The notes: a model not told the origin generated them from the sequence alone. Numbered from the stretch's first letter, positions 1-57,305 are shown. The stretch is 57,305 bases of DNA from Armatimonadota bacterium (GCA_025354405.1 JANXMY010000066.1:1-57305); one strand, 5' to 3'. Numbers and translations are program-made.

Positions 1-92
1 CGGGTGAATATCTGTTGAGTTTGGTCTATTGAATAGAGCTTTCAGAAAAAGCTTTTCGTCTTATTGACAAACACTTTGTCCACTTCCCGCCG

Positions 93-115
93 ACCCTCCC
101 GTTTCGGGAGGGTCG
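93..115. other. Perfect inverted repeat (hairpin) downstream of the DUF3084 gene
   Basis: A 10-bp perfect inverted repeat (GACCCTCCCG / CGGGAGGGTC) with a 3-base loop. It lies 68 bases past the stop of the minus-strand DUF3084 gene and could end that operon. No T-run follows it on the minus strand, so a classical rho-independent terminator is not supported. Confidence 0.5.
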
Positions 116-121
116 CAGCTT

Positions 122-181
122 GCTGCGGGGTGGGTTCCGAAGTGTCGGAATGAGTCCCTAATTCGCTGCGGGGTGGGTTCC
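122..181. repeat. 17-bp direct repeat, two copies
   Basis: GCTGCGGGGTGGGTTCC occurs at 122-138 and again at 165-181, directly next to the stop codon of the DUF3084 gene. The first copy sits in a small GCAGC..GCTGC hairpin context. Nothing else in 1-182 looks coding. Confidence 0.7.
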
Positions 182-182
182 A

Positions 183-1670
183 TCACCGCCCCACCCCCTC
201 CATCGGCACTCGAGAGCCCGCCGGATCCTCCTGCCCCGTCACTTTTAAATCCAGGTGTAGTAAATCACCACTGAATGTGTCTTCGGACGAAAAAGCGGTC
301 ACGCGGGCATTCACACCGAGGGCCCGGATCTGCTTGACTCGGGCCAGCCAGGTCACACTGTCAATCGGCTGGCCCACCTGTGCTTCGCCGGATTCGGGAT
401 CAAATACGGGAATGATCCCCCGGCTGAGTGCGACCGGACGAACACGCTCCACGAGGAATGCCTGCAGGCGCCTCAGAATGATGTCGTCCGGCTGCGTGCC
501 ATCGATGACACTTTCTGCGATAACCGTATCTTTGGCGAAGACCAAAATGTTGGAGAATGGCCGCAAGTCCACTTTCACGGCCTCACCCCGAAATGTGTTG
601 AAGCGGGCAGCGGCGACCACAACGATGCTCGGCATTGTACCGCTCTGGTCGGCGATATTCTGGGTCAGCGCATCGAGGGCCGCTTCCCGGGCCGCCGCAT
701 CCCCTTCCGCATCTGCTGTGGAGTTAGGAATGACGAGAGCCGGAGAATTATCCAGTCCGCCTGCCCCCCGCTGACGTGCTGACAATTCAATCTGGTCTAG
801 GAAAACGGCCAGCTCCCGGCGCAGGGAGTCGGAGGACTGCCGGGAAGAGACAATCGTTCGGCCCAGCTCTTCTTCCCGCCGAAAGATCAGCATGTGGCCC
901 TGCGAATTTTGCAGAAGACTCTTTTGCTGTAAATTCTGCTGCACGAGCCGGACATTCTCCGTGTGCAATTTGTCCTGACGTATTCCCAGGGCCAGAAGGT
1001 TGCGGCTGGCCCGTAGTACTTCTTTGTCCGCCTGCAAGGCCTGGCTTCGGGCAAGCCGGAACTGTGACTGTGCGGTTTCGACACCTCGGCGCGCCAGATG
1101 TACACGGTCTTCGGCTCGGGCCAGATCGGCGTGCGTGCCGACCAGGCTAAGGCGAGCGGCAGATAGCTGGGACTTGGCGGCGACCAGAGCGGTCTGTCGC
1201 GCGGTCAAACGGGCTTCACTGGTAGAAAGCTTTAATCGGCTCTGGGTCAAAATCGTCTTGGCCCGCTTCAATTCCCCGGAGACAGTTCCCAGCGCCTGCT
1301 GCGCGGCATCGGCATTTTTCTGCGCCGACATCGCCCGGAGATTGTCCGCTTGAGCCAGCTGCTCCGTGACGGAATTCCGGTGTGTCAATGCCGTATTTTG
1401 ATGCTCGAGCAGAGATTTCTGCGCGACCAGCTCAGGGCCTTCCAGCAGCGCGGTTTTCACAGTGTTGTCCAGAATGAACAGCAGAGCTAGTGTCCCAACG
1501 GCGATTGCCCCACCAGAAACCACAGTCCAGAGCATTGCCGTGTGGCGTGGGCGCAGTCCAAAGCTGGAATGCCGCTTTTTGCCGATATAGCTGCCGAGCT
1601 TATCTCCCATATAGGCGGTGACACCGCCCATAACGAAAAGCACCAGGGCAAAGAGGACTACAGAACCCAT
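183..1670 (-). CDS. DUF3084 domain membrane-anchored coiled-coil protein
   Basis: This 495-residue protein has two N-terminal hydrophobic segments (about residues 1-22 and 45-68). A long Ala/Gln/Leu-rich coiled coil follows (about 75-250), then a globular C-terminal domain. This is the architecture of DUF3084 proteins, described mainly from Cyanobacteria and relatives and with no established function. Its start lies one base past the stop of the LptF/G-like permease, so it is the last gene of the lipopolysaccharide-transport operon. That placement suggests an envelope role, but this is inference. The family call is good; the function is unknown. Confidence 0.82.
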   Translation of the reverse strand: MGSVVLFALVLFVMGGVTAYMGDKLGSYIGKKRHSSFGLRPRHTAMLWTVVSGGAIAVGTLALLFILDNTVKTALLEGPELVAQKSLLEHQNTALTHRNSVTEQLAQADNLRAMSAQKNADAAQQALGTVSGELKRAKTILTQSRLKLSTSEARLTARQTALVAAKSQLSAARLSLVGTHADLARAEDRVHLARRGVETAQSQFRLARSQALQADKEVLRASRNLLALGIRQDKLHTENVRLVQQNLQQKSLLQNSQGHMLIFRREEELGRTIVSSRQSSDSLRRELAVFLDQIELSARQRGAGGLDNSPALVIPNSTADAEGDAAAREAALDALTQNIADQSGTMPSIVVVAAARFNTFRGEAVKVDLRPFSNILVFAKDTVIAESVIDGTQPDDIILRRLQAFLVERVRPVALSRGIIPVFDPESGEAQVGQPIDSVTWLARVKQIRALGVNARVTAFSSEDTFSGDLLHLDLKVTGQEDPAGSRVPMEGVGR

Positions 1671-1671
1671 A

Positions 1672-2781
1672 TCAGCGAGACGCCTTCCAGATCAAGGCTG
1701 AGCCGACCCCGAGGCCCAGTAAATTCGGCAGCCACGCGGCAAGTACTGGCGAAATGCCGCCGCCGCGGGCAGCGCTGCTCATGGTCATATAGATGACATA
1801 ATACCCCAGCATGATCGGCAATGCCCAGACCGCGCCGCTGATCTTTGAGGAGCGCGGGGAACGCATCCCCAGCGGCGCACCCACAAGGCTGAATACCAGG
1901 CACGAGAAGGGCAGTGAGACTTTGAACCAGAGGCTGACCTCAGCATTGCGTACCTCCGCACTGTCACCCCCACCACTCTTAAGCTGATTGATCTGCTGCT
2001 GTAGATCGTGGAAGTTCAGCGTCTCCGGGTCACGCTGCAAAAACGTCATATTCTCCGGCGTCTTGCCCACTTCATTTGTTTCCAGCTCCTTGAAATTAGT
2101 CGTGATCCCCGAGGTCACATCTGTCGAGCGGCCATCGAAAAGAGTCCAGGATTTGAAACCGTTGCCGAGTGACTTTGCCCGGTCGGCATAAAAAACTTGA
2201 CTCGGACGCCCAGCAACATCATATACGGTGATGGAGACCTGGCGCAGAGCCTTCGCTTGAACGTCGTAGCCCTTTTCGACCTCAACCACGGCCTGCAGCC
2301 GCCCCTCGGTGCGGTTCTCGAAATGGAACGGCTTAGTCGTCTCCCCGATAATTTCGCCCCGGTGCTCCTTGATATCCGAAACGCGCTGGTTAGCATACGA
2401 AGCTACGCGGTCGTTGAACAGGTAGCCGATGAGACTCACCGCCATTCCAACAGCGGCTACGGGAACCATCAGTCGCCGAAAGGGAATACCGCCTGCGAAG
2501 AGGGCCACTGCCTCACTCTCCCGCGATAGCCGCTCGAAGCTCAGCAGGGCCGCAATGAGCATGCCGAGCGGAAAGGTGAAAGAGACGAAGCCTGCAAAAT
2601 CCCAGCCGATAAATGCCACCACCACCCAGGCCGGGACCCCCTGCTCGATAAAGCGCGCGGCGGCGATCAACGGTCCGAGTGCGAAAAACAGGGTTGAGAA
2701 CATCCCCACACCAAGCAGGAACTTGGGAACCAGATCCTGCAAAATGAGCTTGTCCAGCAGCTTCACGCGAAATAAGTTCAT
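1672..2781 (-). CDS. LptF/LptG family permease
   Basis: This 369-residue protein of the YjgP/YjgQ (LptF/LptG) family has paired transmembrane segments at the N-terminus (about 20-110) and C-terminus (about 285-365), flanking a periplasmic beta-jellyroll domain. LptF and LptG form the membrane part of the ABC transporter that extracts lipopolysaccharide and feeds it to the periplasmic bridge. Only one permease is encoded here, whereas Proteobacteria use an F/G pair. A homodimer or a second gene elsewhere is possible. It overlaps the lptB stop by four bases, indicating translational coupling. Confidence 0.9.
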   Translation of the reverse strand: MNLFRVKLLDKLILQDLVPKFLLGVGMFSTLFFALGPLIAAARFIEQGVPAWVVVAFIGWDFAGFVSFTFPLGMLIAALLSFERLSRESEAVALFAGGIPFRRLMVPVAAVGMAVSLIGYLFNDRVASYANQRVSDIKEHRGEIIGETTKPFHFENRTEGRLQAVVEVEKGYDVQAKALRQVSITVYDVAGRPSQVFYADRAKSLGNGFKSWTLFDGRSTDVTSGITTNFKELETNEVGKTPENMTFLQRDPETLNFHDLQQQINQLKSGGGDSAEVRNAEVSLWFKVSLPFSCLVFSLVGAPLGMRSPRSSKISGAVWALPIMLGYYVIYMTMSSAARGGGISPVLAAWLPNLLGLGVGSALIWKASR

Positions 2782-3539
2782 TCTGTCATCGTCCCGCTCG
2801 TCCCGCGCCGCATCGCGAGGGACATATTCTGGCCAAGATAATATTTCTGAGCGATGGGATCACGGATCAGCTCTTCGGCCGTGCCGGAAGTCTTGATCTG
2901 CCCTTCCGAGATAATGTAGGCTCGGTCGGTAATGGCGAGCGTCGCATGAACGTTATGGTCGGTGATCAGTATGCCGATGCCCTGCGTTTTCAGCTCCGCA
3001 ATAATCAGCTGCAAATCTTCGATGGCGATGGGGTCGACCCCGGTAAACGGCTCATCCAGCAGAATAAACGCCGGACGGGTGGCGAGAACGCGGGCAATTT
3101 CGACACGCCGCCGCTCGCCGCCGGAGAGCTGCCTCGCCAGAAGGTCGCGCCGCCCGGTGATTTTGAGGCTCTCCAGCAGCTCTTCCAGCCGCTCCTGCCG
3201 CTGGGCACGAGACATATTCGGCATCAGCTCCAGCACCAGCAGGATGTTCTCGGCAGCGGTCAGCCCGCGAAACGCGCTCGGTTCCTGGGCCAGGTAGCCG
3301 ATCCCCGCATGGGCGCGTCGATACATCGGCAGATGTGTAATATCTTGGTCATCGAGACATACCGTGCCGCCGTCCGGCTTGACCAGACCGACCATCATAT
3401 AGAATGAAGTCGTTTTGCCCGCCCCATTCGGCCCGAGCAGGCCGACGATCTCGCCGGGGGCGATCTCGACGGACACCCCATTGACGACTTTGCGGCTTTT
3501 GTAAGTTTTTTGCAGCCCTTCGGCGCGTAAAATTGGCAT
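2778..3539 (-). CDS. lptB: LPS export ABC transporter ATP-binding protein LptB
   Basis: A complete ABC ATPase of 253 residues. It has Walker A GPNGAGKTT (about 36-44), signature LSGGERRRVEIAR (about 139-151), Walker B FILLDEPF followed by TGVDPIAIEDLQ as in LptB, and the H-loop TDHNV. It powers lipopolysaccharide extraction from the inner membrane with LptF/G. The C-terminal tail after SEGQI is about 25 residues, as usual for the family. Upstream lies an LptA-like gene (15-base gap) and downstream the permease (overlapping), so the transporter operon is coherent. Confidence 0.95.
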   Translation of the reverse strand: MPILRAEGLQKTYKSRKVVNGVSVEIAPGEIVGLLGPNGAGKTTSFYMMVGLVKPDGGTVCLDDQDITHLPMYRRAHAGIGYLAQEPSAFRGLTAAENILLVLELMPNMSRAQRQERLEELLESLKITGRRDLLARQLSGGERRRVEIARVLATRPAFILLDEPFTGVDPIAIEDLQLIIAELKTQGIGILITDHNVHATLAITDRAYIISEGQIKTSGTAEELIRDPIAQKYYLGQNMSLAMRRGTSGTMTE

Positions 3540-3554
3540 AATATTAAGTGAGAA

Positions 3555-4142
3555 TTACTGCGCCGGTGTCAGCGTGATATGCGCCGGGCCGGTTTCGAGC
3601 TGTGGGTACAAAACTGTATCCGCCCCAAGCAAAAGCGTTGCGCGATCAGTGGTCGAAACGGAAGGCTCCGCAAGAAAGCCAGACTTGGTGACGATCTTGA
3701 CATGGCCGGTAAAGGTCATCGAGCCGCCGCCCCGTCGCGAATTGTCCGGGAGATACACGGCGTGATCTGCTGTGATCACATAGGCCTGGCCTTGAAGTGG
3801 CTGCCGGATATTAGCATGAACTTGAATCCCCGCCGCCGGATTGCCGTTCGCCGTCGCTTTGGCCAGAGATGACGCACCGGCTTTGCCGCCCGCAAAGACG
3901 ATGCTCAGGTCTTCCCCGGTTAGATCATAGTTTTCCGTGGTCATTTTGACCCGCCCGATCAAATGCCACAGGCCGGGAGTGAGCTTGCCGTATTGAAAGT
4001 CGACATCGACTTTTCCGAGGCTCACCCGCGCGGCGGGCTTGTCGGGGTCGGTCTGCGCGAGCAGGGGCAGATGTGAAGCATAAACAATAGCTGTCGTCAG
4101 AATGAATGTTTTCAGGATGAGTGTTTGGTGTAATTTGTGCAT
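3555..4142 (-). CDS. LptA/OstA-like periplasmic protein
   Basis: This 195-residue protein has a signal peptide (hydrophobic stretch about 8-29, cleavage probably after LLAQ). The beta-strand-rich remainder carries motifs typical of OstA/LptA repeats, such as AYVITADHAVYLPDN and GSMTFTGHVKIVTKSG. LptA-type proteins form the periplasmic bridge carrying lipopolysaccharide to the outer membrane. Its place between the LptC-like gene and lptB supports the assignment. Similarity is by pattern only, and it could equally be called LptC-like. Confidence 0.72.
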   Translation of the reverse strand: MHKLHQTLILKTFILTTAIVYASHLPLLAQTDPDKPAARVSLGKVDVDFQYGKLTPGLWHLIGRVKMTTENYDLTGEDLSIVFAGGKAGASSLAKATANGNPAAGIQVHANIRQPLQGQAYVITADHAVYLPDNSRRGGGSMTFTGHVKIVTKSGFLAEPSVSTTDRATLLLGADTVLYPQLETGPAHITLTPAQ

Positions 4143-4150
4143 ATTTTGAT

Positions 4151-4684
4151 TTACAAACGCGCCGTTGCATGGCCGGAGACGATCTGCACGGATTTCAGCT
4201 TTGTATCGGCTATCAGGCGTGGGCCAGTCATCGTCGCGCCGCTTTTTCCGTCCCGGTAGAAGACATGGCCCGTGGCCTGAAGTTTATTGATACTGGCATA
4301 CCAGACAACCGTATCAGCCAGAAGTTTCGTGCCGGGCTGAGAAAGGGAGATCACCGTGACCCGCCCCGTACCGGTCACGACCACACTTTTGCCCACACTG
4401 TTACCGGTCGCCTGGGGCGCATCGAGTGTCGCAGAGGGCCGCCCCTGCTGATAAAGTCGAGCATGGACGTTGCGCATTTGCCCTAGAAAGCCATTCCCGG
4501 CGCTCTGGCCCGACGCCGAATCCGCGTGGATCTCGCAGAGCAGCTTCCCTGGAAGCTTAGGGTCAGGGAGGTTCACGGTGATCCCCTGAGCATTCCCGCC
4601 AAGGCTGGGAGGAGCCGCATAACCGGGCAGACTCAGCAGAGACAGCAGTAAAAACACGAATTGGAAACGTTTTGAAAGTACCAT
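4151..4684 (-). CDS. LptC/LptA-related secreted protein
   Basis: This 177-residue protein starts with a clear signal peptide (about 1-23, ending PGYAA). The rest resembles LptC/OstA jellyroll proteins: LLADTVVWYASINKLQATGHVFYRD follows the usual pattern of a stored-strand followed by a G-V-x-x strand. It is the first gene of the minus-strand Lpt operon and ends eight bases before the next start. A minus-strand -10-like TATACT lies just upstream, but no good -35 is visible. Exact family membership (LptC or LptA) cannot be settled by eye. Confidence 0.68.
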   Translation of the reverse strand: MVLSKRFQFVFLLLSLLSLPGYAAPPSLGGNAQGITVNLPDPKLPGKLLCEIHADSASGQSAGNGFLGQMRNVHARLYQQGRPSATLDAPQATGNSVGKSVVVTGTGRVTVISLSQPGTKLLADTVVWYASINKLQATGHVFYRDGKSGATMTGPRLIADTKLKSVQIVSGHATARL

Positions 4685-4765
4685 ATATGAGAGTATACGC
4701 CAAAATCACGATTTCAGTTGAACCCTCTCGGCGCAAATTTCGCCAGAAGAGATATGCTTGCTTCC

Positions 4766-4794
4766 TTGACAGGGATACAAAGTAGCATTATAAT
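4766..4794 (+). promoter_or_regulatory. Consensus sigma-70 promoter for the UDP-sugar decarboxylase gene
   Basis: TTGACA at 4766-4771, a 17-base spacer, and TATAAT at 4789-4794 are a perfect housekeeping promoter. It points at the gene starting at 4852, giving a leader of roughly 50 bases. Confidence 0.85.
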
Positions 4795-4851
4795 GAAATC
4801 AAGCATAAATATATTTGGTCTTGTGACGCTGAAGGGGAAAAATCTTAAACA

Positions 4852-5787
4852 ATGGCGCGTGCAGTAATTACCGGAGGAGCCGGATTTCTCGGATCCCACC
4901 TCAGCGATCGGCTTTTGGCTGAAGGGTACGATGTGGTTGCAGTGGATAATCTCGTCACTGGCAGTCGGGACAATATCGCTCATCTGAGTGATAACCCCAA
5001 GTTCGAGTACCTTGACATTGATATCATTCAGCCCTACACCGTTCCAGGTCCAGTAGACCTGGTCTATAACTTTGCGTCCCCGGCCAGCCCAGTAGATTAT
5101 CTGGAACTGCCCCTGGAAACGCTGCTGGTCGGCTCAATCGGCACACACAACACATTGGAACTGGCGCGGGAAAAAGGCGCACGGTTCCTGACTGCTTCTA
5201 CGTCTGAAGTCTATGGCGACCCGACCGTTCACCCGCAGCCGGAAGAGTACTTCGGCAATGTCAACCCGCATGGTACCCGCGCCGTATACGACGAAGCCAA
5301 GCGGTACTCCGAAGCCGTGACCTTCGCCTACCGCCGAAAGTTCGACATGGATGCGAAAATCGTCCGAATTTTCAATACCTATGGCCCTCGAATGCGGATC
5401 AAGGACGGGCGTGTCGTCCCGGCATTTATCAGCCAGGCCCTGCGCGGCGAGCCGCTGACGATCTTTGGAGATGGCAAGCAGACCCGCTCGTTTTGCTACG
5501 TTTCGGATTTAATTGACGGTATTTACAAGCTGTCCATCTCGGAACAGTCTGGCCCAATCAATGTCGGTAACCCGATCGAGCGGACCATGCTGCAATTCGC
5601 GGAGGAAATTTTGAAAGCCACTGGCAGCGACAGCAAGATCATTCATCTTCCGCTGCCGACCGCCGACGATCCGAAGCAGCGCCGTCCCGACATCACCAAA
5701 GCACGTGCTCTTCTTGGCTGGGATCCAAAGGTTACTTTGGAAGAAGGCCTAAAAGATACCATCGCCTACTTCCAGACAAAGCTGTAG
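4852..5787 (+). CDS. UDP-glucuronate decarboxylase (UDP-xylose synthase), extended SDR family
   Basis: This 311-residue NAD-dependent sugar-nucleotide enzyme has the Rossmann motif GGAGFLG (8-14), the catalytic Tyr-Lys pair Y146-x3-K150 within YDEAKRYSE, and an active-site [10 protein letters not shown]. The motifs [11 protein letters not shown] and [10 protein letters not shown] are characteristic of UDP-glucuronate decarboxylases (UXS), which convert UDP-glucuronate to UDP-xylose. The length matches bacterial UXS. Its product would feed capsule or glycoprotein synthesis, consistent with the polysaccharide exporter near 15 kb. A consensus promoter stands in front, and it is probably monocistronic. 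Confidence 0.88.
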
Positions 5788-5965
5788 AAACTGCGATTTT
5801 GTGTTGTCGGTCACAGATAACTTAGAAAATTTGAGGGTAAAACAGGGGAGTGCGAATAGAGTAGTTCCCTACACACGCACTCTAGTTCTGCCGACAATGG
5901 GGATAGAAGAACGGGGTATTTGCAGACCACCTAATTTTGCACATCCCTGAAAGGCGACCCGTACC

Positions 5966-7534
5966 GTGCAGCTACGTCAGGATAACTCACAGCGTCAGGT
6001 ACAGGTGCAGAGACTTGCACCGCACTTGATTCAGGCTAATGCCCTGCTGCAATGCTCCACACTGGAATTGCAGCAGGTGATTGAGCTGGAGCAGCAGGAG
6101 AATCCGGCTCTCGACTGTGTCGAGGAAGATTTCACGCCTGAGAGCAGCTGCCGTCTGTGCCCCGGCAGCCAAATCGGTTCCTGTGCGCATTGTCCTTTCA
6201 GCCGCGAGGGACATCCTCTTTCCACAAGCAGTGAAGACGACGGCGATTCTGGTCCCTCTCTGGCGGAAAGCCAGGCGATGCTGGCCGGTAACGGCAACGA
6301 TACGGCGGAAGACGAGCGGCGAACCGCTCAGAGTGATAGTGAATTCGGGCAGGCAGGCGGAGAAGAAGGAAGCGGCAGTGATTTTGATCCTCTGCTTCTT
6401 GTCCACTCTCAAACCACTCTGTCTGATCAGCTTCTCCTGCATCTCCGCGCAACCGCAGAATCCACTGAGGAAAAACAAATCGCCGAGTACCTTGTGGACA
6501 GCCTAGACGATCGTGGCTGGCTTCAGGTCGATGTCGATGAAGCGTGTACAGTTCTGCAGGTTCCCTGCGGCCAGATCCTCCGGGGTATCGATCGCCTCCA
6601 GGCGTGTGACCCGCCAGGGGTTGGTGCCCGTGACCTTCAGGAGTGCCTTCTGCTCCAGATGCGACATCTGCGGGAGGAAGGCGACGAGAGTCGCTACGAT
6701 GCTATTGCATTCATTCTGCTTTCCGAGCATTGGACGGCCTTGATTCAGCACCGTCAGATGTCTCTTGCCCGCCGCCTGGGTGTCCCCGCGGCGCGGATCG
6801 AAACCGCTCTGGCATTCATCAAGAAGCTGAACCCAAATCCAGCGGCTTCTTTTCGCCAGCCTTGGGATCACCGGATGAACGGGCAGAGCAAGCCGATTCG
6901 GCCCGACGTCATCATCAAACGCAACGGAACTGGCTTTACCGTGGAGGTCCTCGGCTTCGAGAACACCGCTCTGCAGATCAATCCCTACTACCGCGGCCTG
7001 TACGATGCGATTAAGACCAGTCGCAGCGGCGGCGAACCGGCCCACGATGGCGGGGTTCGTCTTTCTGCCGACCATCAGAAACATGTCATGGCCTATGTCG
7101 AGCGGGCGAATATGTTCCTGAAGAACCTTCAGCAGCGGCGGCGAACGATCCAGAAGATCACCCTGGCGCTGATTGAAAACCAGCAGGGCTTCCTGGAAAC
7201 GGGGCAGCGCAGCTTCCTGCGCCCGTTCACCCGGACGCGCCTTGCCAAGCTGGTGGAAATGCACGAGTCCACAGTCAGCCGCGCCCTGCTCTACAAGTAT
7301 GTGCAGCTCCCCTCGCAGGATGTCGTCTCCTTCGACATCTTCTTCGAAAATGCCGTGACCATCAAAGGAACGATCGCCTCCCTCGTCGAAGCGGAAGCCC
7401 CTGGCTATCCCCTCAGCGATCAGGCCCTGGTGGATGCGCTCGCCGAACGCGGCCTCTCGGTCGCCCGCCGGACGGTCGTCAAGTACCGCGAGGAGATGCG
7501 GATTTCCGCTTCCTACCTCCGCCGGCGGCAGTAA
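5966..7534 (+). CDS. rpoN: RNA polymerase sigma-54 factor (RpoN)
   Basis: This 522-residue protein begins at a GTG. Region I (LQCSTLELQQVIELEQQENPAL pattern, about 28-50) contacts activators. The acidic region II is followed by the core-binding domain (about 150-330), the helix-turn-helix (about 420-445) and the RpoN box ARRTVVKYRE (500-509), which reads the -24 element. All domains look intact. Region II carries an unusual Cys cluster, C62-x2-C65-x7-C73-x2-C76, resembling a zinc knuckle. The gene follows the decarboxylase by 178 bases containing an inverted repeat (GAGTGCG 5848-5854 / CGCACTC 5876-5882). Confidence 0.95.
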   Translation: MQLRQDNSQRQVQVQRLAPHLIQANALLQCSTLELQQVIELEQQENPALDCVEEDFTPESSCRLCPGSQIGSCAHCPFSREGHPLSTSSEDDGDSGPSLAESQAMLAGNGNDTAEDERRTAQSDSEFGQAGGEEGSGSDFDPLLLVHSQTTLSDQLLLHLRATAESTEEKQIAEYLVDSLDDRGWLQVDVDEACTVLQVPCGQILRGIDRLQACDPPGVGARDLQECLLLQMRHLREEGDESRYDAIAFILLSEHWTALIQHRQMSLARRLGVPAARIETALAFIKKLNPNPAASFRQPWDHRMNGQSKPIRPDVIIKRNGTGFTVEVLGFENTALQINPYYRGLYDAIKTSRSGGEPAHDGGVRLSADHQKHVMAYVERANMFLKNLQQRRRTIQKITLALIENQQGFLETGQRSFLRPFTRTRLAKLVEMHESTVSRALLYKYVQLPSQDVVSFDIFFENAVTIKGTIASLVEAEAPGYPLSDQALVDALAERGLSVARRTVVKYREEMRISASYLRRRQ

Positions 7535-7688
7535 ACCCTATTCTCCGGAATTTGTAGTCGTGGTCGTTATGGCGTATTGCATCACCGTCCTGATTGAGAA
7601 CTTCGTGCCGGGCCCGAGCCTCAGGTGGCATGGGGCCAGCAGTACGAACTGCTCGGCCTAAATGAGCAGAAAGCATAGGTCAAGATCT

Positions 7689-7892
7689 ATGGTGACACTG
7701 TCCGTACTGGTGGACTGGCGCTTTGACGACGTCGTTCATGATGAACTCAGCAATCTGGATGAGACGAATAATTGTGTCGATGTCAGCGTGAGGCTGGACG
7801 ACGGGCAAGCTCGCTGGCTGACTTTCGTGACACCCGATTACCTCAAACAGCTTCTGGAAGATTGGTCTGATCGCACACTCTTTACCAGTTGA
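7689..7892 (+). CDS. Small acidic protein of unknown function
   Basis: About 67 residues from the ATG at 7689, or 76 from the ATG at 7662. The inner start has a weak AGGT upstream, while the outer one has no visible ribosome site and adds a basic stretch. The protein is acidic and alternates strands and helices (VTLSVLVDWRFDD, ARWLTFVTPDYLKQLLEDW). I recognise no family. It is alone between rpoN and a convergent gene, 20 bases from the latter. The codon pattern looks coding and it ends in a clean stop. Confidence 0.55.
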   Translation: MVTLSVLVDWRFDDVVHDELSNLDETNNCVDVSVRLDDGQARWLTFVTPDYLKQLLEDWSDRTLFTS

Positions 7893-7911
7893 CTAACAAA
7901 TCGAAAGAGCT

Positions 7912-8844
7912 TCAGGAGACAGGACTTAGAAACGGGTGATACCCTGCCTTTAGGCTCACCGGCAGCGGATGGACGGTGGGATGGAGTGCGTGTGCCAATA
8001 TCTCTAAACTGTCTACAAGGCGCGGGCCGGGACGGCTGAAATAGGCATTGCCATCAGACACGATGACACGGCCATTTCGAACGCAGGGCAGGCTCGCCCA
8101 CCCTGGCTGCTTCTCCAGAAGCGGCATTTCCTGCAAAGTACGCTCCGGAGTAAATCCGCAGCAGGAGAGAAACAGCACGTCGGGCTGTGCCCGCACGATT
8201 TCGTCCCAGAGGAGTGTGCGCGAAGGCAGGCCCGACGTGCCGAATATATCTTCGCCGCCCGCCATCTCAATCAGTGCCGGATTCCAGTGGCCTGCACTGA
8301 AGGGAGGGTCGATCCATTCCAAAAACGCCACTCGGGGGCGATCCTGTGGGGTAATCGCTGCCGTCCGTACCCTCACCGCCTCCACACGGTGCTCCAGGGC
8401 CTCTACAACCTCGTCAGCCTTTGCCTCCCGGCCAGTGGCAACCCCGACCTGCCGCAGTGTCTCAAATACGTCGGACAGAGACATCGGCTCCAGGTTCAAA
8501 ACGCGCGGATGTCCCGGCAGACGACAGGACGCTTCCTGCACTTCGGCCTCAGCCACCGCGCAGACATCGCACAGGGCCTGGGTCACCAGCAGGTCCGGCC
8601 GGAGTCGTTCCAGAACTTCCATGTCCAGCGAATACAGGGCCGCCTGCGTCTTCAGCCGCTCCCGGACCAGGGCATCAATCTCCAGGCTGGAGGCATCAGG
8701 GGGAATCAGTGTTCGCGTCACCCGGGGCAGATTCTGCAGAGAAGGTGGGTAATCGCATTCGTGGGTAGTGCCCACAATCTCCTCTTCCAGCCCCAAGGCA
8801 CAGAGAATCTCCGTTGCCGCAGGCAAAAGCGAGACGATTCTCAT
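7912..8844 (-). CDS. BtuF-like cobalamin-binding (helical-backbone metal receptor) protein
   Basis: This 310-residue protein begins directly with RIVSLLPAATEIL, the first strand of the BtuF/class III substrate-binding fold. Other matches are ECDYPP, a DLLVTQALCDVC core, the FLEWIDPPFSAGHWNPALIEMAGG segment and the final SDGNAYFSRPGPRLVDSLEILA motif. BtuF proteins bind vitamin B12 for import. There is no signal peptide or lipobox, so this copy should be cytoplasmic, as in a known subgroup annotated simply as cobalamin-binding protein. No transporter genes are adjacent. It overlaps the preceding gene by four bases. Confidence 0.8.
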   Translation of the reverse strand: MRIVSLLPAATEILCALGLEEEIVGTTHECDYPPSLQNLPRVTRTLIPPDASSLEIDALVRERLKTQAALYSLDMEVLERLRPDLLVTQALCDVCAVAEAEVQEASCRLPGHPRVLNLEPMSLSDVFETLRQVGVATGREAKADEVVEALEHRVEAVRVRTAAITPQDRPRVAFLEWIDPPFSAGHWNPALIEMAGGEDIFGTSGLPSRTLLWDEIVRAQPDVLFLSCCGFTPERTLQEMPLLEKQPGWASLPCVRNGRVIVSDGNAYFSRPGPRLVDSLEILAHALHPTVHPLPVSLKAGYHPFLSPVS

Positions 8845-9161
8845 GAGCCAGACTCGGTCAGCACATCATAGATTTGAACGCGGCTCCAGAGCGGCCGGCA
8901 CTCGTCGACAAATCGCTGGTGATCAGGATGGGTTTGATAGACATCATGTGCCTGCGCATCGACAAACTCGATCAGCAGTGCGACCCCATAGGAGTTGTCT
9001 ACGACAGCACGCGGCGTTCCAGCGGGGACGCCCACGGTGAAGCGGACAATACCGGGGATCGCGGAGAGAAGACGCTGGCAGCTTTCGGCCAGCACCGATG
9101 CCTCCGCGCCTTCGGCTATCCAGAAGTACACGGAGTGGCTAAAATGAGGGTTCGGGGACAT
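8841..9161 (-). CDS. Dabb (stress-responsive alpha/beta barrel) family protein
   Basis: About 106 residues from the ATG at 9161; a GTG at 9185 would add eight. The pattern HSVYFWI, GIVRFTVGVPAG, NSYGVALLIEFVDAQAHDVYQTHPDHQRFV matches the ferredoxin-like Dabb fold, whose dimers form small barrels and sometimes act as cyclases or heme-degrading-type enzymes. Translational overlap with the cobalamin-binding protein suggests joint expression. The substrate is unknown. Confidence 0.75.
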   Translation of the reverse strand: MSPNPHFSHSVYFWIAEGAEASVLAESCQRLLSAIPGIVRFTVGVPAGTPRAVVDNSYGVALLIEFVDAQAHDVYQTHPDHQRFVDECRPLWSRVQIYDVLTESGS

Positions 9162-9196
9162 ATGCAAAAAAACCTGACTCTTCACTGACTTGATGC

Positions 9197-9230
9197 TCCC
9201 TGCCCTCTTCTCTCAGGAAAAGGGCAGGGA
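9197..9230. other. Hairpin between the Dabb and mutarotase genes
   Basis: A 10-bp perfect inverted repeat (TCCCTGCCCT / AGGGCAGGGA) with a 14-base loop lies just after the minus-strand mutarotase stop at 9238. On the minus strand no T-run follows, so it is at most a weak terminator or an RNA-stabilising structure. Confidence 0.45.
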
Positions 9231-9237
9231 CTTTTGC

Positions 9238-10398
9238 TTATCGGGTTGAGAACTTATCGATCGTCGTCTGTCGATAGACCTGTCCAGGACGCAGGGTTGT
9301 CGTTGGGAAGGCTTTCTGGTTCGGCGAATCGGGGAAGTGCTGAGTCTCCAGGCAAAACGCGCCGCGCTTGTTATACGCTTTGCCGCCCTTGCCGATATTG
9401 GTGCCGTCCAGGAAGTTACCTGTGTAAAGCTGGACACCCGGTTCAGTCGTGCTGACAGTCAGAACGCGGCCTGTCTTCGGAGAATACGCCCGGGCGGCGA
9501 GCACCAGAGAGTTTCCCGTGTGGTTCAGGACAAAGTTGTGGTCATACCCAGCCCCGTTTTTGAGCTGCAAATTTGCCATATTGATTCGCGCACCAATCGC
9601 ATGAGGACGGCGAAAATCGAAGGGCGTTCCCGCGACGGGAGCAAGCAGGCCGAACGGAATAGAAGTTTTGTCGATCGGCGTGTAGCGGCTGGCATTGATC
9701 ATCATGGTTTGATCGAGAACCGTGCCACTGCCCGCTCCGTTGAGATTGAAGTAGGAATGGTTCGTCAGATTCAGCACCGTAGCTTTGTCGGTGGTCGCCG
9801 TGTAAACGATTTTCAGGGCGTTGTCATTGGTCAGGGAATAGACAACATGAACGGCTAAATTACCAGGATAACCCTCTTCCATATCTGCGCTATGGAGGTT
9901 CAGCGACAGACCAACGCCGTTCGAGACACGCACCGGGGAGGCCATCCAGACTTTCTTGTCAAAGCCGATCTTGCCGCCGTGCAGATGGTTGACACCATTG
10001 TTGACAGCCAATGTATAAGTCTTGTTGTTGAGGGTGAACTTGCCCTTCGCAATCCGATTGGCATAGCGGCCTACAAGCGCCCCGAAGTATGGGCTGCCTT
10101 TGATATACCCGGCGACGTTGTCATAGCCCAGCACGACATCGCCCAGCTTGCCGTTTCGGTCGGGCACCAGAATCGAGGTCACAATGCCGCCATAGTTGGT
10201 GATCTTCACCACCATGCCGCTGCGGTTGGTGAGGGTATACAGCGAAACCTTCTGCCCGCCTGGAGCGGTCCCGAACGGCTTCTGCGTGATGCTGTCCGGT
10301 GCGGCGATTGCGGCCCCGGCAGCGAGGGAGAGCGTAGAGAGGACGGCAAGAGCAAATGCCTGCCGTGCGCGATCGTTCGTACTTTTGCGGAATGTCAT
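9238..10398 (-). CDS. Secreted aldose 1-epimerase (galactose mutarotase)
   Basis: A 386-residue GalM-family protein with an N-terminal signal peptide (hydrophobic about 13-30, ending AIAA). Catalytic landmarks are all present: NHLHGG (137-142), the second histidine in NLTNHSYFNL (H214), and the general base in FCLETQHFPDSPN (E351). It interconverts alpha and beta sugar anomers. Export to the periplasm or outside fits a role on sugars released by the arabinofuranosidase encoded 51 bases upstream. The two genes share strand and probably transcript. Confidence 0.92.
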   Translation of the reverse strand: MTFRKSTNDRARQAFALAVLSTLSLAAGAAIAAPDSITQKPFGTAPGGQKVSLYTLTNRSGMVVKITNYGGIVTSILVPDRNGKLGDVVLGYDNVAGYIKGSPYFGALVGRYANRIAKGKFTLNNKTYTLAVNNGVNHLHGGKIGFDKKVWMASPVRVSNGVGLSLNLHSADMEEGYPGNLAVHVVYSLTNDNALKIVYTATTDKATVLNLTNHSYFNLNGAGSGTVLDQTMMINASRYTPIDKTSIPFGLLAPVAGTPFDFRRPHAIGARINMANLQLKNGAGYDHNFVLNHTGNSLVLAARAYSPKTGRVLTVSTTEPGVQLYTGNFLDGTNIGKGGKAYNKRGAFCLETQHFPDSPNQKAFPTTTLRPGQVYRQTTIDKFSTR

Positions 10399-10449
10399 GG
10401 CTAGTGTGATATCCTCCTGTGGATGGCGAAAACTTCTGGTCAGCGAAAT

Positions 10450-12576
10450 TCATTTCTTGACAAACTTCAACACAACCAGTGCATGCGGCGGCAAGGTCAA
10501 CTGCCACGCTCCCCCGGGTCCTGCATTTTTTTGCATGGGAAAGGGCTGCGGACGGACGTTACCGGGCCGGTCCCAGGTGTTGGTGGCCTGCGGGTCGGGG
10601 GAAGAAAGAACCGTAGCGGCTGCGCTCACTGCCGCAAAGCCTGCGATAGTAATATGGACCGGCCGGACATTGTCCAAAGTCCGATTGACCAGGAAGACGC
10701 TAAGCTGGGATTTGTCTGCGGAAAGAGCGCTGAAAACATCGACATCCGGCACATCGGGCACCGCCGGCAGGAAGCCCTGTCTCGGAACGTTCCGGCCAGG
10801 ACCGGTTGAAAGCGTCTCAATCGGAGTGTGCGGACGGGCATCTGCATACAGCTGCGACGTGTAATACTGGGGGTAGACAAATACTACCCCGTGGTCTTTT
10901 TTGATGCAGCCGCCATGCAGCAGTGCGGTAACATTGGCGAGTGTCACCCAGTCACTATTTCGGAGGAACGTATTCAGGGTCAGCGCACTGAAGATCGCCC
11001 CAGCCGTGACATCGTGATTCGGGCTCTCCTGCCAGTGATCTCCGCCAAGAATGATGCCCCACTCCGTTGGAGCGATACGGGTCCGGGCAGACGCCCCTTC
11101 GACCTCGGTGATCTGCTGGATCATGCCCGGCAGGAGAGTTCCGTCGAGAAATGCGGCATGTGACATCGCGCTCTCGAAACGATCGGCATAAGATTCTGTG
11201 CCGAGGCCACCAAACGGAACCAGTGGATGAAGGGAAAGATAATCCGGGGCCTGACCACCGTTCGCAAGGGCCGAGTGCAGGACCGCTTTGTTCCACTCGC
11301 CGTCGCGAACAACACCGTCCGGCAGGAATTCATCGCCTTTGCCAGTCGCGATAATGGTGATCGTCGGATCAGCTTTGAGCATGGCATCCCGGAACTGTAC
11401 GAAACGAGCGGCATTGCCGGGGGCGTTTGTATGACCGATCTGCCAGCCGCCGTACAGCTCATTGCCGATCTCCCAGAGCGGAACATGACGCGGGCTGCCG
11501 GCGGCGGTGCCGTCATTGCAGTAATGCACCCAGGCGGCAGCCTCCTCCGGCGTGCCATTTCCGGCATTGACCCCAATTTGCGGAGTCGCCCCGAGCAGGT
11601 GGCACAGGTCCAGAAACTCATCCGTGCCGAAATGATGCGAATCAACCCCGCCCCAACCGACATTGCGCATCGTTGGGCGGGCTTCGCGCGGCCCCACCCC
11701 ATCGCGCCAGTGGTAGCCGCTGGAATAGTTGCCGGAAAGGCGCAGGACGGGGATATTCCAGTCTTGTGCGGCTTTCAGAGCATCCGGGTCAAAGTTGTGA
11801 ACGGCATCATTGGGGAAGAGGCTGATCTGATCGACATCGACGGGGCCGCCGCGCAGGTGGCTGATCACCAGACGCGCAGACTGCCCCTTGGCAATCCCAT
11901 TGGCGGGCAGGGTCCAGTGCAGGGTATGCTTCTGCCAGTCGCTTCCAGAGGCCAGCACGGTCGTATCGGTGAGAGACTGCCCTGCCTTCTCCTCCCCAGC
12001 CTCGAAGCCGCCTTCTTTTTCCCCGCCGACACGCAGGGCGACTGTGATGTTACCGGGGACATCAGAGCTGGCGCGTGCGTAGAGTGTCACTGTATAGCCA
12101 CGGGTGCGATAGGCCGGGACGAAAACACGCTGGCTCAGGGTCCCGTCCGGTCCAGAGAGACGTACACATCGGGGCGATTGAAATCCGCCGGTGGTTTGCC
12201 ACACGGCCGCCCCAGTCTGGTCCCACCACGGGGCTTCCCCGTCCCCAGCCTCAATTTTCTCAAGGCTTGGATTATGGATTGCATCCGCCCAGAGAGTGTC
12301 ATAGATCACAGTATGCAGGTTTTCGATGAAATTCCCAAAAACGTTTGGGGAAACCGGCTGCGCTGCGACATGTGCGGCATTGAGCGAGATCGTCGTCAGC
12401 TTGTCCGGAGAGCCATCCTCCCGGTGGTACTGAAACAGGGCACGGGTGGAAGCGGAGACAGTCATGGGCAACATCTTTAGACCAGAAGTTTTTTTCGCTG
12501 GTGCAGCATCTGATGTTATTGCCGCACTGATGAGGAGAGCCGCGCAGAAGAATATGAGTCTTTGTTGAGTTATCAT
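10450..12576 (-). CDS. Secreted alpha-L-arabinofuranosidase, GH51 family
   Basis: A 708-residue enzyme. A signal peptide (1-24, ending SDA) is followed by an N-terminal domain with a CBM-like beta-sandwich (about 110-260) and then the (beta/alpha)8 barrel. The acid/base is E373 in WEIGNELYGGW. The nucleophile is probably E505 in IAPTEWG. A C-terminal beta domain ends in PPHALVVLKFVKK, as in GH51. The enzyme removes terminal arabinofuranose from arabinans and arabinoxylans. It is the first gene of a two-gene unit with the mutarotase, under a consensus promoter. Confidence 0.88.
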   Translation of the reverse strand: MITQQRLIFFCAALLISAAITSDAAPAKKTSGLKMLPMTVSASTRALFQYHREDGSPDKLTTISLNAAHVAAQPVSPNVFGNFIENLHTVIYDTLWADAIHNPSLEKIEAGDGEAPWWDQTGAAVWQTTGGFQSPRCVRLSGPDGTLSQRVFVPAYRTRGYTVTLYARASSDVPGNITVALRVGGEKEGGFEAGEEKAGQSLTDTTVLASGSDWQKHTLHWTLPANGIAKGQSARLVISHLRGGPVDVDQISLFPNDAVHNFDPDALKAAQDWNIPVLRLSGNYSSGYHWRDGVGPREARPTMRNVGWGGVDSHHFGTDEFLDLCHLLGATPQIGVNAGNGTPEEAAAWVHYCNDGTAAGSPRHVPLWEIGNELYGGWQIGHTNAPGNAARFVQFRDAMLKADPTITIIATGKGDEFLPDGVVRDGEWNKAVLHSALANGGQAPDYLSLHPLVPFGGLGTESYADRFESAMSHAAFLDGTLLPGMIQQITEVEGASARTRIAPTEWGIILGGDHWQESPNHDVTAGAIFSALTLNTFLRNSDWVTLANVTALLHGGCIKKDHGVVFVYPQYYTSQLYADARPHTPIETLSTGPGRNVPRQGFLPAVPDVPDVDVFSALSADKSQLSVFLVNRTLDNVRPVHITIAGFAAVSAAATVLSSPDPQATNTWDRPGNVRPQPFPMQKNAGPGGAWQLTLPPHALVVLKFVKK

Positions 12577-12599
12577 AGGTGCTCTTGAACTTTTTCTCT

Positions 12600-12628
12600 A
12601 TTATAGAGCAGACACGAACGTCTGTCAA
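12600..12628 (-). promoter_or_regulatory. Consensus promoter for the arabinofuranosidase operon, with an inverted repeat in the spacer
   Basis: Read on the minus strand, TTGACA (12623-12628), 17 bases, then TATAAT (12600-12605). The spacer holds CAGAC (609-613) and GTCTG (620-624) around six bases. A repressor bound there would block polymerase, so sugar-responsive control is plausible but inferred. Confidence 0.82.
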
Positions 12629-12688
12629 GGCCTCGTCCATAGAAGCAAAGCGGGGCGATATGGGTATACTAGGAGAAATGTTTTTCGT

Positions 12689-13948
12689 GTGGAGACTCTT
12701 ATAAAACGTCGATTTTTGTTAGCCGCCATTTTTGCTCTGCTAATTTGCACACTCCGCCCCGGCTCCGCCAGCCCCGAACCCCGCCCGGTCATGGACCCCA
12801 ATTTCTACGCCTACGATGCCCGGGCACACTTTGAGGTCAAAGTGGTCCCCTATGCAAAGCTTGGAACGATAGGTGTCTCGCAGGTGACGTTTCCCAGCCC
12901 GGTGGTTACACCCTACCCCGCCAACAACACCGTCACGGGGTTTCTGTTTTTGCCATCGACCCCTGGTCCTTACCCGGTCATGCTGGTAGAGCATGAATGG
13001 CTGCCGGTCACGCTTGAAAACGAATCCCGGATGTGTCGACGGATCGCTGAAGGAGGCATGGCCGCTTTTTTGATAGTCCAGCCTTACAGCTACAATCGAC
13101 GCCCCACGCCGCGTATCCCCGATGTCGAGCTGCTCTCCGCCGATGTGCCGCAGATGGTCGGCGCAGTCCGACAGGCGGTGCTGGATGCCCGCCGAGCCTT
13201 CGACTGGCTCTCAACCCGCTCCGACATCGATCCGCAGCGGATGGGCGTCGCAGGCATCAGCCTCGGTGGCATTTTCGCCCCCTTGATTGCAGGCGTTGAT
13301 CACCGGGCAAAAGTGCTTGTCACCATCGTCGGCGGCGTCGATGTTTCCGATATCGTTTTTGACAGTCCGATCACCTATGGCATCCAGCCGGGGTTCCACT
13401 ATCACGGCGTCACCTACGATTCGCTGAAGCGTGACATGGCCCCGATCGAGCCGGCAAACTGGCTGCAGGGTTTCGATCCCCGTAACGCACTTCTCTTTAA
13501 TGGACGCTACGATGTCTTTATTTCCCCGAAACAGGCACACCACCTCTCGAAAGCACTGGGCGGAGCACCGATCGTCTGGACAAATACGGGTCACTACGGG
13601 ACGGTGTTTGCAGAAAAAGAGATTGAGGGCACCGGGATCAAGTTTTTACGCTCACGATTTGGGCTGGACTCCGCCCCGTTCACGCCGCCCTCGACATTAT
13701 CTGCCCCAACGATCAAAATAGGTCTCCTGGCCGGAGGCCATGAAGGGGCCAGCCCGGCGATCGCCTACCAGATCATCAATTTTGACAAAACTGCACACTT
13801 TTCGATTGATGGACAGCTGACTTTCCGCGGATTGGCATTTGCCCCCTCAGTCAGTCTGGATGAAAGCAATTCGCTGGGCTTTGAGTTTCCAATTCTGCAC
13901 GGAAAGTCTCACCCAAAGCTATTTTACTTCTTTCACTTTACGCTTTAG
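12689..13948 (+). CDS. Secreted alpha/beta hydrolase, dienelactone-hydrolase-like
   Basis: This 419-residue protein begins at a GTG, the only start in frame behind AGGAG at 12671; the nearer ATG runs into a stop. A signal peptide (about 5-28) precedes an alpha/beta hydrolase domain. The nucleophile is S191 in VAGISLGG, the acid is D275 in NGRYDVF and the base H302 in TNTGHYG. A C-terminal domain of about 90 residues follows. The substrate could be an acyl ester on plant polysaccharide, given the divergent arabinosidase, but this is a guess from context. Confidence 0.75.
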   Translation: METLIKRRFLLAAIFALLICTLRPGSASPEPRPVMDPNFYAYDARAHFEVKVVPYAKLGTIGVSQVTFPSPVVTPYPANNTVTGFLFLPSTPGPYPVMLVEHEWLPVTLENESRMCRRIAEGGMAAFLIVQPYSYNRRPTPRIPDVELLSADVPQMVGAVRQAVLDARRAFDWLSTRSDIDPQRMGVAGISLGGIFAPLIAGVDHRAKVLVTIVGGVDVSDIVFDSPITYGIQPGFHYHGVTYDSLKRDMAPIEPANWLQGFDPRNALLFNGRYDVFISPKQAHHLSKALGGAPIVWTNTGHYGTVFAEKEIEGTGIKFLRSRFGLDSAPFTPPSTLSAPTIKIGLLAGGHEGASPAIAYQIINFDKTAHFSIDGQLTFRGLAFAPSVSLDESNSLGFEFPILHGKSHPKLFYFFHFTL

Positions 13949-13976
13949 ACATGTATTGCTGCATAAATGGCGCATT

Positions 13977-14003
13977 GTAGGGGCACTGCTTGCTGCGCCC
14001 TCC
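13977..14003 (+). repeat. Dispersed repeat, copy 1 (GTAGGGGCRCTGCTTGCTGC type)
   Basis: The 27-base sequence starting GTAGGGGCACTGCTTGCTGC matches, in inverted orientation and with few changes, the sequence at 19512-19538. The stretch 13949-14147 otherwise shows no gene. Confidence 0.6.
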
Positions 14004-14147
14004 AAGTTATGGCCTGGGCTTTAGAGAGAGCCGAGTGTTTATGCAGCAACGCCCTTTAGACGCATATTCCAAGGAGATGTGGACAAACAAACAGAGGTGT
14101 GTTACAATCAGAGATAAGGATTGGGAAAATTGTGGTCGGGAGGGAGA

Positions 14148-14223
14148 TGGCTCCCTGAATAGGACTCGAACCTATAACATTTCGGTTAACAGCCGAATGC
14201 TCTGCCAATTGAGCTATCAGGGA
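14148..14223 (-). tRNA. tRNA-Asn (GTT)
   Basis: A full cloverleaf reads on the minus strand. It has acceptor TCCCTGA/TCAGGGA, D-arm GCTC..GAGC, anticodon arm TTCGG-CTGTTAA-CCGAA with anticodon GTT, T-arm ATAGG-TTCGAGT-CCTAT, discriminator G, and an encoded CCA end (14148-14150). Total 76 bases. Confidence 0.97.
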
Positions 14224-14237
14224 ACAGGACCGAGGAT

Positions 14238-14266
14238 ATTATAGCCTCTGACGCCGCTAATGTCAA
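14238..14266 (-). promoter_or_regulatory. Consensus promoter for tRNA-Asn
   Basis: On the minus strand TTGACA (14261-14266), 17 bases, TATAAT (14238-14243), 15 bases before the tRNA. It covers an ATG at 14260 of the divergent open frame, supporting the later GTG at 14311 as that gene's real start. Confidence 0.88.
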
Positions 14267-14310
14267 GAGGGGTTTCCGTCTATTTCTTATGCAGTTTAAC
14301 AGGAATACCC

Positions 14311-14880
14311 GTGAAAATTACTCAGATTACCTTCCATGACGGCTGCCATGCCACTCTTGTCGTAGAAATCCCTGAGACAGAGGCGTTCAATACCGCCGAA
14401 CGTCCTCATCTGCCACGCATACTTTTCAAGCTTCTACCTCGGTTAGCATCCCAGCATTGCGAAAACGACGAAGGACACTCTTTTCGGCGTGAAGCACAAT
14501 CGACGGAAATTCCGCATCTGTTCGAGCATATAATCATCGAGATACAGGATCAGGTCCGGCGCGGCGTCGGCATTCCTTTTCGAGGCGAAACGCACTGGAA
14601 CTGGACCGTCGACCCTCGTGGGAGATTCCATGTCACCGTAGAATACGACCATGAAATGGTTGCACTGGGGGCGATCCGTCTGGCCGAACGAATGATCAAT
14701 GCTATCGACAGCCGTGATATTGCCAGCCTGGATATGAGCCGCGAGATTAGTCGGCTGCGTGATATTGCAAAGCTCAGCCGCCGCAGTACATCGCACCGCC
14801 GAGAACTTTTGGGGAAGAGCAGTCAAAAAGAAGAAGGGGCAGGGACAAGCCCTACCCCTTCCGTGAACGAGGACGATTAA
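14311..14880 (+). CDS. Standalone cyanophycin-synthetase-like N-terminal domain protein
   Basis: About 189 residues from a GTG at 14311, preceded by AACAGGA. The segment IPHLFEHIIIEIQDQ (67-81), then VGIPFRGETHWNW and FHVTVEYDHEMVALGAIRLAERMINAI (to about 133), follows the N-terminal domain of cyanophycin synthetase CphA, where a conserved L-x-E-H-x-x-x-E-x-Q helix is seen. CphA needs ATP-grasp and Mur-ligase domains to polymerise Asp-Arg, and these are absent here. The tail (150-189) is basic, then low-complexity. Function is unknown; binding of an amino-acid polymer is a guess. It converges on, and overlaps by four bases, the SLBB gene. Confidence 0.62.
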   Translation: MKITQITFHDGCHATLVVEIPETEAFNTAERPHLPRILFKLLPRLASQHCENDEGHSFRREAQSTEIPHLFEHIIIEIQDQVRRGVGIPFRGETHWNWTVDPRGRFHVTVEYDHEMVALGAIRLAERMINAIDSRDIASLDMSREISRLRDIAKLSRRSTSHRRELLGKSSQKEEGAGTSPTPSVNEDD

Positions 14881-16127
14881 TGACGAGAAAGGCCGATGAT
14901 CGCGATCGCCAGTCCGATGAGTGTGAACGGATCGATTTTTGTCGGCGGGTTTCCCTGATTGATAGTGATATTGTCACCCGGCTGCACTAGGTAGTTACCT
15001 TGCACGGTGGCGGTGCTGGCATCCAGCAGGATCGTCTGAGTGGCACGGGTCGTTGCATTGGTCCGGATAATATTAACCTGGTTGATCTTCGCCCGATCGG
15101 CCAGGCCACCCGCTTTTCCGATGGCCGATGCCAGGGAGATCGGAGTGCCGTCTGGCAGTGCGTACTCGGACGGGTTGCGGATACCCGGCCCGGTCAGCGT
15201 ATAGCTGGAGGAGATCGGCGATGCGGGAACGATCAGCGTGTCACCGTCGATCAGCGTCGGGTTGATAACAGTGTCGGTGGGAGACTGCCCGGCCCCTACG
15301 AAGTCGAAGGGTATTTGATCGGTCGCACCAAAGTGCTTAATGATAATACCCTTGGTGTTCGCAAGCAGTGTTGGCCCGCCCGCAGCCTGCAGGGCAGAAT
15401 AAGCAGTTGTCCCGGTAGAGACCTGGAAGCGGCCCGGCTTGCCAACCTGTCCCTGGATATTGATCGAGATCGGAAGTGGATCGTGGCTGGTCACGCTGAC
15501 CACGTCGCCATTTTGCAGCAGTGGATTGCCTGCCTCAGATTTGTTCTCGAGGAACGATCGGTAGTTGACTATCTGCGTCGTGTCGCCGTGCGTGAGGGAG
15601 ATTTTGGTCAGATCGGCATTGAGCGCCGGAACGGCTTGTTGCAAGACGTCGTTTAGCCGAGCATCCGACTTCAGCACGTAGTGCCGGGGGGCAGTGACCA
15701 GACCCGTGACACTGACATCAATGCCGCCGGCTTCAGCAACGCTGACGATCACCTGCGGGGTAACGTAAAACTGGGTCAGACCAGTCGCTTTTTTCGTGCC
15801 GCTGGCAGAGGTGCCGCGAATCACGGCGGCGGCTTGTGCGGGAGTCAAGCCCCGGACATGCACCTGATTGATATACAGCATCGTGATGTTGCCGTCGCCA
15901 TCCACCGTGTAGTCGCCGGTCAGCTGCGGTTCGTCCGCGACCGTGACATGGATTTTTGCGTTGGCATCAATCACCGTGCTGGCAGAAGACTGGCCCTGTG
16001 CTGATGCCGACTGAGGTGCAGTCGAGCTAAGCAGCAGCAGGACAGTCCAGACAAAGAGAATTGAGAGAAAAAAGCCCGGAAATCGGGCCGCCGGGAATCG
16101 AGCCGCCGGGCGAGTGGCATGGTTCAT
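14877..16127 (-). CDS. SLBB-domain polysaccharide export protein (Wza-like)
   Basis: This 416-residue protein has a signal peptide (about 18-44, ending SASA). A polysaccharide-export domain follows (VTVADEPQLTGDYTVDGDGNITMLYINQVHVRGLT, about 57-95), then SLBB-type beta-grasp repeats (about 138-160, 222-290, 310-385). A C-terminal hydrophobic segment (about 398-413) could sit in the outer membrane, as the Wza helix does. No lipobox Cys is visible. The protein probably forms an export channel for a capsule or exopolysaccharide. A minus-strand TATAAT lies at 16171-16176, without a clear -35. Confidence 0.86.
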   Translation of the reverse strand: MNHATRPAARFPAARFPGFFLSILFVWTVLLLLSSTAPQSASAQGQSSASTVIDANAKIHVTVADEPQLTGDYTVDGDGNITMLYINQVHVRGLTPAQAAAVIRGTSASGTKKATGLTQFYVTPQVIVSVAEAGGIDVSVTGLVTAPRHYVLKSDARLNDVLQQAVPALNADLTKISLTHGDTTQIVNYRSFLENKSEAGNPLLQNGDVVSVTSHDPLPISINIQGQVGKPGRFQVSTGTTAYSALQAAGGPTLLANTKGIIIKHFGATDQIPFDFVGAGQSPTDTVINPTLIDGDTLIVPASPISSSYTLTGPGIRNPSEYALPDGTPISLASAIGKAGGLADRAKINQVNIIRTNATTRATQTILLDASTATVQGNYLVQPGDNITINQGNPPTKIDPFTLIGLAIAIIGLSRH

Positions 16128-16223
16128 AGTACGAGTTACTTCTTTCGTAGTTAAATTGTGTGACTAAAGATATTATAGAGCAAGAACCATGCCAAAACGC
16201 TGTTTTGGGAATTTATGATAGTA

Positions 16224-16451
16224 TTAGGACTGAAGAGTGACCTCGGGAAGAGCATACGGGACTACATTCTCGGCCTGTGGCCCTTTGGGACCTTCCCCGA
16301 CTTCATAAGCAACGTCCTGCCCCTCGCGCAGCGACTTGTAGCCGTCTTGCTGGATGGCGGAAAAATGAACGAAAAGGTCCTTGCCCTCACCGGTGTCGAT
16401 AAAACCGAACCCCTTGGCATCGCTAAACCATTTAATTTTACCCTGTGGCAT
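16224..16451 (-). CDS. Cold-shock domain protein (CspA family)
   Basis: A 75-residue protein starting at the ATG at 16451 behind AAGGAG. It shows the RNP motifs KGFGFI (13-18) and LFVHFSAI (26-33) of the OB-fold cold-shock domain, and the family opening [11 protein letters not shown]. It binds single-stranded RNA or DNA as a chaperone. An upstream in-frame extension to 16553 lies inside the leader and is not used. The leader is about 85 bases, which could host the usual cold-responsive mRNA structure. Confidence 0.95.
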
Positions 16452-16541
16452 TGTCTTGCACTCCTTGATGTGACAGCAGTATTGTGTGCGCCGTCTGAAA
16501 AACTCTGTAATGACTATATGACAGGTTGGCCTGCCATAAAA

Positions 16542-16570
16542 AGGGTAACACAAAAGGGCGAGTTTGTCAA
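16542..16570 (-). promoter_or_regulatory. Promoter of the cold-shock gene
   Basis: On the minus strand TTGACA (16565-16570), 17 bases, TACCCT (16542-16547). It is the only good promoter between the cold-shock gene and the ErpA terminator. Confidence 0.7.
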
Positions 16571-16593
16571 GACTTGAATGCGAAACAGTTAAT

Positions 16594-16621
16594 AAAAAAG
16601 AGGCAGGCCCACTGGCCTGCC
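16594..16621 (-). terminator. Rho-independent terminator after the ErpA-type gene
   Basis: On the minus strand GGCAGGCC / GGCCTGCC (16602-16621) with a four-base loop is followed by TC and six Ts (16594-16599). It ends the oxidoreductase-erpA transcript. Confidence 0.9.
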
Positions 16622-16639
16622 CCTTTCGCGTCGTCGTGT

Positions 16640-17083
16640 CTAATGGCTGCCGCAGGAGCCGCAGCCGCCGCCGGCACGGGTGTCGAGGCCCGAGGCTTCG
16701 TCGTCACCGGCACTGAAGCTGGAGCCGCAGCCGCAGGACTTGGTGGCGTTGGGATTCTCGATCTTGAAGCCGCCGCCCATATCCGTGTGGATATAATCTA
16801 CGACCGCACCGCCCAGGTACTTCAGGCTGGTGGCATCAACGACGCACTTGACGCCGCTGATTTCGAATGTTTCGTCGCCCGGCTCGACATTCTCGTCGAG
16901 GGCCATGCCGTACTGCAGGCCAGAGCAGCCGCCGCCGGAGACGTAGACCCGCAGGGCCAGGTCGTCGCGGTCCTGCTGCTCGAGCAGTCCGCGCACTTCC
17001 GTGACAGCCGCTTCGGTCAGCGAGATGGGAGCGTTAATTTGAGCTTCGATTGCCGCGGTCGGCATTTCCAGAGTTGCGGACAT
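16640..17083 (-). CDS. A-type iron-sulfur cluster carrier (ErpA/HesB family)
   Basis: This 147-residue protein has the three ligand cysteines of A-type carriers: C53 in GGGCSGLQY, and C117 and C119 in SCGCGSSF. It receives Fe-S clusters from the assembly machinery and delivers them to apo-enzymes. The family is normally about 110-120 residues. Here a short N-terminal tail and an extra C-terminal tail ending [10 protein letters not shown] add cysteines C141 and C144. It lies 45 bases behind a multi-cluster Fe-S oxidoreductase, its likely client, before a strong terminator. Confidence 0.92.
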
Positions 17084-17128
17084 GATATCATTTCCTTTCG
17101 GTCAGTTGTCAATAGTCGGTCGTAACAG

Positions 17129-19093
17129 TTAAACTCCCACGCCCTTGTAGCCAATCAGGGACGGCTCCGGCGGCGTGGCGGTCCGGGTGAGCGTACTGAC
17201 CGGAACCAGCTCTTCCTCGTACTCGAAGGCCTCCATCGAGATGCAGTCCACCGGGCATATCTTTGCACATAACGCGCAGCGGATACATTTGGTTCCATCC
17301 ATCAGCATGATCGTGCCGTCATCGGGCCGAAGCTGATCTTGCGGGACGCCGTACTTGGCCTCGATCAGCCGGGCTACTTCTTCGTCGCCCGTGACATCCG
17401 TCACCGGGACCATCTTCAGGATGCTTTCCGGGCAGATGTTGATGCACAGGCCGCAGAGAATGCACTTCTCGGCATCGAAGACTACGTTCACATGGCAGCG
17501 CAGACAACGCATGCCTTGTTCCCGTGCGGCCTTTTCGGTGTAATTAAATTCTACCAGGTCAAAGCCCGCCGAGCGGTTAGTGATCTCGCGCTCCGGCGGC
17601 TCCTGCCGAATAAAGTTATCATACTTAGTTGGCATCGAGTAGTTGACAATCGGCAGGGCACGCATATAGCCCCGCTTGATCAGCTTCTGGGTAACGCCGC
17701 TCAGGTATTCATCGACACCGACTGCGCACTTCTGCGCCGAGGCGATCCCGTCGATAAACAGCCGGGCACCGAGGGCGATGTCGCCGACCGCGAAAATGTC
17801 CGGGTGCGACGGCGACTGCAGTGTCTCCGGGTCCACTTCCACTGTGCCGCGCGGAGTGCGCTTAAGGTCCTCAACACCCTCCAAGAAGTTCCAGTTGACC
17901 ATCTGGCCGATCGAAATGATTACTGAGTCGCAGGGAAAGACTTCTTCGCTGCCATCCACGTACTGCGGATTAAACCGACCCTGAGCGTCAATCAGCGAGG
18001 CGACTTTCTTGGTTTTGATGCCGGTGACGCTCTCCTCACCCAAAATCTCGATGGGCAGACGCTTGGGCCAGAGCTTGACCCCTTCCAGCACTGCCTCTTC
18101 GATCTCGTACTCGTCAGCGTTCATTTGAGCGCGGGACTCGCCGAAGATGCAGTCTACCGTTTTGGCGGTCAGTGCCAAAGTCCGCGCAATATCCGTCATG
18201 GCATAGTTTTTTGGCTTTGCCAGATTGGACAATCCTGCCACGACCGGCGTTCGAACCGTCATTCGAACAACGTCCATGGCGACGTTGCCGCCGCCGATGA
18301 TCACGCACTTCTCGCCGACGTGGTACTCGTGACCAAGGTTGACTTCTTTCAGCAGATTGATACCGATATAGACGCCTTTTTTGTCCGAGCCGGGGATGGT
18401 CAGCGGGCGGCCCAGCATGAAGCCTGCCGCGATAATGAACGCTTTGTAGCCCTGCTCACGAAGCTGCGGGATGGTCACATCTTTGCCGACGGAGACCCCC
18501 AGCTTGAGTTCCACGCCCAATTCGCAGATCGCCGCTATCTCCAGATTCATCAGTTCACGCGAAAGCCGGTAAACCGGGACGCCGGTCGCCATCTGTCCGC
18601 CGGGAACGGGCAATTCTTCAAAGACAGTCACGCGGTAGCCGAGACGCGCCAGATCATGCGCGGCAGTCATACCCGCCACGCCGCCGCCGATCACGGCAAT
18701 CTTCTCTTTGTCGAGTGTCGGGAACGCCGACCCGCGGGCATTGGAGTATTCCAGCGACTTATGCAGGTTCTCTAAATTCTCGACACCATACTGCTCCGTC
18801 GCGAACCGCTTCAAAGCACGGATCGACACTGGGCCAGACGTATCCGTGCCGATGTTGCCGCGCGTACACTTGACCTCACAGGGTGCGCCGCAGATGCGCC
18901 CGCACATGGAAGCAAAAGGGTTTGGGGCACGGGCAATGGCATACGCATCCGCGTACCGCCCTTCGGCGATGGCGATGACGTAGCCGCGGGCATCGGTTTT
19001 GACCGGGCAGCCGGTCTGGCAGCCGATCTTGCCGCGCCAGTAGTCAATATCCGGGACTTTGACCCGGTAGGGTGTGAGAGGAGTTTCAGCCAT
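17129..19093 (-). CDS. FAD-dependent NAD(P)H oxidoreductase with three 4Fe-4S-type regions (GltD-like)
   Basis: About 654 residues from the ATG at 19093; a TTG at 19126 would add eleven. An N-terminal Fe-S domain of the glutamate-synthase small-subunit type (C25, C29, C64, C68, C72, C76) is followed by the FAD Rossmann motif IAVIGGGVAG (near 132) and an NAD(P) motif CVIIGGGNVAMD. The C-terminus carries CLRC (530) and two ferredoxin-like motifs, CILCGLCINIC (544-554) and CIRCALCAKIC (603-613). This layout is that of GltD-like electron-bifurcating or ferredoxin-linked oxidoreductases. No large GltB subunit is adjacent, so the partner and substrate are unknown. Confidence 0.85.
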   Translation of the reverse strand: MAETPLTPYRVKVPDIDYWRGKIGCQTGCPVKTDARGYVIAIAEGRYADAYAIARAPNPFASMCGRICGAPCEVKCTRGNIGTDTSGPVSIRALKRFATEQYGVENLENLHKSLEYSNARGSAFPTLDKEKIAVIGGGVAGMTAAHDLARLGYRVTVFEELPVPGGQMATGVPVYRLSRELMNLEIAAICELGVELKLGVSVGKDVTIPQLREQGYKAFIIAAGFMLGRPLTIPGSDKKGVYIGINLLKEVNLGHEYHVGEKCVIIGGGNVAMDVVRMTVRTPVVAGLSNLAKPKNYAMTDIARTLALTAKTVDCIFGESRAQMNADEYEIEEAVLEGVKLWPKRLPIEILGEESVTGIKTKKVASLIDAQGRFNPQYVDGSEEVFPCDSVIISIGQMVNWNFLEGVEDLKRTPRGTVEVDPETLQSPSHPDIFAVGDIALGARLFIDGIASAQKCAVGVDEYLSGVTQKLIKRGYMRALPIVNYSMPTKYDNFIRQEPPEREITNRSAGFDLVEFNYTEKAAREQGMRCLRCHVNVVFDAEKCILCGLCINICPESILKMVPVTDVTGDEEVARLIEAKYGVPQDQLRPDDGTIMLMDGTKCIRCALCAKICPVDCISMEAFEYEEELVPVSTLTRTATPPEPSLIGYKGVGV

Positions 19094-19155
19094 AAGTAAA
19101 GCCGCGCTTTCCAAAAGTCGGAACAAGCATTTCTGCCGAGCGTTTCTATGTCTCT

Positions 19156-19184
19156 ATTGTACCATATTGCATCGGGCAGTTCAA
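19156..19184 (-). promoter_or_regulatory. Promoter of the oxidoreductase-erpA operon
   Basis: On the minus strand TTGAAC (19179-19184), 17 bases, TACAAT (19156-19161), about 65 bases before the ATG at 19093. Confidence 0.72.
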
Positions 19185-19255
19185 GAGTAAATGAGGTCTC
19201 CGTGGCCGGCTTTGTGAAAAAAAGCACAGAACCAGCGAATGTGACGGGAGGGATA

Positions 19256-19389
19256 CCCGGATTGGAAATCCGGGTCTTTAGAAGTGCGAGTGTCCGCAGG
19301 GCGGACAAAGACAATGCCCCTATCCGCCGTTCTTATGTCTACGCAGTAGACAATCGCTTTCCCAAAGGCTCGGATTTCCAATCCGGGTG
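19256..19389. repeat. 135-bp element with 25-bp imperfect terminal inverted repeats
   Basis: The left end (from 19256, ACCCGGATTGGAAATCCG) and the right end (to 19389) are inverted copies over about 25 bases with two mismatches. The left end is itself nearly palindromic. Inside are two more hairpins, TGTCCGC/GCGGACA and GTCTAC/GTAGAC. No reading frame is plausible. It looks like a small non-coding mobile or REP-like element. Confidence 0.6.
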
Positions 19390-19398
19390 ATGGCGCAG

Positions 19399-19502
19399 CA
19401 AGAAAGAGGCGCGCAACAAGAAAGAGGCGCGCAACAAGAAAGAAGGGACGGCAAGAAAGAAGGGACGGCAAGAAAGAAGGGACAGCAAGAAAGAAGGGAC
19501 AG
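19399..19502. repeat. Tandem repeat array (18-bp x2, then 17-bp x4)
   Basis: Two copies of an 18-base unit CAAGAAAGAGGCGCGCAA (399-434) run into four copies of a related 17-base unit CAAGAAAGAAGGGACRG (435-502). Open frames across it on the minus strand are products of the repeat, not genes. Confidence 0.92.
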
Positions 19503-19511
19503 CGAATATTA

Positions 19512-19538
19512 AGAGGGCGCAGCAAGCAGCGCCCCTAC
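19512..19538 (-). repeat. Dispersed repeat, copy 2 (GTAGGGGCGCTGCTTGCTGC type)
   Basis: This is the inverted counterpart of 13977-14003. It overlaps the end of the gene at 19535 and supplies its TAG stop codon. Confidence 0.6.
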
Positions 19539-19813
19539 GCCGCTTTGCCCGGCACGGCCTCTTCATCATCATCCACGATCTCGATCTCGACTGCCTGGTA
19601 GACCTTCACCGTGAAGCCGTCTTCCAGCATAGCGTCACGGACGCCGAGGGCGATCTCGATATCTTCGCAGACTTCGAACGCCACATCGTCACCGGTTTCG
19701 CCGACCACGATATAGGTCTCTTCTTCGTCGTCAAAGTCTTCTCCCTGGTCGACCAGGGTCAGAGGGATGGGCGGTTTGCGCTGGGCGTTGCCATTGGTAT
19801 TGTTTCGTGTCAT
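19535..19813 (-). CDS. Small acidic protein of unknown function
   Basis: A 92-residue, strongly acidic protein. A basic start (1-17) is followed by DFDDEEETYIVVGETGDD, a helical middle (VCEDIEIALGVRDAMLEDGF) and strands ending EIEIVDDDEE. I recognise no family. The last residues and the stop lie in a dispersed repeat, so the C-terminus may have been altered by repeat insertion. Its start is three bases past the stop of the alpha/beta hydrolase, so the two are cotranscribed. Confidence 0.6.
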   Translation of the reverse strand: MTRNNTNGNAQRKPPIPLTLVDQGEDFDDEEETYIVVGETGDDVAFEVCEDIEIALGVRDAMLEDGFTVKVYQAVEIEIVDDDEEAVPGKAA

Positions 19814-19816
19814 CGT

Positions 19817-20797
19817 CTAGTTGGTTCCTTGGGCGAGAATAAGGTTTTTGGGAGAGTTTAGTAAATCTACAGCGAGACGGTTGAAGGCTTGTGACTGCTC
19901 ATCGTGCGGCAGCAGGCCACTTTTATCCAGAACGATCAGCTCAGCACGGGAATTTGCCCCCAGAAAAGCCTCGGCATCGGAGAGCGGGGTGAGACGGGCT
20001 TCGCGGCCCCAGACGATCTGTACTGTCTTCTGCGGCAGGTTTGGGAAGATCGCGGCGACGCTGTGGTTCAGGTGTCCGCTGAAAAACGACGGAGGGGCAT
20101 TCTGCGACCCATATTGATGCGTTGCCGTAGAGTAGTGGTCCACCAGCGCATCATCTACATAGGAGGGATCGAAATAGGTCTGATTCATTAAATAGTAGCG
20201 CAGACCGGGTTTCGAGCAGAGACCGTTATAGATAGCCGTCCCCAGCAGAGGCGCGTGTGTGAAGCCGTAAATTGCTTCCGACTGGGCATCTGGGGCGTCG
20301 GCGAGATGGTGGAAGCCAGTCGGGCAGACCAGCAGCAGACTCTCCACGAGATCCGGGTGGTCATGCGCGACCTGCACGGCATAGGCGGTCGCCAAAGAAG
20401 AGGCGATCAGCGTGCAGGGCTCCTTCACCACTTCGCGCAGGAACTGCTCCAGCTGCTCGATGTACTGCGCGGCAGTGTATTTGATGCGTGGCTTGTCTGA
20501 GAGCCCGAACCCCAGCCAGTCTGGGGCATAAACCTGCGTATGCTCTGACAGCGCATCGAAGTTCTTGCGCCACTCCTGGCCCGAGGCACCGGCGTAAATC
20601 CCATGCAGCAGTACGACAGGCTTCCCTTGCCCCTGCTTCGTGTAGAAAATATCGCCGTATGGCCCCGGCCAGAATCGCCCGTCGCCACCCAGGGTGTTGC
20701 CCAGGGCCTTCGACTGCGAAAACACGGCATTATTGGCAGCTGCGACCGCTGCGGCCCCCACCCCGGCCCAGAGCAGAGTTTTCAGAGTTTTGTTCAT
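19817..20797 (-). CDS. Alpha/beta hydrolase with N-terminal membrane anchor or signal
   Basis: About 326 residues from the ATG at 20797, chosen for its GGGGAGATTATC ribosome site; a longer frame to 20869 has none. A hydrophobic N-terminus (about 5-25) is followed by the alpha/beta hydrolase fold: oxyanion motif LLHGIYAG (about 63-70), nucleophile elbow IASSLATA (a variant of GxSxG), and DWLGFGLSDKP. The catalytic Asp/His near the C-terminus are probably in the IVWGREARLTPLSDAEAF and SGLLPHDEQ stretches. It is divergent from the RiPP-like locus. A role in processing that product is possible but unproven. Confidence 0.78.
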   Translation of the reverse strand: MNKTLKTLLWAGVGAAAVAAANNAVFSQSKALGNTLGGDGRFWPGPYGDIFYTKQGQGKPVVLLHGIYAGASGQEWRKNFDALSEHTQVYAPDWLGFGLSDKPRIKYTAAQYIEQLEQFLREVVKEPCTLIASSLATAYAVQVAHDHPDLVESLLLVCPTGFHHLADAPDAQSEAIYGFTHAPLLGTAIYNGLCSKPGLRYYLMNQTYFDPSYVDDALVDHYSTATHQYGSQNAPPSFFSGHLNHSVAAIFPNLPQKTVQIVWGREARLTPLSDAEAFLGANSRAELIVLDKSGLLPHDEQSQAFNRLAVDLLNSPKNLILAQGTN

Positions 20798-20857
20798 GAT
20801 AATCTCCCCGGCAAGGCCGGATGATAAAATATAGCTGTGCGTATTATACCCATAAAG

Positions 20858-20887
20858 TTGACTTGGCATGATATTTGCAGTTACTAT
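20858..20887 (+). promoter_or_regulatory. Promoter of the RiPP-like precursor gene
   Basis: TTGACT (20858-20863), 18 bases, TACTAT (20882-20887), about 40 bases before the precursor ATG. A minus-strand TATAAT (20843-20848) serves the divergent hydrolase. Confidence 0.6.
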
Positions 20888-20906
20888 CTTTGTACAGATA
20901 GTACAA
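20883..20906. promoter_or_regulatory. Overlapping palindromes at the RiPP promoter (candidate operator)
   Basis: Two interlocked inverted repeats overlap or follow the -10. ACTATCT (883-889) pairs with AGATAGT (896-902), and TTGTAC (890-895) pairs with GTACAA (901-906) around AGATA. They look like a repressor site. No regulator gene is adjacent. Confidence 0.55.
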
Positions 20907-20925
20907 TATAAAAGGAGGAATAATT

Positions 20926-21045
20926 ATGACAAACTCTCAAACCGCCCTGCAGGCACCTTATGCGAAGCCCGAAGTGACTTCGTTGACAGAAGCCGAAGTG
21001 CTAGGCTCGATCGAAGCCTGGGGCATCTCAATTCATCGGGTTTAG
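20926..21045 (+). CDS. RiPP (lasso-like) precursor peptide, candidate
   Basis: A 39-residue peptide behind a very strong AGGAGG site. The leader contains Y12-A-K-P15-E-V17, the YxxPxL/V recognition motif of lasso-peptide leaders bound by PqqD-like proteins. If cleavage follows E22, then T21 stands at -2 as in lasso precursors, and E30 is core position 8, able to close an eight-residue ring on A23. The core would be A23-V39, with a hydrophobic tail containing W32. It also has S28 and S35, possible targets of the kinase-like gene. Reading as a precursor is inference from these features and its neighbours. Confidence 0.72.
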   Translation: MTNSQTALQAPYAKPEVTSLTEAEVLGSIEAWGISIHRV

Positions 21046-21063
21046 TGTTTAGTAATTAAGTTG

Positions 21064-21115
21064 CCTTTCCCACGATGCTCAAGTGTGTGCTTTGCTCTTG
21101 GGCACCGTGGGAAGG
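21064..21115 (+). promoter_or_regulatory. Long hairpin between precursor and modification genes (attenuator candidate)
   Basis: Left arm 21064-21083 and right arm 21097-21115 pair over about 19 bases with one mismatch and a 13-base loop. No T-run follows. Such structures often let the precursor mRNA outnumber the enzyme mRNA, either by partial termination or by protecting its 3' end. Confidence 0.6.
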
Positions 21116-21146
21116 TCCCGGTCCTGAATATCATCAAGAAAACGAG

Positions 21147-21458
21147 ATGTCCTCGCCCATGGAGTTTACGAATTTTGTGCTGCCCAGGCAGCGTGTGCTC
21201 CCCGGCCGTCCGGCTGGTGGAGATACTTTGCTCCGCGACCCAGACACGGGAACAGTGCATTTCCTGAGTCCTACCGCGACCGTGGTCTGGGAGTGCTGTG
21301 ACGGCAAAACATTGGCATCCGAGTGCCTGGCTCGGCTGCGCACCACCTTCGCAGTTCCCGAGGAAACGGATATTGCGGCTGATCTTACTGAGACACTGGA
21401 AGACTTTCGGCGGCGCGGCTTGCTTGAAGAGACAGCGAAGATATCCGATGCAGGATGA
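21147..21458 (+). CDS. PqqD-like peptide-recognition (RRE) protein
   Basis: About 103 residues from the ATG at 21147; an in-frame ATG at 21075 lies in the hairpin region and is unlikely. The fold pattern matches PqqD/lasso B1 recognition elements: LPRQRVLPGRPAGGDTLLRDPDTGTVHFLSPTATVVWEC, then a helical KTLASECLARL and a C-terminal DLTETLEDFRRRGLLEE helix. Such domains bind the leader peptide and present it to enzymes. It ends inside the start of the kinase-like gene (11-base overlap), so the two are translated together. Confidence 0.82.
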   Translation: MSSPMEFTNFVLPRQRVLPGRPAGGDTLLRDPDTGTVHFLSPTATVVWECCDGKTLASECLARLRTTFAVPEETDIAADLTETLEDFRRRGLLEETAKISDAG

Positions 21459-22425
21459 AGCTTCCTCCATGTATGGCCCCCTCTGCGTGGGCCTCGCACA
21501 CTGGCGGGGTTATGTCACGGCTGATACGGAAGAGGGACAGCAGCTGATCAGCCGCGGTTTGTCGGAATGGACAATGCCGCTCCGCGACGGACCCATCAGT
21601 ACTCTCCATGTTGACCTCCTCACACACCCTCTGCCCAGGCTGCGTTTGATGCGTAAGGGCCAGCAGGTGGACCTTTCATCATTCCTGACCGGACCTGGCG
21701 GAAAACGATTTGTGCCGACCCAAGAGGGAAAGAGACTTCTTTATAGTGATCTGGCACTCGGGGAGGATACCCCGACACTTGAGCTTTGCGGACAGGAGCT
21801 GTGTATCCTGCGCCCAGACCTTTGGCTTTTTTATGTCGAGCATCTGCTGACCTGGCAAATGCTGACTGAATCCTCAATCGCGGCCCTGCACGCCGCCGTC
21901 TGCGCCGTAGACGGCGTCGCGCTCGTCATCATCGGACCAAGCGGTAGTGGCAAAAGTACACTCTGCTGGGCACTCGCTCAGGAAGGTGCAGACTATTTCA
22001 GCGATGAATGCGCATTCTTCGATGTGATGACCCACCATCTCTATGTTCGTTCTCACCAGGCACGATTGCGGCCCGGCGGGGTCGCTCTGCTTGACGCGCC
22101 TCCGGAGAGTGTCGATTGGCAAGAGACTAAACCTGGAGACCCCAAAATAGCGGCGCCGTTTTCCGCCCCGCAGAATCCCTGTCCGGAAGAGCGTTCGCTG
22201 CTGCTGTTCGTTCAGGGATTTGCAGAGAGACCGTGCCTGACACCTCTGCGTGGCGGCGAGGCGGCGCGGCAGATCACCTGCCTAATGGGCTTCGGAGACC
22301 CTTCTCCGATGGCGAGAATGGAAACGGCAGCAGATATCGTCTCCCATATCCCCTGCTTGGCACTGACGATTGGGCCGCCGCGCGAAACGGCGCAAATGCT
22401 GCTTGCCTACGCCGGAAGTCTCTGA
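21448..22425 (+). CDS. HPr-kinase-like protein (HprK-related kinase of a RiPP-type locus)
   Basis: About 325 residues from the ATG at 21448; the frame extends upstream to 21298 but would overlap PqqD heavily. The C-terminal half carries an HPr kinase-like P-loop GPSGSGKST (163-171) and an acidic site YFSDECAFFD (183-192), as in HprK. The N-terminal half (1-140) is not the usual HprK N-domain. Related kinases in paeninodin-type lasso clusters phosphorylate the precursor, and related orphan kinases sit beside PqqD genes in other phyla. No HPr gene is in the window, so the peptide is the likely target. Confidence 0.8.
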   Translation: MQDEASSMYGPLCVGLAHWRGYVTADTEEGQQLISRGLSEWTMPLRDGPISTLHVDLLTHPLPRLRLMRKGQQVDLSSFLTGPGGKRFVPTQEGKRLLYSDLALGEDTPTLELCGQELCILRPDLWLFYVEHLLTWQMLTESSIAALHAAVCAVDGVALVIIGPSGSGKSTLCWALAQEGADYFSDECAFFDVMTHHLYVRSHQARLRPGGVALLDAPPESVDWQETKPGDPKIAAPFSAPQNPCPEERSLLLFVQGFAERPCLTPLRGGEAARQITCLMGFGDPSPMARMETAADIVSHIPCLALTIGPPRETAQMLLAYAGSL

Positions 22426-22440
22426 TAGGAAGTATCTGAC

Positions 22441-22899
22441 ATGGCCAACAGACCGAACAATACCCGCAGCACCTGCGCCGCTGTCATTCGGCACCCTCAG
22501 CACCTGCAGGCCCTCTGTGAGCTGTGGCGCGGCAGCCAGAAGGATGTGTGGCTGACATTACAGGGTGGGAGTATGATGCCTACCTTTCGTGCCGGCAGCC
22601 GCCTGCGGCTTCGCTGTTGTCAATACGTCCCGGTACCGGGAGACGTTATTGCTTTCCGGCGTGGAACTCATTTGATTGTGCATCGCCTACTGAGTGTGGA
22701 TCCCGAGGGTTGTCTCATTTGCCAGGGGGACGCGAATGCCGCGCCGGACGTGCCGATCACGCTCTCGGAGGTCGTCGGCCTGATCGTGGAAGCGCGGCCG
22801 CCTACGTTCCCCGCTCGCCTGCACAGAGGCGGGATGCGCGTCAAACGCGCTCTGAGCAGAATTCGTGCTCTCCTTTTTTCGCGGGGGAATGACCAATGA
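22441..22899 (+). CDS. S26 (SipW/ER-type) signal-peptidase-like protease, soluble
   Basis: This 152-residue protein has the serine motif QGGSMMPTF (S44), GDVIAFRR (67-74), and LIVHRLLS with H81 in the position of the usual lysine. The later ICQGDANAAPDVPI matches the GDaN motif of SipW/ER-type signal peptidases, which use a Ser-His dyad. No transmembrane segment is visible, unlike true signal peptidases. In this locus it may remove the leader peptide, taking the place of the lasso B2 protease. That role is inference. The next gene overlaps it by four bases. Confidence 0.78.
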   Translation: MANRPNNTRSTCAAVIRHPQHLQALCELWRGSQKDVWLTLQGGSMMPTFRAGSRLRLRCCQYVPVPGDVIAFRRGTHLIVHRLLSVDPEGCLICQGDANAAPDVPITLSEVVGLIVEARPPTFPARLHRGGMRVKRALSRIRALLFSRGNDQ

Positions 22900-24182
22900 C
22901 CAGCAGCTTGCTGACCTCCTCTTTGATCATGCTGGCGAAGAGCGGCGTCCAGGGACAAGTTGGACCCGAACCGAAGTACGCCACCCTGAATCCCGCCGCA
23001 TGGAACGAGCTCACAGCCTTAGCGGAGTCCCATGGATTGCTCGGCATGATGGGTACCGGTGCAGAGGCGGCGAATCTCATCATCCCCGAAAAAACCACAG
23101 CACTTCTCCGCCGCACGCGGCGAATCAATGCGATGCGATTCGACAGAGCCTGGCCGCAAATCGCCGAGATCGTGGAAGCCTGGACGCAGAAAGACATTGA
23201 GTCGGTTCACCTGAAGGGCGTATTCTTCGCGGCTCGCTACTACCCAGCTCCAGAGATGCGTGCCTTCGGGGATATTGATCTGCTGATCCTGCCGCACGAG
23301 CGCGATCGGGCGGCAGACGTACTGATCCAGCTTGGGTATCGCAACACGGATGCTTTGGACAGTGGCGGAAAAGAGTGGTGCCTGGCGAACCATTTCCACT
23401 GGAAGTTTATGCGAGAGGGTGCGTTCCCCGTCGAGCTGCACTGGAAGCTGACATTTTCCTTTCCAGCGACGCCTGCCGATTCAGATGCGATTTGGGCACG
23501 AACTTTGCGGATGAGCAGCCCTGCAGGCGAAATTCTCTGCCTGGCACCGGAGGATGAAGTCCTGGCGCTGGCAGCGCATATGACCAGTCATTGCTTTCGG
23601 CTGCCGCTTCGCTGCCATGCAGATATTATGGCCCTGGTCAGGAACTTTACTCCTGAACAGTGGGACAATCTCTGGGAACGAGCAGCCCAAATGGATCAGC
23701 AGCGGGACATTCTGGCTGTTCTCGGTGTGGGGGAACGACTAGGCCTGACTGATCTCCCGGTCACAATGATGAATCGGATAGCCGCGGACCGCACTTTAGA
23801 CCTGAAATTCCTGGCGGATTATGCTCTCAGTTGCCCCTTTGTGGCTGCCCCGGAGCGCTGGCTCGACGTTCAAAATGCACCGACACGGAGAGCTGCCCTA
23901 GGGCGAATTTGGCACGTTTTTTTCCCCCGCTATACACATCTCTGGACACCCCAGGGAGAAGTTCAATCGAAAAGCCGTCCGGCTCTGGTATACGCAGCTG
24001 CCTGGGCACGGCGGGCCGCCCGCCTGCTTGGACGCCTGCGAGACCTGCCTCAGCTTGCCGCCGATTTCCAGCAGACCACTCGTGTCCACAAGATGTTTGG
24101 GGATCGGCGCAGGCTGAAAGCCAGCGGAGAACAACGAGCTGACCTGAATTCATACGAGGAGACGCAAATTAAGGTACAATAA
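22896..24182 (+). CDS. Nucleotidyltransferase-fold protein (NTP_transf_5 type)
   Basis: This 428-residue protein has the motif HLKGVFFAARYYPAPEMRAFGDIDLLI (105-131), the G-D-I-D metal-binding site (125-128) and K107 of the NTP_transf_5 family. The C-terminal part is helical and Trp/Arg-rich. Homologues recur in lasso-peptide and PqqD/HprK-type loci, with poorly known function, perhaps nucleotide or phosphate transfer to the peptide. It is the last gene of the coupled block. The next gene follows after 49 bases. Confidence 0.8.
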   Translation: MTSSLLTSSLIMLAKSGVQGQVGPEPKYATLNPAAWNELTALAESHGLLGMMGTGAEAANLIIPEKTTALLRRTRRINAMRFDRAWPQIAEIVEAWTQKDIESVHLKGVFFAARYYPAPEMRAFGDIDLLILPHERDRAADVLIQLGYRNTDALDSGGKEWCLANHFHWKFMREGAFPVELHWKLTFSFPATPADSDAIWARTLRMSSPAGEILCLAPEDEVLALAAHMTSHCFRLPLRCHADIMALVRNFTPEQWDNLWERAAQMDQQRDILAVLGVGERLGLTDLPVTMMNRIAADRTLDLKFLADYALSCPFVAAPERWLDVQNAPTRRAALGRIWHVFFPRYTHLWTPQGEVQSKSRPALVYAAAWARRAARLLGRLRDLPQLAADFQQTTRVHKMFGDRRRLKASGEQRADLNSYEETQIKVQ

Positions 24183-24231
24183 TTGGGCAATTCTCAATCA
24201 ATACTTAAAGTTCACATTTCGAGGAGAACGT

Positions 24232-24810
24232 ATGGCACTTACGGAACGATTTTACGGGGCGAACACGGCGGGAACGGCCCGCCCCATACAGGACTTCGGC
24301 CTCAGTGATACCAACGCCTTGTATCAATATACCGCCAAGCTTCGGGTCAAAGGCCTGCTGGTCATCGTATTTTTCGACACGAATTCAGCCCCATCCGTCC
24401 AGGCCGTCGATATCGTGCAGGGATGGACCGCTGATTTGCCGACTCAGAAATGGACCGCACTGGCCGTCACGGAGGGCGATCGGCCAGAGATGGCTCAGTT
24501 TGCATCGCAGCATAGCCTATCCAATGTCTCAGTCCTGCTGGATCATGAACTGTATCAAACACGTCAGTGGGGTGTCTCCCACCTGCCCAGCATCTATCTC
24601 GTTTCTGGCAAAACAGGCCGGGTGCTGCATAAGATCATGGGATTGGACGAGGCCGCCCTCGATGGAATGAAGCTGATGCTGCACGACGAGGTCGGAAAGA
24701 TTGTCGCAGCAGAAGCAGCCGCAAAGAAAGCATCAGAAGAGAAAGCCGCGGCCGATGCCGCCGCCAAAGCCGCCGAAGCATCGAAAGCCGCCGAAGCATC
24801 GAAAGCCTGA
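24232..24810 (+). CDS. Thioredoxin-fold protein lacking the redox cysteines
   Basis: This 192-residue protein has a redoxin-like core. Strand LLVIVFFDT is followed by S52-A-P-S55 where C-x-x-C should be, and the cis-proline loop SHLPSIYLV (P119) is intact. It has no cysteine at all. The C-terminal 40 residues are a highly charged Ala/Lys/Glu helix with an AAEASK repeat. It cannot be a disulfide oxidoreductase; a chaperone-like or scaffolding role is possible. It follows the nucleotidyltransferase by 49 bases behind GAGGAG, so it may belong to that operon. Confidence 0.7.
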   Translation: MALTERFYGANTAGTARPIQDFGLSDTNALYQYTAKLRVKGLLVIVFFDTNSAPSVQAVDIVQGWTADLPTQKWTALAVTEGDRPEMAQFASQHSLSNVSVLLDHELYQTRQWGVSHLPSIYLVSGKTGRVLHKIMGLDEAALDGMKLMLHDEVGKIVAAEAAAKKASEEKAAADAAAKAAEASKAAEASKA

Positions 24811-24898
24811 GATTGATCAGATGTCACAATCAGATGTCACAAATAGTGTTCAATCTTCTCAAAATTGCTTCTGCAAAAACAGCAGTATGTCTTGCCGC

Positions 24899-24927
24899 TT
24901 GCGCTCTGGCGAAATATCGCTTATAAT
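24899..24927 (+). promoter_or_regulatory. Promoter of the lipoprotein-lptC-lptA operon
   Basis: TTGCGC (24899-24904), 17 bases, TATAAT (24922-24927), 65 bases before the lipoprotein ATG. Confidence 0.62.
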
Positions 24928-24992
24928 AAAGAACTGAAGACAAATACACACCAGCGTGGGCCGGCAGCGGTTTGTGTTGAGAGGAAGTACGA

Positions 24993-25220
24993 ATGAACTT
25001 TTTATTTGACAAGAGGCGTCTGGCCCTGATTGGAGCGGGTCTTGTCCTGGGACTTTTCCTGTCAGGCTGCGGCGGTGGGGGTGGTAACGGCAACTCCGGC
25101 ACACCCACCACGACAACAGGAACATCGTCGGGTGTAACGTCAACGACCGGGACGGGTGCCGGCACCGGTGTCGGCACCGGCTCCAGTGCTCCTCCGCCAC
25201 CACCCATTCAGGGTTTTTAA
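24993..25220 (+). CDS. Small Gly/Thr-rich lipoprotein
   Basis: This 75-residue protein has a lipoprotein signal: basic start, hydrophobic 9-23, and lipobox LSGC with Cys 25. The rest is a low-complexity Gly/Thr/Ser/Pro tail with GTGTGVG-type repeats and a PPPPP run. It has no recognisable domain and probably tethers to a membrane through the lipid. It stops three bases before the LptC-like start, so it shares that operon. Confidence 0.72.
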   Translation: MNFLFDKRRLALIGAGLVLGLFLSGCGGGGGNGNSGTPTTTTGTSSGVTSTTGTGAGTGVGTGSSAPPPPPIQGF

Positions 25221-25223
25221 CGA

Positions 25224-26057
25224 GTGCTTTTCCGCAGCCCTCGAACGATGCTAATTCTCGTGGGGATCGCGCTGACAATGGTCGCGGCGTGGTCCCTGCG
25301 ATACTTTTCCGGCGTCGAGCCGCTGACAGTGCTCTCCAAGAACTACTCTCAGGCAGGACTGGGACAGATTGGTCTTAAGGCCAGTGATGCCCACGTCATC
25401 GGCCATGAACGCGGCCACCAACGCTGGCGCATGGCGGCCCAGACGGTGACATTCAGCCGGGACCGGCGCTCATTGACGGTCGACGGTATCCGTAACGGCG
25501 TTTTTTACGACGTCCATACACATCCCCTAATTTCGATCCAGGCAGCCCATGCAGTTTGGCAGACTCCCCTGGGAGCTTTGAGCCCCGCCAATGCCGGAAC
25601 GCTTCGGCTGGAGGGCGGCGTCCTCGCCACGGTTTTAACCCCTGAACATCCCATTTTACGGTCCCAGGCAGTTATCTGGGATTCGCTGCGTACGCAGGTG
25701 ATCAGCCCTGGAACCGTTTCGGCAGCGATTCCGCGCTTGACCGTTACTGCCGGCAGCGGCACGTACACTCTCCCGAGTTTGACGCCAAATTCAAAGAATG
25801 CCGGTGGGACATTGATTCTTTCTCGAGGCATAGTGGGAGTCTTTCAGAGCCGCAACGGGCCGGCGACGCTCACCTGCCCCGGCCTAATTTGGAACTCCGC
25901 CCAAAACGCTGCCCAAAGCCAAGGGCCGGTCAAGGCACAGATCCCCGGCGGCCTCGGCATGGCAACCGCCACCGATATCCAGGCAAATACCCGCACGGGC
26001 GACCTGTCAGGCCATGGCTTTTCGGGAACACTGCTGCTGTCGACTGAGGTACAATAA
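25224..26057 (+). CDS. LptC-like bitopic protein (second Lpt set)
   Basis: This 277-residue protein begins at a GTG at 25224. A single membrane span (about 9-25) is followed by periplasmic beta-jellyroll sequence: MAAQTVTFSRDRRSLTVDGIRNGVFYD and repeated TL-x-L-x-G-G-V patterns. This fits LptC, which links the Lpt transporter to LptA. An OstA-like gene follows directly. The protein is larger than E. coli LptC (191), so it may contain two jellyroll units. Confidence 0.65.
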   Translation: MLFRSPRTMLILVGIALTMVAAWSLRYFSGVEPLTVLSKNYSQAGLGQIGLKASDAHVIGHERGHQRWRMAAQTVTFSRDRRSLTVDGIRNGVFYDVHTHPLISIQAAHAVWQTPLGALSPANAGTLRLEGGVLATVLTPEHPILRSQAVIWDSLRTQVISPGTVSAAIPRLTVTAGSGTYTLPSLTPNSKNAGGTLILSRGIVGVFQSRNGPATLTCPGLIWNSAQNAAQSQGPVKAQIPGGLGMATATDIQANTRTGDLSGHGFSGTLLLSTEVQ

Positions 26058-26061
26058 GTCT

Positions 26062-27009
26062 ATGCGCCCATTCGCTAAAACTTTTTTCCCTCTGAATGCT
26101 GTGATTCCCGGCGCGGCCCTGGGCCTGCTGGCGTTCGCTCATTTCGCCTCGGTCTTGTACGCCGCTGAACCTGTTCCGATCTCAAAGCCCACCGCCGCAT
26201 CGCCGCAAACAGTTACCTACGCTTTCGGCGCGGCGCAATGGCTAAATGCCCCGCACTCGGTCGAAATGAGTCAGGGGGTGACATTCGGCCAGGATGACGC
26301 CACACTCAAGACTGACGCCGCTGTGGCCCTCTTAGACAAAGAGCAGCACCTCCTCAGCGCTCAGGCTTCCGGACCGGTGCATATCTTCGACCCCCAGGAC
26401 GATCTCACCGGGAAGCACGGGAAAATCGATTTCACGCGGCATCTCGCGACCCTGGAAAACAGCATCATACTGCTGGTGAAACCCGGTAAGCGTGAGGGGC
26501 AGGCCGCGGCCGGGTCGCCGCGAAAGCAGTTCCATGACCCGGCAACGCTTACCTGCGAGGCTATGACCTGGGACTACCGCCGCAAAATTGGGCGAGTTCC
26601 TGGGGCACTCAAAGTTGTGCAGGTCATACAGACCAAAGACGGGTTGGAGACGCGGACACTGACCGCCGACGCCGGCCTTTACAATGGCAAATTGGAGACT
26701 ATTCAGCTTGTCGGCACGGTCCGAGTGCGCACCAGTACGGGGGACATATTTGTGGCAGACACGCGGCCCAGCGGCAAGCCAGTGGTCATCGGAACCAAGG
26801 AAGGGGCTGAATACCTCTCTATCAAGTTCCCCTCAAACGGAATACTAGCGGTCCGGCCTGAAGATAAAAATGGCGGCAAGGATACCGTGCAGGATAACAC
26901 CGATGATGTTGACCTCACTGTCCCTGTGCCACCGCCGACAAAATCCCCTGCCCCCTCGGCAACCAGCACGAGGGATGCCGCGCCGCCGGCGGGAACGGGA
27001 AAACCCTGA
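26062..27009 (+). CDS. LptA/OstA-like secreted protein (second Lpt set)
   Basis: About 315 residues from the ATG at 26062; an upstream in-frame start at 26014 lies inside the preceding gene. A signal peptide (about 7-34, ending LYAA) precedes OstA-like repeats: VEMSQGVTFGQDDATLKTDAAVALLDKEQHLLSAQASGPVHI, then LTGKHGKIDF and LTCEAMTWDYRRKIGR. The last 40 residues are Pro/Ala-rich. It may form a second lipopolysaccharide bridge or carry another glycolipid. It ends one base into the next gene. Confidence 0.65.
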   Translation: MRPFAKTFFPLNAVIPGAALGLLAFAHFASVLYAAEPVPISKPTAASPQTVTYAFGAAQWLNAPHSVEMSQGVTFGQDDATLKTDAAVALLDKEQHLLSAQASGPVHIFDPQDDLTGKHGKIDFTRHLATLENSIILLVKPGKREGQAAAGSPRKQFHDPATLTCEAMTWDYRRKIGRVPGALKVVQVIQTKDGLETRTLTADAGLYNGKLETIQLVGTVRVRTSTGDIFVADTRPSGKPVVIGTKEGAEYLSIKFPSNGILAVRPEDKNGGKDTVQDNTDDVDLTVPVPPPTKSPAPSATSTRDAAPPAGTGKP

Positions 27010-28124
27010 TGGAAGTGCTTTATGGAACGACCGGGCACCCCGGAGTTGCAATCGCCGTCGCGGCGCGGCTGCATGACGATTTCGGCGTCCCCTCCCTCTC
27101 CCCTGAACGCCTGCGCCGGCTAGGAGAGCGCCTGCGCTCCTTCGGAATGGAAAATCCCGAGCCTGAGCAAATCATTTTGATTGCCGATCGTGTTCCCCCA
27201 GGCTACTGGCTGTCTCCTCTTCCCGGGATTCAGATCATTGGGCTTGCCGCTCAGACTTCCTCACCACTAATTCCCGCTCCGGATCGGCCCGTCGTGCTGG
27301 GAATTGGGGAAGCACTTCTGCGTGCCGTGCAGGAGGATGATATCGTGATCGTCGACGGCGACCGAGGGCGTGTTTATATCTCACCCGATGCCGCCACCGT
27401 GGCTCGCTATCAAGCGCCGCAAACACTCTCCCGCCGATTTTTTCTCGAGGGTGATCACCTCCCCGCCCGAACGGCATCCGATAACCGGATCATCACCGTC
27501 CTCTGCGCGGCCTCAACACTCGTATTCGCCGAAGCGGCAATGACACACGGCGCAGACGGCCTGGTCGTCCCAGAAGTGAATGACTTTTTGGGTGGACCAC
27601 TTCTGGCCCAAACCGCTGGAGAGCAGGCGCAGACACTCGGAGATCTCGCGGATATCATCGGCGGTCAGCTCCTCTATCTGGATATTCCGCCTGAGCGGCT
27701 TGCCCTGGCTGCACTTGCCCGCGGGGCGTCTCGACTGCCCCTCCATCTCGTGCTGCGGGATCCTGCCGAGCGTGCGGAGCTGCAGGAGCGTTTGGAGGAG
27801 ATTGAGGCGGCCTTGGAAGAGGAAGATGCGCTATTTGGAAGGATGCAAATTGAGGCTGGGATCGCCGCCGGAGGCGACGATCTCCCGGAAACCTTGGACG
27901 GCTACAGCGGCAGCTTTGTGACGGGGACGCTGCTGGAAGCCTCCTGGGAACGGCTGCTCCTAGCTTCAGGACAGGCACGAGCAGCAAATAAGCCGATCAC
28001 GATTGCCCTTAACGGAGACTGGTGGCCACAGGTGCTTGGGGATGCACTAGGAATGGGATTCGGGCAGATAATCGTGCCCATTCATGCCGCTGCAGATGTC
28101 AAAGACGCCATTCGAGAGCTATGA
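27009..28124 (+). CDS. Degenerate PtsI-like (PEP-utilising swivel domain) protein
   Basis: This 371-residue protein follows the linker of enzyme I: a segment like the phosphohistidine loop (GLAAQTSSP, 78-86), then RPVVLGIGEAL, then DDIVIVDGDRGRVYISPDAATVARY (110-134). In active enzymes the loop reads G-G-x-T-S-H; here TSSP lacks the histidine. A partial barrel-like region follows (165-230 and 320-371), interrupted by a glutamate-rich coiled helix (252-280). It cannot phosphorylate HPr by the usual route. It is coupled to the LptA-like gene upstream and the methyltransferase downstream. Confidence 0.6.
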   Translation: MEVLYGTTGHPGVAIAVAARLHDDFGVPSLSPERLRRLGERLRSFGMENPEPEQIILIADRVPPGYWLSPLPGIQIIGLAAQTSSPLIPAPDRPVVLGIGEALLRAVQEDDIVIVDGDRGRVYISPDAATVARYQAPQTLSRRFFLEGDHLPARTASDNRIITVLCAASTLVFAEAAMTHGADGLVVPEVNDFLGGPLLAQTAGEQAQTLGDLADIIGGQLLYLDIPPERLALAALARGASRLPLHLVLRDPAERAELQERLEEIEAALEEEDALFGRMQIEAGIAAGGDDLPETLDGYSGSFVTGTLLEASWERLLLASGQARAANKPITIALNGDWWPQVLGDALGMGFGQIIVPIHAAADVKDAIREL

Positions 28125-28933
28125 CTATTTCCCTGGCGGTAACGACCGCGGCAAAACTCACCCCCACGCTTGATCAGATTGCGCAGGAGTTGTCTGCGCT
28201 GCTCAATAGCCCGTACGTTCCCCGTATGGGCCGTTCTCTGCCGGACATTTTCGAGGCTTCGGAGGCCAGCCGACTGCTGGTCGCAGGTGCGGATCATCTG
28301 CGATTGTATGACGGGGCCTCCGGAGCCGAATATTTTTATCACCCGAACATGTTTCTCTCACGCGGGTCGGTGATTCTCGCAGGAGGGCCGGACCACTTCC
28401 TCTCCGCCGTCGATCTCAGCCCAGGCGAGACACTGCTCGACTGTACGCTTGGATTTGCGTCGGAGTCCGCGCTGGCATCACTGGCTCTCGGTGGGACAGC
28501 TAAAGTCGTGGGGCTGGAAAGCGAACCGGTACTTGCGGAGATAACGCGCCGGGGCCTGCAGACATTCGTCTTACGCTCAGCACCGCTGACAGCGGCTCTG
28601 CGGCGCATCGAGGTAGTCACGGCGGACAATCGCTTATATCTTGAGTTCTGCGAGACGAATGCCTTCGATGTGGTCTATTTCGATCCGTTTTTTGATGAGC
28701 GTCTTTCCGGTTCGGAGGCTTCCATCAGCCCTCTGTTCGTTTTTGGCAATCCCGCGCCCCTCTCTCCGGATGCTGTAGAGAACGCTCGGCGAGTAGCCCG
28801 TCGCTGTGTGGTGATCAAGCATCCAGGACATATCGAACTGCCGGGACCGATTTCGCAGTGGGTCACGAAAACGCATGGGGGCCGAAAAAGCCGCGTCGTC
28901 TACAGTGTGCTTGAGAATTTGAGTGAAGGATAA
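28121..28933 (+). CDS. Class I SAM-dependent methyltransferase, RsmJ-like
   Basis: About 270 residues from the ATG at 28121, which overlaps the previous stop (ATGA); the frame is open further upstream. It has SAM motif I ETLLDCTLGFASESALASLALG (102-123), the motif II acid VVGLESE, and a catalytic-site-like DVVYFDPFFDE (about 184-194). The latter resembles the D-P-M-Y/F-P site of RsmJ-type RNA methyltransferases, here DPFF. The C-terminal SPDAVENARRVARRCVVIKHPG is also RsmJ-like. The substrate is probably rRNA, with moderate confidence. Confidence 0.7.
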   Translation: MTISLAVTTAAKLTPTLDQIAQELSALLNSPYVPRMGRSLPDIFEASEASRLLVAGADHLRLYDGASGAEYFYHPNMFLSRGSVILAGGPDHFLSAVDLSPGETLLDCTLGFASESALASLALGGTAKVVGLESEPVLAEITRRGLQTFVLRSAPLTAALRRIEVVTADNRLYLEFCETNAFDVVYFDPFFDERLSGSEASISPLFVFGNPAPLSPDAVENARRVARRCVVIKHPGHIELPGPISQWVTKTHGGRKSRVVYSVLENLSEG

Positions 28934-28934
28934 A

Positions 28935-31292
28935 CTAAGCGGCTTTGAGCAGAAGCAGCTCAGGCAAGCTGAGTCCTTTCAGATGCCTGGGGGCCAGCAG
29001 CAGCCCGAGGCTTTCTGCGGACATAGGTCGGTCGAAGAAATATCCCTGACCGAAGTCGCAGCCGAGGGCGCTGAGCTGTACGTGCTGCTCTGACGTTTCA
29101 ATACCTTCGCTTGTGATTCGCAGGTCCAGGGTCTTTGCCAGTGTTACGATCGCACGGACGATCGCTACATCTTCGTCACTGCGGCTCATTTTGGAAATAA
29201 ACGACCGGTCGATCTTGAGCGTGTCGATCGGCAGACTGCTCAAGTAGGCCATAGAAGAGTAGCCAGTGCCAAAATCATCCATTGCCGTGCGCACGCCTAG
29301 GTTTCGCAGCTCGTGCAGCCTTGGGATGATATTTTCCGTGTCCTGCATAATGACGCTCTCCGTGATCTCAAGCTTGAGATACTGGGGGAGAAGCTCGGAC
29401 TCTTTGAGTGCGGACACGACCTGCTCCACCAGGTCCGGCTGCTGAAGCTGATGTGCGGAGACATTGACGCTCACGGTCAAGGGCGGATCGTCCGGGAATT
29501 GCTTCTGCCACGCATGCATCTGCCGACAAGCCTCGCCCAGCACCCAGCGGCCAAGTGGATGGATCAGCCCCGTTTCTTCCGCCAGGGGGATAAAAGTTCC
29601 GGGCAGCAGCAGGCCGCGCTGTGGGTGCTGCCAGCGTACCAGCGCTTCCACTTCGCGGAGTGCCGAGGAATCTAAGGCAATGATCGGCTGGTAGAAGACC
29701 CGCAGCTCCTCCCCGTTGTCCAGCGCATGGCGCAGATCTATCTCCAGCTCCAGCCGCTCCATCGCCTGCATATTCATATGCTTACTGAAGATCACCGAAC
29801 GTGCTTTGCCGCTGGTTTTTGCCTGGTACATCGCCGTATCCGCTTCACGAAGGAGCTGCGCCGCCGTGCTATTTCCCCCACAGGCACTGGCGATTCCTAG
29901 ACTTCCGGACATGACTATCTCTCGGTCCGAAAGAAATATCGGCGTGTGTATTGCCTCGCAAATACGTTCGGCCAGACCGTCAATCTGATCCGCACCGGAA
30001 AGATCTTCCAGCAAAACCGTGAACTCGTCGCCGCCCAGACGTGCCACGGTGTCTCCAGGGCGGACACAGGCACTCAGTCGATTGGCGACGGAAACCAGCA
30101 GGCGATCTCCAGCCTCATGCCCGAGGCTATCGTTAACGACTTTAAAGTTGTCCATGTCGAGGAACAGCACTGCGACTGTCGTTCCCTGCCGCACAGACCG
30201 TGCCAGAGCATGTACAAGGCGTTCGATAAACAGAGCTCGGTTCGGCAGACAGGTCAGAGAATCGTGAAATGCCTGATACGCCAGATGCTCTTCGAATGCT
30301 TTGCGTTCACTGATATCGCGGCACGTCAGCACAATACCCTCGATTCCCGGTTCGAACAGAAGATTGGTGAAGACGATCTCAAACATACGCCAATCGCCAT
30401 CGGCTGGTCGCAAACGGATTTCCAGATTGACGCACTCATGTGGGTTCGATTGGGTCAGCCTGAGATGGGTCTGCATTCGGGACATCTCTTCTGGATGCAG
30501 CAGCCCGAAGACGCTGGTGTTCTCCAGAGACTCGGCTTCAAAACCCCAGACACGATTGACGGCGGAGCTGAGATATCGAAATTCCCCTTCCAGCGTGACG
30601 ATCGCAATCACATCGGATGCATTACGGATCAAAGCTCGGAAGCGCTGCTCGCTGGCAAGAAGTATCGCCTGCTCCGTCGCCAGGCGGGTCCCACGACGCT
30701 TAGCCCCCACAAAGCGGCGGACAAAAATAAACAGCATCAGCGCGGCTCCACACAAGACGCTGCTTGTCCCGACATCGGCGGTAGTATTCGCGAGAACGGC
30801 TTCGTCATTGTTGTTTTTGTCCGCCGCATAGATCGCACCCGCCAGAGTGTCGGAGGCAGCATTGATACGCTCGTCATGGACGCGCCGGGCCCTAGTGGGT
30901 GATCCCTGAAGGTAGAGACGCATCTCCAGGGTAACCTCCAGCTGGTAAAGGGAAAGCGCTTTGTTGACATTACGCCAGGATCCGCTGCTGCGGGCAGAGA
31001 GTGGCAGCCGGTCAAGACCCTGCTGGATCTCCAGATTGAGCGTGTCCAGACGCGCCATATCAGACGAGATCTGCTCCGGGTTTCCCGACATTTCGCGTTC
31101 GAGATTGCGCAGCTCACACACTTTTTTGTCCAGGCGCATCAGTGCGATCTGCGCCTGGCGCCCTTTGTCGGACAGGTGCTGAATTTGTGTGATAATTGCT
31201 GCGACAAGGAGAGCCGTCGCCAGGGCTGCAACCAAAGCCAAGGCGGAGAGGAAAAACGAACGCCAATCTATGCGGCTCAAATAGTTTTTCAT
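28935..31292 (-). CDS. Membrane-bound PAS-GGDEF-EAL cyclic-di-GMP enzyme
   Basis: About 785 residues from the ATG at 31292; a TTG at 31325 would add eleven. Two transmembrane segments (about 10-37 and 178-195) flank a periplasmic helical sensor. Then come a PAS domain (about 215-330), GGDEF (active motif 420-424, with an intact RxxD inhibitory site at 411-414), and an EAL domain (EAL at 549-551). Both active sites look complete, so it may both make and break c-di-GMP. It is convergent with the methyltransferase (one base apart). Confidence 0.93.
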   Translation of the reverse strand: MKNYLSRIDWRSFFLSALALVAALATALLVAAIITQIQHLSDKGRQAQIALMRLDKKVCELRNLEREMSGNPEQISSDMARLDTLNLEIQQGLDRLPLSARSSGSWRNVNKALSLYQLEVTLEMRLYLQGSPTRARRVHDERINAASDTLAGAIYAADKNNNDEAVLANTTADVGTSSVLCGAALMLFIFVRRFVGAKRRGTRLATEQAILLASEQRFRALIRNASDVIAIVTLEGEFRYLSSAVNRVWGFEAESLENTSVFGLLHPEEMSRMQTHLRLTQSNPHECVNLEIRLRPADGDWRMFEIVFTNLLFEPGIEGIVLTCRDISERKAFEEHLAYQAFHDSLTCLPNRALFIERLVHALARSVRQGTTVAVLFLDMDNFKVVNDSLGHEAGDRLLVSVANRLSACVRPGDTVARLGGDEFTVLLEDLSGADQIDGLAERICEAIHTPIFLSDREIVMSGSLGIASACGGNSTAAQLLREADTAMYQAKTSGKARSVIFSKHMNMQAMERLELEIDLRHALDNGEELRVFYQPIIALDSSALREVEALVRWQHPQRGLLLPGTFIPLAEETGLIHPLGRWVLGEACRQMHAWQKQFPDDPPLTVSVNVSAHQLQQPDLVEQVVSALKESELLPQYLKLEITESVIMQDTENIIPRLHELRNLGVRTAMDDFGTGYSSMAYLSSLPIDTLKIDRSFISKMSRSDEDVAIVRAIVTLAKTLDLRITSEGIETSEQHVQLSALGCDFGQGYFFDRPMSAESLGLLLAPRHLKGLSLPELLLLKAA

Positions 31293-31430
31293 GGAAATAC
31301 AAATGTAGGCCCGAAATATGTGCAATGATCGTAATTAGATTAGTTACACTATTATCGGCAGAAATACGTTTTTTGTTACCCTGGGCAAAACGATGTCCAA
31401 AACCCAGCCGTGTATCTTTCGCCAGGTCTA

Positions 31431-31439
31431 TGGTACAAT
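31431..31439 (+). promoter_or_regulatory. Extended -10 promoter for sucA
   Basis: TGGTACAAT is an extended -10 (TGn-TACAAT), 45 bases before the sucA ATG. There is no good -35, which extended -10 promoters can do without. Confidence 0.5.
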
Positions 31440-31483
31440 AGAGGGAGTAATATTTTATTGCAGCGAGACAAGGTGCTGGATTT

Positions 31484-34324
31484 ATGAGCGATCTGAACGA
31501 GTTTTATGGTCCTAATGCCGGATATGTCCTTGATTTGTATGATCGATACGTTAAGGACCCTATCTCTGTAGACCCCGCCACTCAGGCAATCTTTGCAGAG
31601 TGGACACCGCAAGAGTATTCCCCTCCCCCGGCTCAATCCGAGGCGGCTGCTACCCTCGACGTGATGAAAATCGTCGGGGCCGCACGCGTCACCCGTTTGG
31701 TGCGCGAGCTGGGACACCTGACGGCCCACATCGATCCACTCGGCAGTGAGCCGCCGGGCGATCCCGGACTGGAGCTGGCAACGCATGGATTGAGTACGGA
31801 CGATCTGGCCGCCCTCCCCGCCTCCGTTGTCGGCGGCCCTCTCGCGGAAGGTGCAGCAAATGCTCTGGAAGCTCTGGGGCGCCTGCGACAGGCATATTCG
31901 GGAGCGATCGGGTATGAAGACGACCATATTCAAAACCCGATTGAGCGAGAATGGATCCGGGAAGCCGCAGAAACAAGACGATTTTTCTCGGACTTCGGGG
32001 CGGATGATAAGCGAAAAGTGCTGCAGCGCCTGACCGAAGTCGAATCATTCGAGCGCTTTCTGCACCAGACATTCGTCGGGGCAAAGCGTTTCTCCATCGA
32101 AGGTCTGGATATTTTGGTGCCGATACTGGACCGTATCATTCACGAAGCCTCCCTCTCCGAGACGCATGAGATCGTCATGGGTATGGCTCATCGCGGGCGT
32201 CTGAATGTCCTGACCCATATTCTAGGCAAACCCTACTCGGCCATCATGCAGGAATTTCAATCTGCTAAACAGGATGAGAGTTCCTCCGTGGCAGGATCCG
32301 GTACGCAAGGGTACTCCGGCGACGTCAAGTATCACATGGGTGCGCGCCGGGATTACACAGATAATGGCGTGGAGGAGATGCCGATCACCCTGGCCCCCAA
32401 CCCCAGCCACCTGGAGTTCGTCGATCCAGTCGTGGAAGGCCGTGCCCGGGCCGCACAGGAGCAGCGACGTGAGCGTGGAGAGCCTAAACAGGACCCGCAA
32501 GCGTCACTCGCAATTTTGATCCACGGAGACGCGGCGTTTCCCGGTCAGGGGATCGTTCCCGAGACCCTGAATCTCTCGCGTCTGCCTGGATACTCCGTCG
32601 GTGGAACCATTCACATCATCACGAATAATCAGATCGGCTTTACGACGACACCTCGTGACTCTCGCTCGACTCTCTATGCCAGCGATCTGGCCAAGGGCTT
32701 TGAAATCCCCATCGTGCATGTCAATGCTGATGACGCCGAGGCCTGTATCGCCGCCGCCCGCATGGCTTTTGCCTACCGCGAGAAGTTCGGCGAGGATTTC
32801 CTGATCGATCTTGTGGGCTATCGCCGCTACGGACATAACGAAGGGGAAGAACCCGCCTACACTCAGCCGCGAATGTACGATGTCGTGCGAACCCATCCAA
32901 CCGTGCGCGAGATCTGGGCACGCACACTGTCCGCCCAGGGAGTTGTGACACCTCAGGAAGCCGGGGACATGGTGACCGCGCAGATGGCAAAGCTGGCCGA
33001 ATCGCGAACCACCCCTTCCGGCAAAGGCCTTCAGAAGGGCCCAGTACCGCCTGAGCGCTTTGCGGAGCTGTCAAAGACCGTCCAAACCAGTGTTTCCTCT
33101 GAGGAGCTAACAGCTCTGAACGAGTCTCTGCTCGCGCGGCCGGAAGGCTTCACGGTGAACTCCAAGCTCGACCGTCTGAAATTACAGCCGCGTCGAGCGG
33201 CTTTGGCGACGGAGGGAGCGATTACCTGGGCCCATGCGGAGACACTCGCGTTTGCGTCCATTCTCGCCGATGGCACTCCAATCCGCCTCTCCGGTCAGGA
33301 TTCACAGCCGGGAACCTTTAGTCAGCGGCATCTTGTGCTGCACGATCCGGAGACCGGCGAGTCCTACTGCCCGCTGCAGGTGCTGCCGGAAGCTAAAGCG
33401 TCCTTTGCCGTTTGTAACAGTCCGTTATCGGAGAACGCCGTACTCGGATTCGAATACGGGTACTCCATGCATGCTACCGGCTGCCTGGTGCTCTGGGAAG
33501 GACAGTTTGGGGACTTCGCAAACGGGGCGCAGGTGATTATTGATCAGTTCCTGGCCTCCGGCAATTCCAAGTGGCAGCAAACACCGTCCCTGGTACTCCT
33601 GCTGCCGCATGGGTATGAGGGTCAGGGGCCGGAGCATTCCAGTGCGCGTCTGGAGCGATTCCTGCAGCTCGCCGCAAACGACAATATTCGTGTCGCCTAT
33701 CCGACGACGTCCGCTCAGTATTTCCATCTTTTAAGGCGGCAGGCAGCACTGCTCTGGGATGCCCCTCGCCCGCTAGTTGTCATGACGCCTAAAGGCTTAC
33801 TGAAAGTAGACAAGCCGCCGGTCGGCTCGTCACTGGCTGATCTCGCGTTGGGATCCTTCCAGCCAATACTCGATGATCCGCGTCCCCGTGACCGAGCCAC
33901 GCAGGTCACCCGCCTGGTGCTCTGCAGCGGCAAAGTCTATGTGGACCTGGTCGCCCGCGAAGAATATGCCGCCACGAAGAATATCGCTGTCGCTCGCCTG
34001 GAAGAGCTCTATCCGTTCCCGCATCGGGAGCTTGAACAATTGCTCTCGGGATATCCGAACTTACGAGAAGTGATCTGGCTCCAGGAAGAGCCGCGAAACA
34101 TGGGTGCCTGGGTCTTTGTCTCCTCGCGTGTGCGGGCGCTGCTGCCCCCCGATGTTCAGCTGGCCTATGCAGGACGGCCTAAAGCCGCCAGTCCGTCAGA
34201 AGGATCCTCACGCCGTCACACAGTCGAGCAAAATCGCCTGCTGCTGGCCGCCCTCAGTGAAGCACCGAAACCAAGTCAAAACGGCGCAAAGACGAAAAGG
34301 AGTACGATAGTTCATGCCCATTGA
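31484..34324 (+). CDS. sucA: 2-oxoglutarate dehydrogenase E1 component
   Basis: This 946-residue protein begins with the E1o N-terminal peptide ([21 protein letters not shown]) that docks on E2. The thiamine-diphosphate site shows [10 protein letters not shown] and [11 protein letters not shown], and [12 protein letters not shown] is the signature of the family. The C-terminal EEPRNMGAW motif is also typical. It decarboxylates 2-oxoglutarate in the TCA cycle. It overlaps sucB by 11 bases. Residues near 40-150 differ in length from E. coli SucA but the rest aligns well. Confidence 0.97.
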
Positions 34325-35657
34325 AATCCGCGTCCCTCAGATGGGAGAGTCTGTGACTGAAGCCACCATTCTGCGCTGGCTCAAAAAAGAGGGCGACATG
34401 GTCGCCGCCGGGGAGGCCATCGCGGAACTGGAGACCGACAAGGTCAACGTGGAAGTCCCTGCCGATATCGGCGGAGTTATTCTGACATTCTCTCATGCCG
34501 AGGGCGATACGGTGGCCGTTGGCGACGTTCTCGTCATCATGGGAGACGCCTCTGCCCCAGCCCAAGCCGCGCCGGAAGCCAAAGCCGCGCCGGAAGTCAA
34601 AGCCGCACCGGAAGCACCTCAGATCGCGTCGCGCAACGGCGAGGCATCACATACCACTGCCGCTTCACCACTGGCCCGTACGCTTGCCGAAGACGCCAAA
34701 GTGGACCTAAGCCTGGTCAAGGGCAGCGGCCCTTCCGGACGCATTACCAAGGACGATGTCGCAAACTTTATCGAACATACCAGTGACGCCCCGAAGATCG
34801 CTGCGACGCTTACGGCCCAGACCGCGACGGCTCAGGCTGCGGAGCGCTCGAACGAGAAGGCCGCTGAGTATGACACCTGTTCCCCCGTCAGGCCGACACC
34901 ACCCGCAGTGAAGCCGGCAGCCCCGCTGACCCCCATCCAGCCAATGTCCCAGAACGGCCGCCCGGAAGAGCGGGTACGGATGTCACGCCGACGCCAGACC
35001 ATCGCTACGCGGCTTGTGGAGGCTCAGCATACAGCTGCCATGCTGACCACGTTCAACGAGATGGACATGACCGCTGTGATGGCGCTGCGGGCAAAACGCA
35101 AAGACTCGTTCAAAGAGAAAAACGGCATTGGCCTCGGCTTTATGTCATTCTTCACCAAAGCGACTATTGGCGCGCTGAAGTCGTACCCCCTTCTGAACGC
35201 TGAGATCCAGGGCCAGGAGATAGTCAAAAAAGGCTACTACGACATCGGGATCGCCGTCGGGGCGGAAGAAGGACTGGTCGTTCCCGTCGTGCGAGACGCC
35301 GACCGAAAGACCTTTGCTGAAATCGAGAAGACGATCGCTGATCTCGCGAAGCGTGCCCGCGAGAATACGCTCACGCTGCCCGATCTCATGGGTGGAACGT
35401 TCACGATCACGAATGGCGGTGTCTTCGGCTCGCTGCTTTCAACACCCATCCTGAACGGCCCTCAGGTGGGCATTCTGGGCCTGCACAAGATCGAGGAGCG
35501 CCCAGTTGCCCGTAACGGGGAAGTTGTGATTAAGCCGATGATGTACGTTGCGCTTTCCTACGATCACCGTATCGTCGACGGCAGCGAGGCCGTACGCTTC
35601 CTGGTGAAAATCAAGGAGCTGATCGAAGACCCGGAAGCTCTGCTTCTGGAAGGTTAA
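34314..35657 (+). CDS. sucB: Dihydrolipoamide succinyltransferase (2-oxoglutarate dehydrogenase E2)
   Basis: This 447-residue protein has one lipoyl domain (K43 in ETDKVNVE), an Ala/Pro-rich linker with a repeated PEAKAAPEV unit, and an E3-binding domain ([32 protein letters not shown], about 118-150). A second linker and the catalytic domain follow, with H418-x3-D422 in DHRIVDG. It transfers succinyl groups to CoA. No E3 gene follows; lpd must be elsewhere. A strong terminator stands directly behind. Confidence 0.96.
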
Positions 35658-35670
35658 AGCCAAGCAAAAA

Positions 35671-35702
35671 CGCCGGAGGATAGTATCCTCCGGCGTTTTT
35701 TC
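35671..35702. terminator. Bidirectional rho-independent terminator
   Basis: A 10-bp perfect stem CGCCGGAGGA / TCCTCCGGCG with a five-base loop, five As before it and seven Ts after it. It ends sucAB on the plus strand and, read backwards, the convergent gene at 35724. Confidence 0.96.
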
Positions 35703-35723
35703 AGCTTGGGGGCAATCGAAGTT

Positions 35724-36296
35724 CTAAGCCGTCACAGCTTCGGACTGCTGTACCGGCTCCGCGGCCGGAGTGAACGTCACCGTACGTGCATCCTGCCGCT
35801 TACGAAAATTGATCATCTCCCATTCGCGAATATAATCCATCACGACCATTGCCATTTTACGCACCTCGAACTCCGGCATCTGAATCGTCAGACTGTCGGT
35901 GGCCTTCACCATCTTTACCTGCCCCACCCCATAGACTTCGCCCTGGCCATTATCGATGCGCAGAACGTACGGCTGGCGAGACTTCGTGTCCTTCTTCAGA
36001 GACAGCACACGGGCCTCCGTATAGTCGTCGTGGGCACTGCCTTTTTGATCCTCGAAGCTTGTAAAGGTCCCGCCCAGGAGATCATAGCAGATCAGCTTCA
36101 TATCGTCAGAATCGACGTAATGCCGCACTCGCTGCGTCGCCTTGTTGGCATCGTCAAACTCCACCAGCGTCACGACAATCTTGCTGCGGCGCGGGTCAAA
36201 AGCCAGCAAGTCAGTCAGGTCGAGGATCCGGTCTTTTACGACCAACCGAAAGATCTGTATCTTCGAGATTTCGCCATTCTTTTCGTAGGTAGTCAT
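35724..36296 (-). CDS. Conserved-looking protein of unknown function
   Basis: About 190 residues from the ATG at 36296, behind an excellent AAGGAG; a TTG two codons earlier is in frame. It is mixed alpha/beta with alternating charged strands (KIVVTLVEFDD, YVLRIDNGQGEVYG) and a C-terminal helix MVVMDYIREWEMINFRKRQ, with no signal or membrane segment. I recognise no family. It may form a unit with the zinc-ribbon-like gene 42 bases upstream. Confidence 0.65.
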   Translation of the reverse strand: MTTYEKNGEISKIQIFRLVVKDRILDLTDLLAFDPRRSKIVVTLVEFDDANKATQRVRHYVDSDDMKLICYDLLGGTFTSFEDQKGSAHDDYTEARVLSLKKDTKSRQPYVLRIDNGQGEVYGVGQVKMVKATDSLTIQMPEFEVRKMAMVVMDYIREWEMINFRKRQDARTVTFTPAAEPVQQSEAVTA

Positions 36297-36338
36297 GTTC
36301 AATTCTCCTTAAACCAAATCAATTTAAACTCAATGATC

Positions 36339-36566
36339 CTAAAGCACTTTGCGATAGGTGCACGTATCATCGCCCCGCAAGGACGCCCAGCAGTCCCAGA
36401 CCACTAGGTAGCCTCGCCCGCCGACGTAGTAGCAATTGGAGACCAGCTCCTCCCCGCATTGAGGACAGATGCCGCGTACCCACTCGGGTCGAGGCCGGTC
36501 AGATTTACCGTTATGCGCCAGGCGGACACTTTCCACCGCAGCGTTTGTTTCGAGTATTGTGTCCAT
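36339..36566 (-). CDS. Small zinc-ribbon-like protein
   Basis: A 75-residue protein starting behind GAGGAATATGA. It has a C34-P-Q-C37 knuckle and further cysteines at 45, 58 and 68, which could complete one zinc site. The centre NCYYVGGRGYLVVWDCW is beta-rich. The function is not recognised. A divergent short gene lies on the other side of a 210-base spacer that holds a 9-bp palindrome. Confidence 0.65.
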   Translation of the reverse strand: MDTILETNAAVESVRLAHNGKSDRPRPEWVRGICPQCGEELVSNCYYVGGRGYLVVWDCWASLRGDDTCTYRKVL

Positions 36567-36676
36567 TCATATTCCTCTCACTAAACCAGTATCTGTAACT
36601 AACTCACAGATATATTATATCATAATTAGCAGTGAGTATCAGCAAAAGGCGAAGAGTGTGCAGGACGATGTTCAGA

Positions 36677-36697
36677 AATTCTCACTTAGTGAGAATT
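36677..36697. promoter_or_regulatory. Perfect palindrome, candidate operator
   Basis: AATTCTCAC (36677-36685), three bases, GTGAGAATT (36689-36697). It sits between divergent genes, 81 bases before the small ORF at 36779. AT-rich symmetric sites like this usually bind dimeric repressors. The remainder of 36567-36778 shows nothing else I can name. Confidence 0.55.
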
Positions 36698-36778
36698 AAA
36701 TTGGAATATCTCTGGCAGAATTACCGTAAAGGAATGAGTGGATAACGCCGATAATGAAGTCAAAGGGGATAGACGATC

Positions 36779-36940
36779 ATGTTCTTATGGATTGCAGCGG
36801 GTTATGTTCTCTCCGCAGTTGCGTTCTATTCATACATCGTGGCAACGGCCCAGGAAGAGCCGCAGCAGGGCGCTGCCACTCTCCATGAGACGAATGAGCG
36901 GCAGTGGGTACAGGATCATAACAAGCGCAAAGCAGCTTGA
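36779..36940 (+). CDS. 53-residue single-span membrane protein (CcmD-like)
   Basis: The gene starts with an ATG at 36779 behind AAAGGGGA and ends at a terminator, so it is very probably real despite its size. One membrane span (about 3-22: FLWIAAGYVLSAVAFYSYIV) is followed by a polar, partly basic cytoplasmic tail ending KRKAA. The aromatic-rich opening and short tail resemble CcmD, a small helper of heme export for cytochrome c maturation. No other ccm gene is in view, so the CcmD reading is tentative. Confidence 0.65.
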   Translation: MFLWIAAGYVLSAVAFYSYIVATAQEEPQQGAATLHETNERQWVQDHNKRKAA

Positions 36941-36945
36941 CCGCA

Positions 36946-36994
36946 AAAACGAATAGCCCGCCTCTCCAAGCCGGAGAGGCGGGCTATTCGTTTT
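36946..36994. terminator. Bidirectional terminator between the small ORF and secG
   Basis: A 22-bp perfect inverted repeat (36946-36967 and 36973-36994) with a five-base loop. Its flanks are A-rich on one side and T-rich on the other. It ends the plus-strand small gene and the minus-strand secG transcript. Confidence 0.95.
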
Positions 36995-36997
36995 TAA

Positions 36998-37240
36998 CTA
37001 ATTACCGCGAAAGGCGATCGCGACAAGAATACTGATAACTCCAAAAGCAATTGCTATGTTCCGAGTGTACATCTGCAGATGTTCCTCGAAACCAGGCTTG
37101 CCTTTGAAGTTTGCACTGATGTTGCCACCAATCGTGCCGGTCAGACCTTCGTTTTTTGTCGTCTGCGACATAACGAGGCCGATGAGGGCAAGGCTGACAA
37201 TTCCCTGCAGAACAAGCAGGATGATCTGAAAAGGGTTCAT
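36998..37240 (-). CDS. secG: Preprotein translocase subunit SecG
   Basis: An 80-residue protein with two membrane spans (about 3-24 and 58-76) joined by a Gly-rich loop (GLTGTIGGNISANF), the SecG pattern. It assists SecYE in protein export. It lies behind two tatA-like genes on the same strand, three bases from the nearer one. Confidence 0.92.
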   Translation of the reverse strand: MNPFQIILLVLQGIVSLALIGLVMSQTTKNEGLTGTIGGNISANFKGKPGFEEHLQMYTRNIAIAFGVISILVAIAFRGN

Positions 37241-37243
37241 ACG

Positions 37244-37489
37244 TTACTTCTTGTCTTCGACGGGAGCACCGCCGACGGTCACAGGAGGCTGGACCGGAGC
37301 TTGAATGACAGCTGGGGACACAGGCACGACTGGCTCTTCATCCACAGTTGCCTTCTTGAACTCTTTGATCCCTTCGCCAAGCGATTTGCCGAAGCCAGCC
37401 AGCTTCGACCCGCCAAACAGAAGTAACACTACTCCTGCAACGATTGCGATTTCTACCGGATTGCCAAATCCAAATGCCAGTGGCAGCAT
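37244..37489 (-). CDS. Twin-arginine translocase TatA-family protein
   Basis: An 81-residue protein. A short membrane span (about 10-27) containing LLFGGSKLAGFGKSLGEGIKEFKKA, the TatA hinge and amphipathic helix, is followed by a Pro/Val tail. TatA forms the pore for folded proteins. The start is one base past the stop of a second TatA-like gene. The phenylalanine-glycine hinge FGG replaces the usual FGP. Confidence 0.9.
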   Translation of the reverse strand: MLPLAFGFGNPVEIAIVAGVVLLLFGGSKLAGFGKSLGEGIKEFKKATVDEEPVVPVSPAVIQAPVQPPVTVGGAPVEDKK

Positions 37490-37490
37490 C

Positions 37491-37865
37491 TTAGTGTCCT
37501 TTCACGTCCGCAGTGTCTGTCTCCGTGTGAGCAGCCGGTGTGATCACCGGTGCCAGCAAGTCTTCAGGGGCCTGGTCATAAGTTTTTTGCGTCATGACTT
37601 TTTCGACCGTTGGGCTGCTGGTCGGCTGATACGGATTACCGTATTCCTGTGGCGGCGAGAGGACGGGCTTGTACACGGATTCCACCTCATTGTGGACCGA
37701 CTGCACCGCACCCGTCAGCTCGTCCGTCACCTTGCGCAGCTCACGCATTGCCTGACCGATTTGCTTGCCAACTTCAGGAAGCTTCTTCGGTCCGAAAACG
37801 ATCAAGGCCAGTACCAGAATAATGCCGATATCGGCAGGGCTTCCAAGGAACGCCAGGGGAAACAT
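37491..37865 (-). CDS. Twin-arginine translocase TatA/TatB-family protein
   Basis: About 124 residues from the ATG at 37865 behind GGGGAGAGGAG; an upstream in-frame start at 37913 lacks a site. The span GIILVLALIVFGPKKLPEVGKQIGQAMRELRK (about 12-45) has the FGP hinge of TatA/B. A longer tail (50-124) suggests TatB-like use. With the adjacent TatA it gives two pore-type subunits. TatC is not in the window. Confidence 0.88.
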   Translation of the reverse strand: MFPLAFLGSPADIGIILVLALIVFGPKKLPEVGKQIGQAMRELRKVTDELTGAVQSVHNEVESVYKPVLSPPQEYGNPYQPTSSPTVEKVMTQKTYDQAPEDLLAPVITPAAHTETDTADVKGH

Positions 37866-37952
37866 AACGGACTCCTCTCCCCATACGACGGTCACTCCGC
37901 CGATATTGTTCACGTAATATTTCTTACTACGCTGCCAGAGCCAGGCAAAAGT

Positions 37953-38009
37953 TCCCGCTCTTGTTTTGACTTATTCCCTTATTCATGATAACAGAAACCC
38001 TGAGCGGGA
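37953..38009 (-). other. Long-loop hairpin between rpsI and the tat genes
   Basis: TCCCGCTC (37953-37960) and GAGCGGGA (38002-38009) pair across a 41-base loop. On the minus strand ACTTTT follows. It may partially separate the ribosomal operon from the tat-secG genes. Confidence 0.35.
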
Positions 38010-38014
38010 CAGAA

Positions 38015-38413
38015 TTACCGCTTGCTGAACTGGAATCCTCGACGGGCACGCTTGCGTCCGGCTTTCTTACGCTCTTTAACTCGCGGGTCACGGGTTAAGT
38101 AGCCAAGTTTGCGGAGGATAGGCCGCATATCGGGATCGGACTCGACGAGTGCTTTGGAGATGCCGTGGCGCAGTGCGCCGGCTTGTCCAGAGATACCGCC
38201 GCCCAATGCGCGGCAGAAGACGTCGAACTTGCCGACGGTCTCCGTCACTTCAAATGGCTGCATGATCAGAGCTTCCAAGGAAGCCCGGCCAAAATAATTG
38301 CTGGTCGTCCGGTTGTTGACCGTGATATTGCCTTCGCCGCTGGAGAGCCAGACTTTGGCGATGGCGTTTTTACGCTTGCCCGTTCCATAGTAGCGTGTCG
38401 TAGTTTGTGCCAT
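38015..38413 (-). CDS. rpsI: Ribosomal protein uS9
   Basis: A 132-residue protein: [16 protein letters not shown] opening, [19 protein letters not shown] core, and the basic C-terminal tail ending FSKR that reaches the tRNA P-site. It is the last ribosomal gene of the block, 14 bases behind rplM, the usual L13-S9 pair. Confidence 0.98.
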
Positions 38414-38427
38414 AGATGTTCCTTAGT

Positions 38428-38859
38428 TTACGCGAGGTCCTGAGGCTTCTGGGCCTGATGCGGATGATCTGCGCCAGGATAGATACGAAGCTTCTTCAAT
38501 GTCAATGCACCCAGGGTGTTATGAGGGAGCATTCCCTTAACGACACGCATCAGAGCGGCGACAGAATCTTTCTCGATTTCGCGGCCGCGGGTGACGCTTC
38601 GAATACCGCCCGGATACAGGGTATGACGGTAGATCGGCTCGTCTTTCTTGTTGTTGCCCGTCAGCCGTACTTTATCAGCATTGATGATAATGACATGGTC
38701 GCCACAATCAACGTGGGGCGTCCACTCGGGCTTGTTCTTGCCGCGCAGAATCTTGGCGGTCTCAACAGCAACACGGCCCATCGGCTGGTTGGTGGCGTCG
38801 AGCACGATCCATTTGCGATTTTTTTCCATCTCCAGCGGCTTGGCGCTATATGTCGGCAT
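38428..38859 (-). CDS. rplM: Ribosomal protein uL13
   Basis: A 143-residue protein with the family motifs WIVLDATNQPMGRVA, DHVIIINADKVRLTGNNKKDEPIYRHTLYPGG and MLPHNTLG. A large-subunit assembly protein. It directly follows truA (15 bases), as in many bacteria. Confidence 0.98.
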   Translation of the reverse strand: MPTYSAKPLEMEKNRKWIVLDATNQPMGRVAVETAKILRGKNKPEWTPHVDCGDHVIIINADKVRLTGNNKKDEPIYRHTLYPGGIRSVTRGREIEKDSVAALMRVVKGMLPHNTLGALTLKKLRIYPGADHPHQAQKPQDLA

Positions 38860-38874
38860 TTTGTTTCTCCAGGG

Positions 38875-39627
38875 TCAGTAGTCCACTCGCAGCAGGCATA
38901 ATCCATGCGGCGCGGCAGGCGGTATCGGATTGCGGCTGCGGTCCCGCAAGTTCAGTATTTCAGTTAAAGATTCCGGCGGCAGGTCTCCCGCACCGACCGT
39001 GATCAATGCCCCGGCCAAGTTGCGTACCATCGTTCGCAAAAAGCCCGTAGCGGTCGCGGAGATCAGCAGGCCGTCCGAAAGACGGTGGACTGACAAACGG
39101 CGCAGGTCCCGAACAGTCGACATGCCCGGATTCCCGCCCCCGCGGGCATAAGAAGCAAAATCGTGGGTCCCGATCAGCAGCTTGGCGGCTTCGCGCATCG
39201 TCTCAATTTCCAGCGGTCGCCGGTAATGCAGACTGTAGCGCCCCCAGACTGCAGAACGTGTACGACGCGTCCAGATCAAGTAACGATAATGCCGCTGCCT
39301 GGCCGAAAAGCGGGCATGAAAGCCTTCAGGGGCTTCTTCAGCACGGGCGATCGAGATGTCCGGCGGCAGCAGACTGTTGAGCGCGATCGCCCAGCGGTCA
39401 ATTGGCAAACCACTTTCGGTCTGAAACGACACCACCTGTCCCAGTGCATGAACTCCGGTATCCGTGCGGCCTGCCCCGTAGAGCGTCAGCTGCTCGCGCG
39501 GTGAGAGAGTGGCCAGGGCTTCAGCTAGAACGGACTGGACAGTTCGCTCGCCTTTGCCCTGGGCCTGATACCCACAGAAATCGGTGCCGTCATATTCGAC
39601 CGTCAGCTTCAAGATACGCACAGGCAT
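38875..39627 (-). CDS. truA: tRNA pseudouridine(38-40) synthase TruA
   Basis: A 250-residue protein with the catalytic Asp in GAGRTDTGVHALGQVVSF, the opening LTVEYDGTDFCGYQ, and the C-terminal FLRTMVRNLAGALITVGAG. It makes pseudouridine in the tRNA anticodon stem. It lies between rplQ and rplM, the usual place in the extended alpha operon. Confidence 0.97.
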   Translation of the reverse strand: MPVRILKLTVEYDGTDFCGYQAQGKGERTVQSVLAEALATLSPREQLTLYGAGRTDTGVHALGQVVSFQTESGLPIDRWAIALNSLLPPDISIARAEEAPEGFHARFSARQRHYRYLIWTRRTRSAVWGRYSLHYRRPLEIETMREAAKLLIGTHDFASYARGGGNPGMSTVRDLRRLSVHRLSDGLLISATATGFLRTMVRNLAGALITVGAGDLPPESLTEILNLRDRSRNPIPPAAPHGLCLLRVDY

Positions 39628-39632
39628 GCTGC

Positions 39633-40046
39633 CTATCGTACGCGGTTCGGCTGACCGGTCTTCTCAGGAATTACCGGCATCCCGAACTCACGCTCGGTAC
39701 ACAGGGAAAGCTGTACGATGGTCGCGGCATCGCCCCGACGCTGACCGATCTTCACGGCGCGGGTGAAGCCACCCGGTACGTTGACGAACTCCGGTGCGAT
39801 CTGCGTGAACAGGTGGTGCACCAGGGTCTCATCGCCCAGGAATTTGCGTGCTTCGCGACGTGCATGCAGCGAATCGACACGCGCATTTGCGATCAACTTC
39901 TCAGCAATGGAGCGGACATCTTTCGCCCGTGTCTCAGTCGTCTTGATCGTCTGGTAGATCAGCAGTGCGCGGACAAGGCTTTTTAACAAGGCCCGACGCT
40001 GATCGCTGGGCAGACCGAATTTGCGGCCGCCAATACGATGGTTCAT
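39633..40046 (-). CDS. rplQ: Ribosomal protein bL17
   Basis: A 137-residue protein: MNHRIGGRKFGLPSDQRRALLKSLVRALL and GGFTRAVKIGQRRGDAA are L17 signatures. It follows rpoA by 12 bases, as usual. A short C-terminal extension goes past the core. Confidence 0.97.
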   Translation of the reverse strand: MNHRIGGRKFGLPSDQRRALLKSLVRALLIYQTIKTTETRAKDVRSIAEKLIANARVDSLHARREARKFLGDETLVHHLFTQIAPEFVNVPGGFTRAVKIGQRRGDAATIVQLSLCTEREFGMPVIPEKTGQPNRVR

Positions 40047-40058
40047 AAAATTACCCCT

Positions 40059-41132
40059 TTATTCTTCGTCACCGCCGGTGGCAGCCGTTTCTTCTTCTTC
40101 ATCGCCTTCGGTCTCGTCTTCGTCGCCGTAGGCTGTATCGTCATCGGTCGCGCCAGGGATTGTCAGTCCGAGTGTTGCCAGCTTCTCTTTAACTTCGGTC
40201 AGAGATTTCTTTCCAAAGTTGCGGATCTGCATCAGCTCGCTTTCGGAGATCTGTACCAAATCACCGATCGTCAGCACACTAGCTTTCTTCAGGCAGTTAT
40301 AGGTGCGTACCGAGAAGTCCAGCTCTTCGATCCGGGCATCCGGTGCACCGGTTGCGCCCAGAGGGAAGCCAGCGCCATTTGGACCGCCCAGTCGTCCGCC
40401 CAGCCCCTGTGGGAACTCAACAAACCGGTGGAAGAACGTTTCCAGCAGGTATGCGGCCTGGCTCAAAGCGTCGCCCGGGGCCATCGTCCCGTTGGTCCAG
40501 ATCTCAAGCGTCAGCCGCTCGAAGTCAGTTTTGAAGCCGACGCGGGTCGCTTCAACATTGAACGAAACCTTGCGAACCGGAGTAAACGACGCACCGATGG
40601 TAATTACCCCGATGATCTGCTTACTCTTGTCCTGTTTCTCTGGCAGGACATAGCCCTTACCTTCGTCAATGGTCAGCTCCATCGAGAGATGTGCTTTGTC
40701 ATCCGCGAGGGTTGCCAGATGGACTTCCGGGTTAACGATCTCAATATCGCTGGGACACTGAATATCGGCGCCGGTGACATGACCGGGTCCGGTCACATCG
40801 ATCTTAATCGTTCGCGGTTCCGGTTTCACCCCGTTTGTCAGGACACCGTTCCGGCCATGGACTTTCACGTACAGATCTTTAAGGTTCAGGATCAATTCCG
40901 TCGTGTCTTCTTTGACACCAGGGATTGTCGAGAATTCATGCAGGACACTGTCAATTTTAATCGACGTGACGGCTGCTCCTGGGATGGAAGACAGCAGGAC
41001 GCGGCGCAGGGAGTTACCCAGCGTCACGCCATAGCCGCGCTCAAGCGGCTCGACCACAAATTTGCCGTAGGTGCCATTCTGCTCGAGCGTCTCAATACGC
41101 GGGGCAGTTGGTTCCGTGATCATCTCTGGCAT
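40059..41132 (-). CDS. rpoA: RNA polymerase alpha subunit
   Basis: This 357-residue protein has the N-terminal assembly domain (YGVTLGNSLRRVLLSSIPGAAVTSIKID, ELILNLKDLYVKV) and the C-terminal DNA- and activator-binding domain (IEELDFSVRTYNCLKKASVLTIGDLVQISESELMQIRNFGKKSLTEVKEKL). A tail of about 35 acidic residues follows, longer than usual. The 129-base spacer to rpsD contains a strong hairpin. Confidence 0.98.
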   Translation of the reverse strand: MPEMITEPTAPRIETLEQNGTYGKFVVEPLERGYGVTLGNSLRRVLLSSIPGAAVTSIKIDSVLHEFSTIPGVKEDTTELILNLKDLYVKVHGRNGVLTNGVKPEPRTIKIDVTGPGHVTGADIQCPSDIEIVNPEVHLATLADDKAHLSMELTIDEGKGYVLPEKQDKSKQIIGVITIGASFTPVRKVSFNVEATRVGFKTDFERLTLEIWTNGTMAPGDALSQAAYLLETFFHRFVEFPQGLGGRLGGPNGAGFPLGATGAPDARIEELDFSVRTYNCLKKASVLTIGDLVQISESELMQIRNFGKKSLTEVKEKLATLGLTIPGATDDDTAYGDEDETEGDEEEETAATGGDEE

Positions 41133-41191
41133 TGTTATTCGTCACTCCTTCAAGCCGCGCACACAGCACAGGCGCGTCGGGGACAGGCGAA

Positions 41192-41217
41192 AACCCGCCG
41201 GGATAGGGCGGCGGGTT
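41192..41217. other. Hairpin in the rpsD-rpoA spacer
   Basis: AACCCGCCG (41192-41200) and CGGCGGGTT (41209-41217) form a 9-bp perfect stem with an eight-base loop, in the only long spacer of the alpha operon. No T-run follows on the minus strand. A role in mRNA processing or S4-mediated control is possible but unproven. Confidence 0.5.
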
Positions 41218-41261
41218 CTGCGCGTCCCGGCATCGGCACCGCGAAGGCGGCACTTTCTCCG

Positions 41262-41912
41262 TTATCGCGAGTAATACTCAACGATCAGCTGTTCGGCTAC
41301 ATCCGTATCGATCATGTCACGGGTGGGTATGGCAATGATCTTGCCGACAAGAGCATTCGCATCGAAGGTCAGCCATTCCGGGATCCGTCGGCCCATGCCG
41401 CGCAGCGATTCCAGCATCGGCCCCAGCTTGCGGCTGTTGTCATGCACGGAGATCGTGTCGCCGACACGTACCTGATAGGAAGGAATGTCTACCCGCTTGC
41501 CATTCACCAGAAAGTGGCGATGAGATACAAGCTGCCGAGCCTGAGCCCGGGAAGCGCCGAGGTTCAGCCGGTAGATAACATTGTCCAGCCGGGTTTCCAG
41601 CAGGGACAGAATGTTCTCACCCGTCACACCCTTACGGCGAAGAGCTTCGTCGACGTAGTTACGGAAGGGCCGCTCAAGCACGCGGTAAGTCCGCTTCATC
41701 TTCTGCTTTTCGCGCAGCTGATGGGCATATTCCGTGGTCTTTTTCTGCATACCCTGGCCGTGCATACCAGGGGGATAGTTGCGCTTCTCGATGGCACACT
41801 TTTTGCTGTAGCAGCGCGTGCCTTTCAAGTACATTTTGACACCTTCGCGGCGGCATTGCCGGCAGCGGGCGTCACCCGACTTACTGACGGGTCCTTTTTT
41901 AACGGCGGTCAT
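41262..41912 (-). CDS. rpsD: Ribosomal protein uS4, zinc-binding type
   Basis: A 216-residue protein with an S4 RNA-binding core ([45 protein letters not shown]). It has the four N-terminal cysteines C17, C20, C34, C39 of the zinc (C+) form. It starts 30S assembly and in some bacteria represses its own operon. It is followed by rpoA after a spacer. Confidence 0.98.
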
Positions 41913-41958
41913 TTATTTCTGGTTCTCCAAAAAGCGATCTAAGTTCCAAGCAGCAGCA

Positions 41959-42354
41959 CTAAACGCGGCGGCGCTTGGGCGGGCGGCATCCATTGTGGGG
42001 AAGCGGAGTAACATCTTTGATGTAGCTCACTTCAATGCCGACGGCCTGCAAGGCACGGATGGCGGTTTCGCGGCCAGAGCCTGGTCCCTTGACCTGGACA
42101 TCCACGCGGCGAAGGCCATGCTCCTGCGCTTTTCGAGCGGCATTCTCTGCGGCAAGCTGCGCACCAAAGGGAGTGCCTTTGCGCGAGCCTTTAAAGCCGA
42201 CCGAACCTGCGCTGGCCCAGGAAATCAAATCGCCTTTGGTATCGGTGATCGAAACAATGGTGTTATTAAAGGTGCTCTGAATATGCACAATACCCTGTGC
42301 GATATTCTTTTTCTCTTTCGGCTTCTGCCGAGTCGTAGTTTTCTTCTGTGCCAT
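41959..42354 (-). CDS. rpsK: Ribosomal protein uS11
   Basis: About 131 residues from the ATG at 42354, eight codons inside a longer frame; the family start (MAQKK) supports it. Signatures: [22 protein letters not shown] and [10 protein letters not shown] at the end. It forms part of the 30S platform. The spacer to rpsM holds a hairpin. Confidence 0.96.
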
Positions 42355-42428
42355 TCGGTCTGTGAAATCTCCTATCATCCCGTCCCAACACTCAAAACCA
42401 CTCCGAGAGCGATCAGGCGAGGGGCAGT

Positions 42429-42458
42429 ACAGGAGGGCGCAATCACTTACGCCCCTGT
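42429..42458. other. Hairpin between rpsM and rpsK
   Basis: GGGCG (42435-42439) with CGCCC (42450-42454), extended by ACAG/CTGT across a small bulge, gives a stable stem just past the rpsM stop. There is no T-run. It probably affects mRNA stability or processing. Confidence 0.4.
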
Positions 42459-42461
42459 GGT

Positions 42462-42839
42462 TTACTTCTTAATCTTCTTCTTACCGGCAACGGCGCGGCG
42501 TGGGCCACGGCGCGTGCGGGCATTGCTCTTGGTCTTTTGACCGCGGACCGGAAGGCCCCGGCGATGCCGGATTCCGCGGTAGCAGCCAATCTCCGACAGA
42601 CGCCGGATATTGATCTGGATCTGGCGCTTAAGATCGCCCTCGACCCGAAACTCGCGCTCAATCGTCTCGCGCAGCTGACTGACTTCTGCCTCGGTCAGTT
42701 CCCGAACACGAGTGTCCGGGCTGACTCCGTTTTTTGCCAGAATATCGCGGCTGCTGGTCAGCCCAATACCGAAAATAGAAAGGAGCGCGTACTCCACCCG
42801 CTTATCGCGAGGGAGATCAACGCCTGCAATACGTGCCAA
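42462..42839 (-). CDS. rpsM: Ribosomal protein uS13
   Basis: A 125-residue protein: [26 protein letters not shown] and [30 protein letters not shown] are definitive. It contacts tRNA and bridges the subunits. It follows rpmJ by 29 bases. Confidence 0.98.
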
Positions 42840-42868
42840 ATGTGCCTCCTAAAATGGCTCGAGCTAGA

Positions 42869-42982
42869 TTAGCCCTGCCGCTGCTTGTGCTTCTTGATTA
42901 TGCAGATGACGCGCACGACACCGTCGCGCTTGATCACTTTACATTTGTCACAGATTTTCTTGACGGATGCCCGTACTTTCAT
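42869..42982 (-). CDS. rpmJ: Ribosomal protein bL36
   Basis: A 37-residue protein, shorter than usual gene-calling limits: [17 protein letters not shown] opening, the zinc ligands C11, C14, C27 and H32, and a basic end KKHKQRQG. It is the zinc-type bL36. Placement between infA and rpsM is canonical. Confidence 0.97.
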
Positions 42983-42999
42983 CTTAAACTCCTCAACGG

Positions 43000-43284
43000 T
43001 TACTTGTAACGGTACAGGATCCTGCCCCGCGTCGGGTCATAGGGGGAAAGCTCCACCTTGACACGATCACCGGGCAAAATCTTGATAAAGTTCATGCGGA
43101 TCTTGCCGCTGACCTGCGCCAGCACCTGATGTCCGCCTTCGATATTGACACGAAACATGGCGTTAGGCAAAGTCTCTGCAATCGCCCCCTCAACTTCGAG
43201 GGCCTTCTCTTTTGCATAGGTCTCTGATTCTTCAACGCGGCGCTCGTCGCGCGCGACATGCTGTTTACGTGGTCGTCGAGCCAT
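43000..43284 (-). CDS. infA: Translation initiation factor IF-1 with N-terminal extension
   Basis: A 94-residue protein. The S1/OB core [21 protein letters not shown] to GRILYRYK is standard. Usual IF-1 has about 72 residues and starts near KEKALEVEG; here about 22 charged residues ([21 protein letters not shown]) precede it. The start at 43284 follows GGAGAAATAAGG, so the extension is likely translated. IF-1 blocks the ribosomal A-site during initiation. Confidence 0.96.
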
Positions 43285-43317
43285 AGACTCCCTTATTTCT
43301 CCTGAATACTTATCGAG

Positions 43318-44106
43318 TTACTTTTCCGAGGACGGGGGCAGGGTCAGAATATCCGGCCCGTCCTCAGTGATCGCAACGGTATGCTCAAAGTGCGCGGACA
43401 GCGAGTTGTCCGCCGTAAAGATGGTCCAGACATCGCCCTTATGGTGCGATACTTCGTAACCACCGATATTTACCATCGGTTCGATGCAGATCGTCATCCC
43501 GACCTTCAGGCGATCACCCTTACCCGGTCGGCCATAGTTATTGACCTGCGGGTCTTCGTGCGGCGTTTGTCCAATTCCGTGCCCCACCAGATCTCGGACA
43601 ACATTGTAACGGCTGCGCTCGGAATGTCGCTGGATAGCCGCTCCAATGTCCCCTACCGTGTTACCAACCCGCGCCTGCGAAATACCACGAAAAAGTGCTT
43701 CACGCGAGACCGTCAGTAAATTCTTTGCTGCCGCCGAAACATTCCCTACTGGGACTGTCATTGCGGCATCTGCACACCAGCCGTCGACCGAAGCATCCAA
43801 ATCCAGACTGACAATGTCGCCATCTTGGAGGACACGCTTCGCGCTTGGTACCCCGTGCACCACTTCGTTGTTGACCGAGATGCAGGTATGGTGCTGATAG
43901 GGCACCCGACTGAAAGAAGGCTTGTAGCCCAGCAGCGCCGGAACCGCCCCGCGTTTTGCCAGAACCGCCGCCGCGACTTCGTCCAGATCCAGGGTCGTTG
44001 TCACATTTGGTACGATCGCATCACGCATCGCCGCCAGGGCTTCTGCAACGACGCGCCCAGCTCGGCGCATCATCTCAATCTCTTCCGCACTCTTGAGCAG
44101 AATCAT
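43318..44106 (-). CDS. map: Methionine aminopeptidase, type I
   Basis: A 262-residue pita-bread metalloenzyme. Metal ligands appear in SLDLDASVDGWCADAAMTV, in VGHGIGQTPHEDPQV and in ICIEPMV, as well as in the final EHTVAITEDGPDILT. It removes the initiator Met. It sits between adk and infA, as is common. Confidence 0.97.
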   Translation of the reverse strand: MILLKSAEEIEMMRRAGRVVAEALAAMRDAIVPNVTTTLDLDEVAAAVLAKRGAVPALLGYKPSFSRVPYQHHTCISVNNEVVHGVPSAKRVLQDGDIVSLDLDASVDGWCADAAMTVPVGNVSAAAKNLLTVSREALFRGISQARVGNTVGDIGAAIQRHSERSRYNVVRDLVGHGIGQTPHEDPQVNNYGRPGKGDRLKVGMTICIEPMVNIGGYEVSHHKGDVWTIFTADNSLSAHFEHTVAITEDGPDILTLPPSSEK

Positions 44107-44121
44107 CCGCGTAGTATACCC

Positions 44122-44769
44122 TTAAAAATCTAATTTTGCAAGCGGCATCGGTGGGAGCTCACAAAGGATCCGCTCCGTCACCGCCTCTGCATCACCCTCA
44201 GCATCAATCATCACCAGCGATGTCAATGCCGCATAATGCTCTGCCACCGGCCACATCTGGCTGCGGTTGTACTCTAATCGAAAACGCATCATGTCAAGAG
44301 CGTCTTCAGGACGCTTGACCAGTGCTGTCGCATCGTGGTCACACTGCCCCAAAACACGAGGGGCACAATGAACCAAATGGTAGACCGTACTGCAGCAGGG
44401 ACAGACCCAACGGCCAGCAATACGCTCCATTGCCGACAGCTCAGGCAGGTCCAGCCAAAACACAGCATCCACAGTTCCGCGGAAGGCCTGTGCCTGCGTT
44501 AAAACACGCGGAAAGCCATCCAGAATATATCCGCTGCGAGCGTCCGGCTCAGACAGCCGGCGCGACACCCAATAGTTGATATCTTCGTCTGTCGCAAAGT
44601 TTCCAGCGGCAATCGCTGCCTCGACCTTGCAGCCGAAATCGGTTCGCTTTGATATGTGATCTCGGATGATATCTCCGGTTGCCACATGCGGTACTCCGAA
44701 CATCTCTGCGAGAATCTTACCCTGCGTCCCTTTACCCGCTCCCGGCGGGCCGAGCAGGACAATACGCAT
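44122..44769 (-). CDS. adk: Adenylate kinase, zinc-lid type
   Basis: A 215-residue protein: P-loop GPPGAGKGTQG (8-18), NMP-binding ATGDIIRDHI, and GYILDGFPRVLTQAQAF. The lid carries C123-x2-C126-x16-C143-x2-D146, the zinc-site pattern of zinc-type adenylate kinases. It equilibrates adenine nucleotides. It starts at the last base of the secY stop region, so the genes are coupled. Confidence 0.97.
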   Translation of the reverse strand: MRIVLLGPPGAGKGTQGKILAEMFGVPHVATGDIIRDHISKRTDFGCKVEAAIAAGNFATDEDINYWVSRRLSEPDARSGYILDGFPRVLTQAQAFRGTVDAVFWLDLPELSAMERIAGRWVCPCCSTVYHLVHCAPRVLGQCDHDATALVKRPEDALDMMRFRLEYNRSQMWPVAEHYAALTSLVMIDAEGDAEAVTERILCELPPMPLAKLDF

Positions 44770-46166
44770 CAGCGGATGAAACCTTCGTAGTTACGCATCA
44801 ACAGCTGAGCTTCAATCGCCTGCATCGTATCTAGTGCCACACCGACGACGATCAGCAGGGATGTCCCGCCGACCAGCGTAAAGCCCCCGGCTTTATCCGT
44901 CCCTGTGATCGCTGGGATCCAGTACTGCATCAAAGCAATGACTGCCAGGAACAGCGCGCCGGCAAGCGTAATACGCGTCATCACACGGTCCAGATATTCC
45001 ATCGTCGGTTTGCCGGGACGGATACCCGGGATGAAGGAGCCATACTTCTTCAGGTCATCTGCCATCTGCTCGACATTCATCGTGACTGCCGTGTAGAAGT
45101 AGGTAAAGAACACGATGATTGATGCATAGACAAGAGCCGTAATCGGACTAGAACCAGGCTTCAGGAGCTCCGTCGCTTTCGCTAAGAAGACGCCGAGTGG
45201 ATTCGTTGCCGGAACGAATTGCGCCAGTGTCTGCGGCAAAAGCTGGATCGAGAGAGCAAAGATGATCGGAATCACACCGGCAGAGGCTACACGGAATGGC
45301 AGGTAGGAAGTCCCGCCCTGCGACATCTTGTTACCGACAATTTTCCGTACATGCTGAATTGGAATTTTGCGCTGCCCGAGTGTGACAAATACGACCCCAA
45401 TGACTGTCACGAAGAAAGCGATGATCAGCACTAATATTTGCCAGGGTGCAATCACTCCGGCGATCGCCGACTTGCCAACATTAAGCAGCTGACCGGGCAG
45501 GCGCACCATGATACCGCAGAAGATGATCAATGAGACACCGTTACCGATGCCCTTATCCGTGATCTGCTCGCCGAGCCACATCAAGAAAGCCGTTCCAGCG
45601 GTTAATGTCAGGATCACCTGTATCATCAGCAGCAGGCTTGGATCGAGAATATGCTCTTTGCGCAGCAGCACTGTCATGCCCGTCGCCTGAACAATCGCCA
45701 GAGCGGTTGTCAGGTAGCGAGTATACTGTGCAATCCGTTTGCGTCCAGATTCGCCTTCTTTGGACATCTCCTGCCACTGTGGGATAGCGAACGTCAGCAG
45801 CTGCATAATGATGGAAGCGTTGATGTAGGGAATAATCCCCATCGCGAAGATTGTAAATCCCTTAAGCGCTCCGCCAGAGAAAACGTCGACCAAGTTCAGA
45901 ATGCCGCCGCCATTCGGGCCACCCCTGTTAAAAAAGGCATTGAGTGCCTCATGGTTGATCTTAGGCACAGGTACATGCAGACCAACGACATAAATGCCGA
46001 ACATAGCAAAGACGAACAGCAGCCGACGCCGCAGCTCCGGAATGCTCCAAGCCGCGATCATCGCTTCGATGAATGGCGTGTTGGAACTGCGAACCGTCGC
46101 GGGACGGCTCCGTCCTGCTCCCCCAAAGGGGGCCGGAGTATTTGCACTGGGTCGTTTAACAGCCAT
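44769..46166 (-). CDS. secY: Preprotein translocase subunit SecY
   Basis: A 465-residue protein with ten membrane segments: YVVGLHVPVPKI near the plug, GYKRIAQYTRYLT-like cytosolic loop (GRKRIAQYTRYLTTALAIVQA), and QQGGTSYLPFRV-type loop (MSQGGTSYLPFRVASAGVIPIIFA). It is the Sec channel. It begins 146 bases behind rplO, the longest spacer of the spc operon. Confidence 0.98.
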   Translation of the reverse strand: MAVKRPSANTPAPFGGAGRSRPATVRSSNTPFIEAMIAAWSIPELRRRLLFVFAMFGIYVVGLHVPVPKINHEALNAFFNRGGPNGGGILNLVDVFSGGALKGFTIFAMGIIPYINASIIMQLLTFAIPQWQEMSKEGESGRKRIAQYTRYLTTALAIVQATGMTVLLRKEHILDPSLLLMIQVILTLTAGTAFLMWLGEQITDKGIGNGVSLIIFCGIMVRLPGQLLNVGKSAIAGVIAPWQILVLIIAFFVTVIGVVFVTLGQRKIPIQHVRKIVGNKMSQGGTSYLPFRVASAGVIPIIFALSIQLLPQTLAQFVPATNPLGVFLAKATELLKPGSSPITALVYASIIVFFTYFYTAVTMNVEQMADDLKKYGSFIPGIRPGKPTMEYLDRVMTRITLAGALFLAVIALMQYWIPAITGTDKAGGFTLVGGTSLLIVVGVALDTMQAIEAQLLMRNYEGFIR

Positions 46167-46206
46167 GGTTTTGTCTCAGAAGGGCGAGCCGAGTAGCTGA
46201 AAACTT

Positions 46207-46258
46207 CTCGCTAGGCGAGGCACCCTTCGGGTGCCGGAAAAGAAGATCCGAATTTCCG
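46207..46258. other. Cluster of RNA hairpins in the rplO-secY spacer
   Basis: Three adjacent stems lie in the leader of secY: CTCGC/GCGAG (46207-46219), GGCACCC-TTC-GGGTGCC (46219-46235) with a very stable loop, and CGGAAA/TTTCCG (46235-46258). No T-run follows on the minus strand. This may regulate secY relative to the ribosomal genes. Confidence 0.5.
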
Positions 46259-46311
46259 AAGGACTCTTCACCTGGCGAGAGATTTTCAATCCCTCGTTTT
46301 GTCTGAATTCC

Positions 46312-46767
46312 TTATAAGGTCTCAGTCGTGCCGCCGGCGGCGGTGATCTTTTCCTGCGCACTCTTGGAGAATTGTGCGGCGCGAACGGTCAGCTTCTTGG
46401 TGATCTCGCCATTGCCGAGGATCTTGACAGCATCTTTGAGATCGCCAAGCAGGCCGACGGAGTGCAGAAGATCAGGAGTCACGATCGTCCCATCCTCGAA
46501 GCGGTCCAAAGCGCTCAGGTTTACGACGGCAAACGGAGTTTTCGGCGGGGCATTGAAGCCACCCTTGCCGGTCAACCCACGACGCTGCGGGAGGCGGCGA
46601 TGCAGAGGAGTCTGTCCACCTTCGAAGCCGGGCTTAGTGTTGCCGCGTGCTTTGTCACCTTTGTGGCCGCCGCCGGATGTTTTACCGGTACCGGAGCCAG
46701 GTCCACGCCCGATTCGCTTGGGGACTTTACGCGCCCCGACGTTGGGTTTTAATTCAGACAGATTCAT
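46312..46767 (-). CDS. rplO: Ribosomal protein uL15
   Basis: A 151-residue protein: [35 protein letters not shown] and [18 protein letters not shown] are the family signatures. A late large-subunit assembly protein. It overlaps rpmD by four bases. Confidence 0.97.
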
Positions 46768-47027
46768 TGATTCACTCCGAGGCCTTCATGGGGACCATAA
46801 TGATGCTTGCGTCCGGCACGAGGCTGGGGCATAGAGACCAGAACGCCGTCCGCTGTCTCAACTTTGAGAACATGCGTTATCTTCTTGATCATGCCGCGAA
46901 TGGGGGATGTGTCCGGCTGGATCACGCTGGACCCAAGCTTTCCCAGGCCCAGGGCACGGGCCGTGAGGCCCTGTTTCTTGTCGTAGCCGATAAGGCTGCG
47001 GATTAATGTGATTTTCAGTTCGGCCAT
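46764..47027 (-). CDS. rpmD: Ribosomal protein uL30, C-terminally extended
   Basis: An 87-residue protein, where bacterial uL30 normally has about 60. The core [52 protein letters not shown] is clear. The extra 27 residues are Gly/His-rich ([15 protein letters not shown]). Placement between rpsE and rplO is canonical. Confidence 0.93.
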
Positions 47028-47032
47028 GGGGG

Positions 47033-47782
47033 TTAGGCTCCTTCCACGGCGGGCGTTTCAGCCGCAGCCGGGGTTTCGGTCGGAGTCGCTTCAGCAACGA
47101 CTTCCACGGGGGCAGCGGCTTCCACCGGGGCAACAACTTCAACTGGGACGACGGCTTCAGCAACCACAGGAGCTTCCGCAGCGACAGGTGCCGTGACGGC
47201 GATCGGCGCATCTGAAACGACGCTGGCGATTCCGTGAGCCGCGTCTTCCTGCTCAGCATCCGCCGCCGCCTGTGCCACTGCACGGGAGACAAGCTCATTG
47301 ACATTCTTGCCGCGAAGACGCGCCACGTCGGTAGCACGCTTCAGCTGCTTCAATGCCGCAATGGTTGCCCAAGCGGTGTTGACTTTGTTCGATGAACCGA
47401 GAGACTTTGCCAGGACATCTTTGACGCCGGCTGCTTCCAGAATCGCACGAACGGAACCACCAGCCACTACTCCCGTACCGGGAGATGCGGGCTTGATGAG
47501 AACTTCCGCCCCACCCTGCCGAAGCAGAACGTCATGCGGGATCGTGGTGCCGACCATGGGAACGTGAACCAGACTCTTGCGAGCGGCTTCGACGCCTTTA
47601 CGGATCGCATCCGGAATGGCTCGGGCCTTGCCGATACCAGCACCGACGTAGCCGTTGCCGTCACCGACCACGACTAGGATGCTCCAGGACATGGTTCGTC
47701 CACCCTTGTGGGTCTTCTGGACTTTATTGGTTTGAATGACGCGCTCTTCCAGGTTAAGCGTATCGGGATTGATCAATGCCAT
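47033..47782 (-). CDS. rpsE: Ribosomal protein uS5 with long acidic C-terminal tail
   Basis: A 249-residue protein; the family has about 165. The core is standard: [35 protein letters not shown] with [21 protein letters not shown]. From about residue 165 a low-complexity tail of Ala, Val, Glu and Pro with repeated PVE/APVE units follows, with no stop until 47033. Confidence 0.97.
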
Positions 47783-47785
47783 GGG

Positions 47786-48160
47786 TTAGAAATCCAGTCC
47801 ATTCTCGCGTGCCGCATCAGCCAGTGCCTGAATGCGCCCGTGATAAAGATAGCCGCCGCGATCAAAGACCACTTTGGTGACGCCTGCCGCTTTCGCACGC
47901 TCAGCTACCAGTGTCCCTACGGTTTTTGCCGCTTCGACGTTTCCGCCGGTGCCTTTTTCGCTCTTACCGCCCTTCAGGGAAGCATCGAGCGAAGAAGCTG
48001 CGACCAGGGTCTTGCCAGCCAGATCATCGATGATTTGAGCATAGATATTATTCGTGCTGCGGTAGACGTTGAGCCGGGGACGCTCGGGTGTTCCCTGAAC
48101 GCGCTTACGGACACGGGTATGACGCTTTTGCCGCGCCTCGTTTTTATTGATTGTCGCCAT
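47786..48160 (-). CDS. rplR: Ribosomal protein uL18
   Basis: About 124 residues from the ATG at 48160 (a GTG nine codons earlier is in frame but less likely). Signatures: [31 protein letters not shown] and [24 protein letters not shown]. It binds 5S rRNA. It starts 75 bases behind rplF and ends three bases before rpsE. Confidence 0.96.
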
Positions 48161-48235
48161 AATTGTTCGAGTTTCCTCTTGGCCCACCGTGTCACGGACG
48201 CTCTAGCGTCTCGAGTTATGAGCCGAGTTAATAGT

Positions 48236-48814
48236 TTACTTCTTGCCGCCCTTGCCGCCTGCTTTGCCGCTTTTGCCCGCTTTGCGGCGAACGATCTCGC
48301 CCTGATAGCGAATTCCCTTGCCTTTGTAAGGCTCCGGGGGCTTCAGTTTGCGGATCACGGCAGCCTGCTGGCCGACCGACTCTTTGTCGATTCCGAGGAT
48401 GACGATGAACGGGCGACGAGTCGCCGTATCCTGCCCGACCTCGAAATTAATGCCTTCCAGCGGCACAATCGGAACCGGATGCGAGAAGCCAAGGCTCAAA
48501 ATCAAGCCATTGCCATCTTTCGTTGCACGATAGCCGACGCCTTCGATTTCCAACACACGCCGATAGCCGACGGAAACGCCTTCGACCATGTTGTTGACCA
48601 GCGAACGGGTCAAACCGTGCAGAGCGCGGTCCTGCTGACCGTCTGTCGGACGCTTCACGAGCAGGGTGCCGTCAGCCTGCTCAATACTCATGCGGGGATG
48701 AATCTGGCGAGTCAATGTTCCTTTAGGACCTTTGACTGTCAGAAGGCCATCGGTGGCCGACTGCACATCCACGCCCTGCGGCACTGTAATAGGCCGCTTT
48801 CCAATACGAGACAT
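48236..48814 (-). CDS. rplF: Ribosomal protein uL6
   Basis: A 192-residue protein: MSRIGKRPITVPQGV opening, VSVGYRRVLEIEGVGYRA core and the signature PEPYKGKGIRYQGEIVRRKAGKSGK. The last 15 residues form an unusual Lys/Gly-only tail. Confidence 0.97.
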   Translation of the reverse strand: MSRIGKRPITVPQGVDVQSATDGLLTVKGPKGTLTRQIHPRMSIEQADGTLLVKRPTDGQQDRALHGLTRSLVNNMVEGVSVGYRRVLEIEGVGYRATKDGNGLILSLGFSHPVPIVPLEGINFEVGQDTATRRPFIVILGIDKESVGQQAAVIRKLKPPEPYKGKGIRYQGEIVRRKAGKSGKAGGKGGKK

Positions 48815-48825
48815 GGGAGGCTCCT

Positions 48826-49227
48826 TTAGTAGATAAACGCCAGGACTTCGCCGCCAATACCCAGTTTCCGGGCCTTTTTGGCGGTCATTACGCCCTGCGA
48901 CGTACTGACGATGGCGATGCCGAGGCCGCGCAGAACCGTCGGCAGCTTATCATGCGACCGATAGACGCGCAAGCCGGGCTTCGAGACACGCTTGAGGTTA
49001 GTGATAACCTTTTCGCGGTTGCGGGCACCGTACTTGAGGGTCACTTTGATTTTGTCCTGCACCGGCTGTTTGATCACTTCGTAGGACTTAATATAGCCCT
49101 CATCGTGCAGGATGCGAACGACTTCGATTTTGAGATTAGAGGCTTCTATTTCAAGCGATTCATGGTTTGCCGAATTGGCATTCCGAATACGTGTCAACAG
49201 ATCGCCAACGGGGTCACTGACCGGCAT
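48826..49227 (-). CDS. rpsH: Ribosomal protein uS8
   Basis: A 133-residue protein: DPVGDLLTRIRNANSANHESLEI opening and the signature GLGIAIVSTSQGVMTAKKARKLGIGGEVLAFIY. It binds helix 21 of 16S rRNA and often represses the spc operon. It lies 87 bases behind rpsN. Confidence 0.98.
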   Translation of the reverse strand: MPVSDPVGDLLTRIRNANSANHESLEIEASNLKIEVVRILHDEGYIKSYEVIKQPVQDKIKVTLKYGARNREKVITNLKRVSKPGLRVYRSHDKLPTVLRGLGIAIVSTSQGVMTAKKARKLGIGGEVLAFIY

Positions 49228-49314
49228 GGATGTTTTCTCCCATCAGGCGGGCCGGCAGGAGTGTTCTTCCTGTCGGTCCCGATATGGCTAATTTTTGATT
49301 TCGACTTTAAAACT

Positions 49315-49500
49315 CTACCAGGACGATTTGGTCACGCCAGGGATAAGTGCCTGGTGCGCCAATTCGCGGAAGCAGATCCGACAGATGCTGAACTTACGCA
49401 TATATCCATGCGCACGCCCGCAGAGCTGGCAGCGATTGTAGCCGCGTACCGCAAATTTCGGTTTCAGCTTGGCTTTTTGTATCAGGCATTCTTTGGCCAT
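49315..49500 (-). CDS. rpsN: Ribosomal protein uS14, zinc type
   Basis: A 61-residue protein with C24-x2-C27-x12-C40-x2-C43, the zinc-binding short uS14, and the C-terminal [15 protein letters not shown]. It follows rplE by 82 bases. Confidence 0.97.
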
Positions 49501-49582
49501 AAGGTCCCTTTAAACTTTTTGGAGCGTGGAAGCAGGTCTAAGTATACCTGAAAATTCCGTAATTACAATGCATGAAGCGAAA

Positions 49583-50176
49583 TTACAGGAGACGTTCGCC
49601 CTGCTTTTCGCCTCGGAATGGTACACCGACTGCTTTTAACAGGGAACGAGCCTCTGCATCGGACTCAGCATTAGTCACAATGATGATGTCCATGCCCCGA
49701 ACCGCGTCTACTTTATCGTAAACGATTTCCGGGAAGGTCAGCTGCTCTTTGAGGCCCATAGCAAAGTTGCCACGCCCGTCGAACGAATTCGGATTGATGC
49801 CGCCAAAGTCACGGACACGAGGAAGAGCGATATTCAGCAGACGGTCCAGAAACTCGTACATGCGGGCTCCCCGAAGCGTCACTTTTGCGCCGATCCGAGC
49901 ACCCTGCCGCAATCGAAAGTTTGCAATAGACTTTTTGGCTCGGGTCACCGCAGGCTTCTGCCCGGTGATCGTTGCCAGGTCGGCGACCGCGCCGTCCAGC
50001 TTTTTCGCATCGCCGCCGGTTTGACCCGCTGCGCCGACACCCATATTCAGGACGACTTTTTCGATGCGCGGAACTTGCATCACGTTTTTGTAGCCAAACT
50101 CTTTTTGCAGAATCGGGATGACTTCTTCCTGATACTTCGTTTTGAGTCGCGGCACGTTCGTTTTCTCGTTAGCCAT
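49583..50176 (-). CDS. rplE: Ribosomal protein uL5
   Basis: A 197-residue protein: [50 protein letters not shown] and the late [26 protein letters not shown]. It binds 5S rRNA and the P-site tRNA. It overlaps rplX by eight bases. Confidence 0.98.
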
Positions 50177-50576
50177 TCTCGATCACTCCTCCCGACTTCT
50201 TGGCGAAGCGGACTTTCTCCCCGGCATCATTTATCTTGACGCCGATCCGGGTGGCCGTCTTGCCGTCTGCCGGGTCAATCAACTGTACTTTAGCGATGTG
50301 CAGCGGCGCGGCCTTTTCGATTCGGCCACCCGTTGGGGCACCGCCGCCCATCGAGGTGCGCTGAGGCTGCTGACGAGGTTTCTCGTGCTTGATGACAATA
50401 TTAATGCCTTCGATCACGACCTTGCCTTCGGCGCGAAGTACACGAGTGATCGTGCCTTCTTTGCCCTTGTCTTTGCCGGCAATCACGCGAACATTATCGC
50501 CGGTACGAAGCCGGACTTTGCCCGTGAACTGCGGTTCATTGCGGCGCGGGCCTTTTTTCTTAGGGGGGGCATACAT
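50169..50576 (-). CDS. rplX: Ribosomal protein uL24
   Basis: A 135-residue protein, longer than the usual 105. The KOW motif is [27 protein letters not shown] (about 21-47), then [16 protein letters not shown] Gly-rich linker and an N-terminal proline/lysine stretch explain the extra length. A large-subunit assembly initiator. Confidence 0.96.
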
Positions 50577-50579
50577 AGT

Positions 50580-50957
50580 TTAAAGCACCTCCGGGGCCAG
50601 CGAGATAATCTTCATCGCCCCATCAAACTTGGAATCGCGCAGCTCGCGGGCCACAGGTCCGAAGACGCGGGTGCCACGAGGAGCAAGGTTGTTGGTGAGT
50701 ACCACGGCCGCGTTCTCATCGAACCGAAGCACGGAACCATCTGCCCGGCGAATCGCCTGGCGGGTCCGAACGACGACCGCTTTGACAACATCGCCCTTCT
50801 TGACCGCAGCACCCGGAGTTGCAGATTTAACCGCCGCTACAATAATGTCTCCAATATGCGCATACTTTGCATTGGAGCCTTTGAGGACGCGCATTGTCAT
50901 CAGTTCGCGCGCCCCACTGTTGTCTGCCGCCCGTAGGCGGCTGTAATCTTGTATCAT
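50580..50957 (-). CDS. rplN: Ribosomal protein uL14
   Basis: About 125 residues from the ATG at 50957 ([16 protein letters not shown]), behind AAAGGAAAA; the frame is open 18 codons upstream. Other motifs: [28 protein letters not shown] and the closing ISLAPEVL. Confidence 0.97.
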
Positions 50958-51052
50958 TAATTTTCCTTTTGCGCTGCCGGTCCAGGTCGAAATGCCCTGA
51001 TTGGAAGGCATTCCGCTTTGTGACCGGCCCTAGCAGCCCGATTCTCGGGTAA

Positions 51053-51343
51053 TTACTTAGCACGCTCGACAATGCGGACGACACGCCAGCATTTGTCTTT
51101 GCTCAGCGGGCGGGTTTCCATGATTTCGACCGTGTCACCAATGTGAACTTCGTTGGTCTCGTCATGCGCCTTGAGCTTCTTGTCACGCTTCAGGATACGA
51201 CCGTACATCGGGTGGCGCACAAGGTTATTGATTGTGACCACCACTGTCTTGTCCATCTTGTCGCTGCTGACTACACCGACGCGGATTTTGCGGCGATTAC
51301 GCGCCTCTTCCGTCTCTTCTGCTGTCTGCGTTGTTTCTGCCAT
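51053..51343 (-). CDS. rpsQ: Ribosomal protein uS17
   Basis: A 96-residue protein: the OB-fold [44 protein letters not shown] and [21 protein letters not shown] are typical. The first 18 residues are an acidic Thr/Glu-rich extension. It lies three bases past rpmC. Confidence 0.97.
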
Positions 51344-51346
51344 CTC

Positions 51347-51574
51347 TTACCCCTTGTCTCCAGCCAGTTCCCGCTCGCGCTTGATTGTTAAGGCACGGGC
51401 GATCTCTTTACGAGCCGTACGAACGATTTTCACGTTCTCTTGCGGCTTGCTCAGACGATCCTTGCGGAAACCATAGATTTTTTTGTGGGCGTCGGAGACG
51501 ACCGTGACCAGTTCGGCCTCGGACATTCCGCGCAGCGCCTCGCGGCGGCCCTTAATTTTGACAGTCTCAGCCAT
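51347..51574 (-). CDS. rpmC: Ribosomal protein uL29
   Basis: About 75 residues from the ATG at 51574 (GGGAGAATAAC upstream). The longer open frame to 51733 lies inside rplP. The helical pair [27 protein letters not shown] and [19 protein letters not shown] is typical. It sits near the peptide exit. Confidence 0.94.
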
Positions 51575-51575
51575 G

Positions 51576-52061
51576 TTATTCTCCCGTCGCTTCTTCGGCA
51601 TCACCGGCATCGCCGGTATCTGCCAGCGCATGCGCCGCGATTTCCAGAGATGATTCGTGCCGCGTGACAAACTTGGTCGCGATCGGCAGCTTGTGCTGGG
51701 CCAGCCGCATCGCTTCGCGTGCCAGCTCGACATCGACTCCGGACATCTCGAACAGCATACGTCCCGGCTTCACAACCGCGACCCAGCCTTCGGGAGCGCC
51801 CTTACCTTTGCCCATGCGTGTTTCCGCAGGCTTTTTGGTGAATGGTTTGTCTGGGAACACACGGATCCAGATTTTACCACCGCGCTTGATTTTACGTGTC
51901 ATCGCGATACGAGCGGCTTCGATCTGTCGATTCGTCATCCAGCAGGCTTCCAAAGCTTGAAGGCCGAAATCGCCGAAGTCCACATGGTTGCCACCTGAGG
52001 CAGCCCCGGTGCGCCGTCCGCGATGAACGCGGCGCCGCTTTACTTTCTTTGGCATTAACAT
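51576..52061 (-). CDS. rplP: Ribosomal protein uL16
   Basis: A 161-residue protein; the family start MLxPKK is matched by [19 protein letters not shown]. Other motifs: [44 protein letters not shown]-terminal acidic tail of about 20 residues is extra. It binds near the A-site tRNA. Confidence 0.97.
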
Positions 52062-52121
52062 AAATATATATTCTCCGTTCGTCTCCCGGCCCTCGAAATC
52101 GAGAACCGGAAGACGGAATTG

Positions 52122-53093
52122 TTAGCGACCACCGCCGCCGGGACGTCCACCGCCACCGCTGAATCCACCACCGCCACCAGGGCGTCCGCCGCCGAAGCCG
52201 CCGCCGCCACCAGGGCCACCGCGACCACCGCCGCCGCCGCCAGGGCCGCCACGACCACCGCCGCCAAAGCCGCCGCCGCTGCCGCCGCGTCCGCCACCGG
52301 CACCGCCGCGTCCGCCACCAGGGCCGCCACGACTTCCGCCAGCACCGCCGCGTCCACCGCGACCGCCGCCCGGTCCACGATCCCCGAAGCCTTCGTCGGC
52401 ATTCAGACGACGCTGCTGCTGCTGCTGCAGGGCAATATCAGCCGTGGTCAATCGTTTCTGGCCCGGAAGGATATCGCCCTTGTAGATCCAGACTTTGACA
52501 CCGATGTTGCCATAGGTGGTTCCAGCTTCAGAGAAGCCATAGTCAATATCTGCCCGCAATGTGTGCAGGGGGATCTTGCCTAGACGGTCACCTTCTTTGC
52601 GAGCCATTTCGCTGCCGTTTAGTCGGCCCGAGCAAAGAATACGAATACCCTTTGCGCCAAGCTTCATTGCACGGGTCACGGCCTGCCTCATCGCACGCTT
52701 GTAAGAAACACGCTTTGTGATCTGCTGAGCAATGCTCTCAGACACGAGCTGAGCATCCAGTTCTGGGTGCCGAATCTCATTAACATTTGCTTGAAACGAC
52801 TTCTTGAATTTCGTCTCGAGAAGAGCACGGAGGTCGTCTACACCCTTGCCACCGCGACCAATAATGATCCCAGGCTTAGCTGTGTGCAAAGTCACTTTCA
52901 CACGGTTCGCTGCACGCTCGATCTCAACACGCGCAATCGAAGCATTCTGAAGTTCGCGGCGTGTTTTGATATAGTCACGGATATGGAAGTCTTCGACCAG
53001 CGCTGCCGCATAGCCTTTGTCCAGATACCATTTGCTTTCCCATTCGCGGTTCACGCCAACGCGGAAACCAACAGGATGAATCTTCTGTCCCAT
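52122..53093 (-). CDS. rpsC: Ribosomal protein uS3 with Gly/Arg-rich (RGG) C-terminal tail
   Basis: A 323-residue protein. Residues 1-220 are standard: [15 protein letters not shown]-motif [16 protein letters not shown], and the C-terminal [12 protein letters not shown]-type strand. From about 238 to the end the sequence is almost only Gly, Arg and Pro with many RGG, GGRGG and FGGG units. The tail resembles RGG boxes of RNA-binding proteins. uS3 shapes the mRNA entry channel. Confidence 0.98.
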
Positions 53094-53096
53094 GCG

Positions 53097-53903
53097 TTAT
53101 TCTCCCTCTTCCCGCTTCTGGTCGGCGCCATCACTCGGGTCGGGCGCACGGTCAGACATATCAATCTCAGGCGCATCGGACGCCGTCACGGGCGTCGCTT
53201 CCTGCGCTATCGGGGCTGCCTCTGCGGCGATAAGTGCCGGGGACGGCTCTTCCACCGGCGCAATCGGCTCAGCTTTCGGAGCGGACGGAGCCGCCACTGC
53301 CTTCAGTTTTGCCGGAGCAGCGATGCGGCGCGGCTTGGGGACCGCCGGCGGTGCATCCGTGAGGATGACCGTCAAATGGCTGGTACGCTTCAGGATGCGG
53401 AATGCTCGGCCCTGGGCACGGGCACGAACCCGCTTGAGGCTCGGGCCGCCGTCAGCCAGAATGTTCTGCACTTTCAGCTCTTCGACTCCTGCGCCCCACC
53501 CGTCCTGCGCATTTGCTGCAGCAGAGATCAGAACTTTACTGATCAGCTCGGCCGCATGGTTCGGGATGAACCGCAGCATAGCGAGTGCTTCTGAGACGCG
53601 CTTGCCTTTGATGACATCAATCACCAGTCGGGCTTTGCGGGGCGAAGCACGAAGGTACTTGGCCACGGCGCGAGCTTCTGCAATCACTTCCAGCTTAAGG
53701 GTCCGGTCTCCACCGATCTTCACTTGAAGCGCATCGGTGAGTGCCTGCGACTCCATCCGAACATTGTTCGGACGGCTGGTATGCAGAGCGACGGTCAATC
53801 CGCCGTCTTTGTCTTTTGATAATTTCAGCTTGGAGACCGGCGTCCGTCCCAGCACGTTTTTAACGGCAGGAAGCAGGGCGCGGTCCCGTGCGGCAGTGTT
53901 CAT
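53097..53903 (-). CDS. rplV: Ribosomal protein uL22 extended at both ends
   Basis: A 268-residue protein; uL22 usually has about 110. The core (about 70-183) is clear: VIAEARAVAKYLRASPRKARLVIDVIKGK and RAFRILKRTSHLTVIL. About 69 residues precede it and 85 Ala/Pro/Glu-rich residues follow. The start at 53903 has GGGAGAAATAG and lies 16 bases past rpsS, so the N-terminal addition is probably real. uL22 lines the peptide exit tunnel. Confidence 0.95.
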   Translation of the reverse strand: MNTAARDRALLPAVKNVLGRTPVSKLKLSKDKDGGLTVALHTSRPNNVRMESQALTDALQVKIGGDRTLKLEVIAEARAVAKYLRASPRKARLVIDVIKGKRVSEALAMLRFIPNHAAELISKVLISAAANAQDGWGAGVEELKVQNILADGGPSLKRVRARAQGRAFRILKRTSHLTVILTDAPPAVPKPRRIAAPAKLKAVAAPSAPKAEPIAPVEEPSPALIAAEAAPIAQEATPVTASDAPEIDMSDRAPDPSDGADQKREEGE

Positions 53904-53919
53904 AATATACTATTTCTCC

Positions 53920-54207
53920 CTAACGCCCGCGCGTCGTCCGCGTGTCTTTGGAGCCGGCATGGCCCTTAAACGTGCGGGTGATCGAGAATTCGCCGAGCTT
54001 ATGCCCGACCATATTCTCTGTGACGAAGACGGGGATATGCTTGCGCCCGTCGTGGACAGCCAGCGTATGGCCGATCATCTGCGGGAAGATCGTCGAGCGG
54101 CGCGACCACGTCTTGATAATGCGCTTTTCGTTCCGCGCATTCATATCATCAATGCGCTTCAGCAGTTTCGGGTCGGCATACGGCCCTTTTTTGAGTGAGC
54201 GTCCCAT
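53920..54207 (-). CDS. rpsS: Ribosomal protein uS19
   Basis: A 95-residue protein: [62 protein letters not shown] are definitive. It lies between rplB and rplV. Confidence 0.98.
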
Positions 54208-54222
54208 AAATTAATTCCCCAG

Positions 54223-55056
54223 TTACTTGGAGCCTCGGCGGCGGACAATAAACTTCTGCGTAGACTTGTTGCGGCGTGTTCTGAACCCGTTGGCGCGGAC
54301 ACCAGTCTTCGAGACCGGACCCTTTTTGCGTCCAACTGGAGACTTCGCTTCGCCGCCGCCATGTGGATGGTCGCGTGGGGACATAACAACGCCGCGTGTG
54401 TGCATATAAACACCCAGCCAGCGTTTCTTGCCCGCTTTACCGTGCTTGATATTCTCATGCTCGATATTCGCGATCTGGCCGATCGTCGCGCGGCACTCCG
54501 CAAGGATCATACGCATTTCGCCGGAGGCCAGCCGAATGGTGACGTACTTGCCGTCTTTTCCCATCAGCTGCGATGCTCCGCCTGCACTGCGAGTGATCTG
54601 GCCACCCTTGCCGGGAATCATCTCGATGTTGTGAACAAGTGTTCCAACCGGGATGGCTCGCAGCGGAAGCGCGTTGCCGGGCTTGATGTCAGCCGTCTCG
54701 CTGGAGATCACCGGATCGCCAACCTTCAGACCAACAGGCCACAGGATATAGCGCTTTTCGCCATCAGCATAGAACACAAGGGCGATACGTGCCGAGCGGT
54801 TCGGATCGTACTCGATCGTCGCGACTTTGCCCGGAATTCCTTCTTTGTTACGCTTGAAGTCAATCAAGCGGTACATCGTCTTGTTACCACCGGCCGTATT
54901 GACCGCCGTGCGACGCCCCTGATTATTTCGTCCACCACTGTGCTTGTTAGGGCGCAGAAGCGATTTTTCAGGCTTGGAAGCCGTCAGCTCAGCATAGTCC
55001 GACGCAGTGCGGAAACGCTGAGACGGCGTTGTGGGTTTGTAGCGTTTAATTCCCAT
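54223..55056 (-). CDS. rplB: Ribosomal protein uL2
   Basis: A 277-residue protein of normal length: [26 protein letters not shown], and the signature [22 protein letters not shown] near the end. It helps form the peptidyl-transferase centre. Confidence 0.99.
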
Positions 55057-55061
55057 TGTTG

Positions 55062-55388
55062 TTAAACTCCCTCAACCACTTCAATTGCCTGGCCGGGGCC
55101 GAGCGTGATGATGGCTTTTTTCCAGTCGGAGGTTCGACCCTTGTTGGCTCGCTTGAAGAAGCGGCCCTGACGGCTCTTACCTTTGCAGACCATCGTATTA
55201 ACGGAAATGACGTTGATCACGTTCTTCGCATCAGCCTGGATAAGTTCAATCGCTTCCGCGATCTCATACTTGTTCGCATCCTTGGCGACGACAAACGTAT
55301 ACTTGTTTTCGATGCCACCGTTCATCGTCTTTTCGGTGACGATCGGGCGAACGATGATTTGGTAGGGGCTTTTTGTTATTGCGCTCAT
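55062..55388 (-). CDS. rplW: Ribosomal protein uL23
   Basis: A 108-residue protein: [38 protein letters not shown] and [21 protein letters not shown]. It docks chaperones at the tunnel exit. Confidence 0.97.
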
Positions 55389-55390
55389 AG

Positions 55391-56053
55391 TTACGCGGTC
55401 GCCTCCTCTGTCTCAGTAGTCGCAGCACTGGTCCCGTAGATGTTGTCCAGTTTGCTTAGTGCTCCCTGGGTCATCACGATCTGCTCTGCATCCAGCACGT
55501 CCCGTACGGAAAATGCCGGGGCAACACGGACAGTAATGCCCGGAATGTTGCGGAATGATTTGTAAATCGTCAGATTAACATCAGGAAGCACGATCAGCGC
55601 CTTGCCCTTGATGCCCAGCGATTTCAGAACAGCGGCAGCCGCCTTGGTCGAATGCGTCTCAATCGTCAGCGTATCAAGAACGATGATGACATCGCTCGCC
55701 GCTTTGGTTGAAAGAGCAGAAGCAAGTGCTGCGCGCCGTGCCTTCTTCGGAAGCTTTGCAGACAGGTCACGCGGATGCGGGCCAAAGACGATACCACCGT
55801 GCCGATAGTGTGGCGCGGAGATCGTACCCTGACGAGCACGTCCGGTACCTTTCTGGCGATAAGGCTTGCGTCCGCCACCCGCCACTTCGGCGCGGGTTTT
55901 GGTGTCGCGCGTGTCCTGGCGGCTGTTGGTCGCTTCGTTGACGACGGCCTGATGCATCAGGCCTGGATTGATTTTTGCACTGAATAGTTTGTCGCTGAGG
56001 GAAACATTTCCCCCGCTCGTGCCATCCAATTTTCTAAGAATGGTTTCCGGCAT
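55391..56053 (-). CDS. rplD: Ribosomal protein uL4
   Basis: A 220-residue protein: GGRKPYRQKGTGRARQGTISAPHYRHGGIVFGPHPRD is the tunnel-loop signature. Its C-terminal half (VIIVLDTLTIETHSTKAAAAVL...) is standard. It lines the exit tunnel with uL22 and in some bacteria controls the S10 operon. Confidence 0.98.
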   Translation of the reverse strand: MPETILRKLDGTSGGNVSLSDKLFSAKINPGLMHQAVVNEATNSRQDTRDTKTRAEVAGGGRKPYRQKGTGRARQGTISAPHYRHGGIVFGPHPRDLSAKLPKKARRAALASALSTKAASDVIIVLDTLTIETHSTKAAAAVLKSLGIKGKALIVLPDVNLTIYKSFRNIPGITVRVAPAFSVRDVLDAEQIVMTQGALSKLDNIYGTSAATTETEEATA

Positions 56054-56067
56054 GGGTCGTGTTCCTC

Positions 56068-56694
56068 CTAGCGTTTGAATTTCTTGATCATGACGAGGCC
56101 ACCGTTTGCACCTGGGACAGCACCCTTGACCAGCAACAGATTCTTCTCGGTATCGATACGAACGATCCGAAGTCCTTGCTGCGTAATCTGGGCATCACCC
56201 ATGTGACCCGGTTTGCCTGAGCCTTTAAAGGTTCGAGCGGCATCAGTACCACCACCGGAAGCCGGCTTTCGGTGAGAAGTAGACGCACCGTGCGTGGCTT
56301 TGTTGCCGCGCCAGCCATACCGCTTCATGACACCGGCAAAGCCTTTACCCTTGGAGATACCGGTGACGGCGACTTTCTCGCCCTCCACAAAGATGTCGGC
56401 GCTAAACTCATGGCCTTCGGCCAGAGTCTCGCCCGGCTCAATCGGGATCTCGCGGAGTGTCCGCTTTGGCTTGACATCGTGCGCTGCAAAGTGTCCCTTG
56501 ATGGGCATGGTCAGACGATGCTCTTTCACATCCTCAAACCCGATTTGCATGGCGGAGTAGCCATCTTTGGCAATAGTTTTTAGTTGTACGACGATACAGG
56601 GACCAGCGGCGATCACGGTGACCGGAGTCACGCGACCGCCCTCTTCGAAGATCTGGGTCATCCCCAGCTTCTTTCCCAAGATGGAACTTGGCAT
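56068..56694 (-). CDS. rplC: Ribosomal protein uL3
   Basis: About 208 residues from the ATG at 56694 (MPSSILGKKLGMTQIF), behind GGAGG; a GTG four codons earlier overlaps that site. Signature: GISKGKGFAGVMKRYGWRGNKATHG. It starts 23S assembly. A -10-like TATAAT (minus, 56754-56759) lies in the spacer to rpsJ. Confidence 0.98.
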   Translation of the reverse strand: MPSSILGKKLGMTQIFEEGGRVTPVTVIAAGPCIVVQLKTIAKDGYSAMQIGFEDVKEHRLTMPIKGHFAAHDVKPKRTLREIPIEPGETLAEGHEFSADIFVEGEKVAVTGISKGKGFAGVMKRYGWRGNKATHGASTSHRKPASGGGTDAARTFKGSGKPGHMGDAQITQQGLRIVRIDTEKNLLLVKGAVPGANGGLVMIKKFKR

Positions 56695-56792
56695 TTTTTC
56701 CTCCACGGCGCACCTGGCAAGCGTGGAACAGCTTGTTACGTGACGCGGTTTTGATTATAATAGAGTGCGAGAACGACTAACGAACAGAGAAC

Positions 56793-57101
56793 TTACAGTT
56801 TGATTTCGATGTCCACACCCGACGGAAGGTCTAGGCGCATCAAAGCATCAATGGTCTTTGGACCGGGATCATGGATATCGATCAGACGCTTGTGCGTACG
56901 CATCTCGAAGTGCTCGAAAGACTCTTTATCCACAAAAGTACTGCGCTGCATCGGAATAATATTCTTCTCGGTTGGCAGCAAAACGGGCCCGGAGATTCGA
57001 GCGCCGGTCCGTTTGACAGTATCTACAATTTTCTCCGCGCTCTGGTCTAACACGCGATGGTCAAACGCGCGAAGACGGATGCGGACTTTATCACGTCGCA
57101 T
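56793..57101 (-). CDS. rpsJ: Ribosomal protein uS10
   Basis: A 102-residue protein of standard length: [39 protein letters not shown] and [24 protein letters not shown]. First ribosomal gene behind tuf, so it opens the S10 operon here. Confidence 0.98.
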
Positions 57102-57127
57102 AATTTGTAATTACTCCTGGCACAGAA

Positions 57128-57155
57128 GCAGGGGCATGAAAGGTCAAGCCCCTGC
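57128..57155. other. Hairpin between tuf and rpsJ
   Basis: GCAGGGGC / GCCCCTGC with a 12-base loop, directly behind the tuf stop. No T-run follows on the minus strand, so readthrough into rpsJ is likely. Confidence 0.5.
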
Positions 57156-57163
57156 ATAGATAA

Positions 57164-57305
57164 CTAAGCGAGAATCTTGGTGACGACGCCTGCGCCCACC
57201 GTGTGGCCACCCTCACGGATTGCAAAGCGAAGACCCTCTTCCATCGCGATCGGCGCGATCAGTTCCCCAACAATCGTCACGTTGTCACCCGGCATCACCA
57301 TCTCC
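57164..57305 (-). CDS. tuf: Elongation factor Tu, C-terminal fragment (gene continues past the window)
   Basis: The minus strand encodes the last 46 residues of EF-Tu: [45 protein letters not shown]. The window ends inside the gene, so it is partial at its 5' side. Tuf-rpsJ adjacency is the common str-S10 arrangement. Confidence 0.98.

Follow-up and report, generated by a model that had tools for sequence, protein, structure and literature searches.

The closest described systems are the linear polyphosphorylated peptides (LPPs), reported by Popov et al. (Nat Commun, May 2026) from the lppAKBSDN cluster of Paenibacillus alginolyticus (PMC13381572). An LPP cluster encodes a precursor with a YxxP motif, the RiPP recognition element (RRE) LppB, the HprK-like kinase LppK, the SipW-like peptidase LppS, the NTP transferase LppN and the transporter LppD. 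LppK adds several phosphates to Ser3 of the core, and the conserved part of LPP precursors ends at the phosphorylated Ser; LppS, with catalytic residues S29, H68 and D93, cuts off the leader with the help of LppB. LppN showed no activity or effect in the published heterologous expression host, and LPPs are called restricted to Bacillota by the authors (PMC13381572). A second group is formed by phosphorylated lasso peptides of the paeninodin and pseudomycoidin type, in which a His-Lys-Asp-Asp motif of the kinase is essential and the NTP_transf_5-type protein PsmN is required, on gene-deletion evidence, for the hexose that pseudomycoidin carries on its phosphoserine (PMC9266682).

Within the window, the whole 57,305-nucleotide stretch of DNA analysed from an Armatimonadota bacterium, five plus-strand genes at 20926–24182 make up a 3.4-kb cassette with several of these parts. 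A gene for a 39-residue precursor peptide with a YAKP leader (20926–21045) is followed by genes for a PqqD-like RRE resembling LppB (21147–21458, with 21147 as the best start), a predicted LppK-like, HprK-like peptide kinase (21448–22425), a soluble SipW-like S26 protease predicted to serve as an LppS-like leader peptidase (22441–22899), and a protein of the NTP_transf_5 nucleotidyltransferase fold resembling LppN and PsmN (22896–24182). The kinase gene overlaps that of the PqqD-like protein by 11 bp, and the NTP_transf_5 gene overlaps the S26 gene by 4 bp. All five ORFs proposed in an earlier note made from the sequence were found where it placed them, and the genes are real. The strong promoter it described was overstated, as the possible sigma-70-like site on the plus strand at 20858–20887 (TTGACT-18-TACTAT) is weak, with a 9/12 match and an 18-nt spacer; five promoter-type sites were found in the region, against 1.7 expected by chance. 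An Rfam search gave no match inside the cassette.

A blastn comparison with a contig of G024, a sister species of the window's genus, delimits the cassette. Its bounds are set at 20797 and 24212 because the G024 DNA is collinear with the window, at 83%, through 20796 and again from 24213; between these points G024 has about 150 bp where the window has 3.4 kb. At this empty site an alpha/beta hydrolase gene adjoins a thioredoxin-like gene, which identifies the latter (at 24232 in the window), a candidate sixth member, as host backbone. The complete set also occurs at other loci in two further genera of the family, G023 and G025, where the flanking genes and the cassette lie on separate contigs. 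The order in G025 (locus L018) is NTP_transf_5, peptide, PqqD, kinase and S26, and in G023 (locus L017) the same five genes are interspersed with those for a P450, a PKS-type acyltransferase and two unassigned proteins. Of the seven family genomes, three (G000, G023, G025) have the peptide together with the S26 gene and the close kinase homologue, and four (G020, G021, G022, G024) have none of these; G024 does encode a distant kinase, within a locus of exosortase type. All-or-none presence together with the empty site shows that the cassette is a discrete, single unit. On the one pair compared, either a gain by the lineage of the window or a loss from G024 would account for the difference.

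The short ORF at the head of the cassette has an AAGGAGG directly 5' of its ATG, and a strong Shine-Dalgarno sequence precedes the precursor gene in all three loci (3/3). Searched against the whole G023 genome, the window peptide alone retrieved its counterpart there (E=1e-5); it also gave a weak match in G025 (E=0.18) that likewise stands directly upstream of the PqqD gene. The homologous neighbourhoods thus do keep a conserved short ORF, a point on which the earlier note had made its proposal depend. Codon-position differences among the three peptides are distributed 12:25:49 over positions 1:2:3, and on this pattern the short ORF is a real gene under protein-level constraint. Elsewhere, the three weak peptide-profile matches that were opened (G231, G188, G168) lie in unrelated neighbourhoods, and a weak match in G254 is part of a radical SAM-type locus common to G253 and G254.

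Alignment of the three peptides gives the leader pattern YxxPxxxSyTExELLxSMExWGxS, with Y12, P15, S19, E22, E24, L26, S28, G33 and S35 invariant. The YxxP is kept in the three genera, and conservation ends at invariant Ser35, the Ser of GxS, a parallel to LPP precursors with their conserved part up to the phosphorylated Ser. After YxxP the precursor departs from the LPP motif YxxPxVLxHQxIxFETxxS: YAKPEVTSLTEAEVLGSIEAWGIS. Additionally, an RNA hairpin lies 3' of the precursor gene in all three loci, between it and the enzyme genes in the window (21063–21116, plus strand), with z scores of -3.7 in the window (-4.0 for the core stretch), -4.2 in G023 and -3.6 in G025, the last for a stretch picked by eye. 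A hairpin after the precursor gene, permitting an excess of precursor, is common in RiPP clusters.

The enzymes look active, judged by invariant catalytic residues and by matches of the predicted folds. The RRE belongs to PF05402 (E=6e-11) and the NTP_transf_5 protein to PF14907 (E=1e-47), the latter with G125-D126 and D128 of its GDxD motif, as well as VELHW, invariant. The kinase matches HprK_rel_A (TIGR04352, E=3e-12) at 46 bits, under the curated cut-off of 200; His148, Lys169 and Asp186 are invariant across 17 homologues, the residue following Asp186 is Glu, so that three of the four residues of the His-Lys-Asp-Asp motif are assigned, and the model (pLDDT 88.6) matches the folds of PEP carboxykinase (PEPCK) and HPr kinase (HprK/P). 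The protease matches archaeal-type signal peptidase TIGR02228 (E=8e-12, below the curated cut-off), lacks any segment of sufficient hydrophobicity to cross a membrane, and keeps Ser44, His81 and Asp97 in all 16 homologues; fold matches of its model (pLDDT 81.5) are to LexA, SipA and the human signal peptidase complex. When the RRE is aligned with LppB of PDB 9x8z, the Tyr-binding Asp70 is kept in the window, G023 and G025, and the position of LppB Asn33 holds Asn in G023 and G025 and Ser in the window. Profile comparison gave 14.6 bits to LppB (9x8z), 18.3 to TfuB1 and 13.2 to PqqD, so that the RRE resembles LppB no more closely than it does lasso B1 proteins.

PqqD-like, HprK-like and NTP_transf_5 genes are also found at exosortase/PEP-CTERM-type loci of the same phylum (L025, L029), which raises the question of whether the cassette genes act, as those sets do, on exopolysaccharide or other cell-surface material, with the short ORF as a translational leader. 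The score of 32 bits against TIGR04353, near the cut-off of 35, would fit such a role, but the kinase falls far short of the HprK_rel_A cut-off (46 versus 200 bits), those loci have neither an S26 gene nor a YxxP peptide, and the short ORF is constrained at the protein level; we regard this explanation as very unlikely. On the same scores, filing the cassette as an HPr-rel-A system (TIGR04352/TIGR04353) was rejected. That system likewise pairs a PqqD-like with an HprK-related protein beside a nucleotidyltransferase, whereas the cassette scores under both cut-offs and has an S26 protease and a precursor peptide in addition; a literature search on the HprK-related kinase and HPr-rel-A found no paper.

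The kinase, RRE and NTP_transf_5 protein are equally common to paeninodin-type clusters (PMC9266682; L098), and the earlier note was right to see pieces of such clusters in the precursor, leader-binding domain, kinase and nucleotidyltransferase of a RiPP-type locus. Its further suggestion of a lasso pathway whose cyclase and B2 protease are encoded elsewhere in the genome fails, and is ruled out by genome searches: the window's own genome, 96% complete, has no match to Asn_synthase (PF00733, the lasso cyclase C) or to Transglut_core3 (PF13471, the lasso B2 leader peptidase), G023 is likewise without a Transglut_core3 match, and the S26 protease offers an alternative leader peptidase. The cassette is not a lasso pathway, and we give a dispersed one almost no weight.

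As a best explanation, we propose with reasonable confidence that the five genes are a self-sufficient RiPP cassette of LPP type outside Bacillota, one that moves horizontally and probably makes a very short, linear, phosphate-bearing peptide. The 39-residue precursor would be made in excess, owing to its strong Shine-Dalgarno sequence and the hairpin ahead of the enzyme genes. By analogy with LppB and lasso RREs, the PqqD-type RRE would bind the Y-A-K-P stretch of the leader, and the HprK-like kinase would add one or more phosphates to a core Ser, most likely Ser35 of G-x-S. The RRE would then present the leader to the soluble Ser-His-Asp protease, and the NTP_transf_5 enzyme may finally put a sugar or nucleotide on the phosphate, as its homologue PsmN does. 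The product would stay linear because a cyclase gene is absent from the 96% complete genome. A phosphorylated or nucleotidylated linear peptide, as the earlier note had put it, is hence the best-supported reading, with its chemistry drawn from architecture, conservation and catalytic residues.

Leader removal probably takes place after invariant Gly33. A cut there, [AV]-[WF]-G | x-S, fits the signal-peptidase -3/-1 rule in all three precursors and would put Ser at core position 2 in each, giving cores of 6, 8 and 9 residues (ISIHRV in the window, ASGGGPYY in G023, GSGSPAPIP in G025). Cleavage after Ser28 would be nearer to the LPP spacing from the Pro and would leave cores of 11–14 residues (IEAWGISIHRV in the window). 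A core of about 6–9 residues is more likely than the 17-residue product suggested before, and so short a product would be simple to synthesise and search for.

The same enzymes recur in other settings. A profile of the three S26 proteins revealed additional genes for soluble S26 proteins in many families of the phylum, next to genes for the kinase, PqqD and/or NTP_transf_5. Some are accompanied by radical SAM enzymes and short peptides of YxxP type (L019, L093, L096), and some occur as fused ORFs (S26-NTP_transf_5 in L081 and L095, S26-PqqD in L082). This suggests that SpI-type leader peptidases serve RiPP pathways generally in the phylum. Two scans of GTDB genome contigs for relatives of the kinase returned only two weak P-loop matches (Paracoccus, Bartonella), and a plasmid search for the S26 protein gave no match; plasmid matches to the NTP_transf_5 protein and the kinase were, where opened, lasso-type loci, in Paenibacillus cellulosilyticus and in Halopiger xanaduensis, the latter with B2, asnB and PqqD.

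Such loci with radical SAM enzymes indicate that the module is independent of LPP chemistry, and might place the cassette in a distinct RiPP family that shares only enzyme types with LPPs and whose product is not a phosphoserine peptide of their kind, with the kinase and NTP transferase modifying other residues or the S26 protease cutting elsewhere, for instance after Ser28. The leader motif and the missing transporter, both unlike LPP, and the weak similarity of the RRE to LppB point the same way. Against this, two of the three genera have no additional modifying enzyme in the cassette, the active-site residues of the kinase are intact, and an invariant Ser closes the conserved part of the precursor; we therefore consider a distinct family unlikely. 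A bolder reading, less likely than not, is that the RRE, kinase, SpI-type peptidase and NTP transferase constitute a portable module in a RiPP lineage of its own, which either converged with the LPPs of Bacillota or is ancestral to them. This module would then act alone on cores of 6–9 residues here, be joined to radical SAM enzymes elsewhere and, in G023, to the P450, the acyltransferase and the two unassigned genes noted above, and phosphorylation with SpI cleavage would not be an LPP speciality.

Returning to the favoured LPP-type reading, comparison with known systems places the cassette nearest to the LPPs. SynChlorMet cassettes (ScmC kinase-like, ScmD PqqD-like, ScmE/F radical SAM; NCBIfam) have the PqqD-like and HprK-like proteins in common with it, through weak model matches, but the cassette is without a radical SAM gene and its model scores lie far below the cut-offs. 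Paeninodin and pseudomycoidin loci (PadeK, PsmK, PsmN; PMC9266682) are like the cassette in RRE, HprK-like kinase and NTP_transf_5 protein, and their phosphate is on Ser, as predicted here; they differ in a WxxP rather than YxxP leader and in having a lasso cyclase and B2, both missing from the cassette's genome, where the S26 protease stands in their place.

The earlier note took the arrangement with a SipW-like protease to be an unfamiliar one; it has since been described, as the LPP family (PMC13381572). Points counted against an LPP-type reading are the leader consensus, the transporter, the Ser in place of LppB Asn33, the lack of LppN activity in the published host, and an RRE no closer to LppB than to lasso B1. 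The consensus VLxHQxIxFET that follows YxxP in LPP leaders is missing from the cassette precursor, the LPP core has 45 residues where that of the cassette probably has 6–9, and the MsbA-like transporter of LPP clusters has no counterpart beside the cassette genes in the window, L017 or L018. LPPs come from Bacillota, whereas the window carries LptF/LptG, an LptC-like protein and a polysaccharide export protein and is therefore from a diderm with LPS-type export, a gene content that sets the host apart from Bacillota.

Both systems have a YxxP precursor, a discrete RRE, an HprK-like kinase, a SipW-like peptidase and an NTP transferase, and both are patchy in their presence. The LPP trio of a discrete RRE, an HprK-like kinase and an NTP transferase within one cluster is found in the cassette across three genera, as is, adjoining the RRE, an SpI (SipW-like) Ser-His-Asp peptidase, whose S44/H81/D97 are the same in kind as S29/H68/D93 of LppS. 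LPPs are linear and have no macrolactam cyclase, and the cassette genome is likewise without a PF00733 match. Overall, the cassette departs from the LPP arrangement only in lacking the transporter and in the details of its leader motif. We call it LPP-like because the leader consensus and the transporter fall outside the LPP definition and the RRE similarity is indecisive, and we think it likely to be a variant of the LPPs outside Bacillota rather than treating it as a proven member. Its five genes in 3.4 kb amount to a minimal system for the roles of kinase, NTP transferase and SpI-type leader peptidase, and its occurrence in a diderm, where one sister species has it and the other does not, suggests a wider spread of the LPP design than had been assumed.

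Single fused open reading frames join the S26 protease to NTP_transf_5 in two genomes (L081:4622-6562 of G203 and L095:1-1686 of G215; coordinates are positions within each locus) and to PqqD in G282 (L082:8598-9407), and these fusions support a functional link between the proteins. Some S26 proteins are also extended at the C-terminus (L079:7722-8771, L080:2320-3420, L090:8538-9665, L093:8133-9239, L096:7956-8918); judged by eye, the extension is GNAT acetyltransferase-like, and kinase and/or PqqD genes adjoin these S26 genes.

The enzyme genes of L096:6725-11545 (G205) encode PqqD, a radical SAM protein, an HprK-like kinase, S26 and NTP_transf_5, making it a radical SAM RiPP locus that shares the S26 protease module with the window cassette. 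Two YxxP peptides are found there, MKEQKRRKYEAPKLTVVPLRAEERFLICAKDDNATCVLVMS and a relative. Two loci from a different family of the phylum, L019:8222-13786 (G253) and L100 (G254), contain a radical SAM/SPASM maturase, HprK-like kinase, S26-like protein, PqqD and divergent NTP_transf_5; their peptide, MKWSKPVVKSYKEKELLAKLAAKAQTHEDGHLDQ, has a leader resembling that of the window cassette.

In the cassette of G023 (L017:9488-14677), from another genus of the window's family, genes for a P450 and for a PKS-type acyltransferase are inserted among the core genes, together with two that match no Pfam or NCBIfam model and are terpenoid-synthase-like by eye. HprK-related kinase, PqqD and NTP_transf_5 occur together without S26 at L029:8378-11123 (G023) and, in the sister species G024, at L025:4565-9388. 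The latter set sits at an exosortase/PEP-CTERM-like locus, where this enzyme set is put to another use.
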